Assembly: GCF_002205675.1 (NCBI RefSeq)
Contig: NZ_NISK01000002.1
Span: 558,001-622,000, forward strand
DNA length: 64,000 nt
Reading direction: 5' to 3'
Source of the DNA: Sphingopyxis bauzanensis
GTDB taxonomy: Bacteria > Pseudomonadota > Alphaproteobacteria > Sphingomonadales > Sphingomonadaceae
Positions within the stretch are counted from its first letter, which is position 1, and every line of letters starts with the position of its first letter. This document shows, one piece after another, positions 1 to 64,000 of this stretch. The notes beneath the pieces were generated by a model. It searched no databases and was not told the origin of the DNA. It saw only the letters and a program-made list of their open reading frames with translations. Made by a program: the position numbers and the translations under genes.

Positions 1-457
1 CGGCGTTGTTGACGAGGATGTCGAGACGGCCGAGTTTCGCAACCGTTTGCGCGACGATCTTTGCGCCCGACTTGGCCTTGCCAACGTCGGCCTTGATCGC
101 GATGGCGCGGCGCCCCTCTGCCTCGACGATCGCCGCGGTCTCGACCGCGTCCGCGCGGTTGTCGAGATAGACGATTGCGACGTCAGCTCCTTCGCGGGCG
201 AAGAGCGCACAGACAGCGCGACCGATTCCGCTGTCGCCGCCGGTGACGATCGCCACTTTGCCGTCGAGCCGTCCCGAACCCGGGTAGCGCGGCTGCCATT
301 TGGGGGCGCGGTCGAGGTCGGCTTCGCTATCGGATGGCGGTTTGGCGATCGTCTTGCCGCCGCCAACGTCACGCCGCAGCTTGGCCGCGGCGTTCTGCTT
401 GCCCTTCTGATCTTTCGGGTTTTCACCGATCTTGCCGGCTTTGGGCTGTTTCGCCAT
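1..457 (-). CDS. SDR family oxidoreductase, N-terminal part (cut by window edge)
   Basis: The visible 152 residues start with a lysine-rich, probably disordered tail of about 60 residues containing PRYPGSGRL. A Rossmann fold follows with the NAD(P)-binding motif TGGDSGIGRA and then a DILVNNA strand, which is classic for short-chain dehydrogenases. The long tail plus this core matches the YghA-like subgroup, whose substrates are mostly unknown. AAGGACAAGGAC precedes the ATG and can act as a ribosome binding site. The catalytic Tyr-x3-Lys lies beyond the window, so activity cannot be judged. Confidence 0.85.
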   Translation of the reverse strand, partial: MAKQPKAGKIGENPKDQKGKQNAAAKLRRDVGGGKTIAKPPSDSEADLDRAPKWQPRYPGSGRLDGKVAIVTGGDSGIGRAVCALFAREGADVAIVYLDNRADAVETAAIVEAEGRRAIAIKADVGKAKSGAKIVAQTVAKLGRLDILVNNA

Positions 458-474
458 GTCCTTGTCCTTCGATC

Positions 475-1308
475 TCAATTGATGGGGAGGAAGTCGCGTT
501 TGAATTCGTCCTTCACCGCACCGACCAGGGTGCCGGTCACCGGGACGTTGATCTTGTAGCTGCCCTCGGCAAAGGGACCGATTTCATAGGGCGCAATGGC
601 GATTGTCATGCGATCGAGATAGCGCCCATCGGACGAGCCCAGCCACACGGTCTGCGCCGACGCGGGCGGGCAATTGCCGAACGGGCTGTCCGGAGCTTCT
701 TCGGCAACAATGCCCTTGGCCGTCTTGGCGCGCTCGATGCCCGCGCAGAAGGCGTTGCGGATCGCCGCGTCGAACGCCTCGCCGCTGGTGAACAGGTCGA
801 GCGGCTGCCGCTGCTTCGCCCGGTTGCGGTCCCACAATAGTGTAGCAAAGCTAGTCATGCCGTGCGCGCCGCCAGTATAGGTCTGGATTTCCGCCGACAG
901 GCTGAGGAAACGCGGTGTGTTCGACACGCGCTGCCACGTCTGAAGATGGCTGTGCGGGCGATAGGGGAAGCCCGCCTTTTCCGCCGCCGCCTTGTCGCGC
1001 CGTGCCACGGCAATCAGCGCATCGCGCCTAGTCGCGCGATCGTTGTCCAGCCACGCCGCAAGGTCCGGGATCATCGCCGCCTCACGCGGATAAGCATAAG
1101 CGAATTCGACAAGGTCGCTGCTTTCCTTGACGTTCGAGGCCGCGGCATTTTTGGCTTCCGCATCAGCGGCGGCGCTATCCGGGGCACCCGGTACCAACGC
1201 GGCCGCCGCCCTCTCGGCGGGCGTCGGCGGCTCGTCGGCACAACTGGAAAGGAGCACAGCGCCGGCCAGGAGCAGCAGGGTGGTGGCGTTCCGTGTTGCA
1301 GTCGTCAT
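475..1308 (-). CDS. DUF4163/DUF3298 (RsiV/PdaC-like) lipoprotein
   Basis: A 277-residue protein. The frame stays open about 130 codons further upstream, but the ATG chosen here begins a clean lipoprotein signal peptide with lipobox LSSC at Cys23. The body contains the YTGGAHG signature typical of the DUF4163 plus DUF3298 pair seen in anti-sigma factor RsiV and the deacetylase PdaC. It is probably anchored in the periplasmic leaflet; the substrate is unknown. It is divergent from the aminopeptidase gene with only 54 nt between start codons, so both promoters must sit in a short shared region. Confidence 0.8.
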   Translation of the reverse strand: MTTATRNATTLLLLAGAVLLSSCADEPPTPAERAAAALVPGAPDSAAADAEAKNAAASNVKESSDLVEFAYAYPREAAMIPDLAAWLDNDRATRRDALIAVARRDKAAAEKAGFPYRPHSHLQTWQRVSNTPRFLSLSAEIQTYTGGAHGMTSFATLLWDRNRAKQRQPLDLFTSGEAFDAAIRNAFCAGIERAKTAKGIVAEEAPDSPFGNCPPASAQTVWLGSSDGRYLDRMTIAIAPYEIGPFAEGSYKINVPVTGTLVGAVKDEFKRDFLPIN

Positions 1309-1362
1309 GCCAGCATAACGCGGGGAATCGACAAAATATCCATGGCGGCCTAGCACGGACGC

Positions 1363-2766
1363 ATGACCGACTATTCCGATCTGATCCAGCCCGACAAGGG
1401 GCAGGACGCCCGCCCGATCCATCTTGTCGACAAAACGGGCTATGACGAATGGCTGAAGCGTCGCAGCGCCCGCGAGCGCGCGCACCTCGCCGCGGTGGGG
1501 TTCAAACCCGACGCCTATGTCCATGCGATCCTGCCCGGCGACGACCCCGATAAATGGGCAGTCGTCACGACGGTAGCAAAGACCGACAGCCTGTCGGCGT
1601 GGTGCCTCGCCAAGCTGGGCCAGATTCTGCCCGCCGGGCGTTATCGGCTCGAAGGTCAGCAACCGGGCAAGGCGCTGTTCGGCTGGATGAGCGCGCAATA
1701 TCGGTTCGACACCTACCGATCAAAGGTCGAGACCAAGGGCGCGCGGGTGCTGCTGACCACCGATGTCGGCGCAATTGCGCCGATGGTGGCGGAGATGCGC
1801 GCGACCGCAATGGTCCGCGACATGGTCAACACCCCCGCCGCCGATATGGGGCCAGCGGCGATTGAAAAGGCCGCCGAACGCATTGCCAAAGCGCATGGCG
1901 GCAAGCTGACCGTCACCAAGGGCGAAGCGCTGGAACAGGGCTATCCGATGATCCACGCGGTCGGGCGCGCCGCGGCGAAGCACCACGCCCCGCGCCTGAT
2001 CGAAATCGAATGGGGCAAAGACGGCGACCCGCGCGTCGCGCTGGTCGGTAAGGGGATCAGCTTCGACAGCGGTGGGCTCGATATCAAGCCGGCGTCGGGC
2101 ATGCGGTTGATGAAAAAGGATATGGGCGGCGCCGCGCATGTGCTGGCGCTTACCGAACTGGTGATGGCGAGCGGGCTGCCGGTACGGCTGCACTGCCTGG
2201 TCGCGGCGGCCGAAAATGCGATCTCCGGGGATGCGTTTCGCCCCGGCGATGTGCTGAAAAGCCGCCTTGGCCTGACCGTCGAGATCGGCAACACCGACGC
2301 CGAGGGGCGACTGGTGCTGGGCGATGCACTGGCGAAGGCCGGCGAGGCCAAGCCCGAACTGATCGTCGATTTCGCGACGCTCACCGGCGCCGCGCGCGTC
2401 GCACTTGGCCCCGACCTGCCGCCGCTGTTCGCCAACGACGATGCGCTGGCCGAGGCAATGCTGAGCGCAGGAACCGAACGCGACGACCCGCTATGGCGGA
2501 TGCCGCTGTGGGATGGCTATGCCGATCTGCTCGAAACCGATATCGCCGACCTGGGCAATGCGGGCAGCTCGGCCTTTGCCGGCACGATCACCGCGGCGCT
2601 GTTCCTCCAACGCTTCGTGCCCGAAGGCGTCCAATGGGCGCATCTCGACACCTTTGCCTGGCGCCCCTCGGCAAAGCCCGGTCGCCCCAAAGGTGGCGCG
2701 GCGCTGGGGTTGCGCGCCGCATGGGCGATGCTGCAGTCGCGCTACGACCGGCGCGGCAAGGCCTGA
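1363..2766 (+). CDS. M17 leucyl aminopeptidase family protein
   Basis: A 467-residue cytosolic metallo-aminopeptidase. The C-terminal catalytic half has the two M17 hallmark blocks: GKGISFDSGGLDIKP near residue 230 with the metal-binding Lys and Asp, and NTDAEGRL near residue 310 with the metal-binding Asp and Glu and the catalytic Arg. The N-terminal half is diverged, as usual in the family. It releases N-terminal residues from peptides in protein turnover. The gene lies directly upstream of the NlpC/P60 gene on the same strand. That pairing suggests a shared role in peptide recycling, but this is inference. Confidence 0.92.
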   Translation: MTDYSDLIQPDKGQDARPIHLVDKTGYDEWLKRRSARERAHLAAVGFKPDAYVHAILPGDDPDKWAVVTTVAKTDSLSAWCLAKLGQILPAGRYRLEGQQPGKALFGWMSAQYRFDTYRSKVETKGARVLLTTDVGAIAPMVAEMRATAMVRDMVNTPAADMGPAAIEKAAERIAKAHGGKLTVTKGEALEQGYPMIHAVGRAAAKHHAPRLIEIEWGKDGDPRVALVGKGISFDSGGLDIKPASGMRLMKKDMGGAAHVLALTELVMASGLPVRLHCLVAAAENAISGDAFRPGDVLKSRLGLTVEIGNTDAEGRLVLGDALAKAGEAKPELIVDFATLTGAARVALGPDLPPLFANDDALAEAMLSAGTERDDPLWRMPLWDGYADLLETDIADLGNAGSSAFAGTITAALFLQRFVPEGVQWAHLDTFAWRPSAKPGRPKGGAALGLRAAWAMLQSRYDRRGKA

Positions 2767-2896
2767 ACATTCTTGATAAAGCGGGTCCGGCTGGTCTAAT
2801 GGCGCGCGATTGTCCGCCGGGGGCGCGGAACTGCTATTTACGGGACGACAGGTGACAGCTCAAAGCGGCGACATTTCAGCGGCAAACCGCGTGCGC

Positions 2897-3796
2897 ATGG
2901 GACGCCCCGGCGCCGTCGGCGCGGGCCGCGATCGCTTTGGCCTGACTGGCACATCGCAGGCCTATGACCCGCGCATCGTCGCCATCCGCCCCGACCTGGC
3001 CGACATCGCGGTCGCGGGGCAGCATTTCGCCCCGCACTATGCCGCACCGATGATGCGAAGCGGGGTGTTGCCTGCTGCGGTGCTGCGCGGATCGCCATCG
3101 CTCGACGCCGATCAGACCAGCGAGCTACTGTTTGGCGAAGGCTTTGCCCTGCTCGACCTGACCGGCGGCTGGGCGTGGGGATATTGCCTCGCCGACCATT
3201 ATGTCGGCTATCTGTCCGCCGATGCGTTGGCCGCGCCGATTGCGCCGACGCACCGCGTCGAAATGATCGAAGCCATCCTCCACAACGCCCCCGATGCAGC
3301 AAGCGGCGGCCCCGCCGTTCTGCCGCGCGGCGCGCTGGTGATGGGCGAGGTCGAGGGCGAGTGGCTCGCGACGGCGCACGGCTATCTGCCGCTGGCGGCG
3401 CTGGTCGAGGTTGGCGCCGAAGATGCCGACCCCGCCGGACGCGCCGAGGAACTGATCGGCACTCCCTATCTTTGGGGCGGCCGCACGGCGAAGGGCATCG
3501 ACTGTTCGGGGCTGGTCCAGCTGAGCTGGGCCGCCGCCGGGGTGCAGTTGCCGCGCGACAGCGATTTGCAGCTGGCAGCACTGCGCGCGGACAAGGACGT
3601 GGATCCCTCGGCGCTCGTGCGCGGCGATCTGGTGTTCTTTCCCGGCCATGTCGGCATCATGGCGGACGAGCAGAATATCATCCACGCCAGCCGACGATGG
3701 ATGGCAGTGAAGACAGAACCGCTGGCCGACGTCATCGCGCGTTCGGCCGCCAAGGACCATAATCCGCCGGTGAGCGGGTATAAACGACTGCGATAA
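2897..3796 (+). CDS. C40 (NlpC/P60) peptidase with N-terminal SH3-like region
   Basis: A cell-wall peptide hydrolase of about 299 residues. The catalytic domain is C-terminal: Cys in GIDCSGLVQLSW, His in FFPGHVGIM and a third polar residue near IIHASRRW. Residues before it form one or two bacterial SH3-like modules, as in gamma-D-glutamyl-L-diamino acid endopeptidases. No clear signal peptide is visible, so it may act on imported muropeptides in the cytosol. The start is uncertain: ATG at 2897 is used here, but GTG at 2852 (314 residues, preceded by GGACGACAG) is equally possible. The stop is 3 nt before argC. Confidence 0.85.
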   Translation: MGRPGAVGAGRDRFGLTGTSQAYDPRIVAIRPDLADIAVAGQHFAPHYAAPMMRSGVLPAAVLRGSPSLDADQTSELLFGEGFALLDLTGGWAWGYCLADHYVGYLSADALAAPIAPTHRVEMIEAILHNAPDAASGGPAVLPRGALVMGEVEGEWLATAHGYLPLAALVEVGAEDADPAGRAEELIGTPYLWGGRTAKGIDCSGLVQLSWAAAGVQLPRDSDLQLAALRADKDVDPSALVRGDLVFFPGHVGIMADEQNIIHASRRWMAVKTEPLADVIARSAAKDHNPPVSGYKRLR

Positions 3797-3799
3797 ATC

Positions 3800-4726
3800 A
3801 TGACACAGACGGTTTTCATCGACGGCGCGGCGGGAACGACGGGCCTGGAAATTGCCGAGCGGCTGGCGGGGCGCAGAGAATTCTCGCTGCTCGCGATCGA
3901 CGATGCGCGCCGCAAGGACGCGGGCACGCGGCGCGAGGCGCTGAACGACGCCGATTTCGTCATCCTCTGTCTGCCCGACGATGCGGCGCGCGACGCGGTG
4001 GCGATGATTGCCAATGACCGCACCCGCGTGATCGACGCATCGACCGCGCACCGCGTCGCTCCGGGCTGGGTCTATGGCTTTCCCGAAGTCAGCGGGCATG
4101 ACGCGGTCGCCAACGCGGCGCGGGTCAGCAACCCCGGCTGTTACTCAACTGGCTTTATTGCGCTCATCGCGCCGCTGATCCGCGCCGGGCTGCTTCCCGC
4201 CGACTGGCCCTATGCCTGTAACGCCGTCAGCGGCTATTCGGGTGGCGGCAAGGCGTTAATCGAACGCTTCGAGCAGGACCGCGATATCGCCTGGCGCGGC
4301 TATGCGCTGGGCCTTGGTCACAAGCATGTGCCGGAAATGCAGGCGCGCTGCGGCCTGTCGATCGCGCCGCTGTTTTCGCCATCGGTCATCCCCGCGCATC
4401 GCGGCATGGCGGTCGACGTGCAACTGCCGCTTGCCGCTATGCGGAATGCGGCCGCGCCCAGCGCGCTGCGCGCCGCGCTCGCCGATTTTTATGCCGCCAG
4501 CCCGATCGTGGTGATGGGCGAAGCGCCGACGGATGGCGAAATGTTGCTCCGCGCCTCGGACGCGGGCGACGACCGGATCGAGCTGTTCGTGTTTGCCAAT
4601 GCTGACGGCAGCCAGGCGCGGCTGGTCGCGCAGCTCGACAATCTGGGCAAAGGCGCGAGCGGCGCCTGCGTCCAGAATCTCAACATCATGGCGGGATTGC
4701 CCGAAACCGAAGGCCTGCGGCTTTAA
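3800..4726 (+). CDS. argC: N-acetyl-gamma-glutamyl-phosphate reductase
   Basis: ArgC makes N-acetyl-glutamate semialdehyde with NADPH in the third step of arginine synthesis. The 308-residue length fits the short type-2 subgroup. The Rossmann start GAAGTTGLEIAERL and the catalytic motif NPGCYSTG with Cys114 are both present, as is the late HKHVPEMQ block with a conserved His. It starts 3 nt after the NlpC/P60 stop, so the two are probably co-transcribed, although their functions are not obviously related. Confidence 0.95.
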   Translation: MTQTVFIDGAAGTTGLEIAERLAGRREFSLLAIDDARRKDAGTRREALNDADFVILCLPDDAARDAVAMIANDRTRVIDASTAHRVAPGWVYGFPEVSGHDAVANAARVSNPGCYSTGFIALIAPLIRAGLLPADWPYACNAVSGYSGGGKALIERFEQDRDIAWRGYALGLGHKHVPEMQARCGLSIAPLFSPSVIPAHRGMAVDVQLPLAAMRNAAAPSALRAALADFYAASPIVVMGEAPTDGEMLLRASDAGDDRIELFVFANADGSQARLVAQLDNLGKGASGACVQNLNIMAGLPETEGLRL

Positions 4727-4729
4727 GAC

Positions 4730-4945
4730 CTAGTGGACGGTGTCGAGAATATCCTCGACCGCCAGATAGGTGATCAACCGTTCAATCTGGCGCCAGCGCG
4801 CAAAATGGACGTGGTTGCCCAGCACGCGATACTGCTCGGCGCGCGCAGCGGCGGCAAATCCCGCCTCTTCGCCATGCACGAGAATGAGCGCATGGGCATC
4901 TTCGACTGCGGCGCGATCGGTCAGAAATGGTGCAGGCAGATGCAT
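4730..4945 (-). CDS. Small conserved hypothetical protein, 71 residues
   Basis: The reading frame has an ATG start and ends 3 nt past argC on the opposite strand. Its C-terminal half (VHFARWRQIERLITYL) resembles short uncharacterised proteins I remember from sphingomonads, where Trp, Arg and acidic residues alternate in a predicted helix. No signal peptide, membrane segment or known domain is visible. It could be a small cytosolic adaptor, but the function is unknown. Confidence is limited because GC-rich DNA gives short chance frames. Confidence 0.6.
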   Translation of the reverse strand: MHLPAPFLTDRAAVEDAHALILVHGEEAGFAAAARAEQYRVLGNHVHFARWRQIERLITYLAVEDILDTVH

Positions 4946-5099
4946 GGAGTCCCCGTCTTTGCCTTGGAACCATCTCCCTACCCCGCGCCCCTCACCGCGC
5001 CGTTCCCAACTGTGATGAAGATTCGGGTAAGGTTAATCGCAATGCCGCTGCTATTAACCCTTTGCCGCATCGTGCCGCACGCGTTTCACCTCTTTGCCG

Positions 5100-5126
5100 C
5101 CGCCTATCAGCCGTGTAGATAGGCGG
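5100..5126 (+). promoter_or_regulatory. Hairpin overlapping the ribosome binding site of the sugar dehydrogenase gene
   Basis: Perfect 9-nt arms CCGCCTATC and GATAGGCGG flank a 9-nt loop. The right arm contains AGGCGGG, the only purine-rich stretch near the ATG at 5128, and the hairpin ends 1 nt before that codon. If folded in the mRNA it would hide the ribosome binding site. Alternatively it is a DNA operator. Confidence 0.5.
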
Positions 5127-5127
5127 G

Positions 5128-6468
5128 ATGCGCAAGATCCTGAAATTCATCGCCGCCGCCCTGTTGCTGCTCGTCCTGATTGGCGGAGCGACACTGTACA
5201 TCATGTCGCGGCCCGATGTGGCGCGCTTCTCGACCGCCGAACTCAGCGGCCGGGTGCCGGTGATGGCGTCGCAAAAAACCGAAACCTTTCCGACGATCAA
5301 CGTCCCCGAAGTGACGGGATGGCCCGCAGGTCAGGCGCCGCGCGCCGCGCAAGGCTTGTCTGTCCAGCGTTTTGCCGACGGGCTCGATCATCCGCGCACC
5401 ATGTTCGTGCTGCCCAATGGCGACGTGCTGGTTGCCGAAGCGCAAAGCCCGCCGCGTGACAGCTCGGGGATCGAGGGCAAGGTGATGAGCCGCCTGATGA
5501 GCAAGGCGGGTGCCGGCGGCGTGTCGGCCAACCGCATCAGCCTGCTCCGCGATGGCGACGGCGACGGCAAGGCCGAGGTCAAGACAGCCTACATCACCGG
5601 CCTCAATTCGCCCTATGGCATGGCGCTGGTCGGCGACACGCTGTACGTCGCCAACACCGACGCGCTGCTCGCCTTTCCCTACGTCGCGGGCGAGACGAAG
5701 ATGAGCGGCAAGCCCACTAAGGTCGTCGACCTGCCCGCCAAAGGCACCAACCGCCATTGGACCAAAAGCCTGGTCGCCGCGCCGAACGGCTGGCTTTATG
5801 TCGGTGTCGGCGCCGACAGCAATATCGGTGAAAAGGGTATGAACCGCGAGTTCCGCCGCGCCAGCGTGCTCGAAGTACGACCGGAAAACAAATATATGCG
5901 GACCTTCGCTGCGGGCATCCGCAACCCCGTCGGTCTGGCTTATTATCCCGGCAGCGACCGGCTGTGGACCGTGGTCAACGAGCGCGACATGCTGGGCAGC
6001 GACCTGGTCCCCGATTATCTGACCGATGTTACCGAGGGCGATTTCTACGGCTGGCCCTGGTATTATTGGGGCGGCTTTGTCGATCCGCGCGTCGAACCCG
6101 AGGCCGAGGATCGCCGCCAATATGTCAAGCGCCCAGAATATGGGCTCGGCGCACATACCGCGCCGCTCGGCATGACCTTCACCCAGGGGCTCGACCTTGG
6201 CGAGCGCTGGTCGAACGGTGCGCTGGTGGCGCTGCACGGATCGTGGAACCGCGAACCGGCGGCGGGTTACAGCGTCGTGTTCGTCAAGTTCGGCGCCAAC
6301 GGCAAACCGGTCGATGCGCTGCCGGTCACCCTGCTCGATCGTTTTCTGGCGTCGGACAACAAAACCGCCCGGGGTCGTCCGGCCGATGTGAAAGTTGCGA
6401 AGGATGGCAGCGCGCTGATCGCTGACGATAGCGGCGGGGTCATCTGGCGGGTAGCGAAGGCAGGGTGA
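5128..6468 (+). CDS. PQQ-dependent sugar (sorbosone/glucose-type) dehydrogenase
   Basis: A 446-residue protein with one membrane anchor (residues about 5-25), then a six-bladed beta-propeller. HPRTMFVLPNGDVLVAE, a DGDGDGKAEV loop that probably binds calcium, a GMALVGDTLYVANTD blade and GADSNIGE are typical of the soluble glucose dehydrogenase/L-sorbosone dehydrogenase family (GSDH). It should oxidise a sugar or aldose in the periplasm and pass electrons to the respiratory chain through PQQ. The substrate is not deducible, and no PQQ synthesis genes are in the window. It converges on dnaN. Confidence 0.87.
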   Translation: MRKILKFIAAALLLLVLIGGATLYIMSRPDVARFSTAELSGRVPVMASQKTETFPTINVPEVTGWPAGQAPRAAQGLSVQRFADGLDHPRTMFVLPNGDVLVAEAQSPPRDSSGIEGKVMSRLMSKAGAGGVSANRISLLRDGDGDGKAEVKTAYITGLNSPYGMALVGDTLYVANTDALLAFPYVAGETKMSGKPTKVVDLPAKGTNRHWTKSLVAAPNGWLYVGVGADSNIGEKGMNREFRRASVLEVRPENKYMRTFAAGIRNPVGLAYYPGSDRLWTVVNERDMLGSDLVPDYLTDVTEGDFYGWPWYYWGGFVDPRVEPEAEDRRQYVKRPEYGLGAHTAPLGMTFTQGLDLGERWSNGALVALHGSWNREPAAGYSVVFVKFGANGKPVDALPVTLLDRFLASDNKTARGRPADVKVAKDGSALIADDSGGVIWRVAKAG

Positions 6469-6470
6469 AT

Positions 6471-6563
6471 CGTCGTCCCCGCGCAGGCGCGGGCCGCTGG
6501 CAACCTTGGCCAGCCTGTGCAGGGCAAACCCGAGAGCCGCCCCCGCCTGCGCGGGGGGGCGAC
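6471..6563. repeat. Inverted repeat between convergent genes (REP-like)
   Basis: The arms CGTCGTCCCCGCGCAGGCG and its imperfect complement ending GGGGGGGCGACG enclose a smaller hairpin, GCTGGC...GCCAGC. It fills the gap between the convergent sugar dehydrogenase and dnaN genes and may act as a transcription barrier in both directions. No T-tract is present. Confidence 0.7.
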
Positions 6564-6568
6564 GGCCT

Positions 6569-7684
6569 TTAAACCCGCATCGGCATCAACACGTACAGCG
6601 CCGGGCTCTTCTCGCTCTCGCGGATCAGCGTCGGGGCGTTCGCATCGGCGAGGTGCAGTTCGACTGTGTCGCCGTCCACCTGACCCAATATATCGCTAAG
6701 GTAGCGGGCGTTGAAACCGATTTCCATCGCTTCGCTGTCGTAAACCGCGGCAACTTCTTCCGCCGCGGTGCCATTCTCGGGACTCGTCACTGACAGCGTG
6801 ATGCGGTCCTTGTCGAGCCCGACCTTGACCGCGCGCGTCTTTTCGCTGGCGATCGTCGAGACGCGATCGACGCCCTGATACAGGCTTTTCGGATCGACTT
6901 TGAGCAGCTTGTCGTTCGCGGTCGGGATAACGCGGCTGTAATCGGGGAAGGTGCCGTCGATCAGCTTCGAGGTCAGAATGGCGTTGCCGAGCTGGAAGCG
7001 GATCTTGCTTGCCGACAGGCTGATTTCGACATTGCCTTCGGCCTCGTCGAGCAGCTTGCGGATTTCAGTGACGCATTTGCGCGGCACGATGACGTCGGGC
7101 ATCGACGAGGCGCCCTCGGGGCGGGTGACAGTGTAGCGCGCGAGGCGGTGGCCGTCTGTCGCCGCAGCCTTCAGCACCGGACCCGACGCATCTTCGGCGA
7201 CGTGCAGGAAGATGCCGTTGAGGTAATAGCGCGTTTCTTCGGTCGAGATCGCAAAGCGCGTCTTGTCGATGATCTGGATCAGCTCCGCGACTGGCAGTTC
7301 GAAGTTGGTCGGCAGGTCACCCTCGGCGATCATCGGGAAATCATCGCGCGGCAGCGTCGGCAGGTTGAAGTTCGAGCGGCCGGCCTTGACCTGCATCTTG
7401 CCCTCGGCAGCCGCGAGGCTGACCTCGGCACCTTCGGGCAGCTTGCGCGCGATTTCGAACAAAGTGTGCGCCGACACGGTCGTCGTCCCGGCGGTTTCGA
7501 CCTTGGCGGCGATCGTTTCGACGACCTGCAAGTCGAGGTCGGTCGCCATCAGCTTCAGCTGGCCCGACGCATCGGCTTCGATCAGGACGTTCGACAGGAT
7601 GGGAATGGTATTGCGCCGCTCGACCACCGACTGGACGTGGCCAAGGCTCTTCAACAACACTGCGCGTTCGATCGTCGCTTTCAT
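6569..7684 (-). CDS. dnaN: DNA polymerase III subunit beta (sliding clamp)
   Basis: A 371-residue clamp that tethers DNA polymerase III to DNA as a ring dimer. The start MKATIERAVLLKSLGHVQSVVERRNTIPILSN and the end YVLMPMRV are diagnostic, and all three clamp folds are present in the usual length. The frame is open 97 codons upstream of this ATG, but that extension is low-complexity and shows no homology. dnaN is not beside dnaA or recF here. It is divergent from the IalB-like gene across a 172-nt gap. Confidence 0.97.
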   Translation of the reverse strand: MKATIERAVLLKSLGHVQSVVERRNTIPILSNVLIEADASGQLKLMATDLDLQVVETIAAKVETAGTTTVSAHTLFEIARKLPEGAEVSLAAAEGKMQVKAGRSNFNLPTLPRDDFPMIAEGDLPTNFELPVAELIQIIDKTRFAISTEETRYYLNGIFLHVAEDASGPVLKAAATDGHRLARYTVTRPEGASSMPDVIVPRKCVTEIRKLLDEAEGNVEISLSASKIRFQLGNAILTSKLIDGTFPDYSRVIPTANDKLLKVDPKSLYQGVDRVSTIASEKTRAVKVGLDKDRITLSVTSPENGTAAEEVAAVYDSEAMEIGFNARYLSDILGQVDGDTVELHLADANAPTLIRESEKSPALYVLMPMRV

Positions 7685-7808
7685 TCTAATCCGCCATCCC
7701 TGTGTTCCGCGGGAGAAGTCCCTGAAAGAGCCGCCATCGAAGGCGATTCGTTGCCCCGATTCCCGGCCCCTAAAAATGCCCACCTTCCTTAACGCACGCG
7801 TCGGCACG

Positions 7809-7825
7809 TGCAAGCCATGCTTGCA
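7809..7825. promoter_or_regulatory. Palindrome TGCAAGC-CAT-GCTTGCA upstream of the IalB-like gene
   Basis: Perfect 7-nt arms with a 3-nt centre lie 31 nt before the IalB-like ATG and 124 nt before dnaN. The symmetry suits a dimeric regulator. The regulator is unknown. Confidence 0.4.
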
Positions 7826-7856
7826 AAGCATCCTCAATCGCGCGAACGAAGGCGCG

Positions 7857-8354
7857 ATGCGGCGCTGGGCCTTCTTTTTCATGATGCTGGCGGCGCTGCC
7901 CGCCGCGGCGCTGGCTGCCGCCCCGACGGCGCTCGGCATTTTCGACGGCTGGGGCGCGTTCCGCGATCCCGCCACTCCCCGCTGTTACGCCATCGCCGCC
8001 CCCTCGGCGACGATCGGCACCCCGCAAGTCAAGGCCTATGCCAGCGTCGGTTACTGGCCCAAATTGCGCATCCGCGGCCAATTCTACGTCCGCCTGTCGA
8101 AGGCGCGCGCGGCGGGGCGCGACCTGCGCCTGACCATCGGCAGCCGCCGCTTCATCCTGACCGGCAACGGCGCGCATGGTTGGGCGAGTGACGCGCGGAT
8201 GGACGCCGCGATCATCGCTGCAATGCGGTCAGCACCCAGCATGAGCGTCGCGAGCAGCACAGCCAGCGGCGGCGCGATTGCTGACACCTACCGCCTGCGC
8301 GGCGCCGCGACGGCAATCGACGCGGCGGCCCTGGGGTGTGCGAAGCTAGGCTGA
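7857..8354 (+). CDS. Invasion-associated locus B (IalB)-like periplasmic protein
   Basis: A 165-residue protein. The chosen ATG gives a signal peptide (hydrophobic core FFFMMLAALPAAALA with cleavage near residue 22). The mature part carries CYAIAAP and a late Cys (LGCAKLG), and a strand pattern with RRFILTGN followed by an alanine-rich helix. This matches the IalB family, in which Bartonella IalB takes part in host-cell entry. In free-living sphingomonads the role is unknown and probably an envelope one. The upstream frame continues into dnaN antisense and is not real coding. Confidence 0.7.
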   Translation: MRRWAFFFMMLAALPAAALAAAPTALGIFDGWGAFRDPATPRCYAIAAPSATIGTPQVKAYASVGYWPKLRIRGQFYVRLSKARAAGRDLRLTIGSRRFILTGNGAHGWASDARMDAAIIAAMRSAPSMSVASSTASGGAIADTYRLRGAATAIDAAALGCAKLG

Positions 8355-8358
8355 TAGC

Positions 8359-9243
8359 TCAGCCCTCGCGCGCCAGCCTCGTCAGTTCTTTCGCCAGAAA
8401 ATCGAGCACTAACCGCACCCGCGGCACATGCCGCAACCGCTCGTGGGTCAGCAGCCAGAGCCCGGTGGTGTCTTCTTTCTTGGGTGGAATGCAGCGGATC
8501 AGATCGGGTTCGCGATCAGCAATGAAAGCGGGCAAGATGGTGAGGCCCATTCCCGAACGCACTCCGGCCAGCAGGCCGGTGCCGGTGTCATATTTCATCA
8601 CCACCGAGTCTTCGAGACCATATTGGCGCAGCCACGCCTGATAGGGCCCCCACACCCCGCCACCGCCGCCTATGAACGGATGCGCCGCGAGCTGTTCGCG
8701 GCTGTGCGGGATGCCGTGGCGGTCGGCATAATCGCGGCTGCAATAGACGGTCCATGGATTGTCGGCGGTGCGCCGCCCGACCAGTCCGGCGCCGGTCGGC
8801 TGCTTGCTGCTGCGGATCGCAATGTCGGCGGCGCCGCTCGCCAGGTCGCGCTGCTCGTCCGACGTGTCGAGCTGGATGTGAATGCCCGGATGTTCGGCAC
8901 GCAGATCGCGCAGAATTGGCGGCAGGATGGTGACCGCAAAGATTTCCATCGTCGTCAGGCTGACGGTGCCGCCAACTTCGCGCGATGACGCGCTGGCCGC
9001 TTCGCTGAACCGATCGGCGGCTTCACGCACCGCCGCCGCGCTGCCCAGCATCGCCTCGCCCACCGGAGTCAGCGCGTAGCCCGTCTGCCGCCGCTCGAAC
9101 AGATTGAGCCCCGTCGCAGCCTCCAACGCCGCGATCCGCCGCGCGACGGTCGTCTGGCTGACGCGCAGCGCCTGCGCGGCGGTCAGGGTGCTGCCCGTTT
9201 CGGCGACGGCCAGAAAAGCTTTGAGGTCGTTCCAATCATACAT
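8359..9243 (-). CDS. LysR-family transcriptional regulator
   Basis: A 294-residue regulator with an N-terminal winged helix-turn-helix (residues 1-65: FLAVAETGSTLTAAQALRVS, recognition helix TTVARRIAALE) and a periplasmic-binding-like effector domain. The effector is unknown. It is transcribed divergently from the UrcA-family gene, and a perfect palindrome with LysR-type symmetry lies 32 nt upstream of its start. Self-control and control of the neighbour are therefore likely. The family usually activates neighbouring genes on ligand binding. Confidence 0.92.
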   Translation of the reverse strand: MYDWNDLKAFLAVAETGSTLTAAQALRVSQTTVARRIAALEAATGLNLFERRQTGYALTPVGEAMLGSAAAVREAADRFSEAASASSREVGGTVSLTTMEIFAVTILPPILRDLRAEHPGIHIQLDTSDEQRDLASGAADIAIRSSKQPTGAGLVGRRTADNPWTVYCSRDYADRHGIPHSREQLAAHPFIGGGGGVWGPYQAWLRQYGLEDSVVMKYDTGTGLLAGVRSGMGLTILPAFIADREPDLIRCIPPKKEDTTGLWLLTHERLRHVPRVRLVLDFLAKELTRLAREG

Positions 9244-9274
9244 GGCGTCTTGTGCTTCATATGCGGCTTTGCGG

Positions 9275-9296
9275 CATTCTGCAATTTTGCAGAATG
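9275..9296. promoter_or_regulatory. Perfect palindrome, likely LysR operator
   Basis: The arms CATTCTGCAA and TTGCAGAATG are separated by TT. The site lies between the LysR gene (start 9243) and the divergent UrcA gene (start 9395), where LysR proteins normally bind, and it contains the T-N11-A spacing expected of such sites. Confidence 0.6.
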
Positions 9297-9394
9297 GTAG
9301 CGCAACATCGTTGCTCCTGCTGCCCCGCAGGTTCGCTTATCTTGTGGTCACCGGCTTCCTCCCCTCCTCTTCAGCCGGCCGATGGAGACATAAG

Positions 9395-9724
9395 ATGAAA
9401 AAGCTTCTGATCCTCGCCGCGCTGGCCACTGTTTCGGTTGGCCAGCCAGCTTTCGCCCAAACACCGCACGCAAACCCGAGCGTGGTTGTCCCGCACAAAG
9501 ATCTCGATCTGCGGACCGAGGCTGGTACCAAAAGTCTCGACCGCCGCATCTGGCGCGCCGTCGTCGATGTGTGCGGCACCGCGCCTGACTATGACCTGCA
9601 AGGCAAGAACGACGTCCGGCAATGCCGCACCGACACGCGGCAGCTTGCCTCGACGCAGGCCGATCGCGTGATTGCCAGCGCGGCGCCCGATAGCGTCATC
9701 CGGGTCAGCTCGATCCAGAAATAG
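9395..9724 (+). CDS. UrcA family protein (exported)
   Basis: A 109-residue protein with a cleavable signal peptide ending near AFA-QTP at about residue 21. The mature part has [22 protein letters not shown] and two cysteines (VCGTAP, VRQCRTD), a pattern I recognise from the UrcA family, common in Sphingomonadales and Caulobacterales. Function is unknown; it is probably a small periplasmic helical protein with one disulfide. It faces the LysR gene across an intergenic palindrome and may be its target. Confidence 0.8.
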
Positions 9725-9852
9725 CTGGCGAACCCATGTTGCAGGGTTCGTCAGAGCCGGGGTCGCGATTCGGGCACGATCGCGGCCCCGGCCCAGGGCC
9801 GACGGGCGCGCGATTGCACATCTCCCCTTTCCCCCCTATATGCGCGCCCATC

Positions 9853-11097
9853 ATGCAGATTCCCGGCCATATCGACCCCGTCACGACGGGCACCGTCCCG
9901 CTGCGCGGCGGCAACCGCATCGACCTGGTCGGGCTGACCCGCGACGCGATTAGCGGCGTGCTAGTCGAAGCCGGTCTGGACGCGAAGGGCGCCAAGCTGC
10001 GCGCCAAGCAGATCTGGCACTGGATGTACCACCGCGGCGTCACCGATTTCGAGGCAATGACCGACATCGCCAAGACGATGCGGCCGTGGTTGACCGACCG
10101 ATTCATCATCGGCCGCCCGACCGTGCGCGAGGCGCAGGTGTCGAGCGACGGCACGCGCAAATGGCTGCTCGCCGCCGCCGACGGCCAGGAATATGAAATG
10201 GTCTTCATCCCCGACGCCGATCGGGGAACGCTCTGCGTGTCGAGCCAGGTCGGCTGCACACTCAACTGCCGCTTCTGCCACACCGGCACGATGCGCCTCG
10301 TCCGCAACCTCGCCGCGGGCGAGATTGTCGGGCAGGTGATGCTGGCGCGCGACGAGCTGGGCGAATGGCCCAAGGGGACGATGGCGGGTTTTGGCCCCGA
10401 TCCCGAGGACGAAGACGACGAAGAGGGCGGCCATTACACCGCCGACGGCCGCATCCTGACCAACATCGTGATGATGGGCATGGGCGAGCCGCTGTATAAT
10501 TTCGACGAGGTCAAGGGCGCGCTGAAGATCGTCATGGACGGCGACGGGCTTGCGCTGTCACGCCGCCGGATCACGCTGTCGACGAGCGGCGTGGTGCCGA
10601 TGATGGCGCGTGCGGGTGAAGAAATCGGCGTCAACCTCGCGGTCTCGCTGCATGCGGTATCGAAGGAAGTGCGCGATGAAATCGTGCCGCTGAACCGCAA
10701 ATATGGCATCGACGAACTGCTCAAAGCGTGCGCCGACTATCCGGGCGCCGGCAATTCGCGGCGCATCACCTTCGAATATGTGATGCTGAAGGACAAGAAC
10801 GACAGCGACGACGACGCCCGCGAACTTGTTCGCCTTATCCGCGAATATGGCTTGCACGCCAAGGTCAATCTGATCCCCTTCAACCCCTGGCCGGGCGCGA
10901 TGTATGAATGTTCGTCGCCCGAGCGGGTGCGCGCGTTCAGCAACCTGATATTCAAAGCCGGTATTTCGGCGCCAGTCCGCACCCCGCGCGGGCGCGACAT
11001 CATGGCGGCGTGCGGGCAGCTCAAGAGCGCCGCGACCAAGCCGACCCGCGCCGAGCTCGACCGGATCGCGGAAGAGAAACAGGCGGCGCTGGGCTGA
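9853..11097 (+). CDS. rlmN: 23S rRNA (adenine-2503-C2)-methyltransferase
   Basis: A 414-residue radical-SAM enzyme that methylates A2503 of 23S rRNA and A37 of some tRNAs. The iron-sulfur motif GCTLNCRFC gives Cys135, Cys139 and Cys142. The second essential cysteine is in AACGQLKSA near residue 387. An acidic insert ([10 protein letters not shown], near residues 183-193) is seen in alphaproteobacterial members. I start at the ATG of MQIPGHID; the frame is open 39 codons further upstream but that part has no likeness to the family. Confidence 0.96.
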
Positions 11098-11336
11098 ATC
11101 TTGTGCCATCCGGCTTTGTCGGATCGCAACCGCCTCACCTTTAATTGGCAGATAAGCGCCAGATTCGACGCATCGCGATTGCATAGCTATTCTGTACTGT
11201 GTGGTAAAAATAACACAGGTAAGAAAATTGTCACATGATGACCCTTCCGTTCATTGAAGCGACAGCTGCGAACGCCATTTAGGCGGTGGACCGCGACCCA
11301 AAGGGCGTGGCCATGTAAAAGCAGAAGGAAAATAAA
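11098..11336 (+). promoter_or_regulatory. Non-coding leader of the beta-barrel gene
   Basis: This 239-nt AT-richer gap has TTGCAT at 11179-11184, a possible -35 box, then a TAAAAA stretch at about the right distance. An inverted repeat CTGTGT...ACACAG spans the same place. AGAAGGAAAATA before the ATG is a strong ribosome binding site. The rest is unexplained leader. Confidence 0.4.
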
Positions 11337-11795
11337 ATGAAGAAATTCGCAGTTGCAGCCGCTCTCCTGACGGCCATCGTTGCAACCCCCGCCATGGCGG
11401 CCGAAGGCGGCGAAGGCCGCGTCGAAGTGCGCGGCGGCCTGATCACCGGCAACGGCATCGACGAAGGCACGCTTGGCCTCGCCGCCGGTTATGACTTCGA
11501 CCTTGGCTCGGCCGCATTCGTCGGCGCCGAAGTTGCGGGCGACAAGGTGCTTGTTGACGGTGCCGACGTCCAGTTCTCGGCCGGCGGCCGCGTCGGTGCC
11601 AAGGTTGGCGCGAACGGCAAGGCCTATGTCACCGGTGGCTACACCTTCAGCGACATCGACGATCCCTATGTCGGCGCGGGCTACCAGCACAAGCTGGGCC
11701 AGAACCTGTACGCCAAGGCCGAATATCGTCACCAGTTCATCGAGAACTTTGGCGATTTCGACACCTTCGTCGCGGGCGTCGGCTTCGCTTTCTGA
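11337..11795 (+). CDS. Small outer-membrane beta-barrel protein
   Basis: A 152-residue protein with a signal peptide of 21 residues ending TPAMA. The mature part is about 130 residues of alternating short strands with aromatic ends ([29 protein letters not shown]) and ends in GVGFAF, a C-terminal Phe that is the outer-membrane assembly signal. It is likely an eight-stranded OmpA-like or porin-family barrel. The strong ribosome binding site and a strong terminator suggest an abundant, single-gene transcript. Confidence 0.8.
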
Positions 11796-11821
11796 TCTTT
11801 CGGTCAGCAACGAAACAGGAA

Positions 11822-11847
11822 GGGGCGGCCGCTTGGTCGCCCCTTTT
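11822..11847 (+). terminator. Rho-independent terminator after the beta-barrel gene
   Basis: The stem GGGGCGGCC with GGTCGCCCC (one G-U pair) and a GCTT loop is followed by TTTT. It sits 27 nt after the stop codon, in the right orientation. Confidence 0.85.
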
Positions 11848-11878
11848 CATTTGCAGCACGACCGGCCACGGTAAGCCG

Positions 11879-12202
11879 ATGACCGCCTTCTTCTATATCG
11901 CCGCCGCGCTCGCAGAAATTGCGGGCTGCTTTGCCTTTTGGGCTTGGCTGCGGCTCGACAAGTCGGCGTGGTGGCTAGCGCCCGGCACAGTGTCGCTGGC
12001 GCTGTTTGCTTATCTGCTGACCTTGGTCGATGCCGAGCATGCGGGGCGTAGCTATGCGGCTTATGGCGGGGTGTATATCGTCGCGGCTTTGCTGTGGCTG
12101 TGGGCGATCGAGGGCGCCGAGCCTGACCGCTGGGATCTGATCGGTGCCACGGTGTGTTTGGGCGGCGCGGCGATTATTTTGTTCGGGCCGCGGGGGAGTT
12201 AG
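11879..12202 (+). CDS. YnfA/UPF0060 family membrane protein
   Basis: A 107-residue protein with four transmembrane segments and the family start [21 protein letters not shown] and the central [11 protein letters not shown] block. The family is related in size and topology to small multidrug resistance transporters; the natural substrate is unsettled. It stands alone between the terminator and a repeat, so it is probably monocistronic. Confidence 0.9.
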
Positions 12203-12208
12203 ATTCCT

Positions 12209-12336
12209 CCCTGTCGCGCAGCGATGGGGAAGGGAACCGCTCGCGAAGCGAGGGGTGGAGGGGCGGCGAAAGTAGCGCCAAAGTCCCTCTCCGTCAGTCC
12301 TTCGGACTGCCACCTCGCCATCGCTGCGCGACAGGG
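12209..12336. repeat. Long inverted repeat, family with copy near 32.3 kb
   Basis: Perfect 19-nt arms CCCTGTCGCGCAGCGATGG and CCATCGCTGCGCGACAGGG lie about 90 nt apart. The interior holds the small hairpin CAGTCC-TTC-GGACTG and the segment ACCGCTCGCGAAGCGAGG, which recurs in inverted orientation at about 32.35 kb. It sits between convergent genes. Confidence 0.8.
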
Positions 12337-12344
12337 AAGATGTT

Positions 12345-13064
12345 TTAGTCCGCGTTCGGCAGCGCCTGCTCGACCAGCGGCGCCAGCGCTTCCGCCACCA
12401 CCGTCACCCCTTTTGCATTGGGGTGCATATTGTCGCCGAGCATCAGCGCCTTGTCCGTCACGACATTGTCGAGGATGAAGGGGTAAAAGCTGACATCATA
12501 TTTGGCGGCGAGTTCCGAATAGATAGGGTTGAATTTCTTCGCATAATCGCTGCCCATGTTCGGCGCCGCCATCATGCCCGTAAGCAGCACCGGAATCTCG
12601 CGCTTCTTGAGCTCAGCAAGCATCGCGTCGAGGTTGGCGCGCGTTTGGTTGGGGCCGATGCCGCGCAGCATGTCGTTGCCGCCCAGCCCGAGCAGCACCA
12701 GCGCCGGCTTCACCTTCGCATTATCGAGCACATAGGTCAGCCGCTGGCGCCCCGCCGCGGTGGTGTCGCCCGACACCCCGGCATTCTGCACCCGCGCCAC
12801 CACGCCGTCGGCGGCCAGCGCCGCCTGCAATTGCGGCGACAGCCCTTCTTTCGGGCCAAGCTGATATCCCGCATAAAGGCTGTCACCGAACGCGATAACC
12901 AGCGGTGCGTTGGCGGGGACGGCAGGGGCTGCCTTGGCGGCGACCTTGTCGTTGGTCGAAGCCGCCGGGGTTTCCGCCGATCCGCATGCGGCGAGCGGTT
13001 GGCAAAGCGCGATCGCGCAACCATATAATGCGTAAGAGCGCCATCCGGCCGTTCTCTTTTCCAA
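12345..13064 (-). CDS. Arylesterase/lysophospholipase, GDSL (TesA-like) lipoprotein
   Basis: A 239-residue SGNH hydrolase. Block I is FGDSLYAGYQLG with the nucleophile Ser, GVSGD supplies the oxyanion Gly, LGGND is block III and DNMHPN holds the catalytic Asp and His. The signal peptide has lipobox LAAC, so it is probably lipid-anchored in the periplasm. I choose the TTG at 13064 because AAGGAGAG lies just upstream. The gene is divergent from the ABC transporter pair, the conserved tesA-ybbA-ybbP arrangement; that link points to lipid handling but is not proven. Confidence 0.9.
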   Translation of the reverse strand: MEKRTAGWRSYALYGCAIALCQPLAACGSAETPAASTNDKVAAKAAPAVPANAPLVIAFGDSLYAGYQLGPKEGLSPQLQAALAADGVVARVQNAGVSGDTTAAGRQRLTYVLDNAKVKPALVLLGLGGNDMLRGIGPNQTRANLDAMLAELKKREIPVLLTGMMAAPNMGSDYAKKFNPIYSELAAKYDVSFYPFILDNVVTDKALMLGDNMHPNAKGVTVVAEALAPLVEQALPNAD

Positions 13065-13115
13065 AGGGTTCTCTCCTTGCCCGACACTCGACCCCCTCAG
13101 GCCGTGGCGCCTGAC

Positions 13116-13787
13116 ATGGCGATCGCCGCTCATAATGTGACGCTGACCCTCGGCAGCGACAAGGCCCCGGTCGAAATATTGCGCGGCGTCGATCTGGAGG
13201 TGCCCGCGGGCGCCTCGGTCGCGCTGCTCGGCCCGTCGGGCTCGGGCAAAAGCTCGCTGATGGCGGTGCTAGCGGGGCTGGAGCGCGCCAATGGCGGCAG
13301 CATCCGTGTTGCGGGGCTCGATTTCACCACGATGGACGAGGACGAATTGGCGCGCGCGCGCCGCGGCCGCATCGGCATCGTGCTCCAGGCGTTTCACCTG
13401 CTGCCGACAATGACCGCCCTGGAAAATGTCGCGGTGCCGCTGGAACTGGCAGGGATCGCTGATCCGTTCGGGCGCGCGGCGGCCGAACTCGAAGCCGTCG
13501 GGCTTGGCCACCGCCTGACCCATTATCCGGCGCAGCTGTCGGGCGGCGAGCAGCAGCGCGTTGCGATCGCCCGCGCGATGGCAAGCTCGCCCGCGATCAT
13601 CTTTGCCGACGAGCCGACGGGCAATCTCGACACCGCGACGGGTCACGCGATCATCGACCTTATCTTTGCACGCCGCGCGGCGTTGGGCGCGACGTTGCTC
13701 ATCATCACGCACGATCCCGAGCTGGCGCAGCATTGCGACCGGGTTGTCGTGATGCACGATGGGAAAATCGAAGAGCGGGCCGCCTAG
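13116..13787 (+). CDS. ABC transporter ATP-binding protein (YbbA-like)
   Basis: About 223 residues with Walker [10 protein letters not shown], signature [14 protein letters not shown], Walker [13 protein letters not shown] and a late switch His (IITHDPE). The protein is LolD/MacB-like. It powers the large permease encoded immediately downstream, whose start codon directly follows this stop. ATG at 13116 is chosen; TTG at 13077 would add 13 residues without a ribosome binding site. The substrate is unknown, possibly a lipid or lipoprotein-linked cargo given the esterase neighbour. Confidence 0.93.
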
Positions 13788-16289
13788 GTGCTCCCCCTCG
13801 CCTCCCTCTGGCGGATCGCGCGCCGTGACCTTGCGACGCGCATCCGCGGGTTGCGGCTACTCGCCGTCTGCCTTTTCCTCGGCGTCGCGACGCTCGCAGC
13901 GATCGGCAGCCTGACGCGCGGCATCACCTCCGAACTCGAGGTGCGCGGGCAGACGATCCTGGGCGGCGATATCGAATTCGGCATTCCGCAGCGTGAGGCG
14001 ACCGCCGAAGAAATCGCGGCATTCCGCAAAGCAGGAGCGACATCGTCAACCGTGCGGATGCGCGCGATGGCCAACGCGCCCGAAGGCGACGCGCTATTGT
14101 CCGAACTCAAGGCAGTCGATGGAGCCTATCCGCTCTATGGCGCGCTGCGGCTGGAAAGCGGCGCGCGCCGCGGCCCCCCGCCCGCGGGCAGCATCTGGAT
14201 CGGCAAGGATCTCGCGTCGCGGCTCGACCTGAACGTCGGCGAACGGGTGAAGTTTGGCGAAAAACCGTTCCTGATCGACGGCGTCATCGCCGAGGAGCCC
14301 GACCGGCTGGGCGAAGGTTTCACCCTTGGCCCTGTCGCGATCATCGGTATCGCCGACCTGCCCGCGACCCAGCTGATCCAGCCGGGCAGCCTTTTCGAAA
14401 GCAAATATCGCGTCCGCCTGCCCGACAGCTCCAACCCCGAAGCGGTCGGCGAGGCGCTGACCGCCGAATTCCCCGGCGCGGGCTGGGACATCACCGACCG
14501 CAGCAACGGCGCGCCAGGAACGCGGCGCTTTATCGAGCGCATGGGCCAGTTCCTGTCGCTTGTCGGCCTTGCCGCCTTGGTCATCGCCGGGATCGGCGTC
14601 GGCAATGGCGTCGCGAGCTATCTGGCGGGGAAACGTCCGGGTCTGGCGACGCTGAAAGTTCTCGGCGCCGACAGCGCGACGGTGCTCCGCATCTTTGGCT
14701 TGCAGATACTGGCGGTAGCCGGGGTGTCGATCGTCGCAGGCCTGGTCGTCGGCGCGCTGGCGCCGATCGCAATCGGCGCGATTGCCGGCGACGTACTGCC
14801 CGTCCGCCCCGGCTTCGCGCTCTATCCACTCCCGCTCGCAGTCAGCGCCGCTTATGGGCTGCTGATCGCCATCGCCTTTGCCATGCCGCCGCTCGCCGCC
14901 ACGAAGCATATTCCGGCGGCGGGGCTCTATCGCGCCACCGTCGACAAGGCGGCGCGGATCGACCGCCCCGCGCTGATTGCCGTGGCGGTCGCACTGATCG
15001 CGATCGTTGCGCTGGCGGTCGGCACCGCGCGCGAGCCTTTGTTTGCACTCGGCTTTATCGGTGCCGCGATCGGTCTGCTGTTGATCCTCGTCGGGCTCGG
15101 CTGGCTGGTGCGCCGCATTGCGAGCCGCCTGCCCCGCCCGCGCCGGCCACTGCTGCGCCTCGCGCTGGCCAACCTGCACCGACCCGGCGCCTCGACCGGC
15201 GCGCTGGTTGTGGCGCTGGGGCTCGGGCTGACCCTGTTCGTGACGCTTGCTGCGATCCAGACAAGCATCACCAACGAGATCGCGCGCACCGTGCCGCAGC
15301 GCGCGCCGAGCTTTTTCGTGCTCGACGTGCCGCGCGACGGCGCCGCGCAATTTCGCGATCTCGTCGCCAAGGCCGCCCCCGACGCGCAGATCAACATGAT
15401 CCCGGCGCTGCGCGGCAGCGTCACCGAATTTCGCGGCCAGCGCGTCGACGAACTCGCCGAACTTCCCGAAGGCGCGTGGGTGCTGCGCGGCGACCGCGGG
15501 CTGACGTACAGCGCGGTACCGCCGAATGGCAGCGAACTGGTGGGCGGCCAATGGTGGGCCGCGGATTACAAGGGACCGCCACTGGTCAGCGTCGAAGAGG
15601 AGGTTGCGACTTCGCTGGGCCTCAAGATCGGCGACACGCTCAGCGTCAATGTGCTGGGGGTCGAGGTGCAGGCCAGGGTCGCATCCTTTCGCACCGTGCA
15701 GTGGGATAATTTCGGGCTGAATTATGTGCTCGTGTTTTCGCCCGGCGCGTTCGACGCGGCGCCGCACAATATGGTCGCGACCGTCGCCGTTGATCCCAAA
15801 GCCGAAGCCGAGCTGGCGCGCAGCATCCCGCGCACCTTCCCCTCCGCCTCGCTAATCGCGGTACGTGACGTCGTGTCGCAGGTGACGACCTTGCTCACCC
15901 AGATGAGCCAGGCGATCGCGGCGGCGGCGAGCATTGCGATCCTGGCCGGAATCGCCGTCCTGATCGGCGCGATTGCCGCCAGCCGCGAGCGACGCGTGTA
16001 CGACAGCGTGATCCTGAAACTGCTCGGCGCGACGCGGCGCCAGATATTGGGCGCGCAGGCGATGGAATATGCGGTGCTGGCGGCGGTGCTGGCGGTGCTC
16101 GCGCTCGGACTCGGCCTGATCGCAGCGCGCTATGTCGTGGTCAGCCTGTTCGAATTCACCTTCGCCCCCGATCCGCTGATTGTCGGCGCGACGCTGATCG
16201 GCGGGGCGGGATTGTCGTTCCTGATCGGTATCGCGGGCAGCTGGCCGTTGTTGTCGGCGAAACCGGCGCAGGCTTTGCGGAGTCTTTGA
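13788..16289 (+). CDS. FtsX-like ABC transporter permease (YbbP-like)
   Basis: An 833-residue permease starting at a GTG that directly abuts the ATPase stop, so translation is coupled. There is one N-terminal membrane segment, a large periplasmic domain, a central cluster of membrane helices, a second soluble region and four C-terminal helices. This is the double FtsX (MacB-type) layout of YbbP. It does not pump by the usual route; relatives transmit force to the periplasm or extract lipids from the inner membrane. It partners with the upstream ATPase and possibly the divergent arylesterase. Confidence 0.92.
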   Translation: MLPLASLWRIARRDLATRIRGLRLLAVCLFLGVATLAAIGSLTRGITSELEVRGQTILGGDIEFGIPQREATAEEIAAFRKAGATSSTVRMRAMANAPEGDALLSELKAVDGAYPLYGALRLESGARRGPPPAGSIWIGKDLASRLDLNVGERVKFGEKPFLIDGVIAEEPDRLGEGFTLGPVAIIGIADLPATQLIQPGSLFESKYRVRLPDSSNPEAVGEALTAEFPGAGWDITDRSNGAPGTRRFIERMGQFLSLVGLAALVIAGIGVGNGVASYLAGKRPGLATLKVLGADSATVLRIFGLQILAVAGVSIVAGLVVGALAPIAIGAIAGDVLPVRPGFALYPLPLAVSAAYGLLIAIAFAMPPLAATKHIPAAGLYRATVDKAARIDRPALIAVAVALIAIVALAVGTAREPLFALGFIGAAIGLLLILVGLGWLVRRIASRLPRPRRPLLRLALANLHRPGASTGALVVALGLGLTLFVTLAAIQTSITNEIARTVPQRAPSFFVLDVPRDGAAQFRDLVAKAAPDAQINMIPALRGSVTEFRGQRVDELAELPEGAWVLRGDRGLTYSAVPPNGSELVGGQWWAADYKGPPLVSVEEEVATSLGLKIGDTLSVNVLGVEVQARVASFRTVQWDNFGLNYVLVFSPGAFDAAPHNMVATVAVDPKAEAELARSIPRTFPSASLIAVRDVVSQVTTLLTQMSQAIAAAASIAILAGIAVLIGAIAASRERRVYDSVILKLLGATRRQILGAQAMEYAVLAAVLAVLALGLGLIAARYVVVSLFEFTFAPDPLIVGATLIGGAGLSFLIGIAGSWPLLSAKPAQALRSL

Positions 16290-16293
16290 CCGG

Positions 16294-16659
16294 TCAGCCG
16301 TCGGAAGCGAGGCCCAGCCGTGTGGCTTGAGCCGCCAATCGTTTGTCAAGCGTCCACAATGATGCGTCCGGCAGGCGGGTGACGGACGCGAGCAGATGTG
16401 CATCGACCATGCCAAGCCCAGTGCCGTGCAGTCGATGTTCAGTCACGAAAGATAGCAATTCACGCTGCGTAACGACCGGAGCCGCGGGAAGCAGCCCGAG
16501 CATCGACACGAATTTTTCCCGCTCCTCGAGCGACCCCAGCGCCAGTTCTACCGTGACGAATTGATGCTGGACAACGCCGTCCTCCGACAAGGCCAACACC
16601 AACGCAGAATTCGCACGGCGCAAATGATCGATCCAGACCGATGTATCGACAAGGATCAT
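16294..16659 (-). CDS. vapC: VapC-type PIN-domain toxin
   Basis: A 121-residue PIN-domain ribonuclease. The start ILVDTSVWIDHLR and the acidic metal-binding residues Asp5, Glu38, Asp86 and probably Asp105 are in their usual places. Members cut tRNA or rRNA when freed from the antitoxin. Its ATG overlaps the antitoxin stop by 4 nt (ATGA), so the two are translationally coupled. Its stop is only 4 nt from the end of the convergent permease gene. Confidence 0.92.
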   Translation of the reverse strand: MILVDTSVWIDHLRRANSALVLALSEDGVVQHQFVTVELALGSLEEREKFVSMLGLLPAAPVVTQRELLSFVTEHRLHGTGLGMVDAHLLASVTRLPDASLWTLDKRLAAQATRLGLASDG

Positions 16660-17105
16660 TCAAAAGGCCGTTCACGCGGGGCTGAGACAGCATCGGACAT
16701 GGTTCCGCCCATTAACGCCAACGACCGAGCAGCCTCGCGCTGGACAAGCGCCATCAGAGCCGCCCGCTCCAACTCTTTGCGATCCTTGATCCCACTGATC
16801 CGTTCGGCTTGCGCCCACAGTTCGTCGTCCGCAACGATCCCTGGGCCGCGACCCGCTGTCTTTGAACGCTCGAATCGAACATGTCCGCGACGCTGATCGA
16901 TTTCACGTGTTTCCCAACCCGCCTCGACCCACACAGCGGCCTGACTATGGTTGCCGCCGACATGGTTGGACCACCAAGCGCGGTGGCTATGAGCGCTCGG
17001 TGGCAGCGGAAAACCCAAAATCTCTTCAATCTCGGTGAAATTTGCGTTCCAGCTGGTGTCGGAAAGCGAACGCAGATGATCGCCGAGAGGATCATATTTT
17101 CCCAT
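16656..17105 (-). CDS. Antitoxin: DUF7662-like domain fused to VapB-type C-terminus
   Basis: A 149-residue protein with two parts. Residues 1-80 (GKYDPLGDHL, FTEIEEILGFPLPPSA, HRAWWSN, HSQAAVWVEAGW) look like the DUF7662 domain, usually a stand-alone small protein or part of other proteins. Residues 88-149 (ADDELWAQAERISGIKDRKELERAAL) have the ribbon-helix-helix shape and spacing of VapB antitoxins, followed by a tail that should wrap the PIN toxin. The direct overlap with vapC supports the antitoxin role. Ordinary VapB proteins are 60-80 residues, so the front domain is an addition. The domain name is from memory. Confidence 0.78.
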   Translation of the reverse strand: MGKYDPLGDHLRSLSDTSWNANFTEIEEILGFPLPPSAHSHRAWWSNHVGGNHSQAAVWVEAGWETREIDQRRGHVRFERSKTAGRGPGIVADDELWAQAERISGIKDRKELERAALMALVQREAARSLALMGGTMSDAVSAPRERPFE

Positions 17106-17111
17106 GACATG

Positions 17112-17131
17112 ATTCCTTTCCTACAAGGAAT
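17112..17131. promoter_or_regulatory. Palindrome over the antitoxin ribosome binding site
   Basis: Perfect arms ATTCCTT and AAGGAAT enclose a 6-nt centre. On the minus strand the repeat includes AGGAAAGGA, the ribosome binding site of the antitoxin gene. It is a candidate operator for self-repression by the toxin-antitoxin complex, or an mRNA hairpin. The following 50 nt are clearly AT-richer than the surroundings and probably hold the promoter. Confidence 0.5.
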
Positions 17132-17181
17132 AGGTACTGAATAGTTTTCATCATGCCAATATAGTATTTTTCATCTTCTTC

Positions 17182-17940
17182 CTAAATCAGTCTCGCCACC
17201 GCCGCCACCGCAGCGACGCCCAGCACGACCGCGACCATCGCCTGCCATACATGCGGTGCGACGCGGCCGAAGTGGCGTCCGCCGACATAATTGCCGATCC
17301 ACATCGGCGCGAAGAGCAGCAGCGACAGGATCAGCAACCGCCAGGTGGCGATCCCGACCCAGAGCGCCGCCAGCGTCCCGGCGATCGCCGTGGCGAAAAA
17401 GATCAGCATCATCGACGCCCGCGAGGTCTTGGGCGGCAACGCGCTGCGCAGATAGAAGGGGACGACCGGCGGGCCGGGCATCGCCGCAAAGCCGGTCAGG
17501 ATTCCCGACACCACGCCGGTGCCACCAATCGCCAGCCGGCCCGGCCGATGTCCCTCGGGCTGTTTAGGCAGCAGCACCGCGACGAAGGCGCCGACCGCGA
17601 CCAGCGTGATCAGCAGCCGCGCCACGTCGGGCGTCGTCGCATCGAGCGCGATCATGCCGAGCGGCGTTGTCGCCATCGCGACCAGCGCGATCGGTACGGC
17701 GGTCGAGCGATCGGCATCGGCGAGGATCACCTTCATCCCCACTGGCCCGATCAGCAGTTGCAACAAAATGCCGAGCACCACCGCCTCGCCCGGGGTGATG
17801 ATCAAGCCTAGAAGCGGCACAAGGATGATCGCCATCCCGAACCCGGTGAGCCCACGCACATAGGCCGCGCCAAAGGTCATCGCCGCGGCACCGGCAAGGG
17901 TGAGCGGGGCAAGACCGACAAGCTGGGCGAGACTGGTCAT
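17182..17940 (-). CDS. TauE/SafE family sulfite/organosulfonate exporter-like permease
   Basis: A 252-residue protein with about eight transmembrane helices in two similar halves. The first half has FGAAYVRGLTGFGMAI and the second GFAAMPGPPVVPFYL; these Gly/Pro-rich repeats mark the TauE/SafE family. Members move small anions such as sulfite or sulfoacetate, but most are uncharacterised. The ATG chosen opens the first helix; the upstream open frame is not hydrophobic and is discarded. Confidence 0.88.
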   Translation of the reverse strand: MTSLAQLVGLAPLTLAGAAAMTFGAAYVRGLTGFGMAIILVPLLGLIITPGEAVVLGILLQLLIGPVGMKVILADADRSTAVPIALVAMATTPLGMIALDATTPDVARLLITLVAVGAFVAVLLPKQPEGHRPGRLAIGGTGVVSGILTGFAAMPGPPVVPFYLRSALPPKTSRASMMLIFFATAIAGTLAALWVGIATWRLLILSLLLFAPMWIGNYVGGRHFGRVAPHVWQAMVAVVLGVAAVAAVARLI

Positions 17941-17990
17941 GGCGCAGTGGCCAGCGTGCGAAATTCGTGAGCAATAAGCAGGGGAATCCT

Positions 17991-18015
17991 CCGGGCGCCC
18001 GCAGGGGCGCCCCGG
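17991..18015. repeat. Short GC-rich inverted repeat
   Basis: CCGGGCGCCC and GGGGCGCCCCGG form a hairpin with a GCA loop in the 121-nt gap between the TauE gene and the HExxH protein gene. No T-tract follows, so it is not a typical terminator. It may stabilise or partially end the upstream transcript. Confidence 0.45.
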
Positions 18016-18061
18016 CCGATACTGCAAGAGTGCAGCGGCGCCTAGCCCCTTGCCGCCAAGT

Positions 18062-19201
18062 TCAGGCGAGCGGCCATAGTGCATTCACCGGACGTTCGAG
18101 CACCTGCGCGGCGACCGCATGCAGCCGTCCGGGATCGAAGCGCCCAGCGCGCACCGCGCCCGCCAGCCACGCCTCGATCGACCCACCCGTTTCAATCCAT
18201 CGATCGTGGCGCAGCATGCCGTAGATGGCGCCGGCGAGCACATGGATGCCGTCGTCCGCATTGCGCCAGCGATCGGCGGGATTGCGCGCAACGCCAAGCG
18301 CCTCGCTGATCAATTGATCGAGCGCCTGCGCAATATCCTCGTTGAGCAGCCCTTCGAGCGTGGTGTACCCCCATTTCGGGTCATGGTCCGCCACGACGCG
18401 CGGGATCAGTGGATCCTGCGCCAGCACCGCGAGCGCCGCCTGCGCCGCGGAACCGTCCATCGGTACCGGCGGGTGCAGCATTTCGTGAGCGGCATTGCGC
18501 ACGGTGATCGGGGTGTTCCAGTCGGCGGCCTGAAGGAAGGTCTGGCCCTGGACCTTGATCCCGTGCGGTTTGCAAAATTGCAGCAACACCACCTCGATCA
18601 GCGGATCGAAAACCCGACCGGTCAGCTTTTCGTGCAGTCGAATGACATCATAATCGGCGAGATCGCGATCGAGCTCGGCGATCCGCCGCGTGACAGCGCC
18701 CGCGCGCTCGTCGCGGAAGGCTGCAAAACCCGCCGCCTGCATCGCTTCGAACAGCGCCTTGAGCCGAGGCGCGACGCCCACAAACCAGCGCCAGTCGTTC
18801 TCGTTCCAATAGGGGCTGGCCCGATAAGCCCGAAACAGCCGCGCGTCGGGGGCCGCGACGCTGGCGATCAAGGTGGGCAGATCGGCGTCGCTGCCGTTGG
18901 AGAACAGCACTGACAAATTCGGTCCGAGCAGGCCAAAGCCGCTGCGCTCGGCCTCTTTCGACAAAGCGGGAATATCCGATCGGACGGCGGCGGCAAGACG
19001 CGGCGCAAAGGCGTTGGCGTCAGCCTCGTAATAGGGGAGATAGAGCTCACCGCCCGCGAGCGGACCGAGGAAGGCCAGCGCGTCGAACCCTTCGGATGCA
19101 CGAACTTTCCAGCGCGTGCGCATTGGCGGGCGCTGCGCGTGCGCGAGGGTGGGAATAGCGAGGCTGCCGAGCGATGCGGCAAGGAAGAGACGGCGATCCA
19201 T
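18062..19201 (-). CDS. Exported protein with HExxH motif, putative zinc metallopeptidase
   Basis: A 379-residue protein with an RR-containing signal peptide (MDRRLFLAASLGSL, cleavage near AHA-QRP), so it is probably periplasmic and possibly a Tat substrate. Residues 239-243 read HEMLH, the zinc-peptidase motif, set in an alpha-helical context (ITVRNAAHEMLHPPVP). A following glutamate-rich helix (EGLLNEDIAQ) could give the third ligand. I do not recognise the family. It precedes the TauE gene on the same strand; a link is not evident. Confidence 0.65.
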   Translation of the reverse strand: MDRRLFLAASLGSLAIPTLAHAQRPPMRTRWKVRASEGFDALAFLGPLAGGELYLPYYEADANAFAPRLAAAVRSDIPALSKEAERSGFGLLGPNLSVLFSNGSDADLPTLIASVAAPDARLFRAYRASPYWNENDWRWFVGVAPRLKALFEAMQAAGFAAFRDERAGAVTRRIAELDRDLADYDVIRLHEKLTGRVFDPLIEVVLLQFCKPHGIKVQGQTFLQAADWNTPITVRNAAHEMLHPPVPMDGSAAQAALAVLAQDPLIPRVVADHDPKWGYTTLEGLLNEDIAQALDQLISEALGVARNPADRWRNADDGIHVLAGAIYGMLRHDRWIETGGSIEAWLAGAVRAGRFDPGRLHAVAAQVLERPVNALWPLA

Positions 19202-19210
19202 GGCACCGGT

Positions 19211-19915
19211 TTAACCGGTTTGATCGCCCCGCGCTTGAACGGACTTTGCCCGCAAGACGACGGGCGGAACCCCGGTCATCGCGCCAACCGAGCGGGTCAG
19301 ATGCGCCTGATCGGCGAAGCCATGATCAGCGGCCAGATCGGCAAGGCTTCCGCGCCAATCGCCCAGCGCCGTAAGCGCGCGGCGCGTCCGCACCTCAAGC
19401 CGAAAGCGTTTGGGGCTGACGCCATAGGCGCGCGCGAAGCCGCGGCTGACCGAGGCCGGTTCAAGCTTCATCCGCCGGGCCCACTGCGCCAGGGCGAGAT
19501 CGGGATCGGTGCGAAGCGCCTCGGCAAGCAAGTCGGGCCAGTCGGCCATGCCGACAGCGTGACGGTTAAAGCCGTTGCGAAGATGCGCGGCGGCGGCGAG
19601 CGGATCGCGTTCGGCCATGCGGGCCACCGCGTCCGGATCGTCGATCGTGCCAACTCCGGGCGCGAGGCCCGCGACCGTCGGCAAATTTAGCACCTCGGCG
19701 CCGCATGCGCCAAAGCGGTCGAGATGCGCGGTCCAGCATCCGTGAACAATCACTGTGCCGGGCCGCGCGGCGAAGCGGCCCTCGTCGCCCGCTTCCTGAT
19801 AGCCGCCGCGGAGCACGAGTGCGACATAGGGGTCGGCATGGCGGTGCCGCGGCAGACGCTCGCTCGCCGCGTGGCGGCCTATGTAAGCGCCATGGCGATG
19901 ATGAGCTTCGCTCAT
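19211..19915 (-). CDS. AraC-family transcriptional regulator
   Basis: A 234-residue regulator with an N-terminal cupin-like sensor part (RHRHADPYVALVLRGGYQE) and two C-terminal helix-turn-helix motifs (ASVSRGFARAYGVSPKRFRLEVRTRRAL and DLAADHGFADQAHLTRSV), the normal AraC plan. The effector is unknown. Its ATG overlaps the metallophosphoesterase stop by 4 nt (ATGA), so it follows that gene in one transcript with thrS at the head. Confidence 0.9.
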   Translation of the reverse strand: MSEAHHRHGAYIGRHAASERLPRHRHADPYVALVLRGGYQEAGDEGRFAARPGTVIVHGCWTAHLDRFGACGAEVLNLPTVAGLAPGVGTIDDPDAVARMAERDPLAAAAHLRNGFNRHAVGMADWPDLLAEALRTDPDLALAQWARRMKLEPASVSRGFARAYGVSPKRFRLEVRTRRALTALGDWRGSLADLAADHGFADQAHLTRSVGAMTGVPPVVLRAKSVQARGDQTG

Positions 19916-20778
19916 GGCGTAACGCTCTTCGGGCCGAGGGTCACCAACCACGCATCGGGCGGCGTCAGATAGCGCAGCGGCAGCAGGCTGGTCCCTAGTC
20001 CTGACCCGACGAAGACGCGCTGGCCGTTGTCGGTCATGTCGCCGCACGCGAAGCGGTCGCCGTAACGCGAGACATAGGTGAGCGCGCCGACGAAGGGGAA
20101 GCGGATCTGACCGCAATGGGTGTGGCCGGCGAAGATCGCGGCGACCAGGCGCTTTGCATCGGGGATGATGTCGGGGCTGTGCGTCAGAAGCAGCGGGACG
20201 CCGGGACCGAGACGGTCCATTGCAGCAAGCGTCGCGGGGACATCGTCGTGTCCCGAATAATCGTCGTCGACACCGCCGATGATCAGCGGACCGAGCTTGA
20301 CCGCTTCATTCTGCAGCACGCGCAGCCCGCGCTGTTCCAGTTCGCCGCGCAGCGCGTCGGGCTTGAACCAATGGTCGTGATTGCCCGGCGCCACGACCAC
20401 GCCCAGCGGCGCGCGCAGCTTGCCGAGCGGCGCGACGACTTCGGCGGCGGTGTAAATATGCGTCGCACTGCGCTTTTCGCTGACGAGATCGCCCGCGATC
20501 AGCACCAGATCGGGGCGCAGTCGGTTGAGCTGGACAACGATCTTTACCAGCCGTTCGGGCGGCATGTCCGGGCCGGCGACATGGATGTCCGACAGCAACA
20601 GCAGTTTCAGCGGTGGCTGCCCCGCCGGCCAGTCGGCGACCGCGACCATCGCGGTGCGGACCACTGGATCGCGCGTCGCATTCCAATAGCCCTTGGCCAG
20701 AAGAGCCACGCCAAACAGCGCCAGCAACAGCAGCCAGCGCCGCCACCGGCGCGGGCGACGTTCGGGCGTGACGATCAA
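19912..20778 (-). CDS. Membrane-anchored metallophosphoesterase (YaeI-like)
   Basis: A 288-residue protein with a Trp/Arg-rich start and one membrane segment (about residues 15-28), then a calcineurin-like fold with all metal sites: [17 protein letters not shown] and GHTHCGQ. YaeI-type enzymes act on phosphodiesters such as lipid pyrophosphates; the substrate here is unknown. The start is a TTG that overlaps the thrS stop (TTGA). No other start would keep the membrane segment, so coupling with thrS is likely. Confidence 0.9.
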
Positions 20779-22775
20779 TGACGCAGGTCGGGCGGGGTCG
20801 CTTCGCCCTTGAGCAGCGCGATCGCTTCGGCGAGCGACAGGATGCGCTGGCCTTCCTGCCCGAGGGTGCGGATCGCGACCGTGCCTTCGTCGGCTTCGCG
20901 CTTGCCGACGACGAGCAGGTGCGGAACCTTGGCCAGGCTGTGTTCGCGGACCTTGTAGTTGATCTTTTCGTTGCGCAGGTCGGTTTCGACGCGCACCCCC
21001 GCCGCCGCCAGCTGCGCCGCAACGTCTTTGGCATAGTCATCGGCGTCGCTGACGATCGTCGCGACGACCGCCTGCACCGGCGCCAGCCAGACGGGCAGCT
21101 TGCCCGCGAAATGTTCGATCAAGATCCCGATGAAACGCTCGTAGCTACCAAAAATCGCGCGGTGCAGCATCACCGGGCGGTGGCGCTCGCCATCCTCGGC
21201 GATGTAGGATGCGTCGAGGCGGTCGGGTAGCACGCGGTCGGACTGGATCGTCCCAACCTGCCACGTCCGCCCGATCGCGTCGGTCAAATGCCATTCGAGC
21301 TTCGGCGCGTAAAAAGCGCCCTCGCCCGGCAGTTCTTCCCAGCCATATTCGGGGGTGTTGAGGCCTGCAGCGACGACCGCGGCGCGCAGCTCAGTTTCGG
21401 CCATGTCCCACATCTCTTCGGTCCCGAAGCGCTTTTCGGGGCGCAGCGCGAGCTTGATCGAGTAGGTGAAACCGAATTCCTTGTAGATGCGGTCGGCGAG
21501 CGCGCAGAAAGCCTGCACTTCACTGACGATCTGGTCCTCGCGGCAGAAAATATGCGCGTCGTCCTGCGTAAACTGACGCACGCGCATCAATCCGTGCAGC
21601 GCGCCATGCGGTTCGTTGCGGTGGCAGCAGCCATTTTCATACAAGCGCAGCGGCAGGTCGCGGTACGACTTCATTCCCTGGCGGAAGATCAGCACATGCG
21701 CCGGGCAGTTCATCGGCTTGAGCGCCATCCACTCGGCGTCGTCGGAGATGATCGGACCGTCATCCTCGACGTTCGGCACTTCATCAGGGATCACGAACAT
21801 ATTCTCGCGATATTTGCCCCAATGGCCCGATTGTTCCCACTGGCGCGCGTCCATCACCTGCGGCGTCTTGACCTCGCGGTACCCCGCGCCGTCGATCGCG
21901 CGGCGCATATAGGCCTCCAGCTCGCGCCAGATCATATAGCCCTTGGGGTGCCAGAACACCGAACCATGCGCTTCGGCCTGGAGGTGGAACAGGTCCATTT
22001 CCTGCCCCAGCTTGCGGTGATCGCGCTTGGCGGCTTCCTCCAGCCGGACGAGATGTTCGGCGAGCTGCTTCTTATTGAGCCAGCCGGTGCCATAGATGCG
22101 GCTGAGCTGGGCGTTCTTCTGGTCGCCGCGCCAATAGGCACCCGATACGCGGGTCAGCTTGAACGCCGCAGGGTCGAGCTTGCCGGTCGAGGCGAGGTGC
22201 GGGCCGCGGCACATATCCATCCAGCCGCCACCGGAGCGATAGACTGTCAGCTCCTCGTTCGCGGGCAGTTCGGCGGCCCATTCGGCCTTGAACATCTCGC
22301 CATCGGCCTGCCATTTGGCGATCAGCTTGTCGCGCTCCCACACTTCGCGCGTCAGCGGCAGGTCGGCCGCGATCAGCCGGCGCATCTCTTCCTCGATCAG
22401 CGGCAGTTCTTCGTCGCGAAAGGGGCCATGCTCGGCGGTGGGTGCGAAGTCATAATAGAAGCCGTCGCCGGTCGACGGGCCAAAGGTGATTTGCGTGCCG
22501 GGGAACAGGTTCTGCACCGCCTCGGCCAAAATATGCGCAAAGTCATGGCGCACCAGTTCGAGCGCATCAGCCTCGTCGCGGCTCGTCACCAACGCCAGGT
22601 TCGTATCTTCCTCCAGCGGGCGCATGATGTCGCGCAGCTCGCCATCGATCCGCGCGGCAAGCGCAGCCTTGGCCAAGCCGGGTCCGATGTCGGCGGCAAT
22701 CTGTGCCGGGGTGGTCCCGCGCACGACGTCCCGGGCAGAGCCATCGGGAAGGGTGACGCGGATCATCTGGGACAT
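20775..22775 (-). CDS. thrS: Threonine-tRNA ligase
   Basis: A 666-residue class II aminoacyl-tRNA synthetase charging tRNA-Thr. Domains in order: TGS (residues 1-60), the editing/SAD domain with HDFAH, the catalytic core with motif 2 ([23 protein letters not shown]) and the zinc-binding Cys in [10 protein letters not shown], and the C-terminal anticodon-binding domain. I start at [13 protein letters not shown], where the TGS domain begins; 26 codons upstream are open but unlikely. It heads a transcript with the phosphoesterase and AraC genes. Confidence 0.97.
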
Positions 22776-22868
22776 CGAAACTATAGCCTTTCTGGGCAAA
22801 ATTGCCGGGTTCCTTTGCCAGCATGCGTGGGGGGCGGCAAGGGGCGGATTCACAATCGGAGTTGCAAT

Positions 22869-22881
22869 GATACATTGTATC
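22869..22881. promoter_or_regulatory. GATACA-T-TGTATC palindrome, possible Zur/Fur-type site
   Basis: A perfect 13-nt palindrome in an AT-rich window 44 nt before the MerC-like ATG and about 94 nt from thrS. The size and AT-rich symmetry recall Fur-superfamily boxes. Control of the MerC-like gene by a metal regulator would be sensible, but the match to a defined consensus was not tested. Confidence 0.4.
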
Positions 22882-22924
22882 GCTATCTCGCACGGCAGGC
22901 CCCTCCCGCGAAAGATCTGCCGTC

Positions 22925-23341
22925 ATGTGTATCCCCGCCGCGCGCCCGCGCTTTGCCGACCTGTTGGGGATCACACTGTCGCTGACCTGTCTCGTCCATT
23001 GCCTCGCACTGCCGCTGCTCATCCTGCTCGCGCCCGCGCTCGGCACATGGATCGCGATGCCCGAATGGGTGCATGAGGCCATATTGATGCTGGCGCTGCC
23101 CGCCGCGACCTTTGCCATGAAGGATGGTTGGCGGCGGCACGGCCGGGCGCTGCCCGCCATGCTTGCCGCGACAGGAGTCGGTTTTTTGGCGGCGGGGCTG
23201 GCAGCGCACGAAGGTTGGCTGGCGCTGCCCGATCCTGAATCCACCGACCGGCTGTTGACGTCACTCGGCGCGGTGGCGCTTGTCACCGCGCACCTGCTCA
23301 ACTGGCGCTGGCGTCACGATTTTCGCGAGCACCTTCGCTAG
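22925..23341 (+). CDS. MerC domain-containing membrane protein
   Basis: A 138-residue protein with four membrane helices. The first holds the paired-residue site LSLTCLVHC, where MerC-type proteins use Cys residues to take up mercury or another thiophilic metal. No merA, merR or merP is nearby, so mercury resistance is doubtful; zinc or another metal is an alternative. A short AT-rich palindrome lies in front of it. It is divergent from thrS. Confidence 0.82.
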   Translation: MCIPAARPRFADLLGITLSLTCLVHCLALPLLILLAPALGTWIAMPEWVHEAILMLALPAATFAMKDGWRRHGRALPAMLAATGVGFLAAGLAAHEGWLALPDPESTDRLLTSLGAVALVTAHLLNWRWRHDFREHLR

Positions 23342-23391
23342 TTCCAGCTTTTGCATCGCTGCAACGAACCGGCATTCGATGAGTGGCAAGC

Positions 23392-23470
23392 TTGTCACTT
23401 AGTCAATGTCGCTTGACAATTGCGAACCATAGTGTCAAAGCTCCTTGACTAATTAACAAGGGAGCTTGAC
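23392..23470 (+). promoter_or_regulatory. Cluster of TTGACA-like half-sites upstream of the XRE operon
   Basis: Six half-sites in both orientations occur within 79 nt: TTGTCA at 23392, GTCAA at 23402, TTGACA at 23413, TGTCAA at 23433, TTGACT at 23445 and TTGAC at 23466. An inverted repeat AGCTCCTTG...CAAGGGAGCT spans 23439-23466 and includes the ribosome binding site of the first gene. The layout suits cooperative operator binding, perhaps by the XRE protein of the operon. One TTGACA could also be a -35 box. Confidence 0.5.
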
Positions 23471-23472
23471 CA

Positions 23473-23646
23473 ATGCCGCAAATGCTGCGCGCCCTGCCCT
23501 GGGCGATCGCTATCCTCGCCATCGCCCTGTTGGGAGCCGCCGACATCATCCGCGCCGACGTGGCGAACAGCCTGGTGACGGTGCTGCCACTCGTCATGGT
23601 CGCGATCGTCGCCGGTTCGGCGCGCTGCCGCCCGCAGGAGGGCTGA
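23473..23646 (+). CDS. Small hydrophobic membrane protein, 57 residues
   Basis: A short gene with GGGAG 8 nt before the ATG. It encodes two predicted membrane helices (residues 8-22 and 33-48, PWAIAILAIALLGAA and VTVLPLVMVAIVAG) and a short Arg/Cys tail. The next gene starts 3 nt after its stop, with AGGAGGG inside the end of this one, so they form an operon. Function is unknown. Such small helices next to a membrane protein and an XRE regulator suggest a small-protein sensor or partner, which is inference. Confidence 0.7.
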   Translation: MPQMLRALPWAIAILAIALLGAADIIRADVANSLVTVLPLVMVAIVAGSARCRPQEG

Positions 23647-23649
23647 CCG

Positions 23650-24063
23650 GTGGCAAAGAACCCCGCGCAGCGTCGCTATATGCGCCGTATGATCCTGCTT
23701 TCCGTCGCCTATATCGCCGCGGTGATGCTGGCGAGCTGGCTCATTCCCGACGATGCGGCGGCGACGCTGCTGACCGTGACCATTGCGCTCGTCCCTGCGC
23801 TCGCGACCTCGGGCTTCATCTGGGCGATGGCAAGCTATGTCGCCGAGCTGAAGGATGAATATGTCCGGATGCTGGAAATCCGCAAAATGCTGGTCGCGAC
23901 GGGCCTGACGCTCGCGCTCACCAGCGGCTGGGGCATATTGGAGCTGTTCACCAATGTGCCGCGGGTACAGCTATTCTATGTGTTCCCGGTCTGGTGCATG
24001 GGACTCGCAGTCGGATCGCTCGTCAACAAGGTCACCATCGGCGATGGCGGACCCTGCCCGTGA
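23650..24063 (+). CDS. Uncharacterised four-helix membrane protein
   Basis: A 137-residue protein starting at GTG with a good ribosome binding site (AGGAGGG). After a basic start (KNPAQRRYMRRM) come four membrane helices. A cytosolic segment between helices 2 and 3 (ELKDEYVRMLEIRKMLVATG) is conserved in style with membrane proteins that often accompany small XRE regulators. It overlaps the following XRE gene by 4 nt (GTGA). Function is unknown; a signal-sensing partner of the regulator is one idea. Confidence 0.75.
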   Translation: MAKNPAQRRYMRRMILLSVAYIAAVMLASWLIPDDAAATLLTVTIALVPALATSGFIWAMASYVAELKDEYVRMLEIRKMLVATGLTLALTSGWGILELFTNVPRVQLFYVFPVWCMGLAVGSLVNKVTIGDGGPCP

Positions 24064-24251
24064 AAAACCGCCTGAAAGTCCTGCGCGCCGAGCGCGACTG
24101 GAGCCAGGGCGACCTGGCCGAGCGGCTGGAGGTATCGCGCCAGTCGGTCAACGCGATCGAGACGGGAAAATATGACCCCTCGCTCCCCCTCGCCTTTCGC
24201 ATCGCCGACCTGTTCGGGCTGCCGATCGAAGACATTTTCCTGAGAGATTGA
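24060..24251 (+). CDS. Small XRE-family helix-turn-helix regulator
   Basis: A 63-residue protein that is almost only a Cro/CI helix-turn-helix: NRLKVLRAERDWSQGDLAERLEVSRQSVNAIE, then the conserved KYDPSLPLAFRIA end and IEDIF tail. GTG start overlaps the membrane protein stop by 4 nt, a sign of tight coupling. Such minimal regulators usually bind short inverted repeats near their own operon; the cluster of TTGACA half-sites upstream of the first gene is the natural target. Confidence 0.9.
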   Translation: MKNRLKVLRAERDWSQGDLAERLEVSRQSVNAIETGKYDPSLPLAFRIADLFGLPIEDIFLRD

Positions 24252-24256
24252 ACGCC

Positions 24257-25183
24257 ATGAAACGACATACTTCTGTTGCCGCGACCTTTATTCTTGCGGT
24301 CGGCCTGATCGCGGGCCGCGCCGATGCCGCCGAGCCCTGTCCGACCGGGCTGGTCGAGGGCAAACGCATCACCGTGCTGGTCGAGGGCGATGGTCCCGAT
24401 GTCGTGCTGATTCCGGGTCTGTCGAGTCCGCGCGCCGTGTGGGACGTGACCACCGACCGGCTGAAGGACAAATACCGGCTGCACCGGGTCCAGATCCGCG
24501 GCTTTGGCGATGACGCAGGGGTCAATGCCGGGGGGCCGGTGCTTGACCCGATGATGCGCGAAGTTGCCGATTATATCGACGATTGCGTTACCGATCAGGG
24601 CGGCGCGCCGCCCGCGATCATCGGCCATTCGATGGGCGGACTGACCGGATTGATGATCGCGGCGCGCGTCCCGCGGGAGGTCGGCAAGCTGATGATCGTC
24701 GATGCGCTGCCCTTTATCGGCACCCTGTTCAATCCCGCGGCGACGGTGGACAGCGTGAAACCGCAAGCCGAGCAGATGGCGGCGATGATGCGCGCCCAGC
24801 ATGGCCAGCCCGCGCCGACGGGGCCGGTCAGCGATCCCGGCCCGGTGAGCATGGTCGGCAGCATGTCGAACCAGCCCGCCGGGCGCACCGCTGTCCTCGG
24901 CTGGATGCGCGCCGCCGATGCGCGGGTGACGGCGCAGGTCTTGCATGATGTGATGACCACCGACATGCGCGGCGAACTGACCGCGGTGACCGCGCCGGTG
25001 ACCCTGCTCTATGCACAAGACGACAGCCTGATGCCCGCCGAACGCGCCAAGGCGGCGTTCGAACCGCAATATGTCGGCGTCGCAAAATTCACCGCCCAAA
25101 TTGTGCCGGGCAGCCGTCACTTCATCATGCTCGACCAGCCCGAAATCTTTGCCAAGGCCGTCAACGACTTCCTCGCCGAATGA
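24257..25183 (+). CDS. Exported alpha/beta hydrolase
   Basis: A 308-residue protein with a signal peptide (about residues 1-25, ending ADA-AEP) and an alpha/beta hydrolase core. GHSMGGLTG carries the nucleophile Ser, YAQDDSLMP the acid and GSRHFIMLDQP the His. The oxyanion region is LIPGLSSP. It probably acts on an ester or amide in the periplasm; substrate unknown. It starts 5 nt after the XRE gene and may be read through from that operon. Confidence 0.87.
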   Translation: MKRHTSVAATFILAVGLIAGRADAAEPCPTGLVEGKRITVLVEGDGPDVVLIPGLSSPRAVWDVTTDRLKDKYRLHRVQIRGFGDDAGVNAGGPVLDPMMREVADYIDDCVTDQGGAPPAIIGHSMGGLTGLMIAARVPREVGKLMIVDALPFIGTLFNPAATVDSVKPQAEQMAAMMRAQHGQPAPTGPVSDPGPVSMVGSMSNQPAGRTAVLGWMRAADARVTAQVLHDVMTTDMRGELTAVTAPVTLLYAQDDSLMPAERAKAAFEPQYVGVAKFTAQIVPGSRHFIMLDQPEIFAKAVNDFLAE

Positions 25184-25259
25184 GCGCCCAACCGGGCCCT
25201 GCCCTTGCGAGCCGATCGATCGCTCGCTAGGGCAGCGGCAGCCGGAAGGGAGGCATTCC

Positions 25260-25514
25260 ATGTTCAAGCGCCTGTTCGTTGACCATCCCAAGGCGGTCGA
25301 TGAAAATTACATCGAGCATTTCGGGGTCGCGTCGAAATTCGGGGTGACGATGATCTATGGCGGCCTGTGTGCGCTGGTCCATGCCGTCGTCCCCGGCTGG
25401 TGCATCACCACCGGCAGCGACACGATTCGCAGGCTCAACAAGATCATGGTCGAGCAGCGCGCCGCGAAGGGGCAGGCTGCGATGCAGATGAATACGATCG
25501 ACTGGGTTATCTGA
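25260..25514 (+). CDS. DUF6356 family protein
   Basis: An 84-residue protein with a moderately hydrophobic middle (FGVTMIYGGLCALVHAVVPGWCITTGSDTI) that may be one membrane or amphipathic helix. I recognise the pattern as DUF6356, typical of Sphingomonadales; the function is unknown. A GGAAGGGAGG stretch gives a very strong ribosome binding site. It is followed after 5 nt by a second alpha/beta hydrolase and is probably co-transcribed with it. Confidence 0.78.
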   Translation: MFKRLFVDHPKAVDENYIEHFGVASKFGVTMIYGGLCALVHAVVPGWCITTGSDTIRRLNKIMVEQRAAKGQAAMQMNTIDWVI

Positions 25515-25519
25515 CCGCG

Positions 25520-26278
25520 GTGGACGCTGGTCCCGAATATCTCGACCGCGCGGGCCGCCCCCGCCTCGCCTATCACCATGTCGCGGGGACGGGCCCAACG
25601 ATCGTCTTCCTGCCCGGCTATCTGTCCGACATGGCGGGCGGCAAGGCGACCGCGCTGTTCGATTGGGCGGCCGCCGAAGGTCGCGCCTGCCTGCTGCTCG
25701 ACTACGCCGGTTGCGGGCTATCGGACGGGCTGTTCGCCGACCAGGCGTTGCTCGACTGGCGCGGCGATGTGCTCGACCTGATCGACGCCCGCGCCGCGGG
25801 TCCGGTGATCATCGTCGGATCGTCGATGGGCGGCTGGCTGATGCTCCTCACCGCGCTGGCGTTGATACAGCGCGACGGGCCGGGGCGTGTCGCTGGGCTG
25901 ATCGGCATCGCCGCGGCGCCCGATTTCACCGACTGGGGATTCAGCGATAGCGAAAAGGCGATCATCCTGGCCGAAGGCGAGCTCCGCGAAGAAACCACGT
26001 ACAGCGACCAGCCCTATGTGACGACGCGCGGGTTTTTCCAGTCGGGCGAGGCGAACCGGTTGCTTGATACCGAAATCCCGCTCACCTGCCCCGTGCGCCT
26101 GCTGCACGGGCAGGACGATGGCGACGTCCCGCCCGAAATCAGCCTGCGCCTGTCGGCGGCAATTGCCAGCGACGACGTGCAGGTCACGCTGGTCAAGGGC
26201 GGCGACCACCGCCTGTCGCGCGAAACCGACATCGCGCTGCTGATCGACACCGTCGCGCGGCTCACGACAACAAACTAA
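25520..26278 (+). CDS. Cytosolic alpha/beta hydrolase
   Basis: A 252-residue hydrolase without a signal peptide. Nucleophile in VGSSMGGW, acid in LHGQDDGDVP and His in GGDHRLS; YLSDMAGGKA follows the first strand in the manner of lysophospholipase or carboxylesterase relatives. GTG at 25520 is the first start in frame that does not run into the upstream gene. It sits between DUF6356 and a thioesterase, then gloA and gloB, so an acyl or glutathione thioester substrate is possible, but this is guilt by association. Confidence 0.82.
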   Translation: MDAGPEYLDRAGRPRLAYHHVAGTGPTIVFLPGYLSDMAGGKATALFDWAAAEGRACLLLDYAGCGLSDGLFADQALLDWRGDVLDLIDARAAGPVIIVGSSMGGWLMLLTALALIQRDGPGRVAGLIGIAAAPDFTDWGFSDSEKAIILAEGELREETTYSDQPYVTTRGFFQSGEANRLLDTEIPLTCPVRLLHGQDDGDVPPEISLRLSAAIASDDVQVTLVKGGDHRLSRETDIALLIDTVARLTTTN

Positions 26279-26287
26279 AGGATTATC

Positions 26288-26725
26288 ATGGCCCGCAGCG
26301 ACTTCAAATTTAGCGTCATCAAACGCGTCCGCTACGCCGAAATCGATGCCCAGGCCGTCGTGTTCAACAGCCGTTACCTCGAATATTTCGACATCGGCAT
26401 CACCGAATATTGGCGCGCCGCGGGCGTCTATGATCGCTGGCCCGGACACACGAGCCCCGAATTCCACGTCGCGCGCGCCGAGGTCGATTACAAGGTGCCG
26501 ATCCTGCTCGACGAAGAAGTCGATATTTGCGTGCGCTGCGCGCGCGTCGGGCGCAGCTCGATGACCTTTCTGTTCGAACTGCATGGCGCCGGGAAGGATG
26601 ACTTGCGCGCGACGGGGCTGGAGGTCAGTGTCCATGTCGCCGAATCGCAGGGCGCGCCGACGCCGGTGCCCGATGAATTCGTATCTTTGTTCGAAGCGTT
26701 TGAAGGATGCAGCCTTCGCGCGTAG
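26288..26725 (+). CDS. YbgC-type acyl-CoA thioesterase
   Basis: A 145-residue hot-dog fold protein. YAEIDAQAVVFNSRYLEYFDIG is the YbgC-like active-site strand and helix with the catalytic Asp. EVDYKVPILLDEEVDICVR is the central strand. It should cleave acyl-CoA or acyl-ACP thioesters in the cytosol; chain length unknown. It lies 9 nt after the hydrolase gene and 9 nt before gloA. Confidence 0.87.
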   Translation: MARSDFKFSVIKRVRYAEIDAQAVVFNSRYLEYFDIGITEYWRAAGVYDRWPGHTSPEFHVARAEVDYKVPILLDEEVDICVRCARVGRSSMTFLFELHGAGKDDLRATGLEVSVHVAESQGAPTPVPDEFVSLFEAFEGCSLRA

Positions 26726-26734
26726 AATGGTCTC

Positions 26735-27172
26735 ATGACCAAATATCTCCACACCATGATCCGCGTATCGGATCCCGCCGCCACCGTCGCATTTTTCAAC
26801 CTGATCGGGCTGGAAGAAGTCCGCCGTTTCGACAGCGAGCAGGGACGCTTCACGCTGATTTTCCTCGCCTGTCCGGGGCAGGATGGCGTCGCCGAGGTCG
26901 AGCTGACCTATAATTGGCCGCCCGACGACGGCAGCGCCCCCGAGCAATATGCGGGCGGGCGCAATTTCGGCCATCTGGCGTACCGCGTCGACGATATTTA
27001 CGCGACGTGCCAGCGGCTGATGGACGCCGGGGTGACGATCAACCGCCCGCCGCGCGATGGTCATATGGCATTTGTCCGCTCACCCGACGGGATTTCGGTC
27101 GAGCTGCTACAGGACGGTCATTTACCGCCGCAGGAACCTTGGTCGTCAATGCCAAACACAGGTAGCTGGTAG
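26735..27172 (+). CDS. gloA: Lactoylglutathione lyase (glyoxalase I)
   Basis: A 145-residue VOC-fold enzyme with all four metal ligands: His6, Glu56 in ELTYNW, His80 in FGHLAYRV and Glu123 in DGISVELL. It turns the methylglyoxal-glutathione adduct into S-lactoylglutathione. The second enzyme of the pathway, gloB, follows 74 nt downstream, giving a complete methylglyoxal detoxification pair. The length fits the nickel-type bacterial class. Confidence 0.95.
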   Translation: MTKYLHTMIRVSDPAATVAFFNLIGLEEVRRFDSEQGRFTLIFLACPGQDGVAEVELTYNWPPDDGSAPEQYAGGRNFGHLAYRVDDIYATCQRLMDAGVTINRPPRDGHMAFVRSPDGISVELLQDGHLPPQEPWSSMPNTGSW

Positions 27173-27246
27173 GGCCGTGCAACCAAGGCGTCGCGCCCGC
27201 GTCTCCGTCTGATGAGCATGAGGCCGGTGATCGAAAGGAGCGACGC

Positions 27247-27975
27247 ATGACTGCACTCGAAATCGTCCGCATTCCGGTGCTCAGCGACAATTATGTCTGG
27301 CTGGTCCATGATAGAGAGAGCCAGGCGACGATGGTCGTGGATCCCGCGGTTGCCGATCCCGTGCTCGAGGCCGCCGCCGCGCGGGGCTGGACGATCACCG
27401 ACATCTGGAACACCCACTGGCATCCCGACCACACCGGCGGCAATGCTGCGATCAAGGACGCGACAGGTTGCACGATCACCGGTCCGGCGGCTGAACATGC
27501 ACGCATCCCGACGCTCGATGTCCAGGTCACGGGCGGCGATACGGTTCATCTCGGCAATCATGTCGCCAGCGTTTGGGACGTCCCTGCGCACACCGCGGGC
27601 CATATCGCCTATCATTTTGCCGACGACGCCGCGATCTTCGTCGGCGACACGATGTTCGCAATGGGATGCGGCCGCCTGTTCGAAGGCACCGCCGAGCAGA
27701 TGTTCGCCAATATGCAGAAACTGGCCACGCTAGACGATGCGACGCGGGTGTATTGCGCGCACGAATATACGCTGTCGAACGCGCGCTTTGCGGTGACGGT
27801 CGATCCCGACAATGACGCCCTCGCGGCGCGGCTGGTCGCGGTCGAAGCGGCGCGCGCTGCCGGAGAGGCGACAGTGCCGACGACGATCGGAGCCGAACGC
27901 GCCACAAACCCCTTTTTGCGCGCACCCGATGCCGCCGAACTCGGGCGTATCCGCGCACTGAAGGACGCCGCGTGA
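27247..27975 (+). CDS. gloB: Hydroxyacylglutathione hydrolase (glyoxalase II)
   Basis: A 242-residue metallo-beta-lactamase-fold enzyme with THWHPDHTGG (His57, His59, Asp61, His62) and the later ligands in AHTAGHI, GDTMF and CAHEYT. The C-terminal helical part ends TNPFLRAPD as in glyoxalase II. It releases D-lactate and glutathione from lactoylglutathione. GAAAGGAGCG before ATG is a clear ribosome binding site. Confidence 0.95.
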   Translation: MTALEIVRIPVLSDNYVWLVHDRESQATMVVDPAVADPVLEAAAARGWTITDIWNTHWHPDHTGGNAAIKDATGCTITGPAAEHARIPTLDVQVTGGDTVHLGNHVASVWDVPAHTAGHIAYHFADDAAIFVGDTMFAMGCGRLFEGTAEQMFANMQKLATLDDATRVYCAHEYTLSNARFAVTVDPDNDALAARLVAVEAARAAGEATVPTTIGAERATNPFLRAPDAAELGRIRALKDAA

Positions 27976-28039
27976 CGATGCTACTTCAGCGCCAGTTCAT
28001 CCGCGCGGGCTATCCAGATTCTTCTCAAGGAGCAATATC

Positions 28040-28486
28040 ATGGCCACGCTGAACCCGATGCGCGCCGCGCTGCTATTCGCAGCGGCGCCGCTGATCGCCA
28101 GCTGCGCTCCCGCTGGCACCACCGAGCCGGGCGCCGCGGCGCTCACCCCGAAACAGGCCGAACGGCTGGACAAGCAGCTGGCTGGCAAGATTCCTGGCGA
28201 GCCGATGAGATGCCTGCCCAATTATCGCAGCAACGACACCATCCGCGTCTCGGACAGCATCCTGTTGTATCGTTCGGGCGGCAATCTGGTGTACCGCAAC
28301 GACCTTAAGAACAGTTGCCCCGGCCTCGCGCGCGATAGCGATATCATGGTCGTGCGCCAGTTCGGATCGTCGACCTGCGAAGGCGACTTTTTCCATCTGG
28401 TCGATCGGTCGAGCGGCATTCGCGGCCCGACCTGCGTTTTTGGCGAATTCGTCCCCTATCGCAAACCGGCGGGGGACGCTGGCTGA
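28040..28486 (+). CDS. Small lipoprotein of unknown function
   Basis: A 148-residue protein with lipobox LIASC at Cys22. The mature part holds MRCLPNYRS, LKNSCPGL, SSTCEGDFF and PTCVFGEF: four further cysteines spaced as for two disulfides and a short beta-rich fold. A good ribosome binding site (AAGGAG) precedes the ATG. I recognise no named domain. It stands alone after gloB and before a repeat element. Confidence 0.72.
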   Translation: MATLNPMRAALLFAAAPLIASCAPAGTTEPGAAALTPKQAERLDKQLAGKIPGEPMRCLPNYRSNDTIRVSDSILLYRSGGNLVYRNDLKNSCPGLARDSDIMVVRQFGSSTCEGDFFHLVDRSSGIRGPTCVFGEFVPYRKPAGDAG

Positions 28487-28577
28487 ACCAGCGGTTCAGT
28501 CGCAGGCGGGGACCGGTTTGTGCCGAGCTCTTCGGGTCGCAACCCCGTCTGCTTTATTCACAACGGCCCCTCTGGGT

Positions 28578-28660
28578 CCGTTTGCATCGAGCGAAGTCGA
28601 GATGCCCCTCGACCAAACTCCGAGCCGATGGGTGTCTCGACTTCGCTCGACACGAACGGG
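28578..28660. repeat. Inverted repeat with TCGAGCGAAGTCGAGA core (copy 1)
   Basis: The arms share ATCGAGCGAAGTCGAGA / TCTCGACTTCGCTCGA with CCGTT and AACGG at the outside. A second copy lies at 41903-41983 in the suf operon. This copy follows the lipoprotein gene and precedes the convergent acyl-CoA synthetase gene, so it may act as a transcription end for both. Confidence 0.85.
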
Positions 28661-28679
28661 TTGGGGTTAGCCTCAATAT

Positions 28680-30485
28680 TTAGCCCTTATACAGCGCCGC
28701 AATCTTGTCCGCATAAACCTCGCGCAGCACATGGCGGCGGATCTTCATCGACGGCGTCATCTGTTCATTCTCGATCGAAAAGGCTTCGTCGGCGAAATCG
28801 AATTTGCGGACCTTTTCGATCACCGACAGTTGGCCGTTGACGCGGTCGACCGCAGCGCGGATCGCGGCGCGGAATTTTTCATGCTCGCGCAGGCGGCACA
28901 GCTCTTTCGGCAGGCCCTCGGCCTCGGCCCATTCGGCCATCCATTCGGGATCGGGAACGAGCAAGCCGACAAGGTGCGGGCGCTTGTCGCCATAGACCAT
29001 CGCCTGCAATATCTCGGGCTGGATCGTTAGCATTCCCTCGACGCGCTGCGGCGAGACATTGTCGCCCTTATCGTTGACGATCAGGTCCTTCTTGCGATCG
29101 GTGATGACAATGCGACCTTGCGCATCGATATGGCCGATGTCGCCGGTGTGCAGCCAGTCATCCACCAGCACCCGCGCGGTTTCGGCGTCATTGCGCCAAT
29201 AGCCCTTCATCACCAGCTCGCCGCGCACCAATATCTCGCCGTCGTCGGCGATCTTGACCTCGGTGTTCATCAGCGGCGGACCGACGGTGTCCATCTTGAT
29301 TCCGGCGCTGGGGCGGTTGCAGCTGATCACCGGCCCTGCCTCGGTTTGGCCATAGCCCTGCAATAGGGTCAGCCCGATCGAGTGGAAAAACACCCCGATT
29401 TCAGGATTGAGCGGCGCGCCGCCCGACACCAGCGCCTTCATCCGCCCGCCGAAACGCTTCTGGATCTTCGGCCGGAACAATTTGTCGAGGATCAGGTCGA
29501 CCGGCCGGTCGAGCACGCCCATGCGACGCTCATAATCCTTCTCGCCGACGCGCAGCGCCTGGTTGAGCATCCAGTTGGCGAGCTTGCCCTGCTTTTCGAC
29601 CGACTTGATCATCCGCGCGCGGATGACTTCGAAGAGGCGCGGCACGACGACCATGATCGTCGGGCGCGTTTCCTCGATGTTCGAAACCAGCTTTTCCAGA
29701 CCTTCGCTATAGTAGATTTGTGCGCCGACCATGATCGGCAGGAATTGACCGCCCGAATGCTCATAGGCGTGGCTGAGCGGCAGGAATGACAGAAACACCT
29801 CCTCGTCGCCGATGCCGAAATCATTGACCAGCACTTCGGCGGCGCCCGCGGCATTGTGCAGAATCGCGCCATGATGCTGCATGACGCCGCGCGGCGCGCC
29901 GCCGGTGCCGCTGGTGTAAATCAGGCACGCGGTGTCATCGCGCGTCATTTTGGCGGCGCGGGCCTTGGAGTCGCCCTGATGCGCCTCGCCGCCGGTAACC
30001 AGCGACTGCCAGTCGCGTACCGCCACATCGCCCTGCTGCCCGACGCGCAGGCTTTCCATGCTGATGACGATATTGGCGTCGGACCGCATGACCGCAGGCA
30101 TCAGCGTGCGCGCCAGCTTGGCGGTCGAAACGATCACCGCTTTCGCCCCGCTATTGTCGAGGATGTGCTGGTGATCGCGTTCGGTGTTGGTGGTGTAGGT
30201 CGGCACGGTGATGCAACCCGCAGCCATGATCGCGAGGTCGGCGATGCACCATTCGGGGCGATTTTCGCTGACCAGCACGACGCGATCGCCGTCCTTCAAC
30301 CCCATCTCGCGCAGCCCATGCGCCAATGCCGCGACCTGGTTCGCGACCTGCCGCCAGCTCAGCGGATGCCAGACGCGATCAGCCTTGCGCCACAGGAACG
30401 GATCTTCACCGCCCTTTTCGGCGCGGTCGAAGAACATCGCGACCAGACTCGGAAAATGGTCGAGATGGGGATTGTCCAGCTTCAT
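28680..30485 (-). CDS. Long-chain acyl-CoA synthetase (AMP-dependent ligase)
   Basis: A 601-residue ANL-superfamily enzyme that activates a carboxylate through an acyl-adenylate and joins it to CoA. The P-loop reads YTSGTGGAPRGVMQHH, GYGQTEAGPVI forms the substrate and adenine part, and LHTGDIGHID and DRKKDLIVNDKGDNVSP mark the hinge. The layout matches FAA1-type long-chain members, cytosolic or loosely membrane-bound. It is transcribed before nothing on its 3' side except a repeat; ggt lies upstream on the same strand but 42 nt away with its own stop. Confidence 0.9.
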   Translation of the reverse strand: MKLDNPHLDHFPSLVAMFFDRAEKGGEDPFLWRKADRVWHPLSWRQVANQVAALAHGLREMGLKDGDRVVLVSENRPEWCIADLAIMAAGCITVPTYTTNTERDHQHILDNSGAKAVIVSTAKLARTLMPAVMRSDANIVISMESLRVGQQGDVAVRDWQSLVTGGEAHQGDSKARAAKMTRDDTACLIYTSGTGGAPRGVMQHHGAILHNAAGAAEVLVNDFGIGDEEVFLSFLPLSHAYEHSGGQFLPIMVGAQIYYSEGLEKLVSNIEETRPTIMVVVPRLFEVIRARMIKSVEKQGKLANWMLNQALRVGEKDYERRMGVLDRPVDLILDKLFRPKIQKRFGGRMKALVSGGAPLNPEIGVFFHSIGLTLLQGYGQTEAGPVISCNRPSAGIKMDTVGPPLMNTEVKIADDGEILVRGELVMKGYWRNDAETARVLVDDWLHTGDIGHIDAQGRIVITDRKKDLIVNDKGDNVSPQRVEGMLTIQPEILQAMVYGDKRPHLVGLLVPDPEWMAEWAEAEGLPKELCRLREHEKFRAAIRAAVDRVNGQLSVIEKVRKFDFADEAFSIENEQMTPSMKIRRHVLREVYADKIAALYKG

Positions 30486-30527
30486 GCCTGTCACTCTCCG
30501 CGAATTTTGACCTGTTATCGTTGTAGC

Positions 30528-32219
30528 TTAGCCTTGCGGCGGCGCGCCATCCACCGACGATGTTCCCGGACCGCGCGGATCGGCGGCGCCGCGCCAGCCG
30601 TCGCCGACGCGCTCGACCGCGTTGAGCTTGGAACCGAGGTCGGTAGGCGTGAAGCTGTAGCCGAAGGGTTTCATCTTCACGGCCATCGCCTCGCCCGCGT
30701 CGGTGTTTTCAATCAGCACGCCGCGATCGCCGAAATAGAGATTGGGCAGTTCCATCGCCGTCTTGGCATCGAGTCCCCAGTCGAGCACGCCGACCAGCAC
30801 CTTTGTCACATGCATGATGATGCGCTTGCCGCCCGCCGAGCCGACCGCGAGCACGACCTTGCCATCGGGGCCATAAACGATCGTCGGCGACATCGACGAC
30901 AGCGGGCGCTTGCCGGCCTGCACGCGGTTGGCCGTCGGTACCCCGTTCTGGACTGGCGCAAGGTCGAAATCGGTGAGTTCGTTGTTGAGGAAATAGCCGT
31001 TGGCGATCAGGTGGCTGCCAAAGATGCTCTCGATCGTCGAGGTCATCGACACGACATTGCCCGCCTTGTCCGCCACCGCAAAATGCGTCGTCCCCTGCTC
31101 GGGGATCGGAACAGCGGCGGCGCGCGGCGTGGCCCCCGGCGGGGTGCCGGGCTCGTAGCGCCCCGCAGCGCCGAACGGCGAGATCAGCTGGCGGCGCTCG
31201 GCCAGATATTTTTTGTCGAGCAGGCCGGTCACCGGGACATCGACGAAATCGGGATCGCCCAGATAGGCCGAGCGGTCGGCGTAGGAGAGCTGCATCGCCT
31301 CGGCGAGCAAGTGCCAGCTCATCGGATTGTCCTGCCCCATCGCCTTCATGTCCCACCCCTCGACCATGCCGAGAATGCCGAGCACGGTGGTTGCACCCGA
31401 CGAGGGCGGCCCCATGCCGCACACCTTGTAAATGCGGTAGCTGGTGCAGACCGCCGGGCGCTCTTTCGCCTTGTACGCCGCGACATCCTTAACCGTCAGC
31501 GTCGCTTTGTTGCGCTGTGCATTGGCAACCGCGTCGCTGATCGCCTTGGCATTCGCGCCGCTGTAAAACGCATCGGGACCGCGCGCCGCGACATCGCGCA
31601 GCAGGGCGGCGTAGGCGGGATTGCGGATCCGCGTCCCGACCGGCGCCGGCTTGCCATCGACATAATAGATCGCACGCGCTTCGGGAAAATCCTTCCACAA
31701 GGATTCGAACCGCGTCATCCAATTGTGCAGCACCGGGGTAACCTCGAAACCCTCTTCGGCTAGCTTGATCGCGGGCTGAAACAGCGCCGCCCATTCCAGC
31801 TTGCCCCATTTCTTGTGCGCCATTTCCATCAGCCGCATGTTGCCGGGAATGCCCACCGACAGGCCGCCCGGGATCGCGTCAGAATAGCCGCGCGGCTTGC
31901 CGTCGGCGCCGAGAAAGCGATCGGGCTTGGCCGACGCGGGCGCCATTTCGCGGCCGTCGATTGTCGATATGCTGCCATCCTTTGCATCATGGTGCAGCAT
32001 CAGACCGCCGCCGCCGATACCGCTCGATTGCGGTTCGACCAATGTCAGCACCGCGACCATCGCGACCGCGGCGTCGGCGGCGGTGCCGCCCTGTTGCAAA
32101 ATCTGATGCCCGGCCTCGGTCGCGCGCGAGTCGGCGGACGAGGTGACACCCTGTGCAAGGGTGGATGACGGAAGGGTCAGGGCGAAGACCGCGGCGAGCG
32201 GCAGGAATCTTTTCAACAT
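30528..32219 (-). CDS. ggt: Gamma-glutamyltransferase
   Basis: A 563-residue N-terminal-nucleophile enzyme with a signal peptide (MLKRFLPLAAVFALTLPSSTLA). It self-cleaves before the Thr in GTTHFAVADKAGNVVSMT, giving large and small subunits. VEPQSSGIGGGG near residue 65 and the Gly-Gly loop near SAGGKRIIMH form the active site. In the periplasm it removes glutamate from glutathione and related peptides. I start at the ATG of the signal peptide; the upstream open frame is repeat DNA. Confidence 0.95.
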   Translation of the reverse strand: MLKRFLPLAAVFALTLPSSTLAQGVTSSADSRATEAGHQILQQGGTAADAAVAMVAVLTLVEPQSSGIGGGGLMLHHDAKDGSISTIDGREMAPASAKPDRFLGADGKPRGYSDAIPGGLSVGIPGNMRLMEMAHKKWGKLEWAALFQPAIKLAEEGFEVTPVLHNWMTRFESLWKDFPEARAIYYVDGKPAPVGTRIRNPAYAALLRDVAARGPDAFYSGANAKAISDAVANAQRNKATLTVKDVAAYKAKERPAVCTSYRIYKVCGMGPPSSGATTVLGILGMVEGWDMKAMGQDNPMSWHLLAEAMQLSYADRSAYLGDPDFVDVPVTGLLDKKYLAERRQLISPFGAAGRYEPGTPPGATPRAAAVPIPEQGTTHFAVADKAGNVVSMTSTIESIFGSHLIANGYFLNNELTDFDLAPVQNGVPTANRVQAGKRPLSSMSPTIVYGPDGKVVLAVGSAGGKRIIMHVTKVLVGVLDWGLDAKTAMELPNLYFGDRGVLIENTDAGEAMAVKMKPFGYSFTPTDLGSKLNAVERVGDGWRGAADPRGPGTSSVDGAPPQG

Positions 32220-32265
32220 GGCGGCGACATTGGCGCGGGGTCGGGGGGAGTGCAAGCCCAACCGA

Positions 32266-32393
32266 TCCTCCCTGTCGCTCAGCGATGGGGAGGTGGCGGC
32301 GCAAAGCGCGGACGGAGGGGCGATGGTGCACCCGTTGCTGCCCCTCTACCCCTCGCTTCGCGAGCGGTCCCGCTCCCCACGGCTTCGCCGCAG
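32266..32393. repeat. Repeat element related to the 12.2 kb inverted repeat
   Basis: It begins CCTCCCTGTCGCTCAGCGATGG, nearly the same as the left arm at 12.2 kb, and carries CTCGCTTCGCGAGCGGT, the complement of the interior segment at 12.24 kb. It fills the gap between ggt and pyrD. Its arms are less symmetric than in the 12.2 kb copy. Confidence 0.7.
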
Positions 32394-32400
32394 GGAGAAT

Positions 32401-33471
32401 TTATTCGCCCACACCCACCGCGTCGGCCACGCGCGCGAACCCATCGCGCACCGCCAGCTTTTCCAGCCCTTGCGCAATGCGCGCCGCAAGCCCCGGCCCC
32501 GCATAGACCATCGCCGAATAGATCTGCACGAGGCTGGCGCCCGCACGGATGCGCTCCCATGCTTGCTCGGCCGAAGCGATGCCGCCCGCGGCGACCAGCG
32601 GCACTTTGCCGCCGCTGGCAACGTGGAAATCTCGGACGCGCTCAAGCGACAGTTTGGCAAGCGGGGCGCCCGACAGGCCGCCCGCCTCCGCCGCATGGCG
32701 CGATACCAGCGCCGGGCGCGTGACCGTGGTGTTCGACACGATGACCGCGGCTAGCCCCTTGCCGAGCGCCACCGCAACGATATCGTCGATGTCGGCGGGT
32801 TCCAGATCGGGCGCGACCTTAAGGAAAACCGGTTTGGCCCCACCCTCTGGCTGCGCTGCGGCGACACCGTCGAGCAGCGCCTCAAGCGCGCCCCTGTCCT
32901 GCAGCGCGCGCAGCCCCGGCGTGTTCGGCGAACTGATGTTGACGGTCAGATAATCGGCGAGCGGCGCCATCGCCGTCGTGCCCTTCGCATAATCGGCAAT
33001 GCGGTTGGCGCTGTCCTTGTTGGCGCCGATGTTGATCCCGAGCGGCACCGGCAGGCCGTGGCGGAGCAGACAAGCGATCCGTTCAGCCGCCTTAGCCTGT
33101 CCACCGTTGTTAAAGCCCATGCGGTTGATCACAGCGCCATCCTCGACCAGCCGGAACAGCCGCGGGCGCGGATTGCCGTCCTGCGGCAGCGGGGTCAGCG
33201 TGCCGACTTCGACAAATCCGAAGCCGAAATGCGGCATGGCATGCGCGACGCGCGCATCCTTGTCGAAACCTGGCGCAAGGCCGACCGGATTGGGGAAATG
33301 CAGTCCGGCCAGTTCGGTCGCCAGCACCGGGCTGGTCAAAGCGGACCGCGCGCGCGGCAAGGGCTGGAGCGCGCTGAGCGTCAGATTGTGCGCCGCCTCG
33401 CCATCGGTGGCGTGGATGATCGGGCGGACCAGCGCATAGGCGGCGTCGGCGGCGGAGGCGAAGAGCGACAT
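32401..33471 (-). CDS. pyrD: Dihydroorotate dehydrogenase, quinone-dependent
   Basis: A 356-residue class 2 enzyme: an N-terminal membrane-associating helix (residues 1-35), then a TIM barrel binding FMN. FPNPVGLAPGFDKDA, EVGTLTPLPQDGNPRPRLFRL and YLTVNISSPNTPGLR are the usual blocks; the catalytic Ser is in the NISSPN region. It makes orotate in pyrimidine synthesis and hands electrons to quinone at the inner membrane. It is divergent from the DUF885 gene over 94 nt. Confidence 0.96.
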   Translation of the reverse strand: MSLFASAADAAYALVRPIIHATDGEAAHNLTLSALQPLPRARSALTSPVLATELAGLHFPNPVGLAPGFDKDARVAHAMPHFGFGFVEVGTLTPLPQDGNPRPRLFRLVEDGAVINRMGFNNGGQAKAAERIACLLRHGLPVPLGINIGANKDSANRIADYAKGTTAMAPLADYLTVNISSPNTPGLRALQDRGALEALLDGVAAAQPEGGAKPVFLKVAPDLEPADIDDIVAVALGKGLAAVIVSNTTVTRPALVSRHAAEAGGLSGAPLAKLSLERVRDFHVASGGKVPLVAAGGIASAEQAWERIRAGASLVQIYSAMVYAGPGLAARIAQGLEKLAVRDGFARVADAVGVGE

Positions 33472-33565
33472 GGCCCGCCATTGCGCGCCCCGCGCCGCTA
33501 TGGCAAGCCCTGCCTCAACCTATTGGGTATCGCCAAAAAGCCATCGGAAAAACCGGGAGAAAATC

Positions 33566-35386
33566 GTGTCGCAGCTTCTCATCATCGCTCGTCTGTCCAC
33601 CGGCCTCGCGCTGCTCGCCGTCGCGGGCTGCGCGCCCGCCGCGGTGCAGGAGGCTCCAGCTACCGCAGCATTGGCGGCCGCTCCCGACGCGGTGCCTGCC
33701 GGAGCAAACCTCGCGCAATTCTTCGACAATTATGACGCCGCGCAGCTATCGCTCAGCCCGCAGGGCAAGGCGTATCGCGGCATCCGCGATGGTGATTATG
33801 GCCGCTGGAACGACGTCAGCGACGAGGCCGCGGTCGCGAGCCACAAATTGCAGCAAGCGACCGCCGAGGCGATGCGCGGCAGCTTTGATCCCGCCACGAT
33901 GTCCACTGACGAGGCGCTGTCGTTCGAGCTGTTCAACGCGCAGGCCGCGCGCGCCGAGCGGTTGTTCCCGTTCCGCGACCGCGGCTATGTCTTTGACCAG
34001 ATGAACGGCCCGCAAAGCCAGCTCCCCGCTTTCCTGATCAACATCCACCGCGTCGCAAATATTGCCGAGGCCGAAGCCTATATCGCGCGGATTCGCGGAC
34101 TTGGCCCGGTGCTCGATGCCCTGACCGCCCAGTCGGTGACGCGCGCCGCCAATGGCGTTCAGCCGCCGAAATGGGTCTATGCCTACCTGATTTCGGATAT
34201 CGGCAATCTGCAAGCGCCGAACAATGCGGTCGTCGAGGATTTGGCTGCGAAGGTCGCCAAGCTCGACATCGACGCCGCCGAAAAGACGCGGCTGACCGCC
34301 GCGGCGAAGGCCGCATGGGCGGACAGCGCCGGTCCCGCCTATGGTCGCCTGCTGGCAGAGATGAAGCGCCAGCAAGCAAGTGCTCCGACACAGGACGGGG
34401 TGTGGCGGCTGCCCGACGGCAAGGCCTATTATGAGGCGCTGCTCGCCAATTACACCACGACCGACATGACCGCGACGCAGATCCACGATCTCGGCCTGTC
34501 CGAAGTCGCGCGCATCCACGGCGAGATGAAGACGATCATGGCCAAGGTCGGTTTCAAGGGCACGCTACAGCAGTTTTTCGAACATCTGCGCACCAGCCCG
34601 CAATATTATCACACGACGCGCGAAGCCTATCTGGCCGAAGTCGATGCGCGGACCAAGGCGATGGAAGCGCGCCTCCCCGCCTTTTTCAACACGCTGCCCA
34701 AGGCTGCGTTGCAGGTAAAAGCGGTCGAGGCGTTTCGCGAAAAATCGGCGGGTAAGGCGTTTTATCAGTCGCCCTCGCCCGATGGCTCGCGACCCGGCAC
34801 CTATTATGTGAACCTCTACGACCTGCGCGACATGCCCAAGACCGAACTGGAGGCGCTCGCCTATCATGAGGGCGTCCCGGGCCATCACCTGCAGCGCGCG
34901 GTGCAGACCGAGCTTACCGGCCTGCCGCCTTTCCGCCGCTTCGGCGGTTTCACAGCCTATACCGAGGGCTGGGGCCTCTATACCGAGGAACTGGCCAAGG
35001 ACATGGGCTTTTACACCGACCCCTACAGCGATTTCGGGCGGCTGGGCATGGAGCTGTGGCGCGCGTGTCGGCTAGTCGTCGACACGGGCATCCACGACAA
35101 GCGCTGGAGCCGCGAGCAGGCGATCAAATATCTCAAGGACAACACGCCCAACCCCGACGGCGACATCGAGAAGGCCATCGAGCGCTATATCGTCTATCCA
35201 GGTCAGGCGACCGCCTATCTGATCGGCAAGTTGAAGATCATGGAACTACGCGGTCGCGCGCAGGAGGCGATGGGCGCCAAGTTCGATTATCGCGCCTTTC
35301 ACGACGTCGTGCTCGAATCGGGACCCGTGCCGCTCGACATCCTCGAACGGCGGGTCGATGCGTGGATCGCGGCGTCGCAAGGGTAA
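33566..35386 (+). CDS. DUF885 family peptidase-like lipoprotein
   Basis: A 606-residue protein starting at a GTG with GGGAGA just before it. Lipobox LAVAGC gives a probable lipid anchor. The core has HEGVPGHH near residue 435, the zinc-binding motif of the M32/M3-like DUF885 family, followed by AYTEGWGLYTEELAKDMGFY, whose Glu completes the site. Members are thought to be peptidases of the periplasm; the substrate is unknown. The 95-aa frame before this start is pyrD antisense, not part of the gene. Confidence 0.9.
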   Translation: MSQLLIIARLSTGLALLAVAGCAPAAVQEAPATAALAAAPDAVPAGANLAQFFDNYDAAQLSLSPQGKAYRGIRDGDYGRWNDVSDEAAVASHKLQQATAEAMRGSFDPATMSTDEALSFELFNAQAARAERLFPFRDRGYVFDQMNGPQSQLPAFLINIHRVANIAEAEAYIARIRGLGPVLDALTAQSVTRAANGVQPPKWVYAYLISDIGNLQAPNNAVVEDLAAKVAKLDIDAAEKTRLTAAAKAAWADSAGPAYGRLLAEMKRQQASAPTQDGVWRLPDGKAYYEALLANYTTTDMTATQIHDLGLSEVARIHGEMKTIMAKVGFKGTLQQFFEHLRTSPQYYHTTREAYLAEVDARTKAMEARLPAFFNTLPKAALQVKAVEAFREKSAGKAFYQSPSPDGSRPGTYYVNLYDLRDMPKTELEALAYHEGVPGHHLQRAVQTELTGLPPFRRFGGFTAYTEGWGLYTEELAKDMGFYTDPYSDFGRLGMELWRACRLVVDTGIHDKRWSREQAIKYLKDNTPNPDGDIEKAIERYIVYPGQATAYLIGKLKIMELRGRAQEAMGAKFDYRAFHDVVLESGPVPLDILERRVDAWIAASQG

Positions 35387-35489
35387 TAAAATTATAAACT
35401 TCGCGCTTGACGCGCAGTGAAGAAATGCAAATGATTTGTTCCAGATAACAAGGCGGCCTGGGGAAAGGCTGCCATGGTCTGGGTTCGTC

Positions 35490-36377
35490 ATGTCAGAAGT
35501 TTCATCCTCGCGTTCAGACGCGGACGGCAGCGCGCCGTTCGAACTGCACTATTTTCCGCCGGATCCCGATCTGGCGGACATGGTGTCGAGCTTTTATTTT
35601 GCTCGCCTGAATCTGCCGAAATTCGACGAGTATGAGCGCGCCGACCGGCCGCAGTTTCGTTTCGTTACCAATGCTGATGGCGAGTATATTTTTGCCGACG
35701 GCCACCACGCACCGGTGTCACGCGCGATTATCATCGGCCCGACCAGCGGCCGGGTGCGCGCAATCAGCAACTGCCCGGCGCAGTTGTTCGGCTTTGGTCT
35801 GCTGCCCGCGGGGTGGGCGGCGTTGATGGGTGACGATGCCGAAAAGCTGACCGATCGCGCGCTCGATGCCACCGACCGGTTCGGACCGTGGATCGAAGAT
35901 GTGGCGACAACGCTGGAACAGGCGGCGGACGTCGAAGCCAAGCTGGTGATCGGCAATAATTTTGCGCGCGAGGTGCTGACCCGCGGCGAAGCGCCGCCGC
36001 TGTGGTTCATCCGCACCGTCGACGAGTGGCTGACCGCGTCGCCCTCCCCACAGGTTCCCGAACTGGTCGATGCCACCGGCATGTCGATCCGGTCGGTCGA
36101 ACGGATGACCAAGCATTATTACGGCCTGTCGCCGCGGATGCTGGCGCGCAAATATCGCGCGGTGCGGGCCGCATCGGCGCTGGCGCGCGGCGAAGGGCTC
36201 GATTCGGCGCAGCTCGGCGATGCCTTTTACGACCAGTCGCATCTGATCCGCGAGATCAAGCGCTTTGCGGGCGCGACGCCGGGGCAGCTGAGCAAGCCGA
36301 CCTATTACACGCAGGCGACGACCAAAGGGCGCAAGCAGTTGGCCGGCAAGGTCGGTCCGATGGTGTCGGAAACTTAG
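35490..36377 (+). CDS. AraC-type helix-turn-helix regulator
   Basis: A 295-residue regulator with a divergent N-terminal sensor part (DLADMVSSFYFARLNLPKF, PAQLFGFGLLPAGWAALMG) and a C-terminal AraC-like DNA-binding domain (DATGMSIRSVERMTKHYYGLSPRMLARKYRAVRAASAL and DAFYDQSHLIREIKRFAG). It lies 103 nt after the DUF885 gene with an AT-rich gap that may hold its own promoter. The target is unknown. Confidence 0.87.
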   Translation: MSEVSSSRSDADGSAPFELHYFPPDPDLADMVSSFYFARLNLPKFDEYERADRPQFRFVTNADGEYIFADGHHAPVSRAIIIGPTSGRVRAISNCPAQLFGFGLLPAGWAALMGDDAEKLTDRALDATDRFGPWIEDVATTLEQAADVEAKLVIGNNFAREVLTRGEAPPLWFIRTVDEWLTASPSPQVPELVDATGMSIRSVERMTKHYYGLSPRMLARKYRAVRAASALARGEGLDSAQLGDAFYDQSHLIREIKRFAGATPGQLSKPTYYTQATTKGRKQLAGKVGPMVSET

Positions 36378-36499
36378 ACTGGTTTGGCGTGGCGCGGTCG
36401 GCCGCTCGCCCGTACGCCCCGTTAACCATCAAAATATGGCCTAAGCCATTTTTGGCGTTTCCGTACAATCGCGAATCATCGCGTCGACATAATCCCCCC

Positions 36500-36589
36500 T
36501 TGCGACCCAGAAGAGCTCATCCTCTGACGAGGACTGAGACCTTCATCTCGGCACTCATTTGGCCCCGGCCAGATGGGTGCCATTTTTTT
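36500..36589 (+). ncRNA. Candidate small RNA with two hairpins and own terminator
   Basis: Within a 322-nt gap without genes. A nested stem spans 36510-36544: GAAG, CTCA and TCCTC pair with GAGGA, TGAG and CTTC around a TGAC loop. Five nt later a 15-nt terminator stem begins. CATAAT at 36488 could be a -10 box, putting the RNA start near 36500 and its length near 90 nt. No -35 box is clear. It could instead be the 3' end of the AraC transcript 130 nt upstream. Confidence 0.5.
36550..36589 (+). terminator. Strong rho-independent terminator
   Basis: GGCACTCATTTGGCC pairs with GGCCAGATGGGTGCC (two G-U pairs) and is followed by A and seven T. It ends either the candidate small RNA or the AraC gene 170 nt upstream, and insulates the suf operon from upstream reading. 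Confidence 0.85.
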
Positions 36590-36615
36590 CTTGGCGCCCC
36601 CGAAGTGCCGCTTGG

Positions 36616-36644
36616 TTGCACCGCGCAAAGGCTTGGCCTATATA
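36616..36644 (+). promoter_or_regulatory. Sigma-70-type promoter of the suf operon
   Basis: TTGCAC, a 17-nt gap, then TATATA (continuing to TATATAA) lie 56 nt upstream of the rrf2 ATG. The spacing is ideal. The operator palindrome begins 3 nt past the -10 box. Confidence 0.65.
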
Positions 36645-36646
36645 AG

Positions 36647-36663
36647 TGGAGTAATTTACTCCA
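36647..36663 (+). promoter_or_regulatory. Rrf2 operator palindrome TGGAGTAA-T-TTACTCCA
   Basis: Perfect 8-nt arms around a single T, lying at the expected transcription start, 36 nt before the rrf2 ATG. The placement suits repression by the encoded iron-sulfur Rrf2 protein. Confidence 0.7.
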
Positions 36664-36699
36664 GTTAAGAATCGTTCGCAAATTGCGAACGGAGAAACG

Positions 36700-37206
36700 A
36701 TGCGCCTGTCCAATCTTGCCGATTACGCCGTGGTACTGATGAGCGCCGCCGCCCGCCAGTGCGGGTCGGTGCCGCTCCATGCCGCGCTTCTCGCTGAGCA
36801 GACGGGGATTCCCGGGCCGACCGCGCAGAAACTGGTGAGCGGACTAGCGCGCGCCGGTCTGCTCGTCGCGTCGCGCGGCAGCGGCGGTGGGGTGCGCCTC
36901 GCGCGGCCCGCTGCGGCGATCAGCGTTGCGGACATCATCGAAGCAGTCGAAGGACCGATCGCGCTGACCAGCTGCGTCGCCGAGGGGCGTCATGATTGCT
37001 CGCTCGAGGGTAGCTGTAAGGTGCAGCCGCATTGGGGCGTCGTGAACGGCGCGGTGCGCGGGGCGCTGGCGGGGATTAGCCTCTCAAGTTTGAGTGTTGC
37101 TCCCAAGACCGTGCGCCCTGAGCTTGTCGAAGGGCCGTCCTTCCCTGCTCACCGCGATTCAGAACAGAACAGTGCTTTGACAAGCTCAGCACGAGCGGGT
37201 GTGTGA
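36700..37206 (+). CDS. Rrf2-family iron-sulfur regulator of the suf operon, with repeat-derived tail
   Basis: A 168-residue regulator. Residues 1-80 form the winged helix ([17 protein letters not shown] start, [27 protein letters not shown] wing). Cys92, Cys100 and Cys106 ([14 protein letters not shown]) are the three ligands of a [2Fe-2S] cluster as in IscR/SufR. It should sense cluster supply and repress or activate its own operon at the palindrome in front. From about residue 138 the protein is encoded by an intergenic repeat ([18 protein letters not shown]), giving a tail that relatives usually lack. Its stop is 1 nt before the sufB start. Confidence 0.9.
37110..37198. repeat. Inverted repeat with GAGCTTGTCGAAGG core inside the rrf2 3' end
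   Basis: CCCTGAGCTTGTCGAAGGGC on the left and GCTTTGACAAGCTCAGCACG on the right form an inverted pair. It lies inside the end of the rrf2 frame and runs up to the sufB start. In many proteobacteria this sequence creates the PELVEG peptide when read in frame. Confidence 0.85.
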
Positions 37207-37207
37207 T

Positions 37208-38686
<1,479 letters not shown>

Positions 38687-38765
38687 TGAGTTGGACCAGC
38701 TTACGCATCGCCGATGGGATGGCTTCAACTCGCGTTAAAACAAACGCTGGAAATGCAAAGTGACT

Positions 38766-39509
38766 ATGCTCAAAATTGAAAACCTCCACGCCACCGTCGC
38801 CGCCAAGCCGATCCTCAAAGGCCTGTCGCTGACCATCAATGCCGGCGAAATCCACGCGATCATGGGGCCGAATGGCGCGGGCAAGTCGACGCTGTCTTAT
38901 GTGCTCGGCGGGCGGCCTGGTTATGAGGTGACCGACGGGTCGGCGACCTTCGACGGTGCCGACCTGCTCGACATGGAACCGCACCAGCGCGCCGCGGCGG
39001 GGCTGTTCCTGGGATTTCAATATCCGGTCGAAATCCCCGGCGTGTCGAACGTCCAGTTCCTGCGCGAGGCGCTCAATGCGCAGCGCCGCGGGCGCGGTGA
39101 AGAGCCGCTGTCGGGCGGCGAGTTCCTGAAGGTGGCGCGCGAGAAAGCTGCGCTGCTCAAGATGGACATGGACATGCTCAAACGCTCGGTGAACGTCGGC
39201 TTTTCGGGCGGCGAGAAAAAGCGCAATGAAATGGTACAGATGGGGATCATCGACCCCAAGCTGGCAATCCTCGACGAAACCGACAGCGGTCTCGACATCG
39301 ACGCGTTGCGTACCGTCGGCGATGGGATCAATACCATCATGCGGCGCCCCGGCAAGGCGGTGTTGCTGATTACGCATTACCAGCGCCTGCTCGATTATGT
39401 GCAGCCCGATTTTGTCCATGTGCTGGCCGCGGGACGGATCGTGAAGTCGGGTGGGCCCGAGCTGGCACGCGAGCTGGAAGAACATGGTTATGCGGAGATC
39501 GCAGCTTGA
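38766..39509 (+). CDS. sufC: Fe-S cluster assembly ATPase SufC
   Basis: A 247-residue ABC-type ATPase: Walker A GPNGAGKST, signature FSGGEKKRNEM, Walker B AILDETDSGLD. It drives shape changes of SufB and SufD. GTG at 38760 is a second possible start, two codons earlier. A 79-nt gap separates it from sufB; otherwise the operon is tightly packed, and sufD overlaps its end by 4 nt (TTGA). Confidence 0.97.
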   Translation: MLKIENLHATVAAKPILKGLSLTINAGEIHAIMGPNGAGKSTLSYVLGGRPGYEVTDGSATFDGADLLDMEPHQRAAAGLFLGFQYPVEIPGVSNVQFLREALNAQRRGRGEEPLSGGEFLKVAREKAALLKMDMDMLKRSVNVGFSGGEKKRNEMVQMGIIDPKLAILDETDSGLDIDALRTVGDGINTIMRRPGKAVLLITHYQRLLDYVQPDFVHVLAAGRIVKSGGPELARELEEHGYAEIAA

Positions 39510-40237
39510 CCACGGCCACCCTCCCCACCCGCCGCGATGAAGCGTGGCGCTACAGCGACATCGCCGCAGTAACCGCGGCTTGGCCGCTGCCGGCGCCGGA
39601 AAGCATCATCGTGCCCGCAGGCGGCCATTTCGCGCGCGCGGTCGTGCAGGATGCGGGCGACATCCAGCAGATCGAGCTGGTGCTCGGCAAAGGCGCGGTT
39701 GCTTCGCTGCATGTGCTCAACATCGGCGGCGCTTTTGGGCGCATCGAACTCGCGGTGACCCTGAACGAGGGCGCCGACTTCACGCTCGGCGCGGCGCAGA
39801 TCGGTGGCGGAGAGCAGAATCTCGAGATCGTCACCACGATTACCCACGCCGAACCCGGCGCGACGTCGCGGCAGGTCGTGCGATCGGTCCTGAGCGGCAC
39901 CGCGACCGGCACCTATCTGGGCAAGGTCGCGGTGGCACGCGATGCGCAGCAAACCGACAGTGCGCAGGATGTGAAGGCGATGCTGCTCAATCGCAGCGCG
40001 ACCGCAAACGCCAAGCCCGAGCTGGAAATTTACGCCGACGATGTAAAATGCGCGCATGGTTGCGCGATCGGCGAACTGGACGCGATGGCGCTCTATTACC
40101 TGCAATCGCGCGGGATTCCGCCGGGCGAGGCGAAGAAGTTGATGTTGCAGGCATTTGTCGCGGGCGTGTTCGAAGGCGCCGAGGATGAGGCGCGGTTGCA
40201 GGAACTGGCGCTGGCGAAGCTGGGGGAGCTGGTGTGA
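39506..40237 (+). CDS. sufD: Fe-S cluster assembly protein SufD (short form)
   Basis: A 243-residue SufD. The start PTRRDEAWRYSDI and the end HGCAIGELDAMALYYLQSRGIPPGEAKKLMLQAFVAGVFE are diagnostic; the central beta-helix is much shorter than in E. coli (423 residues), as I remember for sphingomonads. The start is TTG overlapping the sufC stop (TTGA), with no alternative nearby, so its synthesis probably depends on re-initiation. It forms the scaffold with SufB and SufC. Confidence 0.93.
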   Translation: MTTATLPTRRDEAWRYSDIAAVTAAWPLPAPESIIVPAGGHFARAVVQDAGDIQQIELVLGKGAVASLHVLNIGGAFGRIELAVTLNEGADFTLGAAQIGGGEQNLEIVTTITHAEPGATSRQVVRSVLSGTATGTYLGKVAVARDAQQTDSAQDVKAMLLNRSATANAKPELEIYADDVKCAHGCAIGELDAMALYYLQSRGIPPGEAKKLMLQAFVAGVFEGAEDEARLQELALAKLGELV

Positions 40238-41415
40238 ACACCACGACCGCCCTCCGTACTTTCCCCGACGTGCGGGCTGACTTCCCCGGCCTCAACCCGG
40301 GCTGGCACTATCTCGACACGGCCGCCACCGCGCAAAAGCCACAGGCAGTCATCGACGCCATCGTCAACGCGATGGGCCGCGACTACGCGACCGTCCACCG
40401 CGGCGTTTACGCCCGCTCGGCCGATATGACGCTGGCCTATGAAGCGGCGCGTCGCCGGATCGCGGCGTTTATCGGCGCGCGCGACGAGCAGGTCGTATTC
40501 GTCCGCGGCGCGACCGAGGCGATCAACCTTGTCGCCTATTCGCACCCGCGGAAGGGCCGCGTGCTGCTCTCGACACTCGAACATCACAGCAATATCGTGC
40601 CGTGGCAGCTGGCGGGCTGGCAGGTCGATGTCTGCCCGCTGACCGCCGACGGCTGTATCGACCTCGATGCCGCTGAGAAGCTGCTGACGCCCGAACACAG
40701 GTTGGTCGCCTTCGCGCATGTGTCGAACGTGCTCGGCAGCCCGCTCGACGTCGCGCGCGCCGCCGAACTGGCGCACCGCGTTGGCGCCGAATTGCTGATC
40801 GACGGCTGTCAGGCGGTGCCGCGGCTGCCCGTCGATGTCGCCGCGCTCGGCTGCGACTATTATGTTTTCTCGGGCCACAAGCTCTACGGCCCCACCGGCA
40901 TTGGCGTGCTATGGAGCGACAAGCTCGATACGTTGCCGCCGTGGCAGGGCGGCGGGTCGATGATCGACCGCGTGACTTTTGAAAAGACCACCTATGCCCC
41001 CGCCCCAACCCGCCTCGAAGCGGGAACGCCCGCGATTATCGAAGCGATCGGGCTCGCGGCAGCGGTCGATTATGTCGTAGCGATCGGCGTCGAGGCGATC
41101 CATGCGCATGAATGCGCGCTGGTCGGCACGCTGCGCGACGCGCTGGCGCGGCGGAACAGCATCACCTTGTTCGGGCCCGAAAACAGCGCCGGAATCGTCA
41201 GCTTTTCGATGGCGGGGGTTCATCCGCACGATATCGGCACTATCTTGGATGAAAGCGGGGTCGCGATCCGCGCCGGGCACCATTGCGCACAGCCGCTGAT
41301 GGAGCATCTGGGCGTACCCGCGACCGCGCGCGCGAGTTTTGGCGTGTATAGCAATGATGACGATGTGGCGGCGCTGATCGATGGCCTGTCGCGCGTCGAG
41401 AGGATTTTCGGATGA
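40234..41415 (+). CDS. sufS: Cysteine desulfurase SufS
   Basis: A 393-residue PLP enzyme of the SufS class. Lys216 in SGHKLYGPTG holds PLP and Cys351 in RAGHHCAQP takes up the persulfide. It supplies sulfur to SufBCD. GTG start overlaps the sufD stop by 4 nt (GTGA). No sufE or sufU partner is in the operon, so the sulfur acceptor must be encoded elsewhere or be SufB itself. Confidence 0.96.
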   Translation: MNTTTALRTFPDVRADFPGLNPGWHYLDTAATAQKPQAVIDAIVNAMGRDYATVHRGVYARSADMTLAYEAARRRIAAFIGARDEQVVFVRGATEAINLVAYSHPRKGRVLLSTLEHHSNIVPWQLAGWQVDVCPLTADGCIDLDAAEKLLTPEHRLVAFAHVSNVLGSPLDVARAAELAHRVGAELLIDGCQAVPRLPVDVAALGCDYYVFSGHKLYGPTGIGVLWSDKLDTLPPWQGGGSMIDRVTFEKTTYAPAPTRLEAGTPAIIEAIGLAAAVDYVVAIGVEAIHAHECALVGTLRDALARRNSITLFGPENSAGIVSFSMAGVHPHDIGTILDESGVAIRAGHHCAQPLMEHLGVPATARASFGVYSNDDDVAALIDGLSRVERIFG

Positions 41416-41882
41416 GTGAGGATCGCATGATCAAAGTCGAGGAGGTTGAAAGCGTTGAGACGCCGCCAAAAGCGCGTGTCGCGGATGTCGAGACGGCACC
41501 CGAGAAGCTGGAGCGCAAGCGCGACTATCTGGAAGGCTTCCTGGCCGCCAAGCCCGCGGCGATCGACCCACACGGCGTCGGCGGCGACCTGTATGAAGCC
41601 GTTGTGAATGCGCTCAAGGATATTTATGATCCCGAAATCCCGGTAAACATTTACGACCTCGGCCTGATCTACAATGTCGAGATCGACGAAGGCCATGCCG
41701 TTGTCACGATGACGCTGACCACCCCGCATTGCCCGGTCGCCGAATCGATGCCCGCCGAGGTCGAACTGCGCGTCGGAGCTGTTCCCGGCGTGGGTGATGC
41801 GGAAGTGAACCTCGTCTGGGATCCGCCGTGGTCGCCGGCCAACATGACCGACGAAGCGCGGCTTGAGTTGGGAATGTTGTGA
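41412..41882 (+). CDS. sufT: SUF-associated DUF59/MIP18 protein SufT
   Basis: A 156-residue protein with a charged N-terminal tail (about 55 residues) and a MIP18/DUF59 domain: LKDIYDPEIPVNIYDLGLIYNVEI and LTTPHCPVAESMPAEV with the conserved Cys. SufT helps mature iron-sulfur proteins under iron limitation. It overlaps sufS by 4 nt (ATGA) and ends the tight part of the operon; a repeat separates it from sufA. Confidence 0.93.
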   Translation: MSEDRMIKVEEVESVETPPKARVADVETAPEKLERKRDYLEGFLAAKPAAIDPHGVGGDLYEAVVNALKDIYDPEIPVNIYDLGLIYNVEIDEGHAVVTMTLTTPHCPVAESMPAEVELRVGAVPGVGDAEVNLVWDPPWSPANMTDEARLELGML

Positions 41883-41902
41883 ACAAAGCCCTGTTATATT
41901 TT

Positions 41903-41983
41903 CCGTACGCATCGAGCGAAGTCGAGATGCCCGTCGGTAATGCAAGCCCTCAAGGTGTCTCGACTTCGCTCGACACGAACGGG
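41903..41983. repeat. Inverted repeat with TCGAGCGAAGTCGAGA core (copy 2)
   Basis: The same arms as at 28.6 kb: ATCGAGCGAAGTCGAGA and TCTCGACTTCGCTCGA, bordered by CCGT and ACGGG. It lies between sufT and sufA and should form a strong hairpin in the operon mRNA, perhaps lowering sufA or stabilising the upstream part. Confidence 0.87.
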
Positions 41984-41997
41984 CAAAGGAACGGATT

Positions 41998-42354
41998 ATG
42001 ACCGAGACCAAAACCCGTACCCGCCCTGCCGCGGTCACGCTGACCCCGAACGCCGAAGCGCGTGTAACCGCGCTGATGGCGGCGGCGCCCGAGGGCGCGA
42101 TCGGGGTCAAGCTGTCGACGCCGCGTCGCGGCTGCTCGGGGCTCGCCTATTCGGTCGATTATGTGACGAGCGAAGAACGGTTCGACGAGAAGATCGAAAC
42201 TCCCGGCGGCGTGTTTTACATTGACGGCGCGTCGGTGCTCTATCTGATCGGCAGCGTCATGGACTGGGTCGAGGATGATTTCGCTGCGGGCTTCGTGTTC
42301 GAAAACCCCAACGCCAAAGGCGCCTGCGGCTGCGGAGAGAGCTTTACCGTCTAA
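41998..42354 (+). CDS. sufA: HesB/IscA-type iron-sulfur carrier (SufA)
   Basis: A 118-residue A-type carrier with Cys46 in RRGCSGLAY and the late pair Cys110 and Cys112 in ACGCGES. It receives clusters from the SufBCD scaffold and passes them to target proteins. GGAACGG before the ATG serves as ribosome binding site. Last gene of the operon; its stop directly abuts the convergent extensin-like gene. Confidence 0.95.
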   Translation: MTETKTRTRPAAVTLTPNAEARVTALMAAAPEGAIGVKLSTPRRGCSGLAYSVDYVTSEERFDEKIETPGGVFYIDGASVLYLIGSVMDWVEDDFAAGFVFENPNAKGACGCGESFTV

Positions 42355-43068
42355 TCAACGGCACACCGACCAGCCCGTTCGCGCCGCCATGTCGAGGTGA
42401 AAATGGTCGGCGTGAGCGCGGTTGTAATCGGGGGACAGCGCGGTGCTGAACAGGCCGCACGATCCGTCGCGGACATCGTGCAGGAAGTCGCGCCGGACAT
42501 CGGGATCGGTCCAGTCATTGATCAGTGAGATGCGCGTCCCGTCGGCGAGGACGAAGGCGGAGATGTCGATCGCATTGGCGGTCGAATGCTGGCTCTGCGC
42601 CCGCTCTCCCGCGATCTTGCGGCAATTGTAACTGCCCAGATTTTCGAGCGCGACGACCTTTTGCCCGAAATGCTTTTGCGCCAGCGGCTGGACGACGTCG
42701 CGGGTCCACAGCGCCATCGCGGCGGTCACCGCACAACCGGGCGCCGCGTTTGCGGGCCGCATCGTGGGGACCAAGCGGTTGCCGGTCAGCACCATGCGCT
42801 GACTCGCGCGGCACACGCCGGTGCCGACCACTGGGCGCCGTTCATACCCCGCCCGCGCGCGATCGAAGGCGGCGAAACAGGCGGCGTCGTCGCGGGCGAA
42901 CCCGGCCAGCTTGCGGTGCGTCGCCCACCCCTGCGGATGCGAGAATTCGAATCGCGCCGTCGGAATGTGCTCGGGATGGTCGGCCACCCACTGCATGCCG
43001 CGGATCGCCCCAAGCGCGAGCAGGACCGCGACACCGAACCAGATCAGATAGGGGCGAACGCTTTTCAT
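42355..43068 (-). CDS. Extensin-like C-terminal domain protein
   Basis: A 237-residue protein with one N-terminal membrane segment (residues 7-25) and the extensin-like domain: CRASQRMVLTG, PGCAVTAAMALW, LGSYNCRKIAGERAQSQHSTANAIDI and a final HADHFHLDMA. The His and Asp arrangement resembles D-Ala-D-Ala metallopeptidases (VanX/DacB-like), suggesting a periplasmic wall peptidase. Six conserved Cys may form disulfides. It converges on sufA with no gap. Confidence 0.88.
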   Translation of the reverse strand: MKSVRPYLIWFGVAVLLALGAIRGMQWVADHPEHIPTARFEFSHPQGWATHRKLAGFARDDAACFAAFDRARAGYERRPVVGTGVCRASQRMVLTGNRLVPTMRPANAAPGCAVTAAMALWTRDVVQPLAQKHFGQKVVALENLGSYNCRKIAGERAQSQHSTANAIDISAFVLADGTRISLINDWTDPDVRRDFLHDVRDGSCGLFSTALSPDYNRAHADHFHLDMAARTGWSVCR

Positions 43069-43136
43069 CCGCCCTTATTGGGGTGCCGCAGCGGCCGGCA
43101 CAATGGGGGTCAGGGGGCGGCGTCAGCGGGGCGGGG

Positions 43137-44522
43137 TCAGGCCGGCCTGGCTTTCAGCGGCTCGTCGGGTGGGCCTTCGGTGCCGAGCGGGCCGAGTTCG
43201 CCCGCCGCGCGCGCTTTGCGGCCATAGGCGATTTCGAACAACGGCCCCGCCATCACGGTGGTGACGATCGCCATCAGCACCATGATCGCGAACAACGTCG
43301 GCCCGATGATCCCTTTTTGCAGCCCGATGTTGATGATGATCAATTCCATCAGCCCGCGCGCGTTCATCAGCGCCCCGATGCCGAGCGCGGTGCGATTATC
43401 CTCGCCCGCCAGCCGCGCTGCAAGCCAGCACGCGCCAAATTTCGCCGCGATCGACACCAGCAATATGCCCAGCGAGATTCCCAGCAGCGACAGGCTGTTC
43501 ACCGTGTTGAGCTGGGTATTCAGCCCAGAATAGGTGAAAAAGACGGGGACCAGCAGGATCGTGATCGGCCCGACCTTGCGCTTGATCTCTTCGGTCAGCT
43601 TGCCGCGCGGCATGCAGACGCCCAGAATGAAGCCCCCGAACACCGCATGGATACCCGCGGCGTCCATGACAAAGGCACAGAGAGCGAAGAGCATCAATAT
43701 GATCGACAGCACCGTGTCGCTCATCGCCCCCCGCGCCTCGACCGCCCGGCCCAGCGGCACGAGCAGCCGACGTCCGAAAACATACATGAACGCCGCAAAA
43801 CCCAGCCCGCCGACGATCGCCAGCAGGGCGATCCCCGGCCCGCCGCCAAAGGTCGCGAGCACGATCGCCAGCACGCACCATGACACCGCATCGTCGAACG
43901 CCCCGGCGGTCAGCGTCAACGTGCCGAGCGAGGTGTTCGCCAGCCCGCGTTCGTTGATGATCCGCGCGAGCATCGGGAAAGCGGTAAGCGCGATGCACGC
44001 ACCCATGAACAACGTCGCGCTGCCCTGCCCCATCCCGTCGGCAAACAGGCCGGGAATATCGAGCAGGAACGGGGTCATCAGCGCGGCGAGCAGGAACGGC
44101 GCGACGATGCCCGCCACCGAAACGCCGACGGCGCTTTTGGCCTTGGACTGGAAATGGTCGAGCCGCAGCGTCGTGCCGACCAGGAACATGTAGAGTCCGA
44201 CCCCGGCCTGCGCACAAACATACAGGACGTTCCGCGTTTCCTTCGGAAACAGCGCGGCTTGCAGATCGGGAAAGAACAGTCCGAACAGCGAGGGGCCGAG
44301 CAGCACCCCGGCAATCATCTCGCCGACCACTTGCGGCTGGCCGAGAAATTTTTTCGCTACCCAGCCGACGACGCGGCAGACCAGCAGGATCACCGCGATC
44401 TGCAGGAAGAAATGGACGCTATAGTCGGTCGGAGTATAGCTCGCGGCGGCATTGACCGCCGGACCATGCGCGCCCAGAATGTCGCCGACGGCGCGCGCGA
44501 ATTCGCCCCAGATTTCCGCCAT
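43137..44522 (-). CDS. CPA2-type cation/proton antiporter
   Basis: A 461-residue inner-membrane protein with about 12 helices. GQPQVVGEMIAGVLLGPSLFG is the signature early region, TAGAFDDAVSWCVLA holds the paired Asp site, and LMNARGLMELIIINIGL is the conserved late helix. No TrkA-N domain follows; the tail is short and Pro/Gly-rich. It exchanges sodium or potassium for protons. I use the second Met (MAEIWGEF); a start 10 codons earlier adds only an Arg-rich leader. Confidence 0.9.
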   Translation of the reverse strand: MAEIWGEFARAVGDILGAHGPAVNAAASYTPTDYSVHFFLQIAVILLVCRVVGWVAKKFLGQPQVVGEMIAGVLLGPSLFGLFFPDLQAALFPKETRNVLYVCAQAGVGLYMFLVGTTLRLDHFQSKAKSAVGVSVAGIVAPFLLAALMTPFLLDIPGLFADGMGQGSATLFMGACIALTAFPMLARIINERGLANTSLGTLTLTAGAFDDAVSWCVLAIVLATFGGGPGIALLAIVGGLGFAAFMYVFGRRLLVPLGRAVEARGAMSDTVLSIILMLFALCAFVMDAAGIHAVFGGFILGVCMPRGKLTEEIKRKVGPITILLVPVFFTYSGLNTQLNTVNSLSLLGISLGILLVSIAAKFGACWLAARLAGEDNRTALGIGALMNARGLMELIIINIGLQKGIIGPTLFAIMVLMAIVTTVMAGPLFEIAYGRKARAAGELGPLGTEGPPDEPLKARPA

Positions 44523-44668
44523 CACCCGCCCTCCCCGTCGCCCGCGACTCATCGGTCCTTACGGTCCTCGGCGCATGATCAGGCGGAATTGATAACGCTC
44601 ACAATTGCAGAATTCCAGCGTTTTCTATCGGCACGCTGTCACACCAGAGCCTACCCCGCCCTGCTCAT

Positions 44669-44746
44669 CGTCATTCCGGCGAAGGCCGGGATCTCACCCG
44701 AGCGTTTGGGCGTGAGGTCGAGATCCCGGCTTTCGCCGGGATGACG
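44669..44746. repeat. Inverted repeat CGTCATTCCGGCGAAGGCCGGGATC (REP-like)
   Basis: The arms of 27 nt are inverted and nearly identical; the core CCGGCGAA-GCCGGGAT is a widespread bacterial intergenic repeat. It follows the P450 gene in the gap with the antiporter, which may end transcription of the P450. Confidence 0.85.
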
Positions 44747-44769
44747 AATAAGGGTCTTGGCGTCAGGAT

Positions 44770-46164
44770 CTAGCCGAGCGGTACAAAGCTGACCGTCAGG
44801 CCGTCCTTCGGGCGCGGGATCGGCAGCACCTGCCATTTGGGTTCATAACCCTCCGCCACCACAATGCGGTGGGTGGTGATGACATGGTGGAAAAAGATCT
44901 TGGCCTGCATATAGGCGAAGTGCAGCCCCAAGCACATATGCGCGCCGCCGCCGAACGGTACCCACGCATATTTGTGCCGCTCGCGCGCGACTTCGGGCGA
45001 AAAGCGCATCGGGTCGAACTTTTCGGGCTCGGGCCAATGCTCCTCCATCATGTGCGTGTAGGCCGGGCTGACCCCCACTGACGTACCGGCGGGGATGCGA
45101 TAGCCGCCATATTCGAAATCCTTGAGTGCGCGGCGCGGAAAGCTGGGCACCGGAGGCACCAGCCGCAGCGCTTCCTTGAACGCCCATTCGGTCATTTCCA
45201 GCTCGCCCAGGCTGTTATGCCCCACGCCCTCGCCCGCGGGCGACACCGCGAGCATTTCGGTGCGCAGCTTGTCCTGCCATTCGGGATGCTTGGCGAGCAT
45301 CCACACCATAGAGGTGATCGAGCTGGTGATCGTGTCATGCGCCGCCATCATCAGGAAGTTCATATGATCGACGATCGCCTCGGCGCTCATATAGTCGCCG
45401 TTATCGTCGCGAGCACGGCAGATCTGGCTGAAAATATCCTCGCCCGTCCCTTCGCGACGCTCAGGAACCATGCGCCCGAAATATTCGACCAGATAGGCGC
45501 GGCCCTTGGCGCCGCGGCCCATCGCGGTGAAGGGCATCGGCACGCGGACGACGCCGATTGATGCTTGCACCATGTCGACAAAGGCCTTGTTCACCTTGTC
45601 CGCTTCGGGACCAAAGGGAATGCCGAGGAAGCTGGTCGCGGCCAGATCGAGCGTCAGCTTCTTGATCGCTGCGTAAAATTGGAAGGTCTTGCCGCTCCAC
45701 GATGCGACGCGATCTTTGATCCCTTCGTTCAGCGATTCGGCATAATGGCGCATCGGCTCGGGCTTGAACGCCACCGACAAAATCTTGCGATCGGCACGAT
45801 GCTTCTCAAAATCCATCAGCATCAGCCCGCGCGGGAACAGCAGGTTGAGCACCGGCCCCCAGCCCTGTTCGGACGAGAATATCTTCTCGCGGTCGAACAT
45901 GACGAGCTCGTTCGCTTCGGGACCATGGAGCGCGACGCTGCGCCCGCCAAAGCTGTTGTTGCGATAGACGCGGCCATATTTGGCGACCATTCGCGTGGTG
46001 AAGCCGCGATAATCGCTCAGCTGTTCGAGCGTGTTGCCGATGACCGGATAGCCATCCTCGCCGGGAATATGGTCGAGCGCCTGGTCGGGGTTACGCGGCA
46101 GCCAATGCTGCGTTTCGGGGCCAAAACGGGCTTCGGGCCATTTGATCTTGGTCGGCGCGTTCAT
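44770..46164 (-). CDS. Cytochrome P450
   Basis: A 464-residue soluble P450. The heme-binding loop is FGGGAHMCLGLHFA with the ligand Cys near residue 408. The I-helix motif is MMAAHDTITSSI, and EALRLVPP is the K-helix ExxR-type element. VFDREKIFSSE sits in the C-helix region. It needs ferredoxin and a reductase encoded elsewhere; substrate unknown, with some likeness to CYPs that handle lipids or retinoids. It stands alone between repeats and is not in a degradation cluster. Confidence 0.92.
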   Translation of the reverse strand: MNAPTKIKWPEARFGPETQHWLPRNPDQALDHIPGEDGYPVIGNTLEQLSDYRGFTTRMVAKYGRVYRNNSFGGRSVALHGPEANELVMFDREKIFSSEQGWGPVLNLLFPRGLMLMDFEKHRADRKILSVAFKPEPMRHYAESLNEGIKDRVASWSGKTFQFYAAIKKLTLDLAATSFLGIPFGPEADKVNKAFVDMVQASIGVVRVPMPFTAMGRGAKGRAYLVEYFGRMVPERREGTGEDIFSQICRARDDNGDYMSAEAIVDHMNFLMMAAHDTITSSITSMVWMLAKHPEWQDKLRTEMLAVSPAGEGVGHNSLGELEMTEWAFKEALRLVPPVPSFPRRALKDFEYGGYRIPAGTSVGVSPAYTHMMEEHWPEPEKFDPMRFSPEVARERHKYAWVPFGGGAHMCLGLHFAYMQAKIFFHHVITTHRIVVAEGYEPKWQVLPIPRPKDGLTVSFVPLG

Positions 46165-46334
46165 CGGGTCCATCCTCTGAGGTGCTGCTTTGTCGCCAAG
46201 CTAACGGACTACTGACACTGATGCAAGTAACGCCTGCGGCCTGCTGGGACACTATTCACCGCAAATTCAACTCGACTCGTGCAGTTTGGTCGCCAAGATG
46301 ACTGGTCCGCCCGGACCCGACGAAGGAATGGCTC

Positions 46335-47264
46335 ATGCCGATCAACTACAAGCGCCCCCTCTCGCTCGCGCTGGTGGCAATCGCGACAACGACGCTCGGC
46401 GGCTGTTACAGCGGCGGCGTCTATGGCGCGAGCTATGCGTCCGGCGGCGATTGCGCCGCACGCTATGGCAACGCTTACTACGATTATGACGGCTACGCCT
46501 ATGACGACGGTTATGGCTATGATTGTTACGACGCGTCCGATTATGGTGGCGGGTTCGCCAACATCGGTTTCGGCGGCGGCTGGTACAGCGATTATTATTA
46601 TCCCGGTTACGGCATGTGGATGTTCGACAATTATCGCAACCGCTACCCGCTGCGCGACCATTATCTGAATTATTGGGGCGGCCGCCGCGCCTGGTGGAAA
46701 CATCATGGCAGCCGCGGCCATGGTCAGCCGGGACGGCCCGGTGGCTGGAACCGCGGCGATGGCGACGGGCGCCCGGGCGATGGGCGTCCCGGCAGGCCCG
46801 GCGGGTGGAACCGCGGTGATCGCGACAACGACGGCCCGCGCGGCACGCGGCCAGATCGCGGACGCGGCGACGGCGCGACCGGCACACCGCCAGTCACGAC
46901 CAACCCCGCACGCCCCGGTCGTCCCGATTGGGGGACCGCCCGCCCTCGCCCAGTTCCGCAAACCGACGGAAGCGCAGGACGTCCGCGTCAGATCCGCAAC
47001 ATGCCAGCGACCGAACCCGGCGAGGTGTTTTCAACGCCGCGCACCGGCACCGAAATTCGGCGCACGCCAAGAAGTGAACGGCCTGCTCCGTCGGCCATGC
47101 CGGGCCGCGTCCCGCGCGCCGAGCGCCCGGCACCGACCATCCGTCAGGCACCCACAGTGCAATCAGCGCCTGCTGTGCGTAGCGCGCCAGCGCCTGAAAT
47201 TCGCCAGGAAAGGGCGGAACGACCGAGCCGCGGCAATCGTGAGAGAAACGTCCGCCCGGATTAA
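46335..47264 (+). CDS. Tyr/Gly-rich lipoprotein with repetitive Arg/Pro/Gly tail
   Basis: A 309-residue protein. A signal peptide with lipobox LGGC gives Cys at about residue 24. Residues 25-95 are Tyr/Gly/Asp-rich (YDYDGYAYDDGYGYDCYD); residues 115-310 are low-complexity Arg, Pro and Gly with the unit RPGGWNRGD twice. No known domain. The early part has few charged side chains and looks suited to stacking or surface coating. Reading frame support comes from the signal peptide and even amino acid use; the end overlaps a long antisense frame that is not real. Confidence 0.65.
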   Translation: MPINYKRPLSLALVAIATTTLGGCYSGGVYGASYASGGDCAARYGNAYYDYDGYAYDDGYGYDCYDASDYGGGFANIGFGGGWYSDYYYPGYGMWMFDNYRNRYPLRDHYLNYWGGRRAWWKHHGSRGHGQPGRPGGWNRGDGDGRPGDGRPGRPGGWNRGDRDNDGPRGTRPDRGRGDGATGTPPVTTNPARPGRPDWGTARPRPVPQTDGSAGRPRQIRNMPATEPGEVFSTPRTGTEIRRTPRSERPAPSAMPGRVPRAERPAPTIRQAPTVQSAPAVRSAPAPEIRQERAERPSRGNRERNVRPD

Positions 47265-47286
47265 CGATCAATCGGGAAAAACCCAG

Positions 47287-48618
47287 TCAGGTGGCGGGCC
47301 CCTGATCCGCTCCCGCCGGTTCGTCCTTCACGCCTGCCGACACGACCGTCGCGGCGACCAGATCGCCGATGACGTTGAGCGTCGTGCGGCACATGTCGAG
47401 GAAACGGTCGACGCCAAGCACCAGCCCGATCCCGGCCGGCGGCACGCCCACCATCGCCAGGATCAACGCGATCACCGGCAGCGATCCCGCTGGGACGCCC
47501 GCAGTGCCGATCCCGCCCAGAATACACACCGCCATCACCATGATCTGTTGCTGCAGCGTCAGGTCGACCCCGAAAAATTGCGCGAGGAAGATTACCGTTA
47601 CGCCCTCAAACATCGCAGTGCCGTTCTGGTTCGCCGTGGCACCGATGGTCAGCACGAAGCGCGCGACGCGGTCTGGCAGGTGCAACCTGTCGCGCGCGAC
47701 GCGCAGTGCGGTGGGAAGCGTCGCGTTCGACGACGCGGTCGAGAAGGCCATGACAAAGGCCTCCTGCGTTTGCTTGAAAAACTCGATGGGCGACTTCTTG
47801 GCCAGCGTCTTGAGCAATATCGGGAACACGATGAACATCTGAATGCCAAGCGCGAGCAGCACGACACCGACGAACGCCGACAGGCGGATGAGCAGATCGA
47901 CCCCGAATTGCGCCCCCAGGTTGAACATGAAACAGAAGATTGCGATCGGCGCGAGCTGGATGACGAGACCAATCAGCTTCATCGCCACTTCGAACACGCC
48001 TTCGATCGCGGCTTTCAGCGCCTGCGTCTGCGGCGTCTGCACCATCATCAGGCCGATGCCGAAGAACAGCGCGAAGAACATGACGGCGATCACGTCATTC
48101 TCCGTCATCGCCAGGAAGAAATTATTGGGGACGATCGCCACGATTGCATCCGCGCCTGCCTTGGCCTCGCGGCTGGACTGGATGATACTGCCGGCGCGTT
48201 CTGCGCCATCGGCGATCAGCGATTGCGCCAGCGCGGGATCGACGCCCGCCCCCGGCTGCAACAGGTTCACAACCAGCAGGCTGATCGCGACCGCAATCGA
48301 CGAAACAACGACGGTGTAGATCAGCGTGCGCAGCCCGACGGTCTTGAGCGCGCGCATTTCGCCCATTTCCGCGACTCCGACAATCAGCGCGGAGACCAGG
48401 AGAGGGATGACGAGCATGAACAGCAAGCGCAGGAAAACGTCGCCGACCTTGCCCAGATAGAAAATGACCTCTGCCACCCAAGGCTGCCCGGCAGCGCCAT
48501 AATGCGCCGCAAGACCGGCGAGCAGGCCCCCGACAAAGCCGAAGAGCATCCGCCATTGCAGGCGCTTGGCGCGCGCATCCTCACGCTCTGCAAGGGTGGC
48601 CGCCGCCGTTTCGGTCAT
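47287..48618 (-). CDS. Dicarboxylate/amino acid:cation symporter (DAACS family), first copy
   Basis: A 443-residue transporter with eight helices and two re-entrant loops. SSNATLPTALRV is the first hairpin loop and NQNGTAMFEGVTVIF the helix 7 motif (NMDGT-type, here with Gln). It takes up C4-dicarboxylates or glutamate with sodium or protons. A leading 20-residue charged tail precedes the first helix. The next gene upstream is a second member of the family, 52 nt away. Confidence 0.92.
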   Translation of the reverse strand: MTETAAATLAEREDARAKRLQWRMLFGFVGGLLAGLAAHYGAAGQPWVAEVIFYLGKVGDVFLRLLFMLVIPLLVSALIVGVAEMGEMRALKTVGLRTLIYTVVVSSIAVAISLLVVNLLQPGAGVDPALAQSLIADGAERAGSIIQSSREAKAGADAIVAIVPNNFFLAMTENDVIAVMFFALFFGIGLMMVQTPQTQALKAAIEGVFEVAMKLIGLVIQLAPIAIFCFMFNLGAQFGVDLLIRLSAFVGVVLLALGIQMFIVFPILLKTLAKKSPIEFFKQTQEAFVMAFSTASSNATLPTALRVARDRLHLPDRVARFVLTIGATANQNGTAMFEGVTVIFLAQFFGVDLTLQQQIMVMAVCILGGIGTAGVPAGSLPVIALILAMVGVPPAGIGLVLGVDRFLDMCRTTLNVIGDLVAATVVSAGVKDEPAGADQGPAT

Positions 48619-48670
48619 CGCCGGATTTCCCCTGCTGTCAGGGCATCAATCATTTGACCGCTAATGCCGA

Positions 48671-49906
48671 TCATACATCGTCCGCCGAAACCAGTTCCTC
48701 GACGTTAAGCTCGCCGGTCATCGACGCCACCGTAACCGCCACCGCCGCATCGCCGGTGACGTTGGTGGTTGTGCGCATCATGTCCATGATCCGGTCGACG
48801 CCCGCGACGAAGGCGATCGTTTCGAGCGGAACGCCAACGCTGCCGAACACCAGCGCCATCATGATCAGTCCCGCGCCGGGGATCCCAGCGGCGCCAATCG
48901 CTCCCAGCGTCGCGGTAACCGAAATCATGATATAATCGGCCCAGCTGAGATCGACCCCGAATATCTGCGCGCCGAACAGAGTGGCCAGACCAAGGTACAT
49001 GGCGGTGCCGTTCATATTGATTGTCGCGCCCAGCGACACGACAAAGCTCGACACGCTGGGCGACACGCCCAGGTTGCGCTGGGTACAGCGCAGCGTCACC
49101 GGCAAGGTCGCGTTCGACGATGCAGTCGAATAACTGACCGCCATCGCGTCGATCATCCCGCGGTAAAAGCCGACCACCGGCACTTTGGCTAGAAACCGGA
49201 TCATCGCCGAATACATGACGAGAATGATCAGCAGGCAACCGACGTAATTGAGCGCGACCAGCTTCGCGAGCGATTGCAGTGCGTCGAGCCCGAGCACCCC
49301 AGCGACCCACGCCATCAACGCAAAGACGCCGAACGGCGTCAGCTCCATGACGATCATCGTCACCTTCTGCATGATCACCGCGCCGCTATCGAATATCTTG
49401 GCGACCGGCGTTCCCTCTTCCTTGGCCATCAGGATACCGATGCCGATCAGCAAGGCAAACACGATGAGCGGCAGCACCTGCACATCGGCCATCACCTGCA
49501 CCGGGCTTTCGGGAACGATCGACAGGACCATGTCGGTCCAGCTGGTTGCACTGGGTTCGGGAATTGCGCCGCGCTGAATCGCGCTGGTGTCGACCCCGAT
49601 GCCTGGCTGGACGAAGCTTCCGAGCATCAGCCCCAGCCACACCGCGATCTGTCCGGTCACGACGAACAACAGCATCGCGCGTCCGCCGACCTTACCGAGT
49701 TTGCGCAGGTCGCCGATCGCGGCAACCCCCGAAACGAGCGAGAAAAAGATCAGCGGAACCACTAGCATCTTCACCGCCCGGATGAAGAAATCGCCGATCC
49801 ATTTGATGCTGGCAGCTTCCGGCCCCCACGCAAATCCCGTTATGATTCCAAGGATCAAAGCAGCGATCACGCGCTGCCACAAAGGAATCCGGAACCACCA
49901 ACCCAT
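48671..49906 (-). CDS. Dicarboxylate/amino acid:cation symporter (DAACS family), second copy
   Basis: A 411-residue paralogue of the downstream gene. SYSTASSNATLPVTLR is the re-entrant loop and NMNGTAMYLGLATLF the helix 7 motif. I start at MGWWFRIPLW, where the first helix begins; the open frame before is non-hydrophobic. Together with its paralogue and the SLC13 permease it forms a run of three anion carriers, probably with partly different substrates. Confidence 0.92.
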   Translation of the reverse strand: MGWWFRIPLWQRVIAALILGIITGFAWGPEAASIKWIGDFFIRAVKMLVVPLIFFSLVSGVAAIGDLRKLGKVGGRAMLLFVVTGQIAVWLGLMLGSFVQPGIGVDTSAIQRGAIPEPSATSWTDMVLSIVPESPVQVMADVQVLPLIVFALLIGIGILMAKEEGTPVAKIFDSGAVIMQKVTMIVMELTPFGVFALMAWVAGVLGLDALQSLAKLVALNYVGCLLIILVMYSAMIRFLAKVPVVGFYRGMIDAMAVSYSTASSNATLPVTLRCTQRNLGVSPSVSSFVVSLGATINMNGTAMYLGLATLFGAQIFGVDLSWADYIMISVTATLGAIGAAGIPGAGLIMMALVFGSVGVPLETIAFVAGVDRIMDMMRTTTNVTGDAAVAVTVASMTGELNVEELVSADDV

Positions 49907-50001
49907 CGCCTGCCCTTTCGCGCCCCGCGGCGATCCCGCCGCCGTTGTCTGCGCGCACCCTTCACCATATCGGCGCCGAGGTCCAGCCCGGCAGCGCTGC
50001 A

Positions 50002-51792
50002 TTACATCAGGAAGGAAATCGCAACCACGGTCGCTGCGCCGACGCACAAGGTCATCGGAATGCCCGCCTTGAAAAAATCGACGAAACGGTAATTGCCCGC
50101 GGCATAGACGAGGGTGTTCGTCTGATATCCGATCGGGGTCGCGAAGCTGGCCGATGCCGCGAACATCACCGCGACCACCAGGGGATAGGGATCAACACCC
50201 AGGTCGCGTGCGACCGCGATCGCCAGCGGCGTGACGAGGATCGCGACCGCGTTGTTGGTGACAATCTCGGTCAACAGGACCGACACGATATAGGTCGCCA
50301 GCACCAGACCCCATGGCGGCACATCGCGCAGGAAGGGGGTCAGTTCGGCGACCACCAGCGCGACGCTGCCTGAATTTTCAAGCGCCAGCCCAACTGCAAG
50401 CATGGCAAATATCAGCACCAGTACATTGCCGTCGATCGAATCCCATGCCTCGTCGGCATCGATACAGCGCGTCACCAGGATCAACCCGACGCCGATGATC
50501 GCTGCAACGCCTATGTCCATAATATTGAACGTCGCCAGCATCACCACACCGATCAGCGCACCGATGGCGATTGGCGCCTTGCTGCGCCTGAACTCGCGCT
50601 CGCTGGTCGATCCCACGCCGTACAGGTGGGGATTGCCATACATCTGCTCAATCTGGTCGGCGGGGCCGGTGACGAGCACGCGGTCGATTGCCTGGACGCG
50701 GGCATTGGGCAAATCGGGACCGGGGGTCTTGCGAAAGCGCGCGATACCGAGGATGCGGACACGGAGCGCCGACAAGAACGGAATTTCGACCAGTCGTCGC
50801 CCGATTGCGGGATGGCTGGGGGCAATCATCGCTTCGACGATCGTGTCGTCGTCCTGATCGACGTCGTCATGGCCTGCGGTCAGCCCGATTGCGACATTCT
50901 TGTTGGCGCGCAGGGACAGCAGCTCGGCGAGTTCGAGGCGCAGGACTAAGCGGTCGTCCGCCTCCAGCACCTCGTCGACCAGCCCCGAGCGCCGCAGTGT
51001 GGCGCCGCGCTTCAGCGCGACAAGCTTGACGTTGGCGCGCTTGGCGAGCGGGATGTCGCCGATCCGGCGCCCAACCAGATTCCCGTCCTTCAGAATGCGA
51101 ATTTCCGACAGGAAGGCGCGATGGTCCTGGCCCAGCGCGATCTGGCTCGACGCCTCCTCGGGGAGGAACCGCCGCGCGATGAAAAGCATCGCAAACGCCC
51201 CCACCACGCCGGCGACAAGGCCGACAGGGGTGATCGTGAAGATGCCGAAACGCGTGAGCCCTGCATCCTGCGCAACCGACGCCACCAACAGATTGGTCGA
51301 TGTACCGATCAGCGTCGTGGTGCCGCCAAGGATCGCGACATAGGAGAGCGGGATCAGTAGGCGCTTCGCACTGAGGCCGAGTGCCTGCGCCAACTTGAGC
51401 ATGATCGGGATCATCACGACGACGACGGGCGTATTGTTCAGAAACGCCGAGGCGACATAAACGCCAAGGAACATCTCGGCGAGCGCCAGCTTGGGATGCT
51501 GCTGCGCGCGCGCGATAATCCGGCTGGCGATGGCGTCAAGCGTGCCGGTGCGCAGTAGCGCCCCCGACAGGATGAACATCGCACCAATGGTCACCGGTGC
51601 CGAGTTGGAAAAGACCGAGAAAAGATCTTTGCCCGACAAAATGCCCATGAACAGGAATGTACAGGTACCGAGGATCGCAACTACCGTTGCCGGGAAGCGC
51701 TCCATCACGAACCCGATGAACATTAGGCCCAGGATCGCGAGACCGATGAACGCTTGATAGTCGGCGATGAAGGCCTGGCCGGCCGCGATCAT
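50002..51792 (-). CDS. SLC13-family permease with two TrkA-C domains
   Basis: A 596-residue permease of the DASS/ArsB superfamily. The first six helices include SAFLNNTPVVVVMIPIM, and the second half has SVLLTEIVTNNAVAILVTPLA, the two NTP/NNA anion sites. Between the halves two RCK-C/TrkA-C domains (LKDGNLVGRRIGDIPL..., IAPSHPAIGRRLVEIPF...) can bind a ligand and gate transport. Substrates are sulfate, dicarboxylate or similar anions. The first Met of the membrane part is used as start. Confidence 0.9.
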   Translation of the reverse strand: MIAAGQAFIADYQAFIGLAILGLMFIGFVMERFPATVVAILGTCTFLFMGILSGKDLFSVFSNSAPVTIGAMFILSGALLRTGTLDAIASRIIARAQQHPKLALAEMFLGVYVASAFLNNTPVVVVMIPIMLKLAQALGLSAKRLLIPLSYVAILGGTTTLIGTSTNLLVASVAQDAGLTRFGIFTITPVGLVAGVVGAFAMLFIARRFLPEEASSQIALGQDHRAFLSEIRILKDGNLVGRRIGDIPLAKRANVKLVALKRGATLRRSGLVDEVLEADDRLVLRLELAELLSLRANKNVAIGLTAGHDDVDQDDDTIVEAMIAPSHPAIGRRLVEIPFLSALRVRILGIARFRKTPGPDLPNARVQAIDRVLVTGPADQIEQMYGNPHLYGVGSTSEREFRRSKAPIAIGALIGVVMLATFNIMDIGVAAIIGVGLILVTRCIDADEAWDSIDGNVLVLIFAMLAVGLALENSGSVALVVAELTPFLRDVPPWGLVLATYIVSVLLTEIVTNNAVAILVTPLAIAVARDLGVDPYPLVVAVMFAASASFATPIGYQTNTLVYAAGNYRFVDFFKAGIPMTLCVGAATVVAISFLM

Positions 51793-51799
51793 GCGTCGG

Positions 51800-52876
51800 T
51801 CACCCGCACTGCGCGCGGTGGAGAAGTTTGTGATCGGCAAGGACGAGCGCCATCATCGCCTCGACCACCGGGGCGCCGCGGATGCCGACGCACGGGTCGT
51901 GACGGCCCTTGGTAACGATGTCGGCGGCCTCGCCCGCCTTGTTGATCGTCGGCACCGGGGTCAGGATCGAGCTCGTCGGCTTGAACGCGACGCGGACGAC
52001 GACCGGCTGGCCGGTTGAAATGCCGCCCGCGATGCCGCCGGCGTTGTTCGACAGGAAATCGGGGCGGTTGCTGCCGTCGGTCGCAGGGCGCATCGGGTCC
52101 GCATTTTCCTCACCGCGCAGGCGCGCCGCTTGAAAGCCCGCGCCAATTTCGACGCCCTTCACCGCGTTGATCCCCATCATTGCGGCGGCAAGGTCGCTGT
52201 CGAGCTTGGCATAAATCGGCGCGCCCCAGCCGGCGGGAACGCCGCTGGCGGCGCATTCGATCACCGCGCCGAGCGAGCTGCCTGATTTGCGCGCCGCGTC
52301 CATCAGGCCTTCCCAGCGGTGCGCCGCGGCGGGGTCGGGACAGAAAAAGGGATTACGATCAATTTCTTCGAGATCGAAATTGGCAGGGTCGATCGCATCG
52401 CCGCCGATTTCGGCGACCCACGCGTGGATCTGCACCTCGGGAATCACTAGCCGCGCGACGCCGCCCGCAGCCACGCGCGCCGCGGTCTCGCGCGCGCTCG
52501 ATCGGCCGCCGCCGCGATAGTCGCGGATGCCATATTTGGCGTCATAGCTGTAATCGGCGTGGCCGGGGCGATAGGCCTGCGCGATGTCGCCATAATCTTT
52601 CGATCGTTGATCGACATTGTCGATCATCAGGCTGATCGGGGTGCCCGTGGTCTTGCCCTCGAACACGCCCGACAGGATGCGGACCTGATCGGGCTCCTGT
52701 CGCTGCGTCGTGTGGCGCGACTGGCCGGGGCGGCGCTTGTCGAGGAAGGGCTGGATATCGGCTTCGGACAGCGACAGCCGCGGCGGGCAGCCATCGACGA
52801 CGGCGCCGAGCGCGGGGCAATGACTTTCCCCCCAGGTGGTAAAGCGAAGGACGCGTCCGAAGCTGTTGAAACTCAT
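51800..52876 (-). CDS. aroC: Chorismate synthase
   Basis: A 358-residue enzyme, last step of the shikimate pathway, needing reduced FMN. Start [19 protein letters not shown], then [23 protein letters not shown] and the late [23 protein letters not shown] are diagnostic. It ends 7 nt before the SLC13 start, on the same strand. The GNAT, fabI and YihY genes are upstream. Confidence 0.97.
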
Positions 52877-52879
52877 CGC

Positions 52880-53410
52880 CTATCCCATCCAGCCGAATGC
52901 AGGTGCATAGTCTGCCCGCCCGCCTAGCGGCCAAGCCGCGTCCGAGTCCAGCATCATCGCCATGAAATGCGGGCCGGCGAACGGAGAGGCAAAACGCGCG
53001 GCAAGTTCGAGCGAGTAGCCGAAGCGCGGGTAGTAGTTTTCGTGGCCAAGGACAAAACTGATCGCACAGCCCTGTTCGCGCAGCGCCGCGAGTCCGGCGC
53101 GAATTAGCGCTTCGCCAACACCCTGGCGATGCAACGCCGGTGCGACGGCGACGGGCGCGAGCCCTGCCGCCGACAAAGTCTGGCCGCCGGCTTCGACCGC
53201 CATCCGACTGAACAGCGCATGCCCCGCAACGGAGCCGCCCTGTTCCGCGACTAGCGAAACCAATGTGTCGCCGTCCGCGTCCAACGCCCGCACCAAATCA
53301 GCCTCGCCCTGATAACCGAACTCGGTCGTCGCAAACGCGGCGCGGTGAAGCGCGTCGATCGCATCGCCATCCGCCGCCGTCGCGGCGCGGATGACGAATC
53401 CGTCAGACAA
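52880..53410 (-). CDS. GNAT-family N-acetyltransferase
   Basis: A 176-residue protein with the acetyl-CoA motif LAPVAVAPALHRQGVGEALIRAGL and a late FVLGHENYYPRFGY block, as in the YhbS subgroup. Acceptor unknown. The start is TTG, overlapping the end of fabI by 8 nt; a later start would cut the first strand (FVIRAATAADGDAI). It ends 3 nt before aroC, so fabI, this gene and aroC are probably one transcript. Confidence 0.88.
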   Translation of the reverse strand: MSDGFVIRAATAADGDAIDALHRAAFATTEFGYQGEADLVRALDADGDTLVSLVAEQGGSVAGHALFSRMAVEAGGQTLSAAGLAPVAVAPALHRQGVGEALIRAGLAALREQGCAISFVLGHENYYPRFGYSLELAARFASPFAGPHFMAMMLDSDAAWPLGGRADYAPAFGWMG

Positions 53411-54230
53411 GCGCGATATCCGGGGCGTCTTCCTGTTTCATGCCGACGGTGTGGTAGCCTGCATCGACATGGTGCGTCTCGCCGGTCACGCCGCTCGCCA
53501 GATCGCTGAGCAGATACAGCGCCGAACCGCCAACATCGTCGATGGTGACGTTGCGGCGTAGCGGGGCATTATGCTCGTTCCATTTGAGGATCAGGCGGAA
53601 GTCGCCGATGCCCGATGCGGCGAGCGTCTTGATCGGCCCCGCCGAGATCGCGTTCACGCGCACCCCCTGCGGACCGTAATCATTGGCGAGATATTTCACA
53701 CTGGTTTCCAGCGCCGACTTGGCGACGCCCATGACATTGTAGTGCGGGATCACCTTTTCGGCGCCATAATAGCTGAGCGTCAACATCGCGCCGCCGCCCT
53801 TGCCGGTTTCGGGATCGAGCGGCTGCATCATCGCGACTGCGCGCTTGGCGACCGCGGTAAAGCTGTAGACGCTGATATTCATTGTCATCAGGAAGTCGTC
53901 GAGCGTCACGTCGGCGTAATGGCCGCGCAGCGCCTCCTTGTTGGTATAACCGATGGCATGGACGACAAAGTCGATCGTCGGCCAGCGCGCCGCGAGCGTC
54001 GCAAAGGTCGCATCGAGATTGTCCATGTCCGACACGTCGCAATCGATCAGCAGGTCGCAGCCAAGCTCGTCGGCCAGCGGCTTCACCCGCTTGAGCATCA
54101 CATCGCCCTGATAAGAAATCGCCAGTTCGGCGCCATGCGCGCTGAGCGCCTTGGCAATGCCCCAGGCGAGCGACTTGTCGTTGGCGAGCCCCATGATCAG
54201 CCCGCGCTTGCCCTGCATCAAACCCGTCAT
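53403..54230 (-). CDS. fabI: Enoyl-[acyl-carrier-protein] reductase (NADH)
   Basis: A 275-residue FabI, last step of each fatty acid elongation cycle and the target of triclosan. GLANDKSLAWGIAKAL binds NADH; Tyr154, Tyr164 and Lys171 make the Y-x6-K active site (YYGAEK and YNVMGVAK). NAISAGPIKTLAA is the substrate-loop region. Its ATG overlaps the YihY/BrkB stop by 4 nt (ATGA). Confidence 0.97.
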   Translation of the reverse strand: MTGLMQGKRGLIMGLANDKSLAWGIAKALSAHGAELAISYQGDVMLKRVKPLADELGCDLLIDCDVSDMDNLDATFATLAARWPTIDFVVHAIGYTNKEALRGHYADVTLDDFLMTMNISVYSFTAVAKRAVAMMQPLDPETGKGGGAMLTLSYYGAEKVIPHYNVMGVAKSALETSVKYLANDYGPQGVRVNAISAGPIKTLAASGIGDFRLILKWNEHNAPLRRNVTIDDVGGSALYLLSDLASGVTGETHHVDAGYHTVGMKQEDAPDIALV

Positions 54231-55324
54231 TCTGCGTCTCCGGCCTTTTCCATAATGATGTCGTCGACGGGTCCAATAGCGTCGCGGCCCAAATCCTCAA
54301 CCTCGACGAGCGCGGCGTTGAGTTCGGCGCCCATCACCATACCCAATCCGACGAGATAGAAAAAGAACAGTGCGACCATCACACCCGCGAGGCTGCCGTA
54401 GGTTGCGTCATAGCTAAGCAAGCTGGCCAGCAGCGGCGGCAACGCTAGCGTGACGCCAATCCACCACAGCGTGGTGAACAGCGCACCCGGCCATTTGGGG
54501 AACTTCCGCGTGCGGTATTTGGACGGGGTGAGCGAGTAAAACAGCATGTAGATCGCCACGAACAGGCCCAGGCCGGAAACCCCGCGCGAGATCGCTACCA
54601 CACCCCACGACTGATATTGTTCGGGCAGCACCCGCGTCACAAACTGTTCGATACCGACGATCAGCACCTGCATGCTGAAAGACAGCAGCATCAGGACGAC
54701 GGCGCCGGTGATGATACCGATCGACAGCAGCCGATAGTGGAAGAAGCCCTTGCTGAAATGGGTGCCATAGGCGCGGCGCAGGATGTCGCGCACGGTTTCG
54801 ATCAGGCTGCCCACCGTCCACAGCGCGACGAGCGCCCCGAGCCACAGAAAGATGCCGGTACGCGCACTCATCACTTCTCGGATCGGCCCCGACAGCGCGT
54901 TGGCGACGGTGGGCGGCATGGTCGAAAACACCGCCTCGATCGCCGCTTCCCCGCCGACACTGCCACCGAGCAGCGAGAAGGCGGCTGCGAGCAGGATGAA
55001 AAAGGGGAAAAGCGCGATCAGCGCCAGGTAGGCCAGATTGCCAGCGTGGATGAAGCCGTCGGTATAGGTACCCACGACGACGCGGCGGACGATCTTGAAG
55101 GCGCGCGTTCCCGGCCCGAGCGTTTCGCGGCCGCGGTGGATCAACCCTTGGGCGCGGGCGCGCAGCTGAAACCGCTTGGCGCGCTCGGCGCGCGCTTCGG
55201 GCGAGTGCGGGGAATGCCCGCCCGCCAGAAATTCCTGATCGACCTCATTGGCAACCCGGCGTGCCAATTCGTCGATGGCGGCGGCCTCGGCGGCTGTGCG
55301 GCCTTTGGGAGCGGCGTCAGCCAC
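54227..55324 (-). CDS. YihY/BrkB family inner-membrane protein
   Basis: A 365-residue protein with a long charged N-terminal region (about 75 residues, ELARRVANEVDQEFLAGG) and six membrane helices. DGFIHAGNLAYLALIALFPF is the family hallmark; WPGALFTTLWWIGVTLALPPLLASLLSYD follows. The family was once called ribonuclease BN by mistake; function is uncertain. It is coupled to fabI by a 4-nt overlap and follows the DnaJ-like gene after 3 nt. Confidence 0.9.
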   Translation of the reverse strand: MADAAPKGRTAAEAAAIDELARRVANEVDQEFLAGGHSPHSPEARAERAKRFQLRARAQGLIHRGRETLGPGTRAFKIVRRVVVGTYTDGFIHAGNLAYLALIALFPFFILLAAAFSLLGGSVGGEAAIEAVFSTMPPTVANALSGPIREVMSARTGIFLWLGALVALWTVGSLIETVRDILRRAYGTHFSKGFFHYRLLSIGIITGAVVLMLLSFSMQVLIVGIEQFVTRVLPEQYQSWGVVAISRGVSGLGLFVAIYMLFYSLTPSKYRTRKFPKWPGALFTTLWWIGVTLALPPLLASLLSYDATYGSLAGVMVALFFFYLVGLGMVMGAELNAALVEVEDLGRDAIGPVDDIIMEKAGDAE

Positions 55325-55327
55325 GCA

Positions 55328-56263
55328 TCAGACGCCGAGGTCCGCCCGCACCGCACGTGGATCGGTCCAGTCGCCGAGCAAGGCCGACAGCGCAGCATGG
55401 TCGGCGGGCAGATCGACCATCAAGCGGACGAGTTGGTCACCGCGATCGCCGCTCTTCTGACTAAAACCCTTGCCTTTTAGCCGCATAACCTTGCCCGATG
55501 ATGACCCGGCGGGGACCGACAACATCACCGGTCCATCGACCGTCGGCACCTTGACCTTGGCCCCCTTGACCGCCTCGTCCAACGTCACCGGCAGGTCGAG
55601 CCGGATGTTGGCGCCGTCGCGCTCGAAAAACGGATGGTCCTTCACGGTGATCGTGACGATCCCGTCGCCAGTGCCGCCCGGCCCCGGCTGGCCCTTGCCG
55701 GCCAGCCGCATCTGGGTGCCGCTTTCGACCCCGGCGGGCAGCTTCAGGTCGATCGTGCCGCCATCGGCGAGCGTGATCCGCTGCGGCGCCTGCGTCGCGG
55801 CATCGACGAACGACACCGAGAGGCGATAAGCGACGTTGGCGCCCTTTGGCGGCGGCGCGCTGCGCCCACCAAAACCGCCGAACCCACCGCCCGCCGCGGC
55901 GCCACCACCGCGCCCGAACAGGCCTTCGAAAATGTCGCCAAAATCGGCGCCTTCGTTGCCGAAACCGCTGAAGCCGCCCGGCCCGGTCCGCTGATCGCCG
56001 CGAAACCCGCCCCCGCCGCCATAGCCGAACGGCATCGCCGGATTGCCGTCGCCATCGATCTCGCCGCGGTCGAACTGCGCACGCTTGCTCTTGTCAGACA
56101 GGATGTCATAGGCCCGCGTGACCTCGGAGAATTTCTCCGACGCCTTCGGGTTGTCCTTGTTCTTGTCGGGGTGCAATTCCTTGGCGAGCTTGCGATAGGC
56201 GGATTTGATCTCCGCTTCGCTCGCGCCTTTTGCGACGCCCAGGGTGGAATAGGGATCTGCCAT
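55328..56263 (-). CDS. DnaJ-type co-chaperone (CbpA-like, no zinc finger)
   Basis: A 311-residue type II J protein. The J domain is residues 1-70 with HPD at 31-33; then a Gly/Phe-rich linker (GGGGGFRG, GGFSGFGNEG) and a C-terminal client-binding domain (VSFVDAATQAPQRITLADGGTIDLKLPAGVESG). No CxxCxGxG repeats are present, so it is CbpA-like and works with DnaK. It heads the minus-strand run YihY-fabI-GNAT-aroC. Confidence 0.92.
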   Translation of the reverse strand: MADPYSTLGVAKGASEAEIKSAYRKLAKELHPDKNKDNPKASEKFSEVTRAYDILSDKSKRAQFDRGEIDGDGNPAMPFGYGGGGGFRGDQRTGPGGFSGFGNEGADFGDIFEGLFGRGGGAAAGGGFGGFGGRSAPPPKGANVAYRLSVSFVDAATQAPQRITLADGGTIDLKLPAGVESGTQMRLAGKGQPGPGGTGDGIVTITVKDHPFFERDGANIRLDLPVTLDEAVKGAKVKVPTVDGPVMLSVPAGSSSGKVMRLKGKGFSQKSGDRGDQLVRLMVDLPADHAALSALLGDWTDPRAVRADLGV

Positions 56264-56388
56264 AGTGTTCCTGTAGCCCGATAAGTGATTGGCCGGGAAG
56301 GCCCGATTACGCGTCGATGTGGGAATGTGCCACTAAGCGGTCAAGTTCCGCCTTTCGCGTGGCCCTGCACCGCAGTATGACCGCGCGC

Positions 56389-56967
56389 ATGACAGATGAT
56401 CCCTTTGCCCTGTTCGATGCGTGGTTTGTCGAGGCGCGGGCGAGCGAACCCAACGATGCCAACGCGATGGCGCTCGCAACGACGACGCCCGACGGGCATC
56501 CGTCGCTGCGCATGGTGCTGCTCAAGGGGCATGGTCCAGACGGGTTTATCTTCTATACCAATCTCGACAGCCGCAAAGGCGGCGAGCTGGCGGTTAATCC
56601 GCACGTTGCACTGCTTTTCCACTGGAAATCGCTGCGGCGGCAGATCCGCATCGAAGGGCCGGTGGCGGCCGTCGACAATGCCACCGCCGACGCCTATTTC
56701 GCGACGCGAAGCCGCGACAGCCAGCTTGGCGCCTGGGCAAGCGAGCAGTCACGCCCGCTCGCCGACCGTGCGACCTTCGAGGCGCGCTTTGCCGACATGC
56801 AGGCGCGGTTCGAGGGGCAGGATGTGCCGCGCCCGCCGCGCTGGTCGGGGTGGCGCGTGGCGGCCGCCGCGATCGAATTCTGGCAGGATCGTGCGCACCG
56901 CCTACACGAACGCACGGTTTACACCCGCACCGCCAATGGTTGGTCGAGCGGGATGCTCTACCCATGA
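56389..56967 (+). CDS. pdxH: Pyridoxamine 5'-phosphate oxidase
   Basis: A protein of 192 residues that makes PLP from PNP or PMP using [44 protein letters not shown] binds FMN, and the end [16 protein letters not shown] is the family tail. Other near blocks: [25 protein letters not shown] at 56377 is four codons earlier and also possible; neither has a strong ribosome binding site. It overlaps the phzF gene by 4 nt (ATGA). Confidence 0.94.
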
Positions 56968-57797
56968 GCGCGGCGCGGCGGCTGCCGATCAGCCAGGTCG
57001 ATGCCTTTGCAGACCGCCCGTTCACCGGCAACCCCGCCGCGGTGATGCCGCTCGAGGAATGGCTGGGCGACGGCGTGCTGCAGGCGATCGCGGCCGAGAA
57101 CAACCTCGCGGAAACGGCCTTTCTGATCCCCGATGAGAGCGGCGAAGCCGATTATGAGCTGCGCTGGTTCACCCCGACAGTCGAAGTTGCGCTGTGCGGT
57201 CATGCGACGCTGGCCAGCGGCCATGTGCTCTTGTCGGCGGCGCCATGGCGTCAGGAAATGCGCTTTCGTACCCGCAAGGCGGGAATTTTGCAGGTGTCGC
57301 GCATCAATGGAGAGGAAGGCGACGACGCGGGGTATCGCATGGCGTTGCCGTCCTATCCGCCCGCACCCAAAGCGATGCCCGATATCGTCCGGGCGCTTGG
57401 CGGCGATCCGGTCGAGACGCAGTGGCACCCCGGCGGTTATGCGATCATCGCCTATCGCGATGCGGCGAGCGTCCGTGCACTGGCGCCCGATTTTCGCGCC
57501 CTCAAGGAGGGCGGCGATGTCCTTTACATCGCGACCGCGCCCGGCGATGGCGATCCATCGGGCGCCGACGTCGTCAGCCGTGCCTTTGCCCCGGGCGCGG
57601 GGATCGACGAGGATCCTGTCACTGGATCGGCGCACAGCGTGCTGACCCCCTATTGGGCCGCACGGCTGGGGCGCGACGCCTTCGCGGCCTATCAGGCCAG
57701 CGCACGTGGCGGCCATGTCGGCTGCCGCCTCGATGGCGACATGGTCGAGCTGACCGGAAACTGCGTCACGACGCTGGTCGGCGATTTCCTGCTATAA
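56964..57797 (+). CDS. PhzF-family isomerase
   Basis: A 277-residue protein of the diaminopimelate-epimerase-like fold. The start [20 protein letters not shown] and the catalytic Glu region [11 protein letters not shown] are typical, as is [18 protein letters not shown]. Members isomerise small acids; true PhzF makes phenazines, but no phenazine cluster is here. Its start overlaps pdxH, so the two are coupled. Confidence 0.93.
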
Positions 57798-58949
57798 AGC
57801 GGCGGTCAAATCGGCCAGATGGCGGCGCAGCGCCGGGAATTGTTCACCCTTGGTGACGCCCAACCGGACGATCGTCACTCGCTGCGACGGCGAGACGATG
57901 ATATATTGCCCCTGATGCCCGATGCAGGCGAACAGGTCATTGGGACCGCGGTCGGGCCACAGGGCGGGCTGCGCCCCCGCGGGACGTTTGCGATTGAGCC
58001 AGATATGTCCGCCATAGCCACCGTCGTTCGCCGACGGGCTGAGCATGAAATCCATCCAGCTTTCGGGGAGCAGCCGCTGACCGTTCACGACGCCATGATT
58101 GCGCAAAAACTCGCCGAAGCGGGCGTAGTCGCGCGCCGTCGCGTGCATGATCGAGCCGCCGATCATCGTGCCACTGGCGTCGAACTCGGGGGTCAGGCTG
58201 GTCATGCCGAGCGGCTCGACAAGGCGCCCCGCGATAAATTCACGCATCGCGTCGCGCCGCGCTGCCGGGCTTCGGGACGGCGTCAGCGTATCAGCCAAGA
58301 TGTCGGAAAGGATGACACTGGTTGCAGAACTGTAGTTGAAGATTTCGCCGGGCTGCGCCGCCGCGGGTTTGGCTTCGGCAAACCCGGCCATGTCGGGCGC
58401 ACCGCCACCGAGCAGCATCGCAACGGTGTCGCCCTGCCAGATCGGATCGCCATTTTCGACATGCTCGAGCCCCGCCGACATGTGGAGCAAATGCTTGAGC
58501 GTGATGGCACCGCGCGGGTCGCCGCTGCGCTGCCACGCCGCGACCGGCGCCGGGCCGTCGAGCGCCAATTGCCCGTCGGCAACGAGAAAGCCGGTCAGCA
58601 CCGCGGTGATGCTTTTCGCCATCGACCAGCTGATCAGCTTGGTTTCGGGGCCAAAGCCCGCGGCATAGCGTTCGTAGATCGGCTCACCATCGCGCAGGAT
58701 AAATAGCGCGCGCGTTTGCCCGACATCCTCGGCATTGACGAACAAGGCATCGGCGCGCGCCTTGATCGCGGCAGGCAGCGCGGGCAGCGGTTGAGGGGTG
58801 TCGGTCGCGGCGACCCCATCAAGCGACGCGCCGAATTTGGGCGCAGCCGACGCGGGTGCGATATTGCCCTGCCCCGCCGCCTGTACCAGCGACAAGGCAC
58901 CGAGCATCGCGAGAGCGGCACTTGCCAGCAGCCGTTTTATGGTGATCAT
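57792..58949 (-). CDS. Serine hydrolase (beta-lactamase class C / esterase family)
   Basis: A 385-residue protein with a signal peptide (MITIKRLLASAALAMLGALSLVQA). SxxK is Ser109-Met-Ala-Lys112 in ISWSMAKSIT; the middle Tyr motif is NYSSAT and a late HQGQYIIVSP stands near the KTG-type site. It is more like carboxylesterases (EstB) than a true beta-lactamase. It ends overlapping phzF by 6 nt on the opposite strand. Its ATG is only 7 nt from the divergent GTG of the next gene. Confidence 0.88.
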   Translation of the reverse strand: MITIKRLLASAALAMLGALSLVQAAGQGNIAPASAAPKFGASLDGVAATDTPQPLPALPAAIKARADALFVNAEDVGQTRALFILRDGEPIYERYAAGFGPETKLISWSMAKSITAVLTGFLVADGQLALDGPAPVAAWQRSGDPRGAITLKHLLHMSAGLEHVENGDPIWQGDTVAMLLGGGAPDMAGFAEAKPAAAQPGEIFNYSSATSVILSDILADTLTPSRSPAARRDAMREFIAGRLVEPLGMTSLTPEFDASGTMIGGSIMHATARDYARFGEFLRNHGVVNGQRLLPESWMDFMLSPSANDGGYGGHIWLNRKRPAGAQPALWPDRGPNDLFACIGHQGQYIIVSPSQRVTIVRLGVTKGEQFPALRRHLADLTAAL

Positions 58950-58956
58950 GGGTTGA

Positions 58957-59379
58957 GTGACTAGCACCAACCCGACCGGTCCTTCAACGGGCGAGACGCC
59001 CACCGCGGCACCACTGCCCGAAACCCCCGTCCCGACCCTACCGCGCTCGCGCCAAACGCCGAGCCGCTGGGGCGGCTGCCTGCCGTGGCTGGTCGTTCTT
59101 GCGGTGCTGCTGACCGGCTTTGCGATCTGGAAATTCCCGTCGTTCAAGGCCCAGGCCGAACTCGGGTCGGCCTATGCGGCGCGCGTCGGCTGTTCGTGCC
59201 GCTATGTTCAGGGGCGCAGCCTGGAGAGCTGCCAAAGCGATTTCGAGCCGGGGATGGAGATGGTGTCGCTGAGCGAAGACCCGGCGACCAAGACGGTAAC
59301 CGGCAGCGTCCCGCTGCTCGCATCGCGCAGCGCGCGTTATGCAGGCGCGAGTGGCTGTCTGCTGCGGCCCGAAGACTAA
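58957..59379 (+). CDS. Membrane-anchored small protein with three cysteines
   Basis: A 140-residue protein from a GTG start. A Pro/Thr-rich cytosolic lead (about 38 residues) is followed by one membrane helix (LPWLVVLAVLLTGFAIW) and a 75-residue outer part with CSCRY, SLESCQSDF and ASGCLL. I recall no name. No ribosome binding site is visible before GTG and no later start keeps the helix. It is divergent from the serine hydrolase with start codons 7 nt apart. Confidence 0.65.
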   Translation: MTSTNPTGPSTGETPTAAPLPETPVPTLPRSRQTPSRWGGCLPWLVVLAVLLTGFAIWKFPSFKAQAELGSAYAARVGCSCRYVQGRSLESCQSDFEPGMEMVSLSEDPATKTVTGSVPLLASRSARYAGASGCLLRPED

Positions 59380-59621
59380 GCCGCGATCCGGCGCGCCGCG
59401 AGCGCGACCGCCGCCGGGGCGCCGAACACCAACAGCCAAATCCCCGCTTCCTCGGCCCATCCGTAACCGGCGTACAGCACCCCGACGAGCAGATTACCGA
59501 TCGAAACGACAAACCACAGGATCAGGAAGATCCGCATCGCCCGCGCCGCGTCGCGGACCGTGAGGCGGAGCACGATCAGCAGCGCCATTCCGGCGAGCAG
59601 CATGATAGCGGTGTGCGACAT
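59376..59621 (-). CDS. Small membrane protein, 81 residues
   Basis: Two or three membrane helices (AIMLLAGMALLIVLRL, IFLILWFVVSIGNLLVGVLYAG, AGIWLLVFGAPAAVALAA). It lies 3 nt after the AraC gene on the same strand, and its end overlaps the convergent small-protein gene by 4 nt. The strong hydrophobic pattern supports it as real. Function unknown. Confidence 0.7.
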   Translation of the reverse strand: MSHTAIMLLAGMALLIVLRLTVRDAARAMRIFLILWFVVSIGNLLVGVLYAGYGWAEEAGIWLLVFGAPAAVALAARRIAA

Positions 59622-59624
59622 CGA

Positions 59625-60323
59625 TTAATCCTCCCAGGCTGGCGGCAAAATCGCCGAAACATGGCGCCGTCGCCACTCGCCCGGTGACATGCCCAGCTTG
59701 CGGCGAAAGATCGCGCACAGATGGGCATGGCTGGAAAAGCCGGTAGCAAAGGCAATTTCGGCGACCGACAGCGGGCGGTTCATCAGGAACCAGCAGGCGC
59801 GGCGCAGCCGCTGGCGCAGCATATATTGCGCCGGGGTGTAACCGATCGCGCGCGCGAAATGGACGATCAGGCTGTTGACCGACATGCCCACTTCCGCCGC
59901 CATCTCTTCGACGGTCAGCGACAGTTCTAGCTGAGTCTGAATATGCGCCAACAGGTCGTTGATACGCTGCGTGACCGCGGACGGGTCGGGTCGCACCACC
60001 ATCGCCTCCAGCGTTTTGGCAAGGATGGTCACCAGCGCATCGGCGGCAGCGGCGTCGCCCGCCGCCAAGGCGCGCACGAACGCAGCCAGTGCCATGTCAT
60101 AATGCCCTGCGAGCGCCCGCGTGTCCGACGCCACCGCCAGCCGCGCGCTCGGAATTTCAACCTCGATATAGCGAACCGCCCCGCCCTTTGCTTCGCCGTA
60201 ATAGCGACGTCCGGCGGGCGCCAGCCACATCTCGCCGGGCAAAGGATCGCCGAGCGACGTCCTGCGATCGTCGAGCCAGGTTTCCAGCCAGTGATAACTT
60301 CCCGCTTCATACAAGTAGAGCAC
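59625..60323 (-). CDS. AraC-family transcriptional regulator
   Basis: A 232-residue regulator in the visible frame, with a sensor part (GEMWLAPAGRRYYGEAKGG) and a C-terminal AraC domain (VEEMAAEVGMSVNSLIVHFARAIGYTPAQYMLRQRLRRACW, VAEIAFATGFSSHAHLCAIFRRKLGMSPGEWRRR). The start is a weak GTG; the same frame is open 17 codons further up (PTNWTVERDVH) without a start codon, which hints at an unseen frameshift or unusual start. It precedes the small membrane protein. Confidence 0.82.
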   Translation of the reverse strand: MLYLYEAGSYHWLETWLDDRRTSLGDPLPGEMWLAPAGRRYYGEAKGGAVRYIEVEIPSARLAVASDTRALAGHYDMALAAFVRALAAGDAAAADALVTILAKTLEAMVVRPDPSAVTQRINDLLAHIQTQLELSLTVEEMAAEVGMSVNSLIVHFARAIGYTPAQYMLRQRLRRACWFLMNRPLSVAEIAFATGFSSHAHLCAIFRRKLGMSPGEWRRRHVSAILPPAWED

Positions 60324-60482
60324 ATGGACGTCGCGTTCGACGGTCCAGTTCGTCGGGCCATCATGCGGTCAACGATCGAGGCGACCCTGAGTCCTCCCAC
60401 TTCCATGACGGAAGTATGGCAAGTTAGGGAGAATGTGAAAGCCTGCCATTTGTACCAAACCTATGGTTAAATCGACGCTCCA

Positions 60483-60511
60483 AATTTCCCGGAAACCCCG
60501 GAAATTATGTA
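60483..60511 (+). promoter_or_regulatory. Inverted repeat plus -10-like TATGTA
   Basis: AATTTCCCGG and CCGGAAATT are inverted with an AAACC centre, and TATGTA follows at 60506, ahead of the candidate small RNA. It may be a promoter with an operator. Confidence 0.35.
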
Positions 60512-60515
60512 AAAA

Positions 60516-60604
60516 AAGTCTGTTGGCAGACCCTTTCGCGCGTGGAGGATGCGCATGACCAGCCCCCCAGGCGGGCGGCGAATACGCCGCCCGCCACTTT
60601 TTTT
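60516..60604 (+). ncRNA. Candidate small RNA ending in a strong terminator
   Basis: In the 304-nt gap between the AraC gene (minus, left) and the epoxide-hydrolase gene (minus, right), a plus-strand segment carries GTCTG-TTGG-CAGAC (60518-60531), a C-rich open stretch AGCCCCCCAG and a perfect 11-bp terminator stem. No plus-strand gene lies upstream that it could end. GGAGG precedes ATGACC, so a 23-residue leader peptide is an alternative reading. Confidence 0.45.
60570..60604 (+). terminator. Strong rho-independent terminator
   Basis: GGCGGGCGGCG and CGCCGCCCGCC pair perfectly around AATA and are followed by AC and seven T. On the minus strand no T-tract follows, so only the plus strand is served. 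Confidence 0.85.
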
Positions 60605-60627
60605 GGCCAAAGGGAAATTGCAGTAAT

Positions 60628-61557
60628 TCAGTCGGTCGTGAGGAAGTCGTCCATCGCGGCATTGACCGCGTCCGGCGCCTCCCACGGCACGAAATGGCCG
60701 CAATCGGGAACATGCTTGATCCGCACATTGGGGACAAGGTCGGCGATCCCGTCAAGGTTGCACGGCGGCAGCGCGACATCGTCGAGCGCCCAGATGACCA
60801 GCGTCGGGATGGTGAGCGTGGGAAACTGCATTGCTGGCGGTTCGGCATAGGGCGCAGCCATCGCCGGGACCACCGCGGGCGATCCGCGATACCAGTTGAT
60901 CATCGCGCGACAGGCGTCGCGATCCTCCCAATCCTTCAGTAACCGCGCGATTTCGTCGGGCGGCTGGATGCCCCCGCTGGGTACGCGTCCCGCAAAGGCA
61001 TGCGCAAGGATACCGGCGATGCCATGTTCCTCGATGACCGCGTCGCTCGCGGGGTCGCGGAAAATGCTGATGTACTGGCTTGCCGCGCGCTGCTGTTCGT
61101 TGGTCAGAAGCAAGCGCTGAAAGATCGCCGGGTGCGGGGCGTTGGCGATCACGGCGCGCGTCACGCGCCCCGACCACACCGGATGCAGCCCGCTCGGCTG
61201 GCCGCCCAACGCCACCCCCCAGGCAATCGCCCCGCCCCAGTCGTGACCGACGACGGTGAACTCCTCGATACCCAGTGCATCGGCGAGCGCGAAAATATCG
61301 GCGATCAACTTGTCGGGGGTGTAGGACGCCGCGTCCTGTGGCTTCGACGACCCGCGATAGCCGCGTTGGTCGGGCGCGATGCAGCGAAAGCGTTTCGAGA
61401 AATGCGGCAGCTGATAGCGCCAGGTACGATGCGATTCGGGGAAGCCGTGGAGAAAGATTAACGCCGACGCGTCACGTGGTCCAATGTCGACGACGTCGAG
61501 TTCAACGCCAGTCGAAAGCTTCACGCGCTGTTGTTCGAAATCGCCGATCATCGACAT
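60628..61557 (-). CDS. Epoxide hydrolase-like alpha/beta hydrolase
   Basis: A 309-residue enzyme. HGFP (37-40) is the oxyanion motif and Asp106 in GHDWGGA the nucleophile; late ALDDVALP and DCGHFVPWE carry acid and His. An Asp nucleophile with HGFP fits soluble epoxide hydrolases or haloalkane dehalogenases; the lid (INWYRGSP with a Tyr) favours epoxide hydrolase. Substrate unknown. GGAGCG precedes the ATG. Confidence 0.9.
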   Translation of the reverse strand: MSMIGDFEQQRVKLSTGVELDVVDIGPRDASALIFLHGFPESHRTWRYQLPHFSKRFRCIAPDQRGYRGSSKPQDAASYTPDKLIADIFALADALGIEEFTVVGHDWGGAIAWGVALGGQPSGLHPVWSGRVTRAVIANAPHPAIFQRLLLTNEQQRAASQYISIFRDPASDAVIEEHGIAGILAHAFAGRVPSGGIQPPDEIARLLKDWEDRDACRAMINWYRGSPAVVPAMAAPYAEPPAMQFPTLTIPTLVIWALDDVALPPCNLDGIADLVPNVRIKHVPDCGHFVPWEAPDAVNAAMDDFLTTD

Positions 61558-61691
61558 CGCTCCTTTGGTTTTAATTCAAAACCTGATGGAGAGGATCGGC
61601 ACGGCTGGCAAGTGGCCTGCATCCCGAAGTCAACTGCCGCCGACCTCAAGAAGGCGCGCACCCCCCGCTTTGGCTTGCCTTTGACACATAG

Positions 61692-61788
61692 CCCTCCCTT
61701 TTAGGGGTGGGTGCGAGCGCTAGCGAGCCGAGCCAGAACGCCGCCTTTGGCGGCGACCCACCCCCGGCCCCTCCCTGAGATGGAGGGG
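61692..61788. repeat. GC-rich imperfect inverted repeat
   Basis: CCCTCCCTTTTAGGGGTGGGT at the left and ACCCACCCCCGGCCCCTCCC at the right, with AGCGCTAGCGAG and CCGCCTTTGGCGG hairpins inside. It fills the gap before the pirin gene. I see no gene in this stretch. Confidence 0.7.
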
Positions 61789-61823
61789 AGAAGAGATGTC
61801 GACTTCCGGTCGTTGGCCAACCT

Positions 61824-62705
61824 TCACGGATAGCTCACCGTCTTCGGCACGTCGGGAATCGGAATAAACTCCTCGCTATCCCCCGGAACGAGCGGAAATT
61901 TGCCATCCTTCCAGTCGTGCTTCGCTTGATTGATGCGATCACGCGACGAGCTCACGAAATTCCACCATACGTGGCGCGGCGTCGCGAAGGCTTCGCCGCC
62001 GAGAAGCATTACGCGCGCATCGCTGTCGGCGCGCAGCGTCATCCCCTGCCCGGGTTTCAATATATAGAGGCTGTAACGGTCGAGCTTTTCGCCATCGAGG
62101 CTCGCGTCACCCAGCGCGACGAGCACGGCGCGCTCGTCGGCCTCGGCCTCGACCGGAATGCTCGACCCGGCGTTCATCAAAATATCGGCGTAGATCGTCG
62201 CGGCATGCTGGGTGATCGGCGAGGTCGCGCCCCACAGACTACCCATGATGACCCGTGCCGACACGCCGCCGTCCTCAATCAGCGGCAAATCGTCCTTCGC
62301 GACATGCTCGAATGCCGCATCGATCTCTTCCTTGCCATCGGGCAGCGCGAGCCAGGTTTGCATTCCTGAAATGCCAGAGCCTGCAGCGCGCTCGGCGGCA
62401 GGGGTGCGTTCCGAATGGACGATGCCGCTACCCGCGGTCATCAGGTTGCAAGCGCCGGGGCGGATCGTTGCCAGCGTACCCAGGCTATCGCGATGATCGA
62501 TCGCGCCCTCGAACAAATAGGTGACGGTCGCCAGGTTGATATGCGGATGCGGGCGCACATCCATGCCGGTACCGATGTCGAAATGCGCCGGACCAAACTG
62601 GTCGACAAAAATGAAGGGGCCGACCATCGTGCGCGCCTTGTTGGGCAGCGTCCGCCGCACTTCAAAGGCGCCCAGATCGTGGGTCGAGGGGGTGATGATA
62701 TCCAT
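61824..62705 (-). CDS. Pirin family protein
   Basis: A 293-residue bicupin. GPFIFVDQFGPAHFDIGTGMDVRPHPHINLATVTYLFEG has the metal-binding His pair, and AGSGIVHSE the later His and Glu. FVSSSRDRINQAKHDWKDGKFP is the typical end. Some pirins are quercetinases, others act in redox control. It begins 2 nt after the cupin gene stop, in one transcript bolA-cupin-pirin. Confidence 0.94.
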   Translation of the reverse strand: MDIITPSTHDLGAFEVRRTLPNKARTMVGPFIFVDQFGPAHFDIGTGMDVRPHPHINLATVTYLFEGAIDHRDSLGTLATIRPGACNLMTAGSGIVHSERTPAAERAAGSGISGMQTWLALPDGKEEIDAAFEHVAKDDLPLIEDGGVSARVIMGSLWGATSPITQHAATIYADILMNAGSSIPVEAEADERAVLVALGDASLDGEKLDRYSLYILKPGQGMTLRADSDARVMLLGGEAFATPRHVWWNFVSSSRDRINQAKHDWKDGKFPLVPGDSEEFIPIPDVPKTVSYP

Positions 62706-62707
62706 CT

Positions 62708-63076
62708 TCAGTCCAGCCTTTCCAGCGTTCGCCGCGTCTTCTCGGTCTCGACATTGCCGGTGTTCAGGGTTGATCCGGGTTCGAGCAACACGACATGGCA
62801 TTCGCCGCCCAGCGCCTCGGGACAATGTTCGACACCGCACGGCACGATGATGAACTCGCCCGGCTCCACGATCACGTCGCCAGTTCGCAGCCCCATTTTC
62901 ATCCTTCCGGCGATGACGAGGAATAATTCGTCCTCTGAATAATGATGATGCCAGTCAAACTTGCCGTCGAGCTTAACCAGCTTGACCTGAAAATTGTTGA
63001 TGTCGCCCGCGACATGCGGGCTCCAGGCTTCGGGGATTCTTGCAAAGGCTTCGGCGAGATTGACCTTGGCGACCAT
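62708..63076 (-). CDS. Single-domain cupin protein
   Basis: A 122-residue cupin with metal sites in DWHHHYSEDELFLVIAG and GVEHCPEA. GGAG sits 7 nt before the chosen ATG; a Met two codons earlier is too close to it. Function unknown; placement between bolA and pirin hints at redox or iron response, which is inference. Confidence 0.88.
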   Translation of the reverse strand: MVAKVNLAEAFARIPEAWSPHVAGDINNFQVKLVKLDGKFDWHHHYSEDELFLVIAGRMKMGLRTGDVIVEPGEFIIVPCGVEHCPEALGGECHVVLLEPGSTLNTGNVETEKTRRTLERLD

Positions 63077-63078
63077 CG

Positions 63079-63369
63079 TCATTCTCCAGGCGCTGTTGCC
63101 TTGATCGCGAGCGCGTGAACGCGCTGCCCCGGCAAATCGCCGAGCGCCTTGTTCACCGTGCGTTGGCGGGCGACGCGATCCATCCCGGAAAAGCCCGCCC
63201 ATTCGATGGTCAGGCTGAAATGCGATTCGCCCGATCCATCGTCGCCCGCGTGGCCGTGATGGCTGGCACTATCGTTGCTCAGGTCGAAAGTGGCGTCGGG
63301 AAAAGCTGCACGGAGCATGCTTTCCATCTCTTGCTGCACGGGGCCATTGCTGCTCATGGGGTTGACCAT
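63079..63369 (-). CDS. bolA: BolA family protein
   Basis: A 96-residue protein with the BolA fold: an N-terminal helix (QQEMESMLRAAFPDA), HFSLTIEWAGFSGMDRVARQRTVNKAL and VHALAIKA. The usual cluster-binding loop region reads SASHHGHAGDDGSGESHF with several His. It works with a monothiol glutaredoxin in iron-sulfur traffic. GGAG precedes the ATG. It is divergent from the J-domain gene across 52 nt. Confidence 0.92.
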   Translation of the reverse strand: MVNPMSSNGPVQQEMESMLRAAFPDATFDLSNDSASHHGHAGDDGSGESHFSLTIEWAGFSGMDRVARQRTVNKALGDLPGQRVHALAIKATAPGE

Positions 63370-63421
63370 AACCGCTCCGTCGCCAAATTATAAGACCTCC
63401 CCCATCTCTTGAAAGCGCATT

Positions 63422-64000
63422 TTGCCGACGCCTCCCCGCCCCAACCGTTTCCATGGTCGTGTCCCGCGCGACGAACCCTGCGCCGCGCCCGGATGCCGTG
63501 AAGCGGGCGAGTTTCGCGCCCCGATGTCGTGGACGCGCTCTCCGGACGGACCGCCGCAATATCGCTGGCTGTGCCTCGACCATGTCCGCGAATTCAACGC
63601 GGGATATAATTTCTTCGAGGGCATGAACCCCGACCAGATCATGGCGGCGCAGTCGCCGACCGCGGGATGGGAGACCGAAAGCCGCAGCTTTCGCGCCGCG
63701 GGCAGCGCCGACCTGCCGCCGCGCTGGGCCGATTTCAAGGATCCGATCGATGCGCTGGGCGCGCGTTTTCGCCAGCGGATGGACGAGGCGCGGCGCGAGG
63801 CGGCCAATCCGGGGCTGACGCGTGAGGAGCATAGCGCAATGCAATTGCTCGGCCTCGCCGCCGACGCCGACCGCGCCGCGCTGCGGCGACGTTACAGCGA
63901 GCTCGTCCGCCGCTATCATCCCGACCGCAACGGCGGCGACCGCAGTTTCGAGTCGCGGCTGGGTGAGGTCGTCGCGGCGTATCAATTGCTCCGCAAGACC
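63422..64000 (+). CDS. J-domain protein, 5' part (cut by window edge)
   Basis: 193 codons are visible. The start is a TTG after an in-frame stop. An N-terminal module (HGRVPRDEPCAAPGCREAGEFRAP, RWLCLDHVREFNAGYNFFEGM) may bind a metal through Cys and His. A J domain begins near residue 140 (LLGLAADADRAALRRRYSELVRRYHPDRNGGD) with the HPD motif. A J domain at the C-terminal end is typical of small membrane or specialised J proteins. The end is not seen. Confidence 0.82.
   Translation, partial: MPTPPRPNRFHGRVPRDEPCAAPGCREAGEFRAPMSWTRSPDGPPQYRWLCLDHVREFNAGYNFFEGMNPDQIMAAQSPTAGWETESRSFRAAGSADLPPRWADFKDPIDALGARFRQRMDEARREAANPGLTREEHSAMQLLGLAADADRAALRRRYSELVRRYHPDRNGGDRSFESRLGEVVAAYQLLRKT

Follow-up and report, generated by a model that had tools for sequence, protein, structure and literature searches.

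The window, the whole 64,000-nucleotide stretch of DNA that was analysed, carries a two-gene module that is most likely a type II toxin–antitoxin system of the VapBC kind, proposed on sequence grounds as an antitoxin–toxin pair, and whose antitoxin has probably exchanged its DNA-binding part for a DUF7662 domain that it uses in autoregulation. The fusion is confirmed as an observation. A single gene encodes a DUF7662-like front followed by a VapB-type tail, as described in an earlier note on this DNA, and each half scored above its Pfam cut-off. The features of the module are collected in Table 1.

Table 1. Features of the toxin–antitoxin module and its surroundings, in window coordinates
Feature	Position	Strand	Basis
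vapC, PIN-domain toxin, 121 aa	16294..16659	-	Pfam PIN match
ATGA overlap, antitoxin TGA / vapC ATG	16656..16659	-	sequence
Antitoxin gene, DUF7662–VapB fusion, 149 aa	16656..17105	-	single open frame, ATG start
DUF7662 domain, residues 4-79	16869..17096	-	Pfam, AlphaFold2 and structural comparison
Linker, residues 80-92	16830..16868	-	position of the ribbon strand in ordinary VapB
VapB-type helices with toxin-binding tail, residues 93-149	16659..16829	-	Pfam match 93-128
Predicted operator half-site AAAACTATTCA, score 12.2	17138..17148	-	matrix; contains the window's only exact AACTATT
Predicted operator half-site AATACTATATT, score 8.6	17158..17168	-	matrix; 20 nt from AAAACTATTCA, touches putative -35
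Predicted operator half-site GTACCTATTCC, score 8.6	17127..17137	-	matrix; 11 nt from AAAACTATTCA, over putative -10
Putative core promoter TTGGCA, 17 nt, TACCTA	17131..17159	-	by eye; relatives have TTGAC there
Interval from a convergent FtsX-like permease gene to a TauE gene, holds the module	16290..17181	.	Pfam and same-genus loci

When the whole antitoxin was scanned against Pfam, it matched PF24698 (DUF7662) at residues 4–79 (E = 1.7e-12, 47.4 bits versus a cut-off of 26) and PF09957 (VapB_antitoxin) at residues 93–128 (E = 3.1e-6, 27.4 bits versus a cut-off of 23.4). The two halves scanned singly returned the same families, with 49.7 bits for DUF7662 and 29.7 bits for VapB; the first 80 residues might have matched no family at all, and residues 1–83 searched alone gave one above its cut-off. 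The antitoxin had no match in NCBIfam, and a PHROGs search returned weak matches only (E = 0.11 and 0.19). The linker between the halves differs in sequence among the fusions, and its predicted confidence (pLDDT) was below 50 at model residues 84–89 (the numbering of the antitoxin model begins at residue 2).

In ribbon–helix–helix (RHH) proteins, the N-terminal ribbon strand is the DNA reader, and the ribbon also forms the dimer. Ordinary VapBs begin with MRTTxxLDDEL or similar, and a ribbon pattern written by hand was present in 24 of 25 ordinary relatives (a set without L137, a broken ordinary vapB that was included in the promoter control described below) versus none of 16 fusions, with the helices and tail aligning well. 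The VapB Pfam match of the window's antitoxin enters the 47-position profile only at position 8, and at the VapB start the model has two helices (92–103 and 108–132 in model numbering) and no strand. DUF7662 thus is not an extra domain placed before a normal VapB, as had been supposed; it replaces the ribbon, and no intact RHH is present behind it. Of the proposed ribbon–helix–helix followed by a toxin-binding tail, the VapB helices and tail stand, while the ribbon is missing and the RHH is incomplete.

The product of vapC matched the PIN family PF01850 (25.4 bits versus a cut-off of 23.6), and its acidic residues D5, E38, D86 and D105 were invariant across 16 aligned toxins, that of the window among them. 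The ATGA overlap of the antitoxin gene with vapC, reported earlier, is present as described, and the same offset (-4) occurs in 15 of the 16 loci L032–L047, with -10 in L036. A vapC-like PIN gene came next after the fusion in all 22 rows considered (L002–L007 and L032–L047); this neighbour test took frames of at least 60 aa starting between 60 nt before and 150 nt after the stop, and its seeds were picked among these same loci, so that diverged toxins may be missed. vapC matches also lay within the loci of two further fusion proteins, L168 and L170.

A total of 20 distinct fusion proteins was collected, the window's and those from same-genus loci included. All were from Sphingomonadales, every one was an unbroken frame, and the fusion beside vapC is conserved; the halves formed one gene in each, and none of the 20 had them as separate genes. 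In a scan of GTDB species genomes we obtained 45 loci, 16 of which (L032–L047) matched along the whole or almost the whole length at 41–95% identity, all 16 with a Sphingomonadales title; because of these 16, the fusion is not a product of chance. The closest named relative was a Sphingopyxis metagenome-assembled genome (L032, 95% identical), and in L043 the VapB tail scored below the cut-off (17.2 versus 23.4 bits). The remaining 29 loci had only the DUF7662 part in common, one of them (L076) cut by a contig end. The full-length fusion occurred in 6 of 298 same-family genomes, the window's included, and the only DUF7662 match in the window's own genome is this antitoxin. Viral contigs gave one match, to an ordinary VapB, and phage records gave two weak DUF7662 matches (E = 8e-4).

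The fold of DUF7662 was modelled with AlphaFold2 from 41 sequences for the whole antitoxin (mean pLDDT 83.9) and 45 for the separate domain (89.9). According to the model, the domain has the order helix, strand, helix, helical segments, helix and two strands, which is that of a winged helix. The best structural rows were Pi (2nra, Z = 5.1), RepE (2z9o, 5.1), RctB (5tbf, 5.0) and CtsR (3h0d, 4.7), all of them DNA-binding winged helices, with 10–14% identity at Z of about 5; just below these came the eukaryotic MAGE (4.3), an rRNA methyltransferase (4.2) and the eukaryotic Stn1 (4.0). Foldseek against the PDB returned nothing with E up to 0.001 (best 0.27), a viral structure library yielded nothing named (best E = 0.045), and a profile search of PDB sequences with 87 positions, essentially the DUF7662 part, reached E = 0.71 at best. 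Weak fold matches can reflect only a common arrangement. Nor is the domain basic, with 9 K/R versus 11 D/E in residues 1–83 by hand count. We regard the modelled resemblance as suggestive only, and a winged-helix DNA-binding domain as the most likely identity of DUF7662 on the model.

Evidence for what the domain may read came from the promoters. The word AACTATT/AATAGTT, first picked by eye from these same fusion upstreams, was present at 15 sites in the 120-nt upstreams of 16 deduplicated fusion genes, 11 of which had at least one. This set, type A, omits L003 and L032 (near L034 and the window) and the duplicates L004–L007 and L103. Dinucleotide shuffles, which ignore the relatedness of the fusions, put the expectation for the word at 0.27 genes, and in 200 of them the commonest 7-mer stood before at most 6 genes. 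CGATCCA, which belongs to a neighbouring gene that loci have in common, was nearly as frequent (10 of 16 fusion upstreams). Relatedness alone is nevertheless insufficient, because exact AACTATT is missing elsewhere in the same loci, neighbouring genes included: 16 fusion loci, with L032 replacing the window, had 15 exact copies in 1,200 upstream nt and not one in their remaining 98,689 nt. Likewise, the word occurs once in the 64-kb window, before the antitoxin gene. It was absent from all 26 ordinary vapB upstreams scored (Fisher p = 1e-6), controls that are less AT-rich (57% versus 50% GC, for the 18 first scored). The control list held 28 loci, of which 18 and then eight more were scored; L021 and L142 were unscored, the start of L131 was reset and that of L027 moved, and L029, L030, L122–L124, L126 and L141 (partial, broken or repeated places) lay outside the list.

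An initial motif fit was discarded after it had moved towards plain AT-richness, and the matrix used here comes from a hard-assignment fit with an AT-rich background. With this matrix, 13 of the 16 fusion upstreams had at least one site and 11 had at least two; the leave-one-out matrix found sites in 13 and two or more in 8, compared with means of 3.3 and 0.26 upstreams, respectively, in shuffles that kept the local composition. Among the other 75-nt windows of the fusion loci (15 of these 16 loci were in the matrix fit), 12 of 1,313 had one site and none had two or more, and elsewhere in the 64-kb window we found seven scattered, unpaired sites with scores of 6.1–7.0. L168, which was outside the fit, had three sites (12.5, 13.1 and 10.7), and L170 had two weak ones (8.2 and 6.7). 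No matrix site was found upstream in L044, L046 and L047; near the usual location of AACTATT, perfect 12-nt palindromes, GATACATGTATC and GGTATATATACC, were seen by eye in L046 and L047. Sites tended to be spaced by multiples of about 11 nt, with gaps gathering around 11 and 22 nt (Rayleigh p of about 4e-4, R = 0.72, n = 15; p = 4e-4 to 2e-3 for periods of 10 to 12), as if the presumed readers lay on one face of the helix. A search of the window's own genome for second targets with the two-site pattern, which does not describe the window's own operator, found none and is uninformative for that reason. A consensus promoter scan of 16200–17300 found none either, nor did a search for RNA families over 15000–19000. 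In seven loci (L035, L036, L037, L039, L041, L042 and L045) a site lay 4–8 nt ahead of TTGAC, which itself was present in 12 of 16 fusion upstreams versus 2 of 26 ordinary vapB upstreams.

We also looked at DUF7662 outside this fusion. In the class, 17 genes from 14 of 385 genomes had the domain above its cut-off; in the phylum, 26 genes from 22 of 398 genomes did. These draws gave 39 unique genes (four shared), of which 18 directly precede a PIN gene, some of the 39 coming from one genus and hence not being independent; among the remaining 21 are short stand-alone versions as well as proteins in which another tail follows. All ten hand-picked toxins of the other pair types, B to E, matched PIN above the cut-off. 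Type B (L053, L078–L080, L082, L087, L095–L097, L100, L102, L105 and L107–L110) has a tail of roughly G..kGt.t...g.Dlt.P. One plasmid homologue of its toxin (L143) is preceded by a prevent-host-death protein with a similar tail, whose Phd match (20 bits) is under the cut-off of 29.8, and another (L144) by a Phd antitoxin above it (32.6 bits). In type C (L052, L089, L090, L093, L098 and L099) the tail contains SRxxIY; distant homologues on plasmids (30% and 38% identity) carry different fronts and the endings SREAIYGERG and SRESIYAGRG (L146 and L147). The two type D members (L061 and L074) end in LIREDRDAR, and a plasmid homologue of the type D toxin (L145) is preceded by a FitA-like RHH protein (63.3 bits) ending in LLREGRDER. 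L101 is a further kind of DUF7662–PIN pair. These tail likenesses were read by eye from printed sequences and are not scored matches; searches of plasmids with two type B tails and one type D tail found no match. DUF7662 appears, from these pairings, to be used as an antitoxin front in several toxin–antitoxin families. The DUF7662 domain tree has 31 of its 68 inner branches open, with bootstrap not settled and 18 label changes over all groups, a resolution too low for counting captures.

Other contexts of the domain were noted as well. In plasmid matches H3, H4, H9, H17–H19 and H21, DUF7662 falls within genes whose annotation is an HNH or GIY-YIG nuclease, and for L056 a GIY-YIG match was weak and below the cut-off. 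No Pfam family other than DUF7662 was present in L026, L057, L063 and L065; L063 (429 aa) joins a DUF7662 front to a long tail without a Pfam family. A class comprising L008, L010, L012, L013, L017, L049, L050, L051 and L054 has a tail of roughly LTIxEAKxGLAxxFGVxxxxIEIxI, for which neither a Pfam name (L049 and L050 scanned) nor an adjoining PIN gene was found; the 5-mer ACTAT lies upstream in seven of the nine. Stand-alone DUF7662 proteins of about 80–90 aa (YDxLRDYL...; L094, L112, L113, L115–L118, L120 and L121) recur in the genus coded g359, with low scores that are above the cut-off.

The other pair types bear on whether the antitoxin itself reads the word. Exact AACTATT was present in 2 of 14 type B upstreams (a set omitting L082 and L095), in none of 6 type C upstreams (omitting L098 and adding L086, which has a type C-like ending and no PIN gene found) and in none of the 3 of types D and E (L061, L074 and L101). 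Single matrix sites in type B (6 of 14) were inside the shuffle range (mean 2.9, most 8), and paired sites (4 of 14) exceeded it (mean 0.31, most 2, in 100 shuffles). Another repeated word, TAAGTA/GTAAGT, was seen in the type C upstreams of L093, L098, L099 and L089, three of which are close relatives. The scarcity of AACTATT in most type B, C and D promoters despite their DUF7662 would fit an alternative in which a host regulator reads the word, or the word is a mere promoter feature, and DUF7662 serves dimerisation or stability, having taken over the dimer-forming role of the ribbon; the sites also adjoin TTGAC, itself enriched before the fusions. We consider this unlikely, since exact AACTATT occurs neither before the 26 ordinary vapB genes nor in 98.7 kb of the fusion loci themselves, and since the type B loci with paired matrix sites share only the DUF7662 front with the fusions.

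The module lies at a variable place in the chromosome. The TauE gene was found in 38 of 40 same-genus genomes, and in 30 of these 38 loci that we compared, the module stood between the TauE and permease genes in 6, the window included, and was absent from this site in 24, where the TauE and permease matches end 6–242 nt apart, the sequence being compared for five of them. The module is therefore accessory at this site. The 242-nt gap of one empty site (L151) contains direct and inverted copies of a ACGAAGACACGAAG-like sequence. Elsewhere, L005 (the same place as L036) has PAD_porph as a neighbouring gene, and CGATCCA is shared by L035–L037, L039, L041, L042 and others; from this shared word and neighbour, many fusion modules may occupy one other chromosomal site.

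An accessory distribution, together with the nuclease-like plasmid genes carrying DUF7662, is what would be expected if the domain were a sensor or guard of a ligand, incoming DNA or a phage factor, with some other protein reading the operator and loss of the target freeing VapC in a defence-like response. We judge this quite improbable. PADLOC matched neither antitoxin nor toxin to any model at E up to 1, a result with which a defence role is still compatible, and the AACTATT repeats combined with the lost ribbon would require another DNA reader. That the join of the two genes is fortuitous or in decay and yields no working antitoxin, a reading for which nothing specific speaks beyond the short VapB match (36 of 47 profile positions), is very hard to reconcile with 20 distinct unbroken fusions, invariant acidic residues in the toxin and the retained overlap with vapC.

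We therefore return to a VapBC module with an exchanged DNA-binding part, for which DNA binding, repression, neutralisation and stoichiometry are what we infer. In this lineage, DUF7662 would read the half-site AACTATT, repeated along the core promoter at intervals of roughly one or two helical turns. The antitoxin dimer might be held by its own helices or by the VapC dimer, so that two or more DUF7662 domains could occupy half-sites across the core promoter, and the antitoxin, alone or with the toxin, would repress its own operon. Inhibition of the PIN-domain RNase would fall to the VapB-type helices and tail, which would bind it; once the antitoxin is degraded, the toxin would be set free and the operon derepressed, as in other type II modules. 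Of the earlier guesses for the front domain (DNA specificity, ligand sensing or guarding of another target), DNA specificity is favoured by the model, the promoter word and the fronts of other antitoxins, and the module, which had been thought to be possibly more than a standard toxin–antitoxin, appears as an autoregulated one with a different DNA reader. A wider proposal, doubtful as it stands, is that DUF7662 is a portable DNA-reading module that has replaced the VapB ribbon, Phd/YefM, FitA-like RHH and other parts in at least four kinds of PIN pair, each with its own promoter word, and that it also equips nuclease-like proteins, so that foreign DNA bearing the word could, in some hosts, titrate the antitoxin and free the toxin.

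These results give a domain of unknown function a likely role that can be tested cheaply by binding to AACTATT repeats. In this antitoxin the DNA-reading part is replaced and the toxin-binding part is kept, and the same front stands before other tails, which makes modular antitoxin evolution directly testable by domain exchange. Annotation would benefit, given the lack of an NCBIfam match for the antitoxin. Literature searches, whose scope excluded subscription papers, preprints and supplements, found no paper on DUF7662/PF24698 or its use in antitoxins, and nothing on Sphingopyxis with vapC and toxin–antitoxin. Both modular antitoxins in general and PIN toxins with a wide range of DNA-binding partners are already known (PMC2701414, PMC4803016, PMC10440598). 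According to Makarova et al. (2009, PMC2701414), the partners of PIN toxins include RHH, AbrB, PHD and MerR-like domains along with further ones that bind DNA; the principle is alike here, and DUF7662 is not named in the portion of that paper used. In the Panacea/NetFlax systems, neutralising elements are joined to exchangeable domains and Panacea itself can neutralise toxins (PMC10440598); both arrangements are modular, whereas here the shared DUF7662 is a predicted DNA reader and the tails vary with the toxin. The order of elements in DUF7662 is like that of the winged helices of the Rep initiators RepE and Pi, of RctB and of CtsR, although no sequence relative was found in the PDB. The closest known system is the ordinary VapBC (PF09957 VapB with PF01850 PIN), to which the module is alike in its helices, tail, kind of PIN toxin, gene order and overlap, and from which it differs in having no N-terminal ribbon, in carrying DUF7662 in its place and in a promoter word missing from 26 ordinary upstreams.
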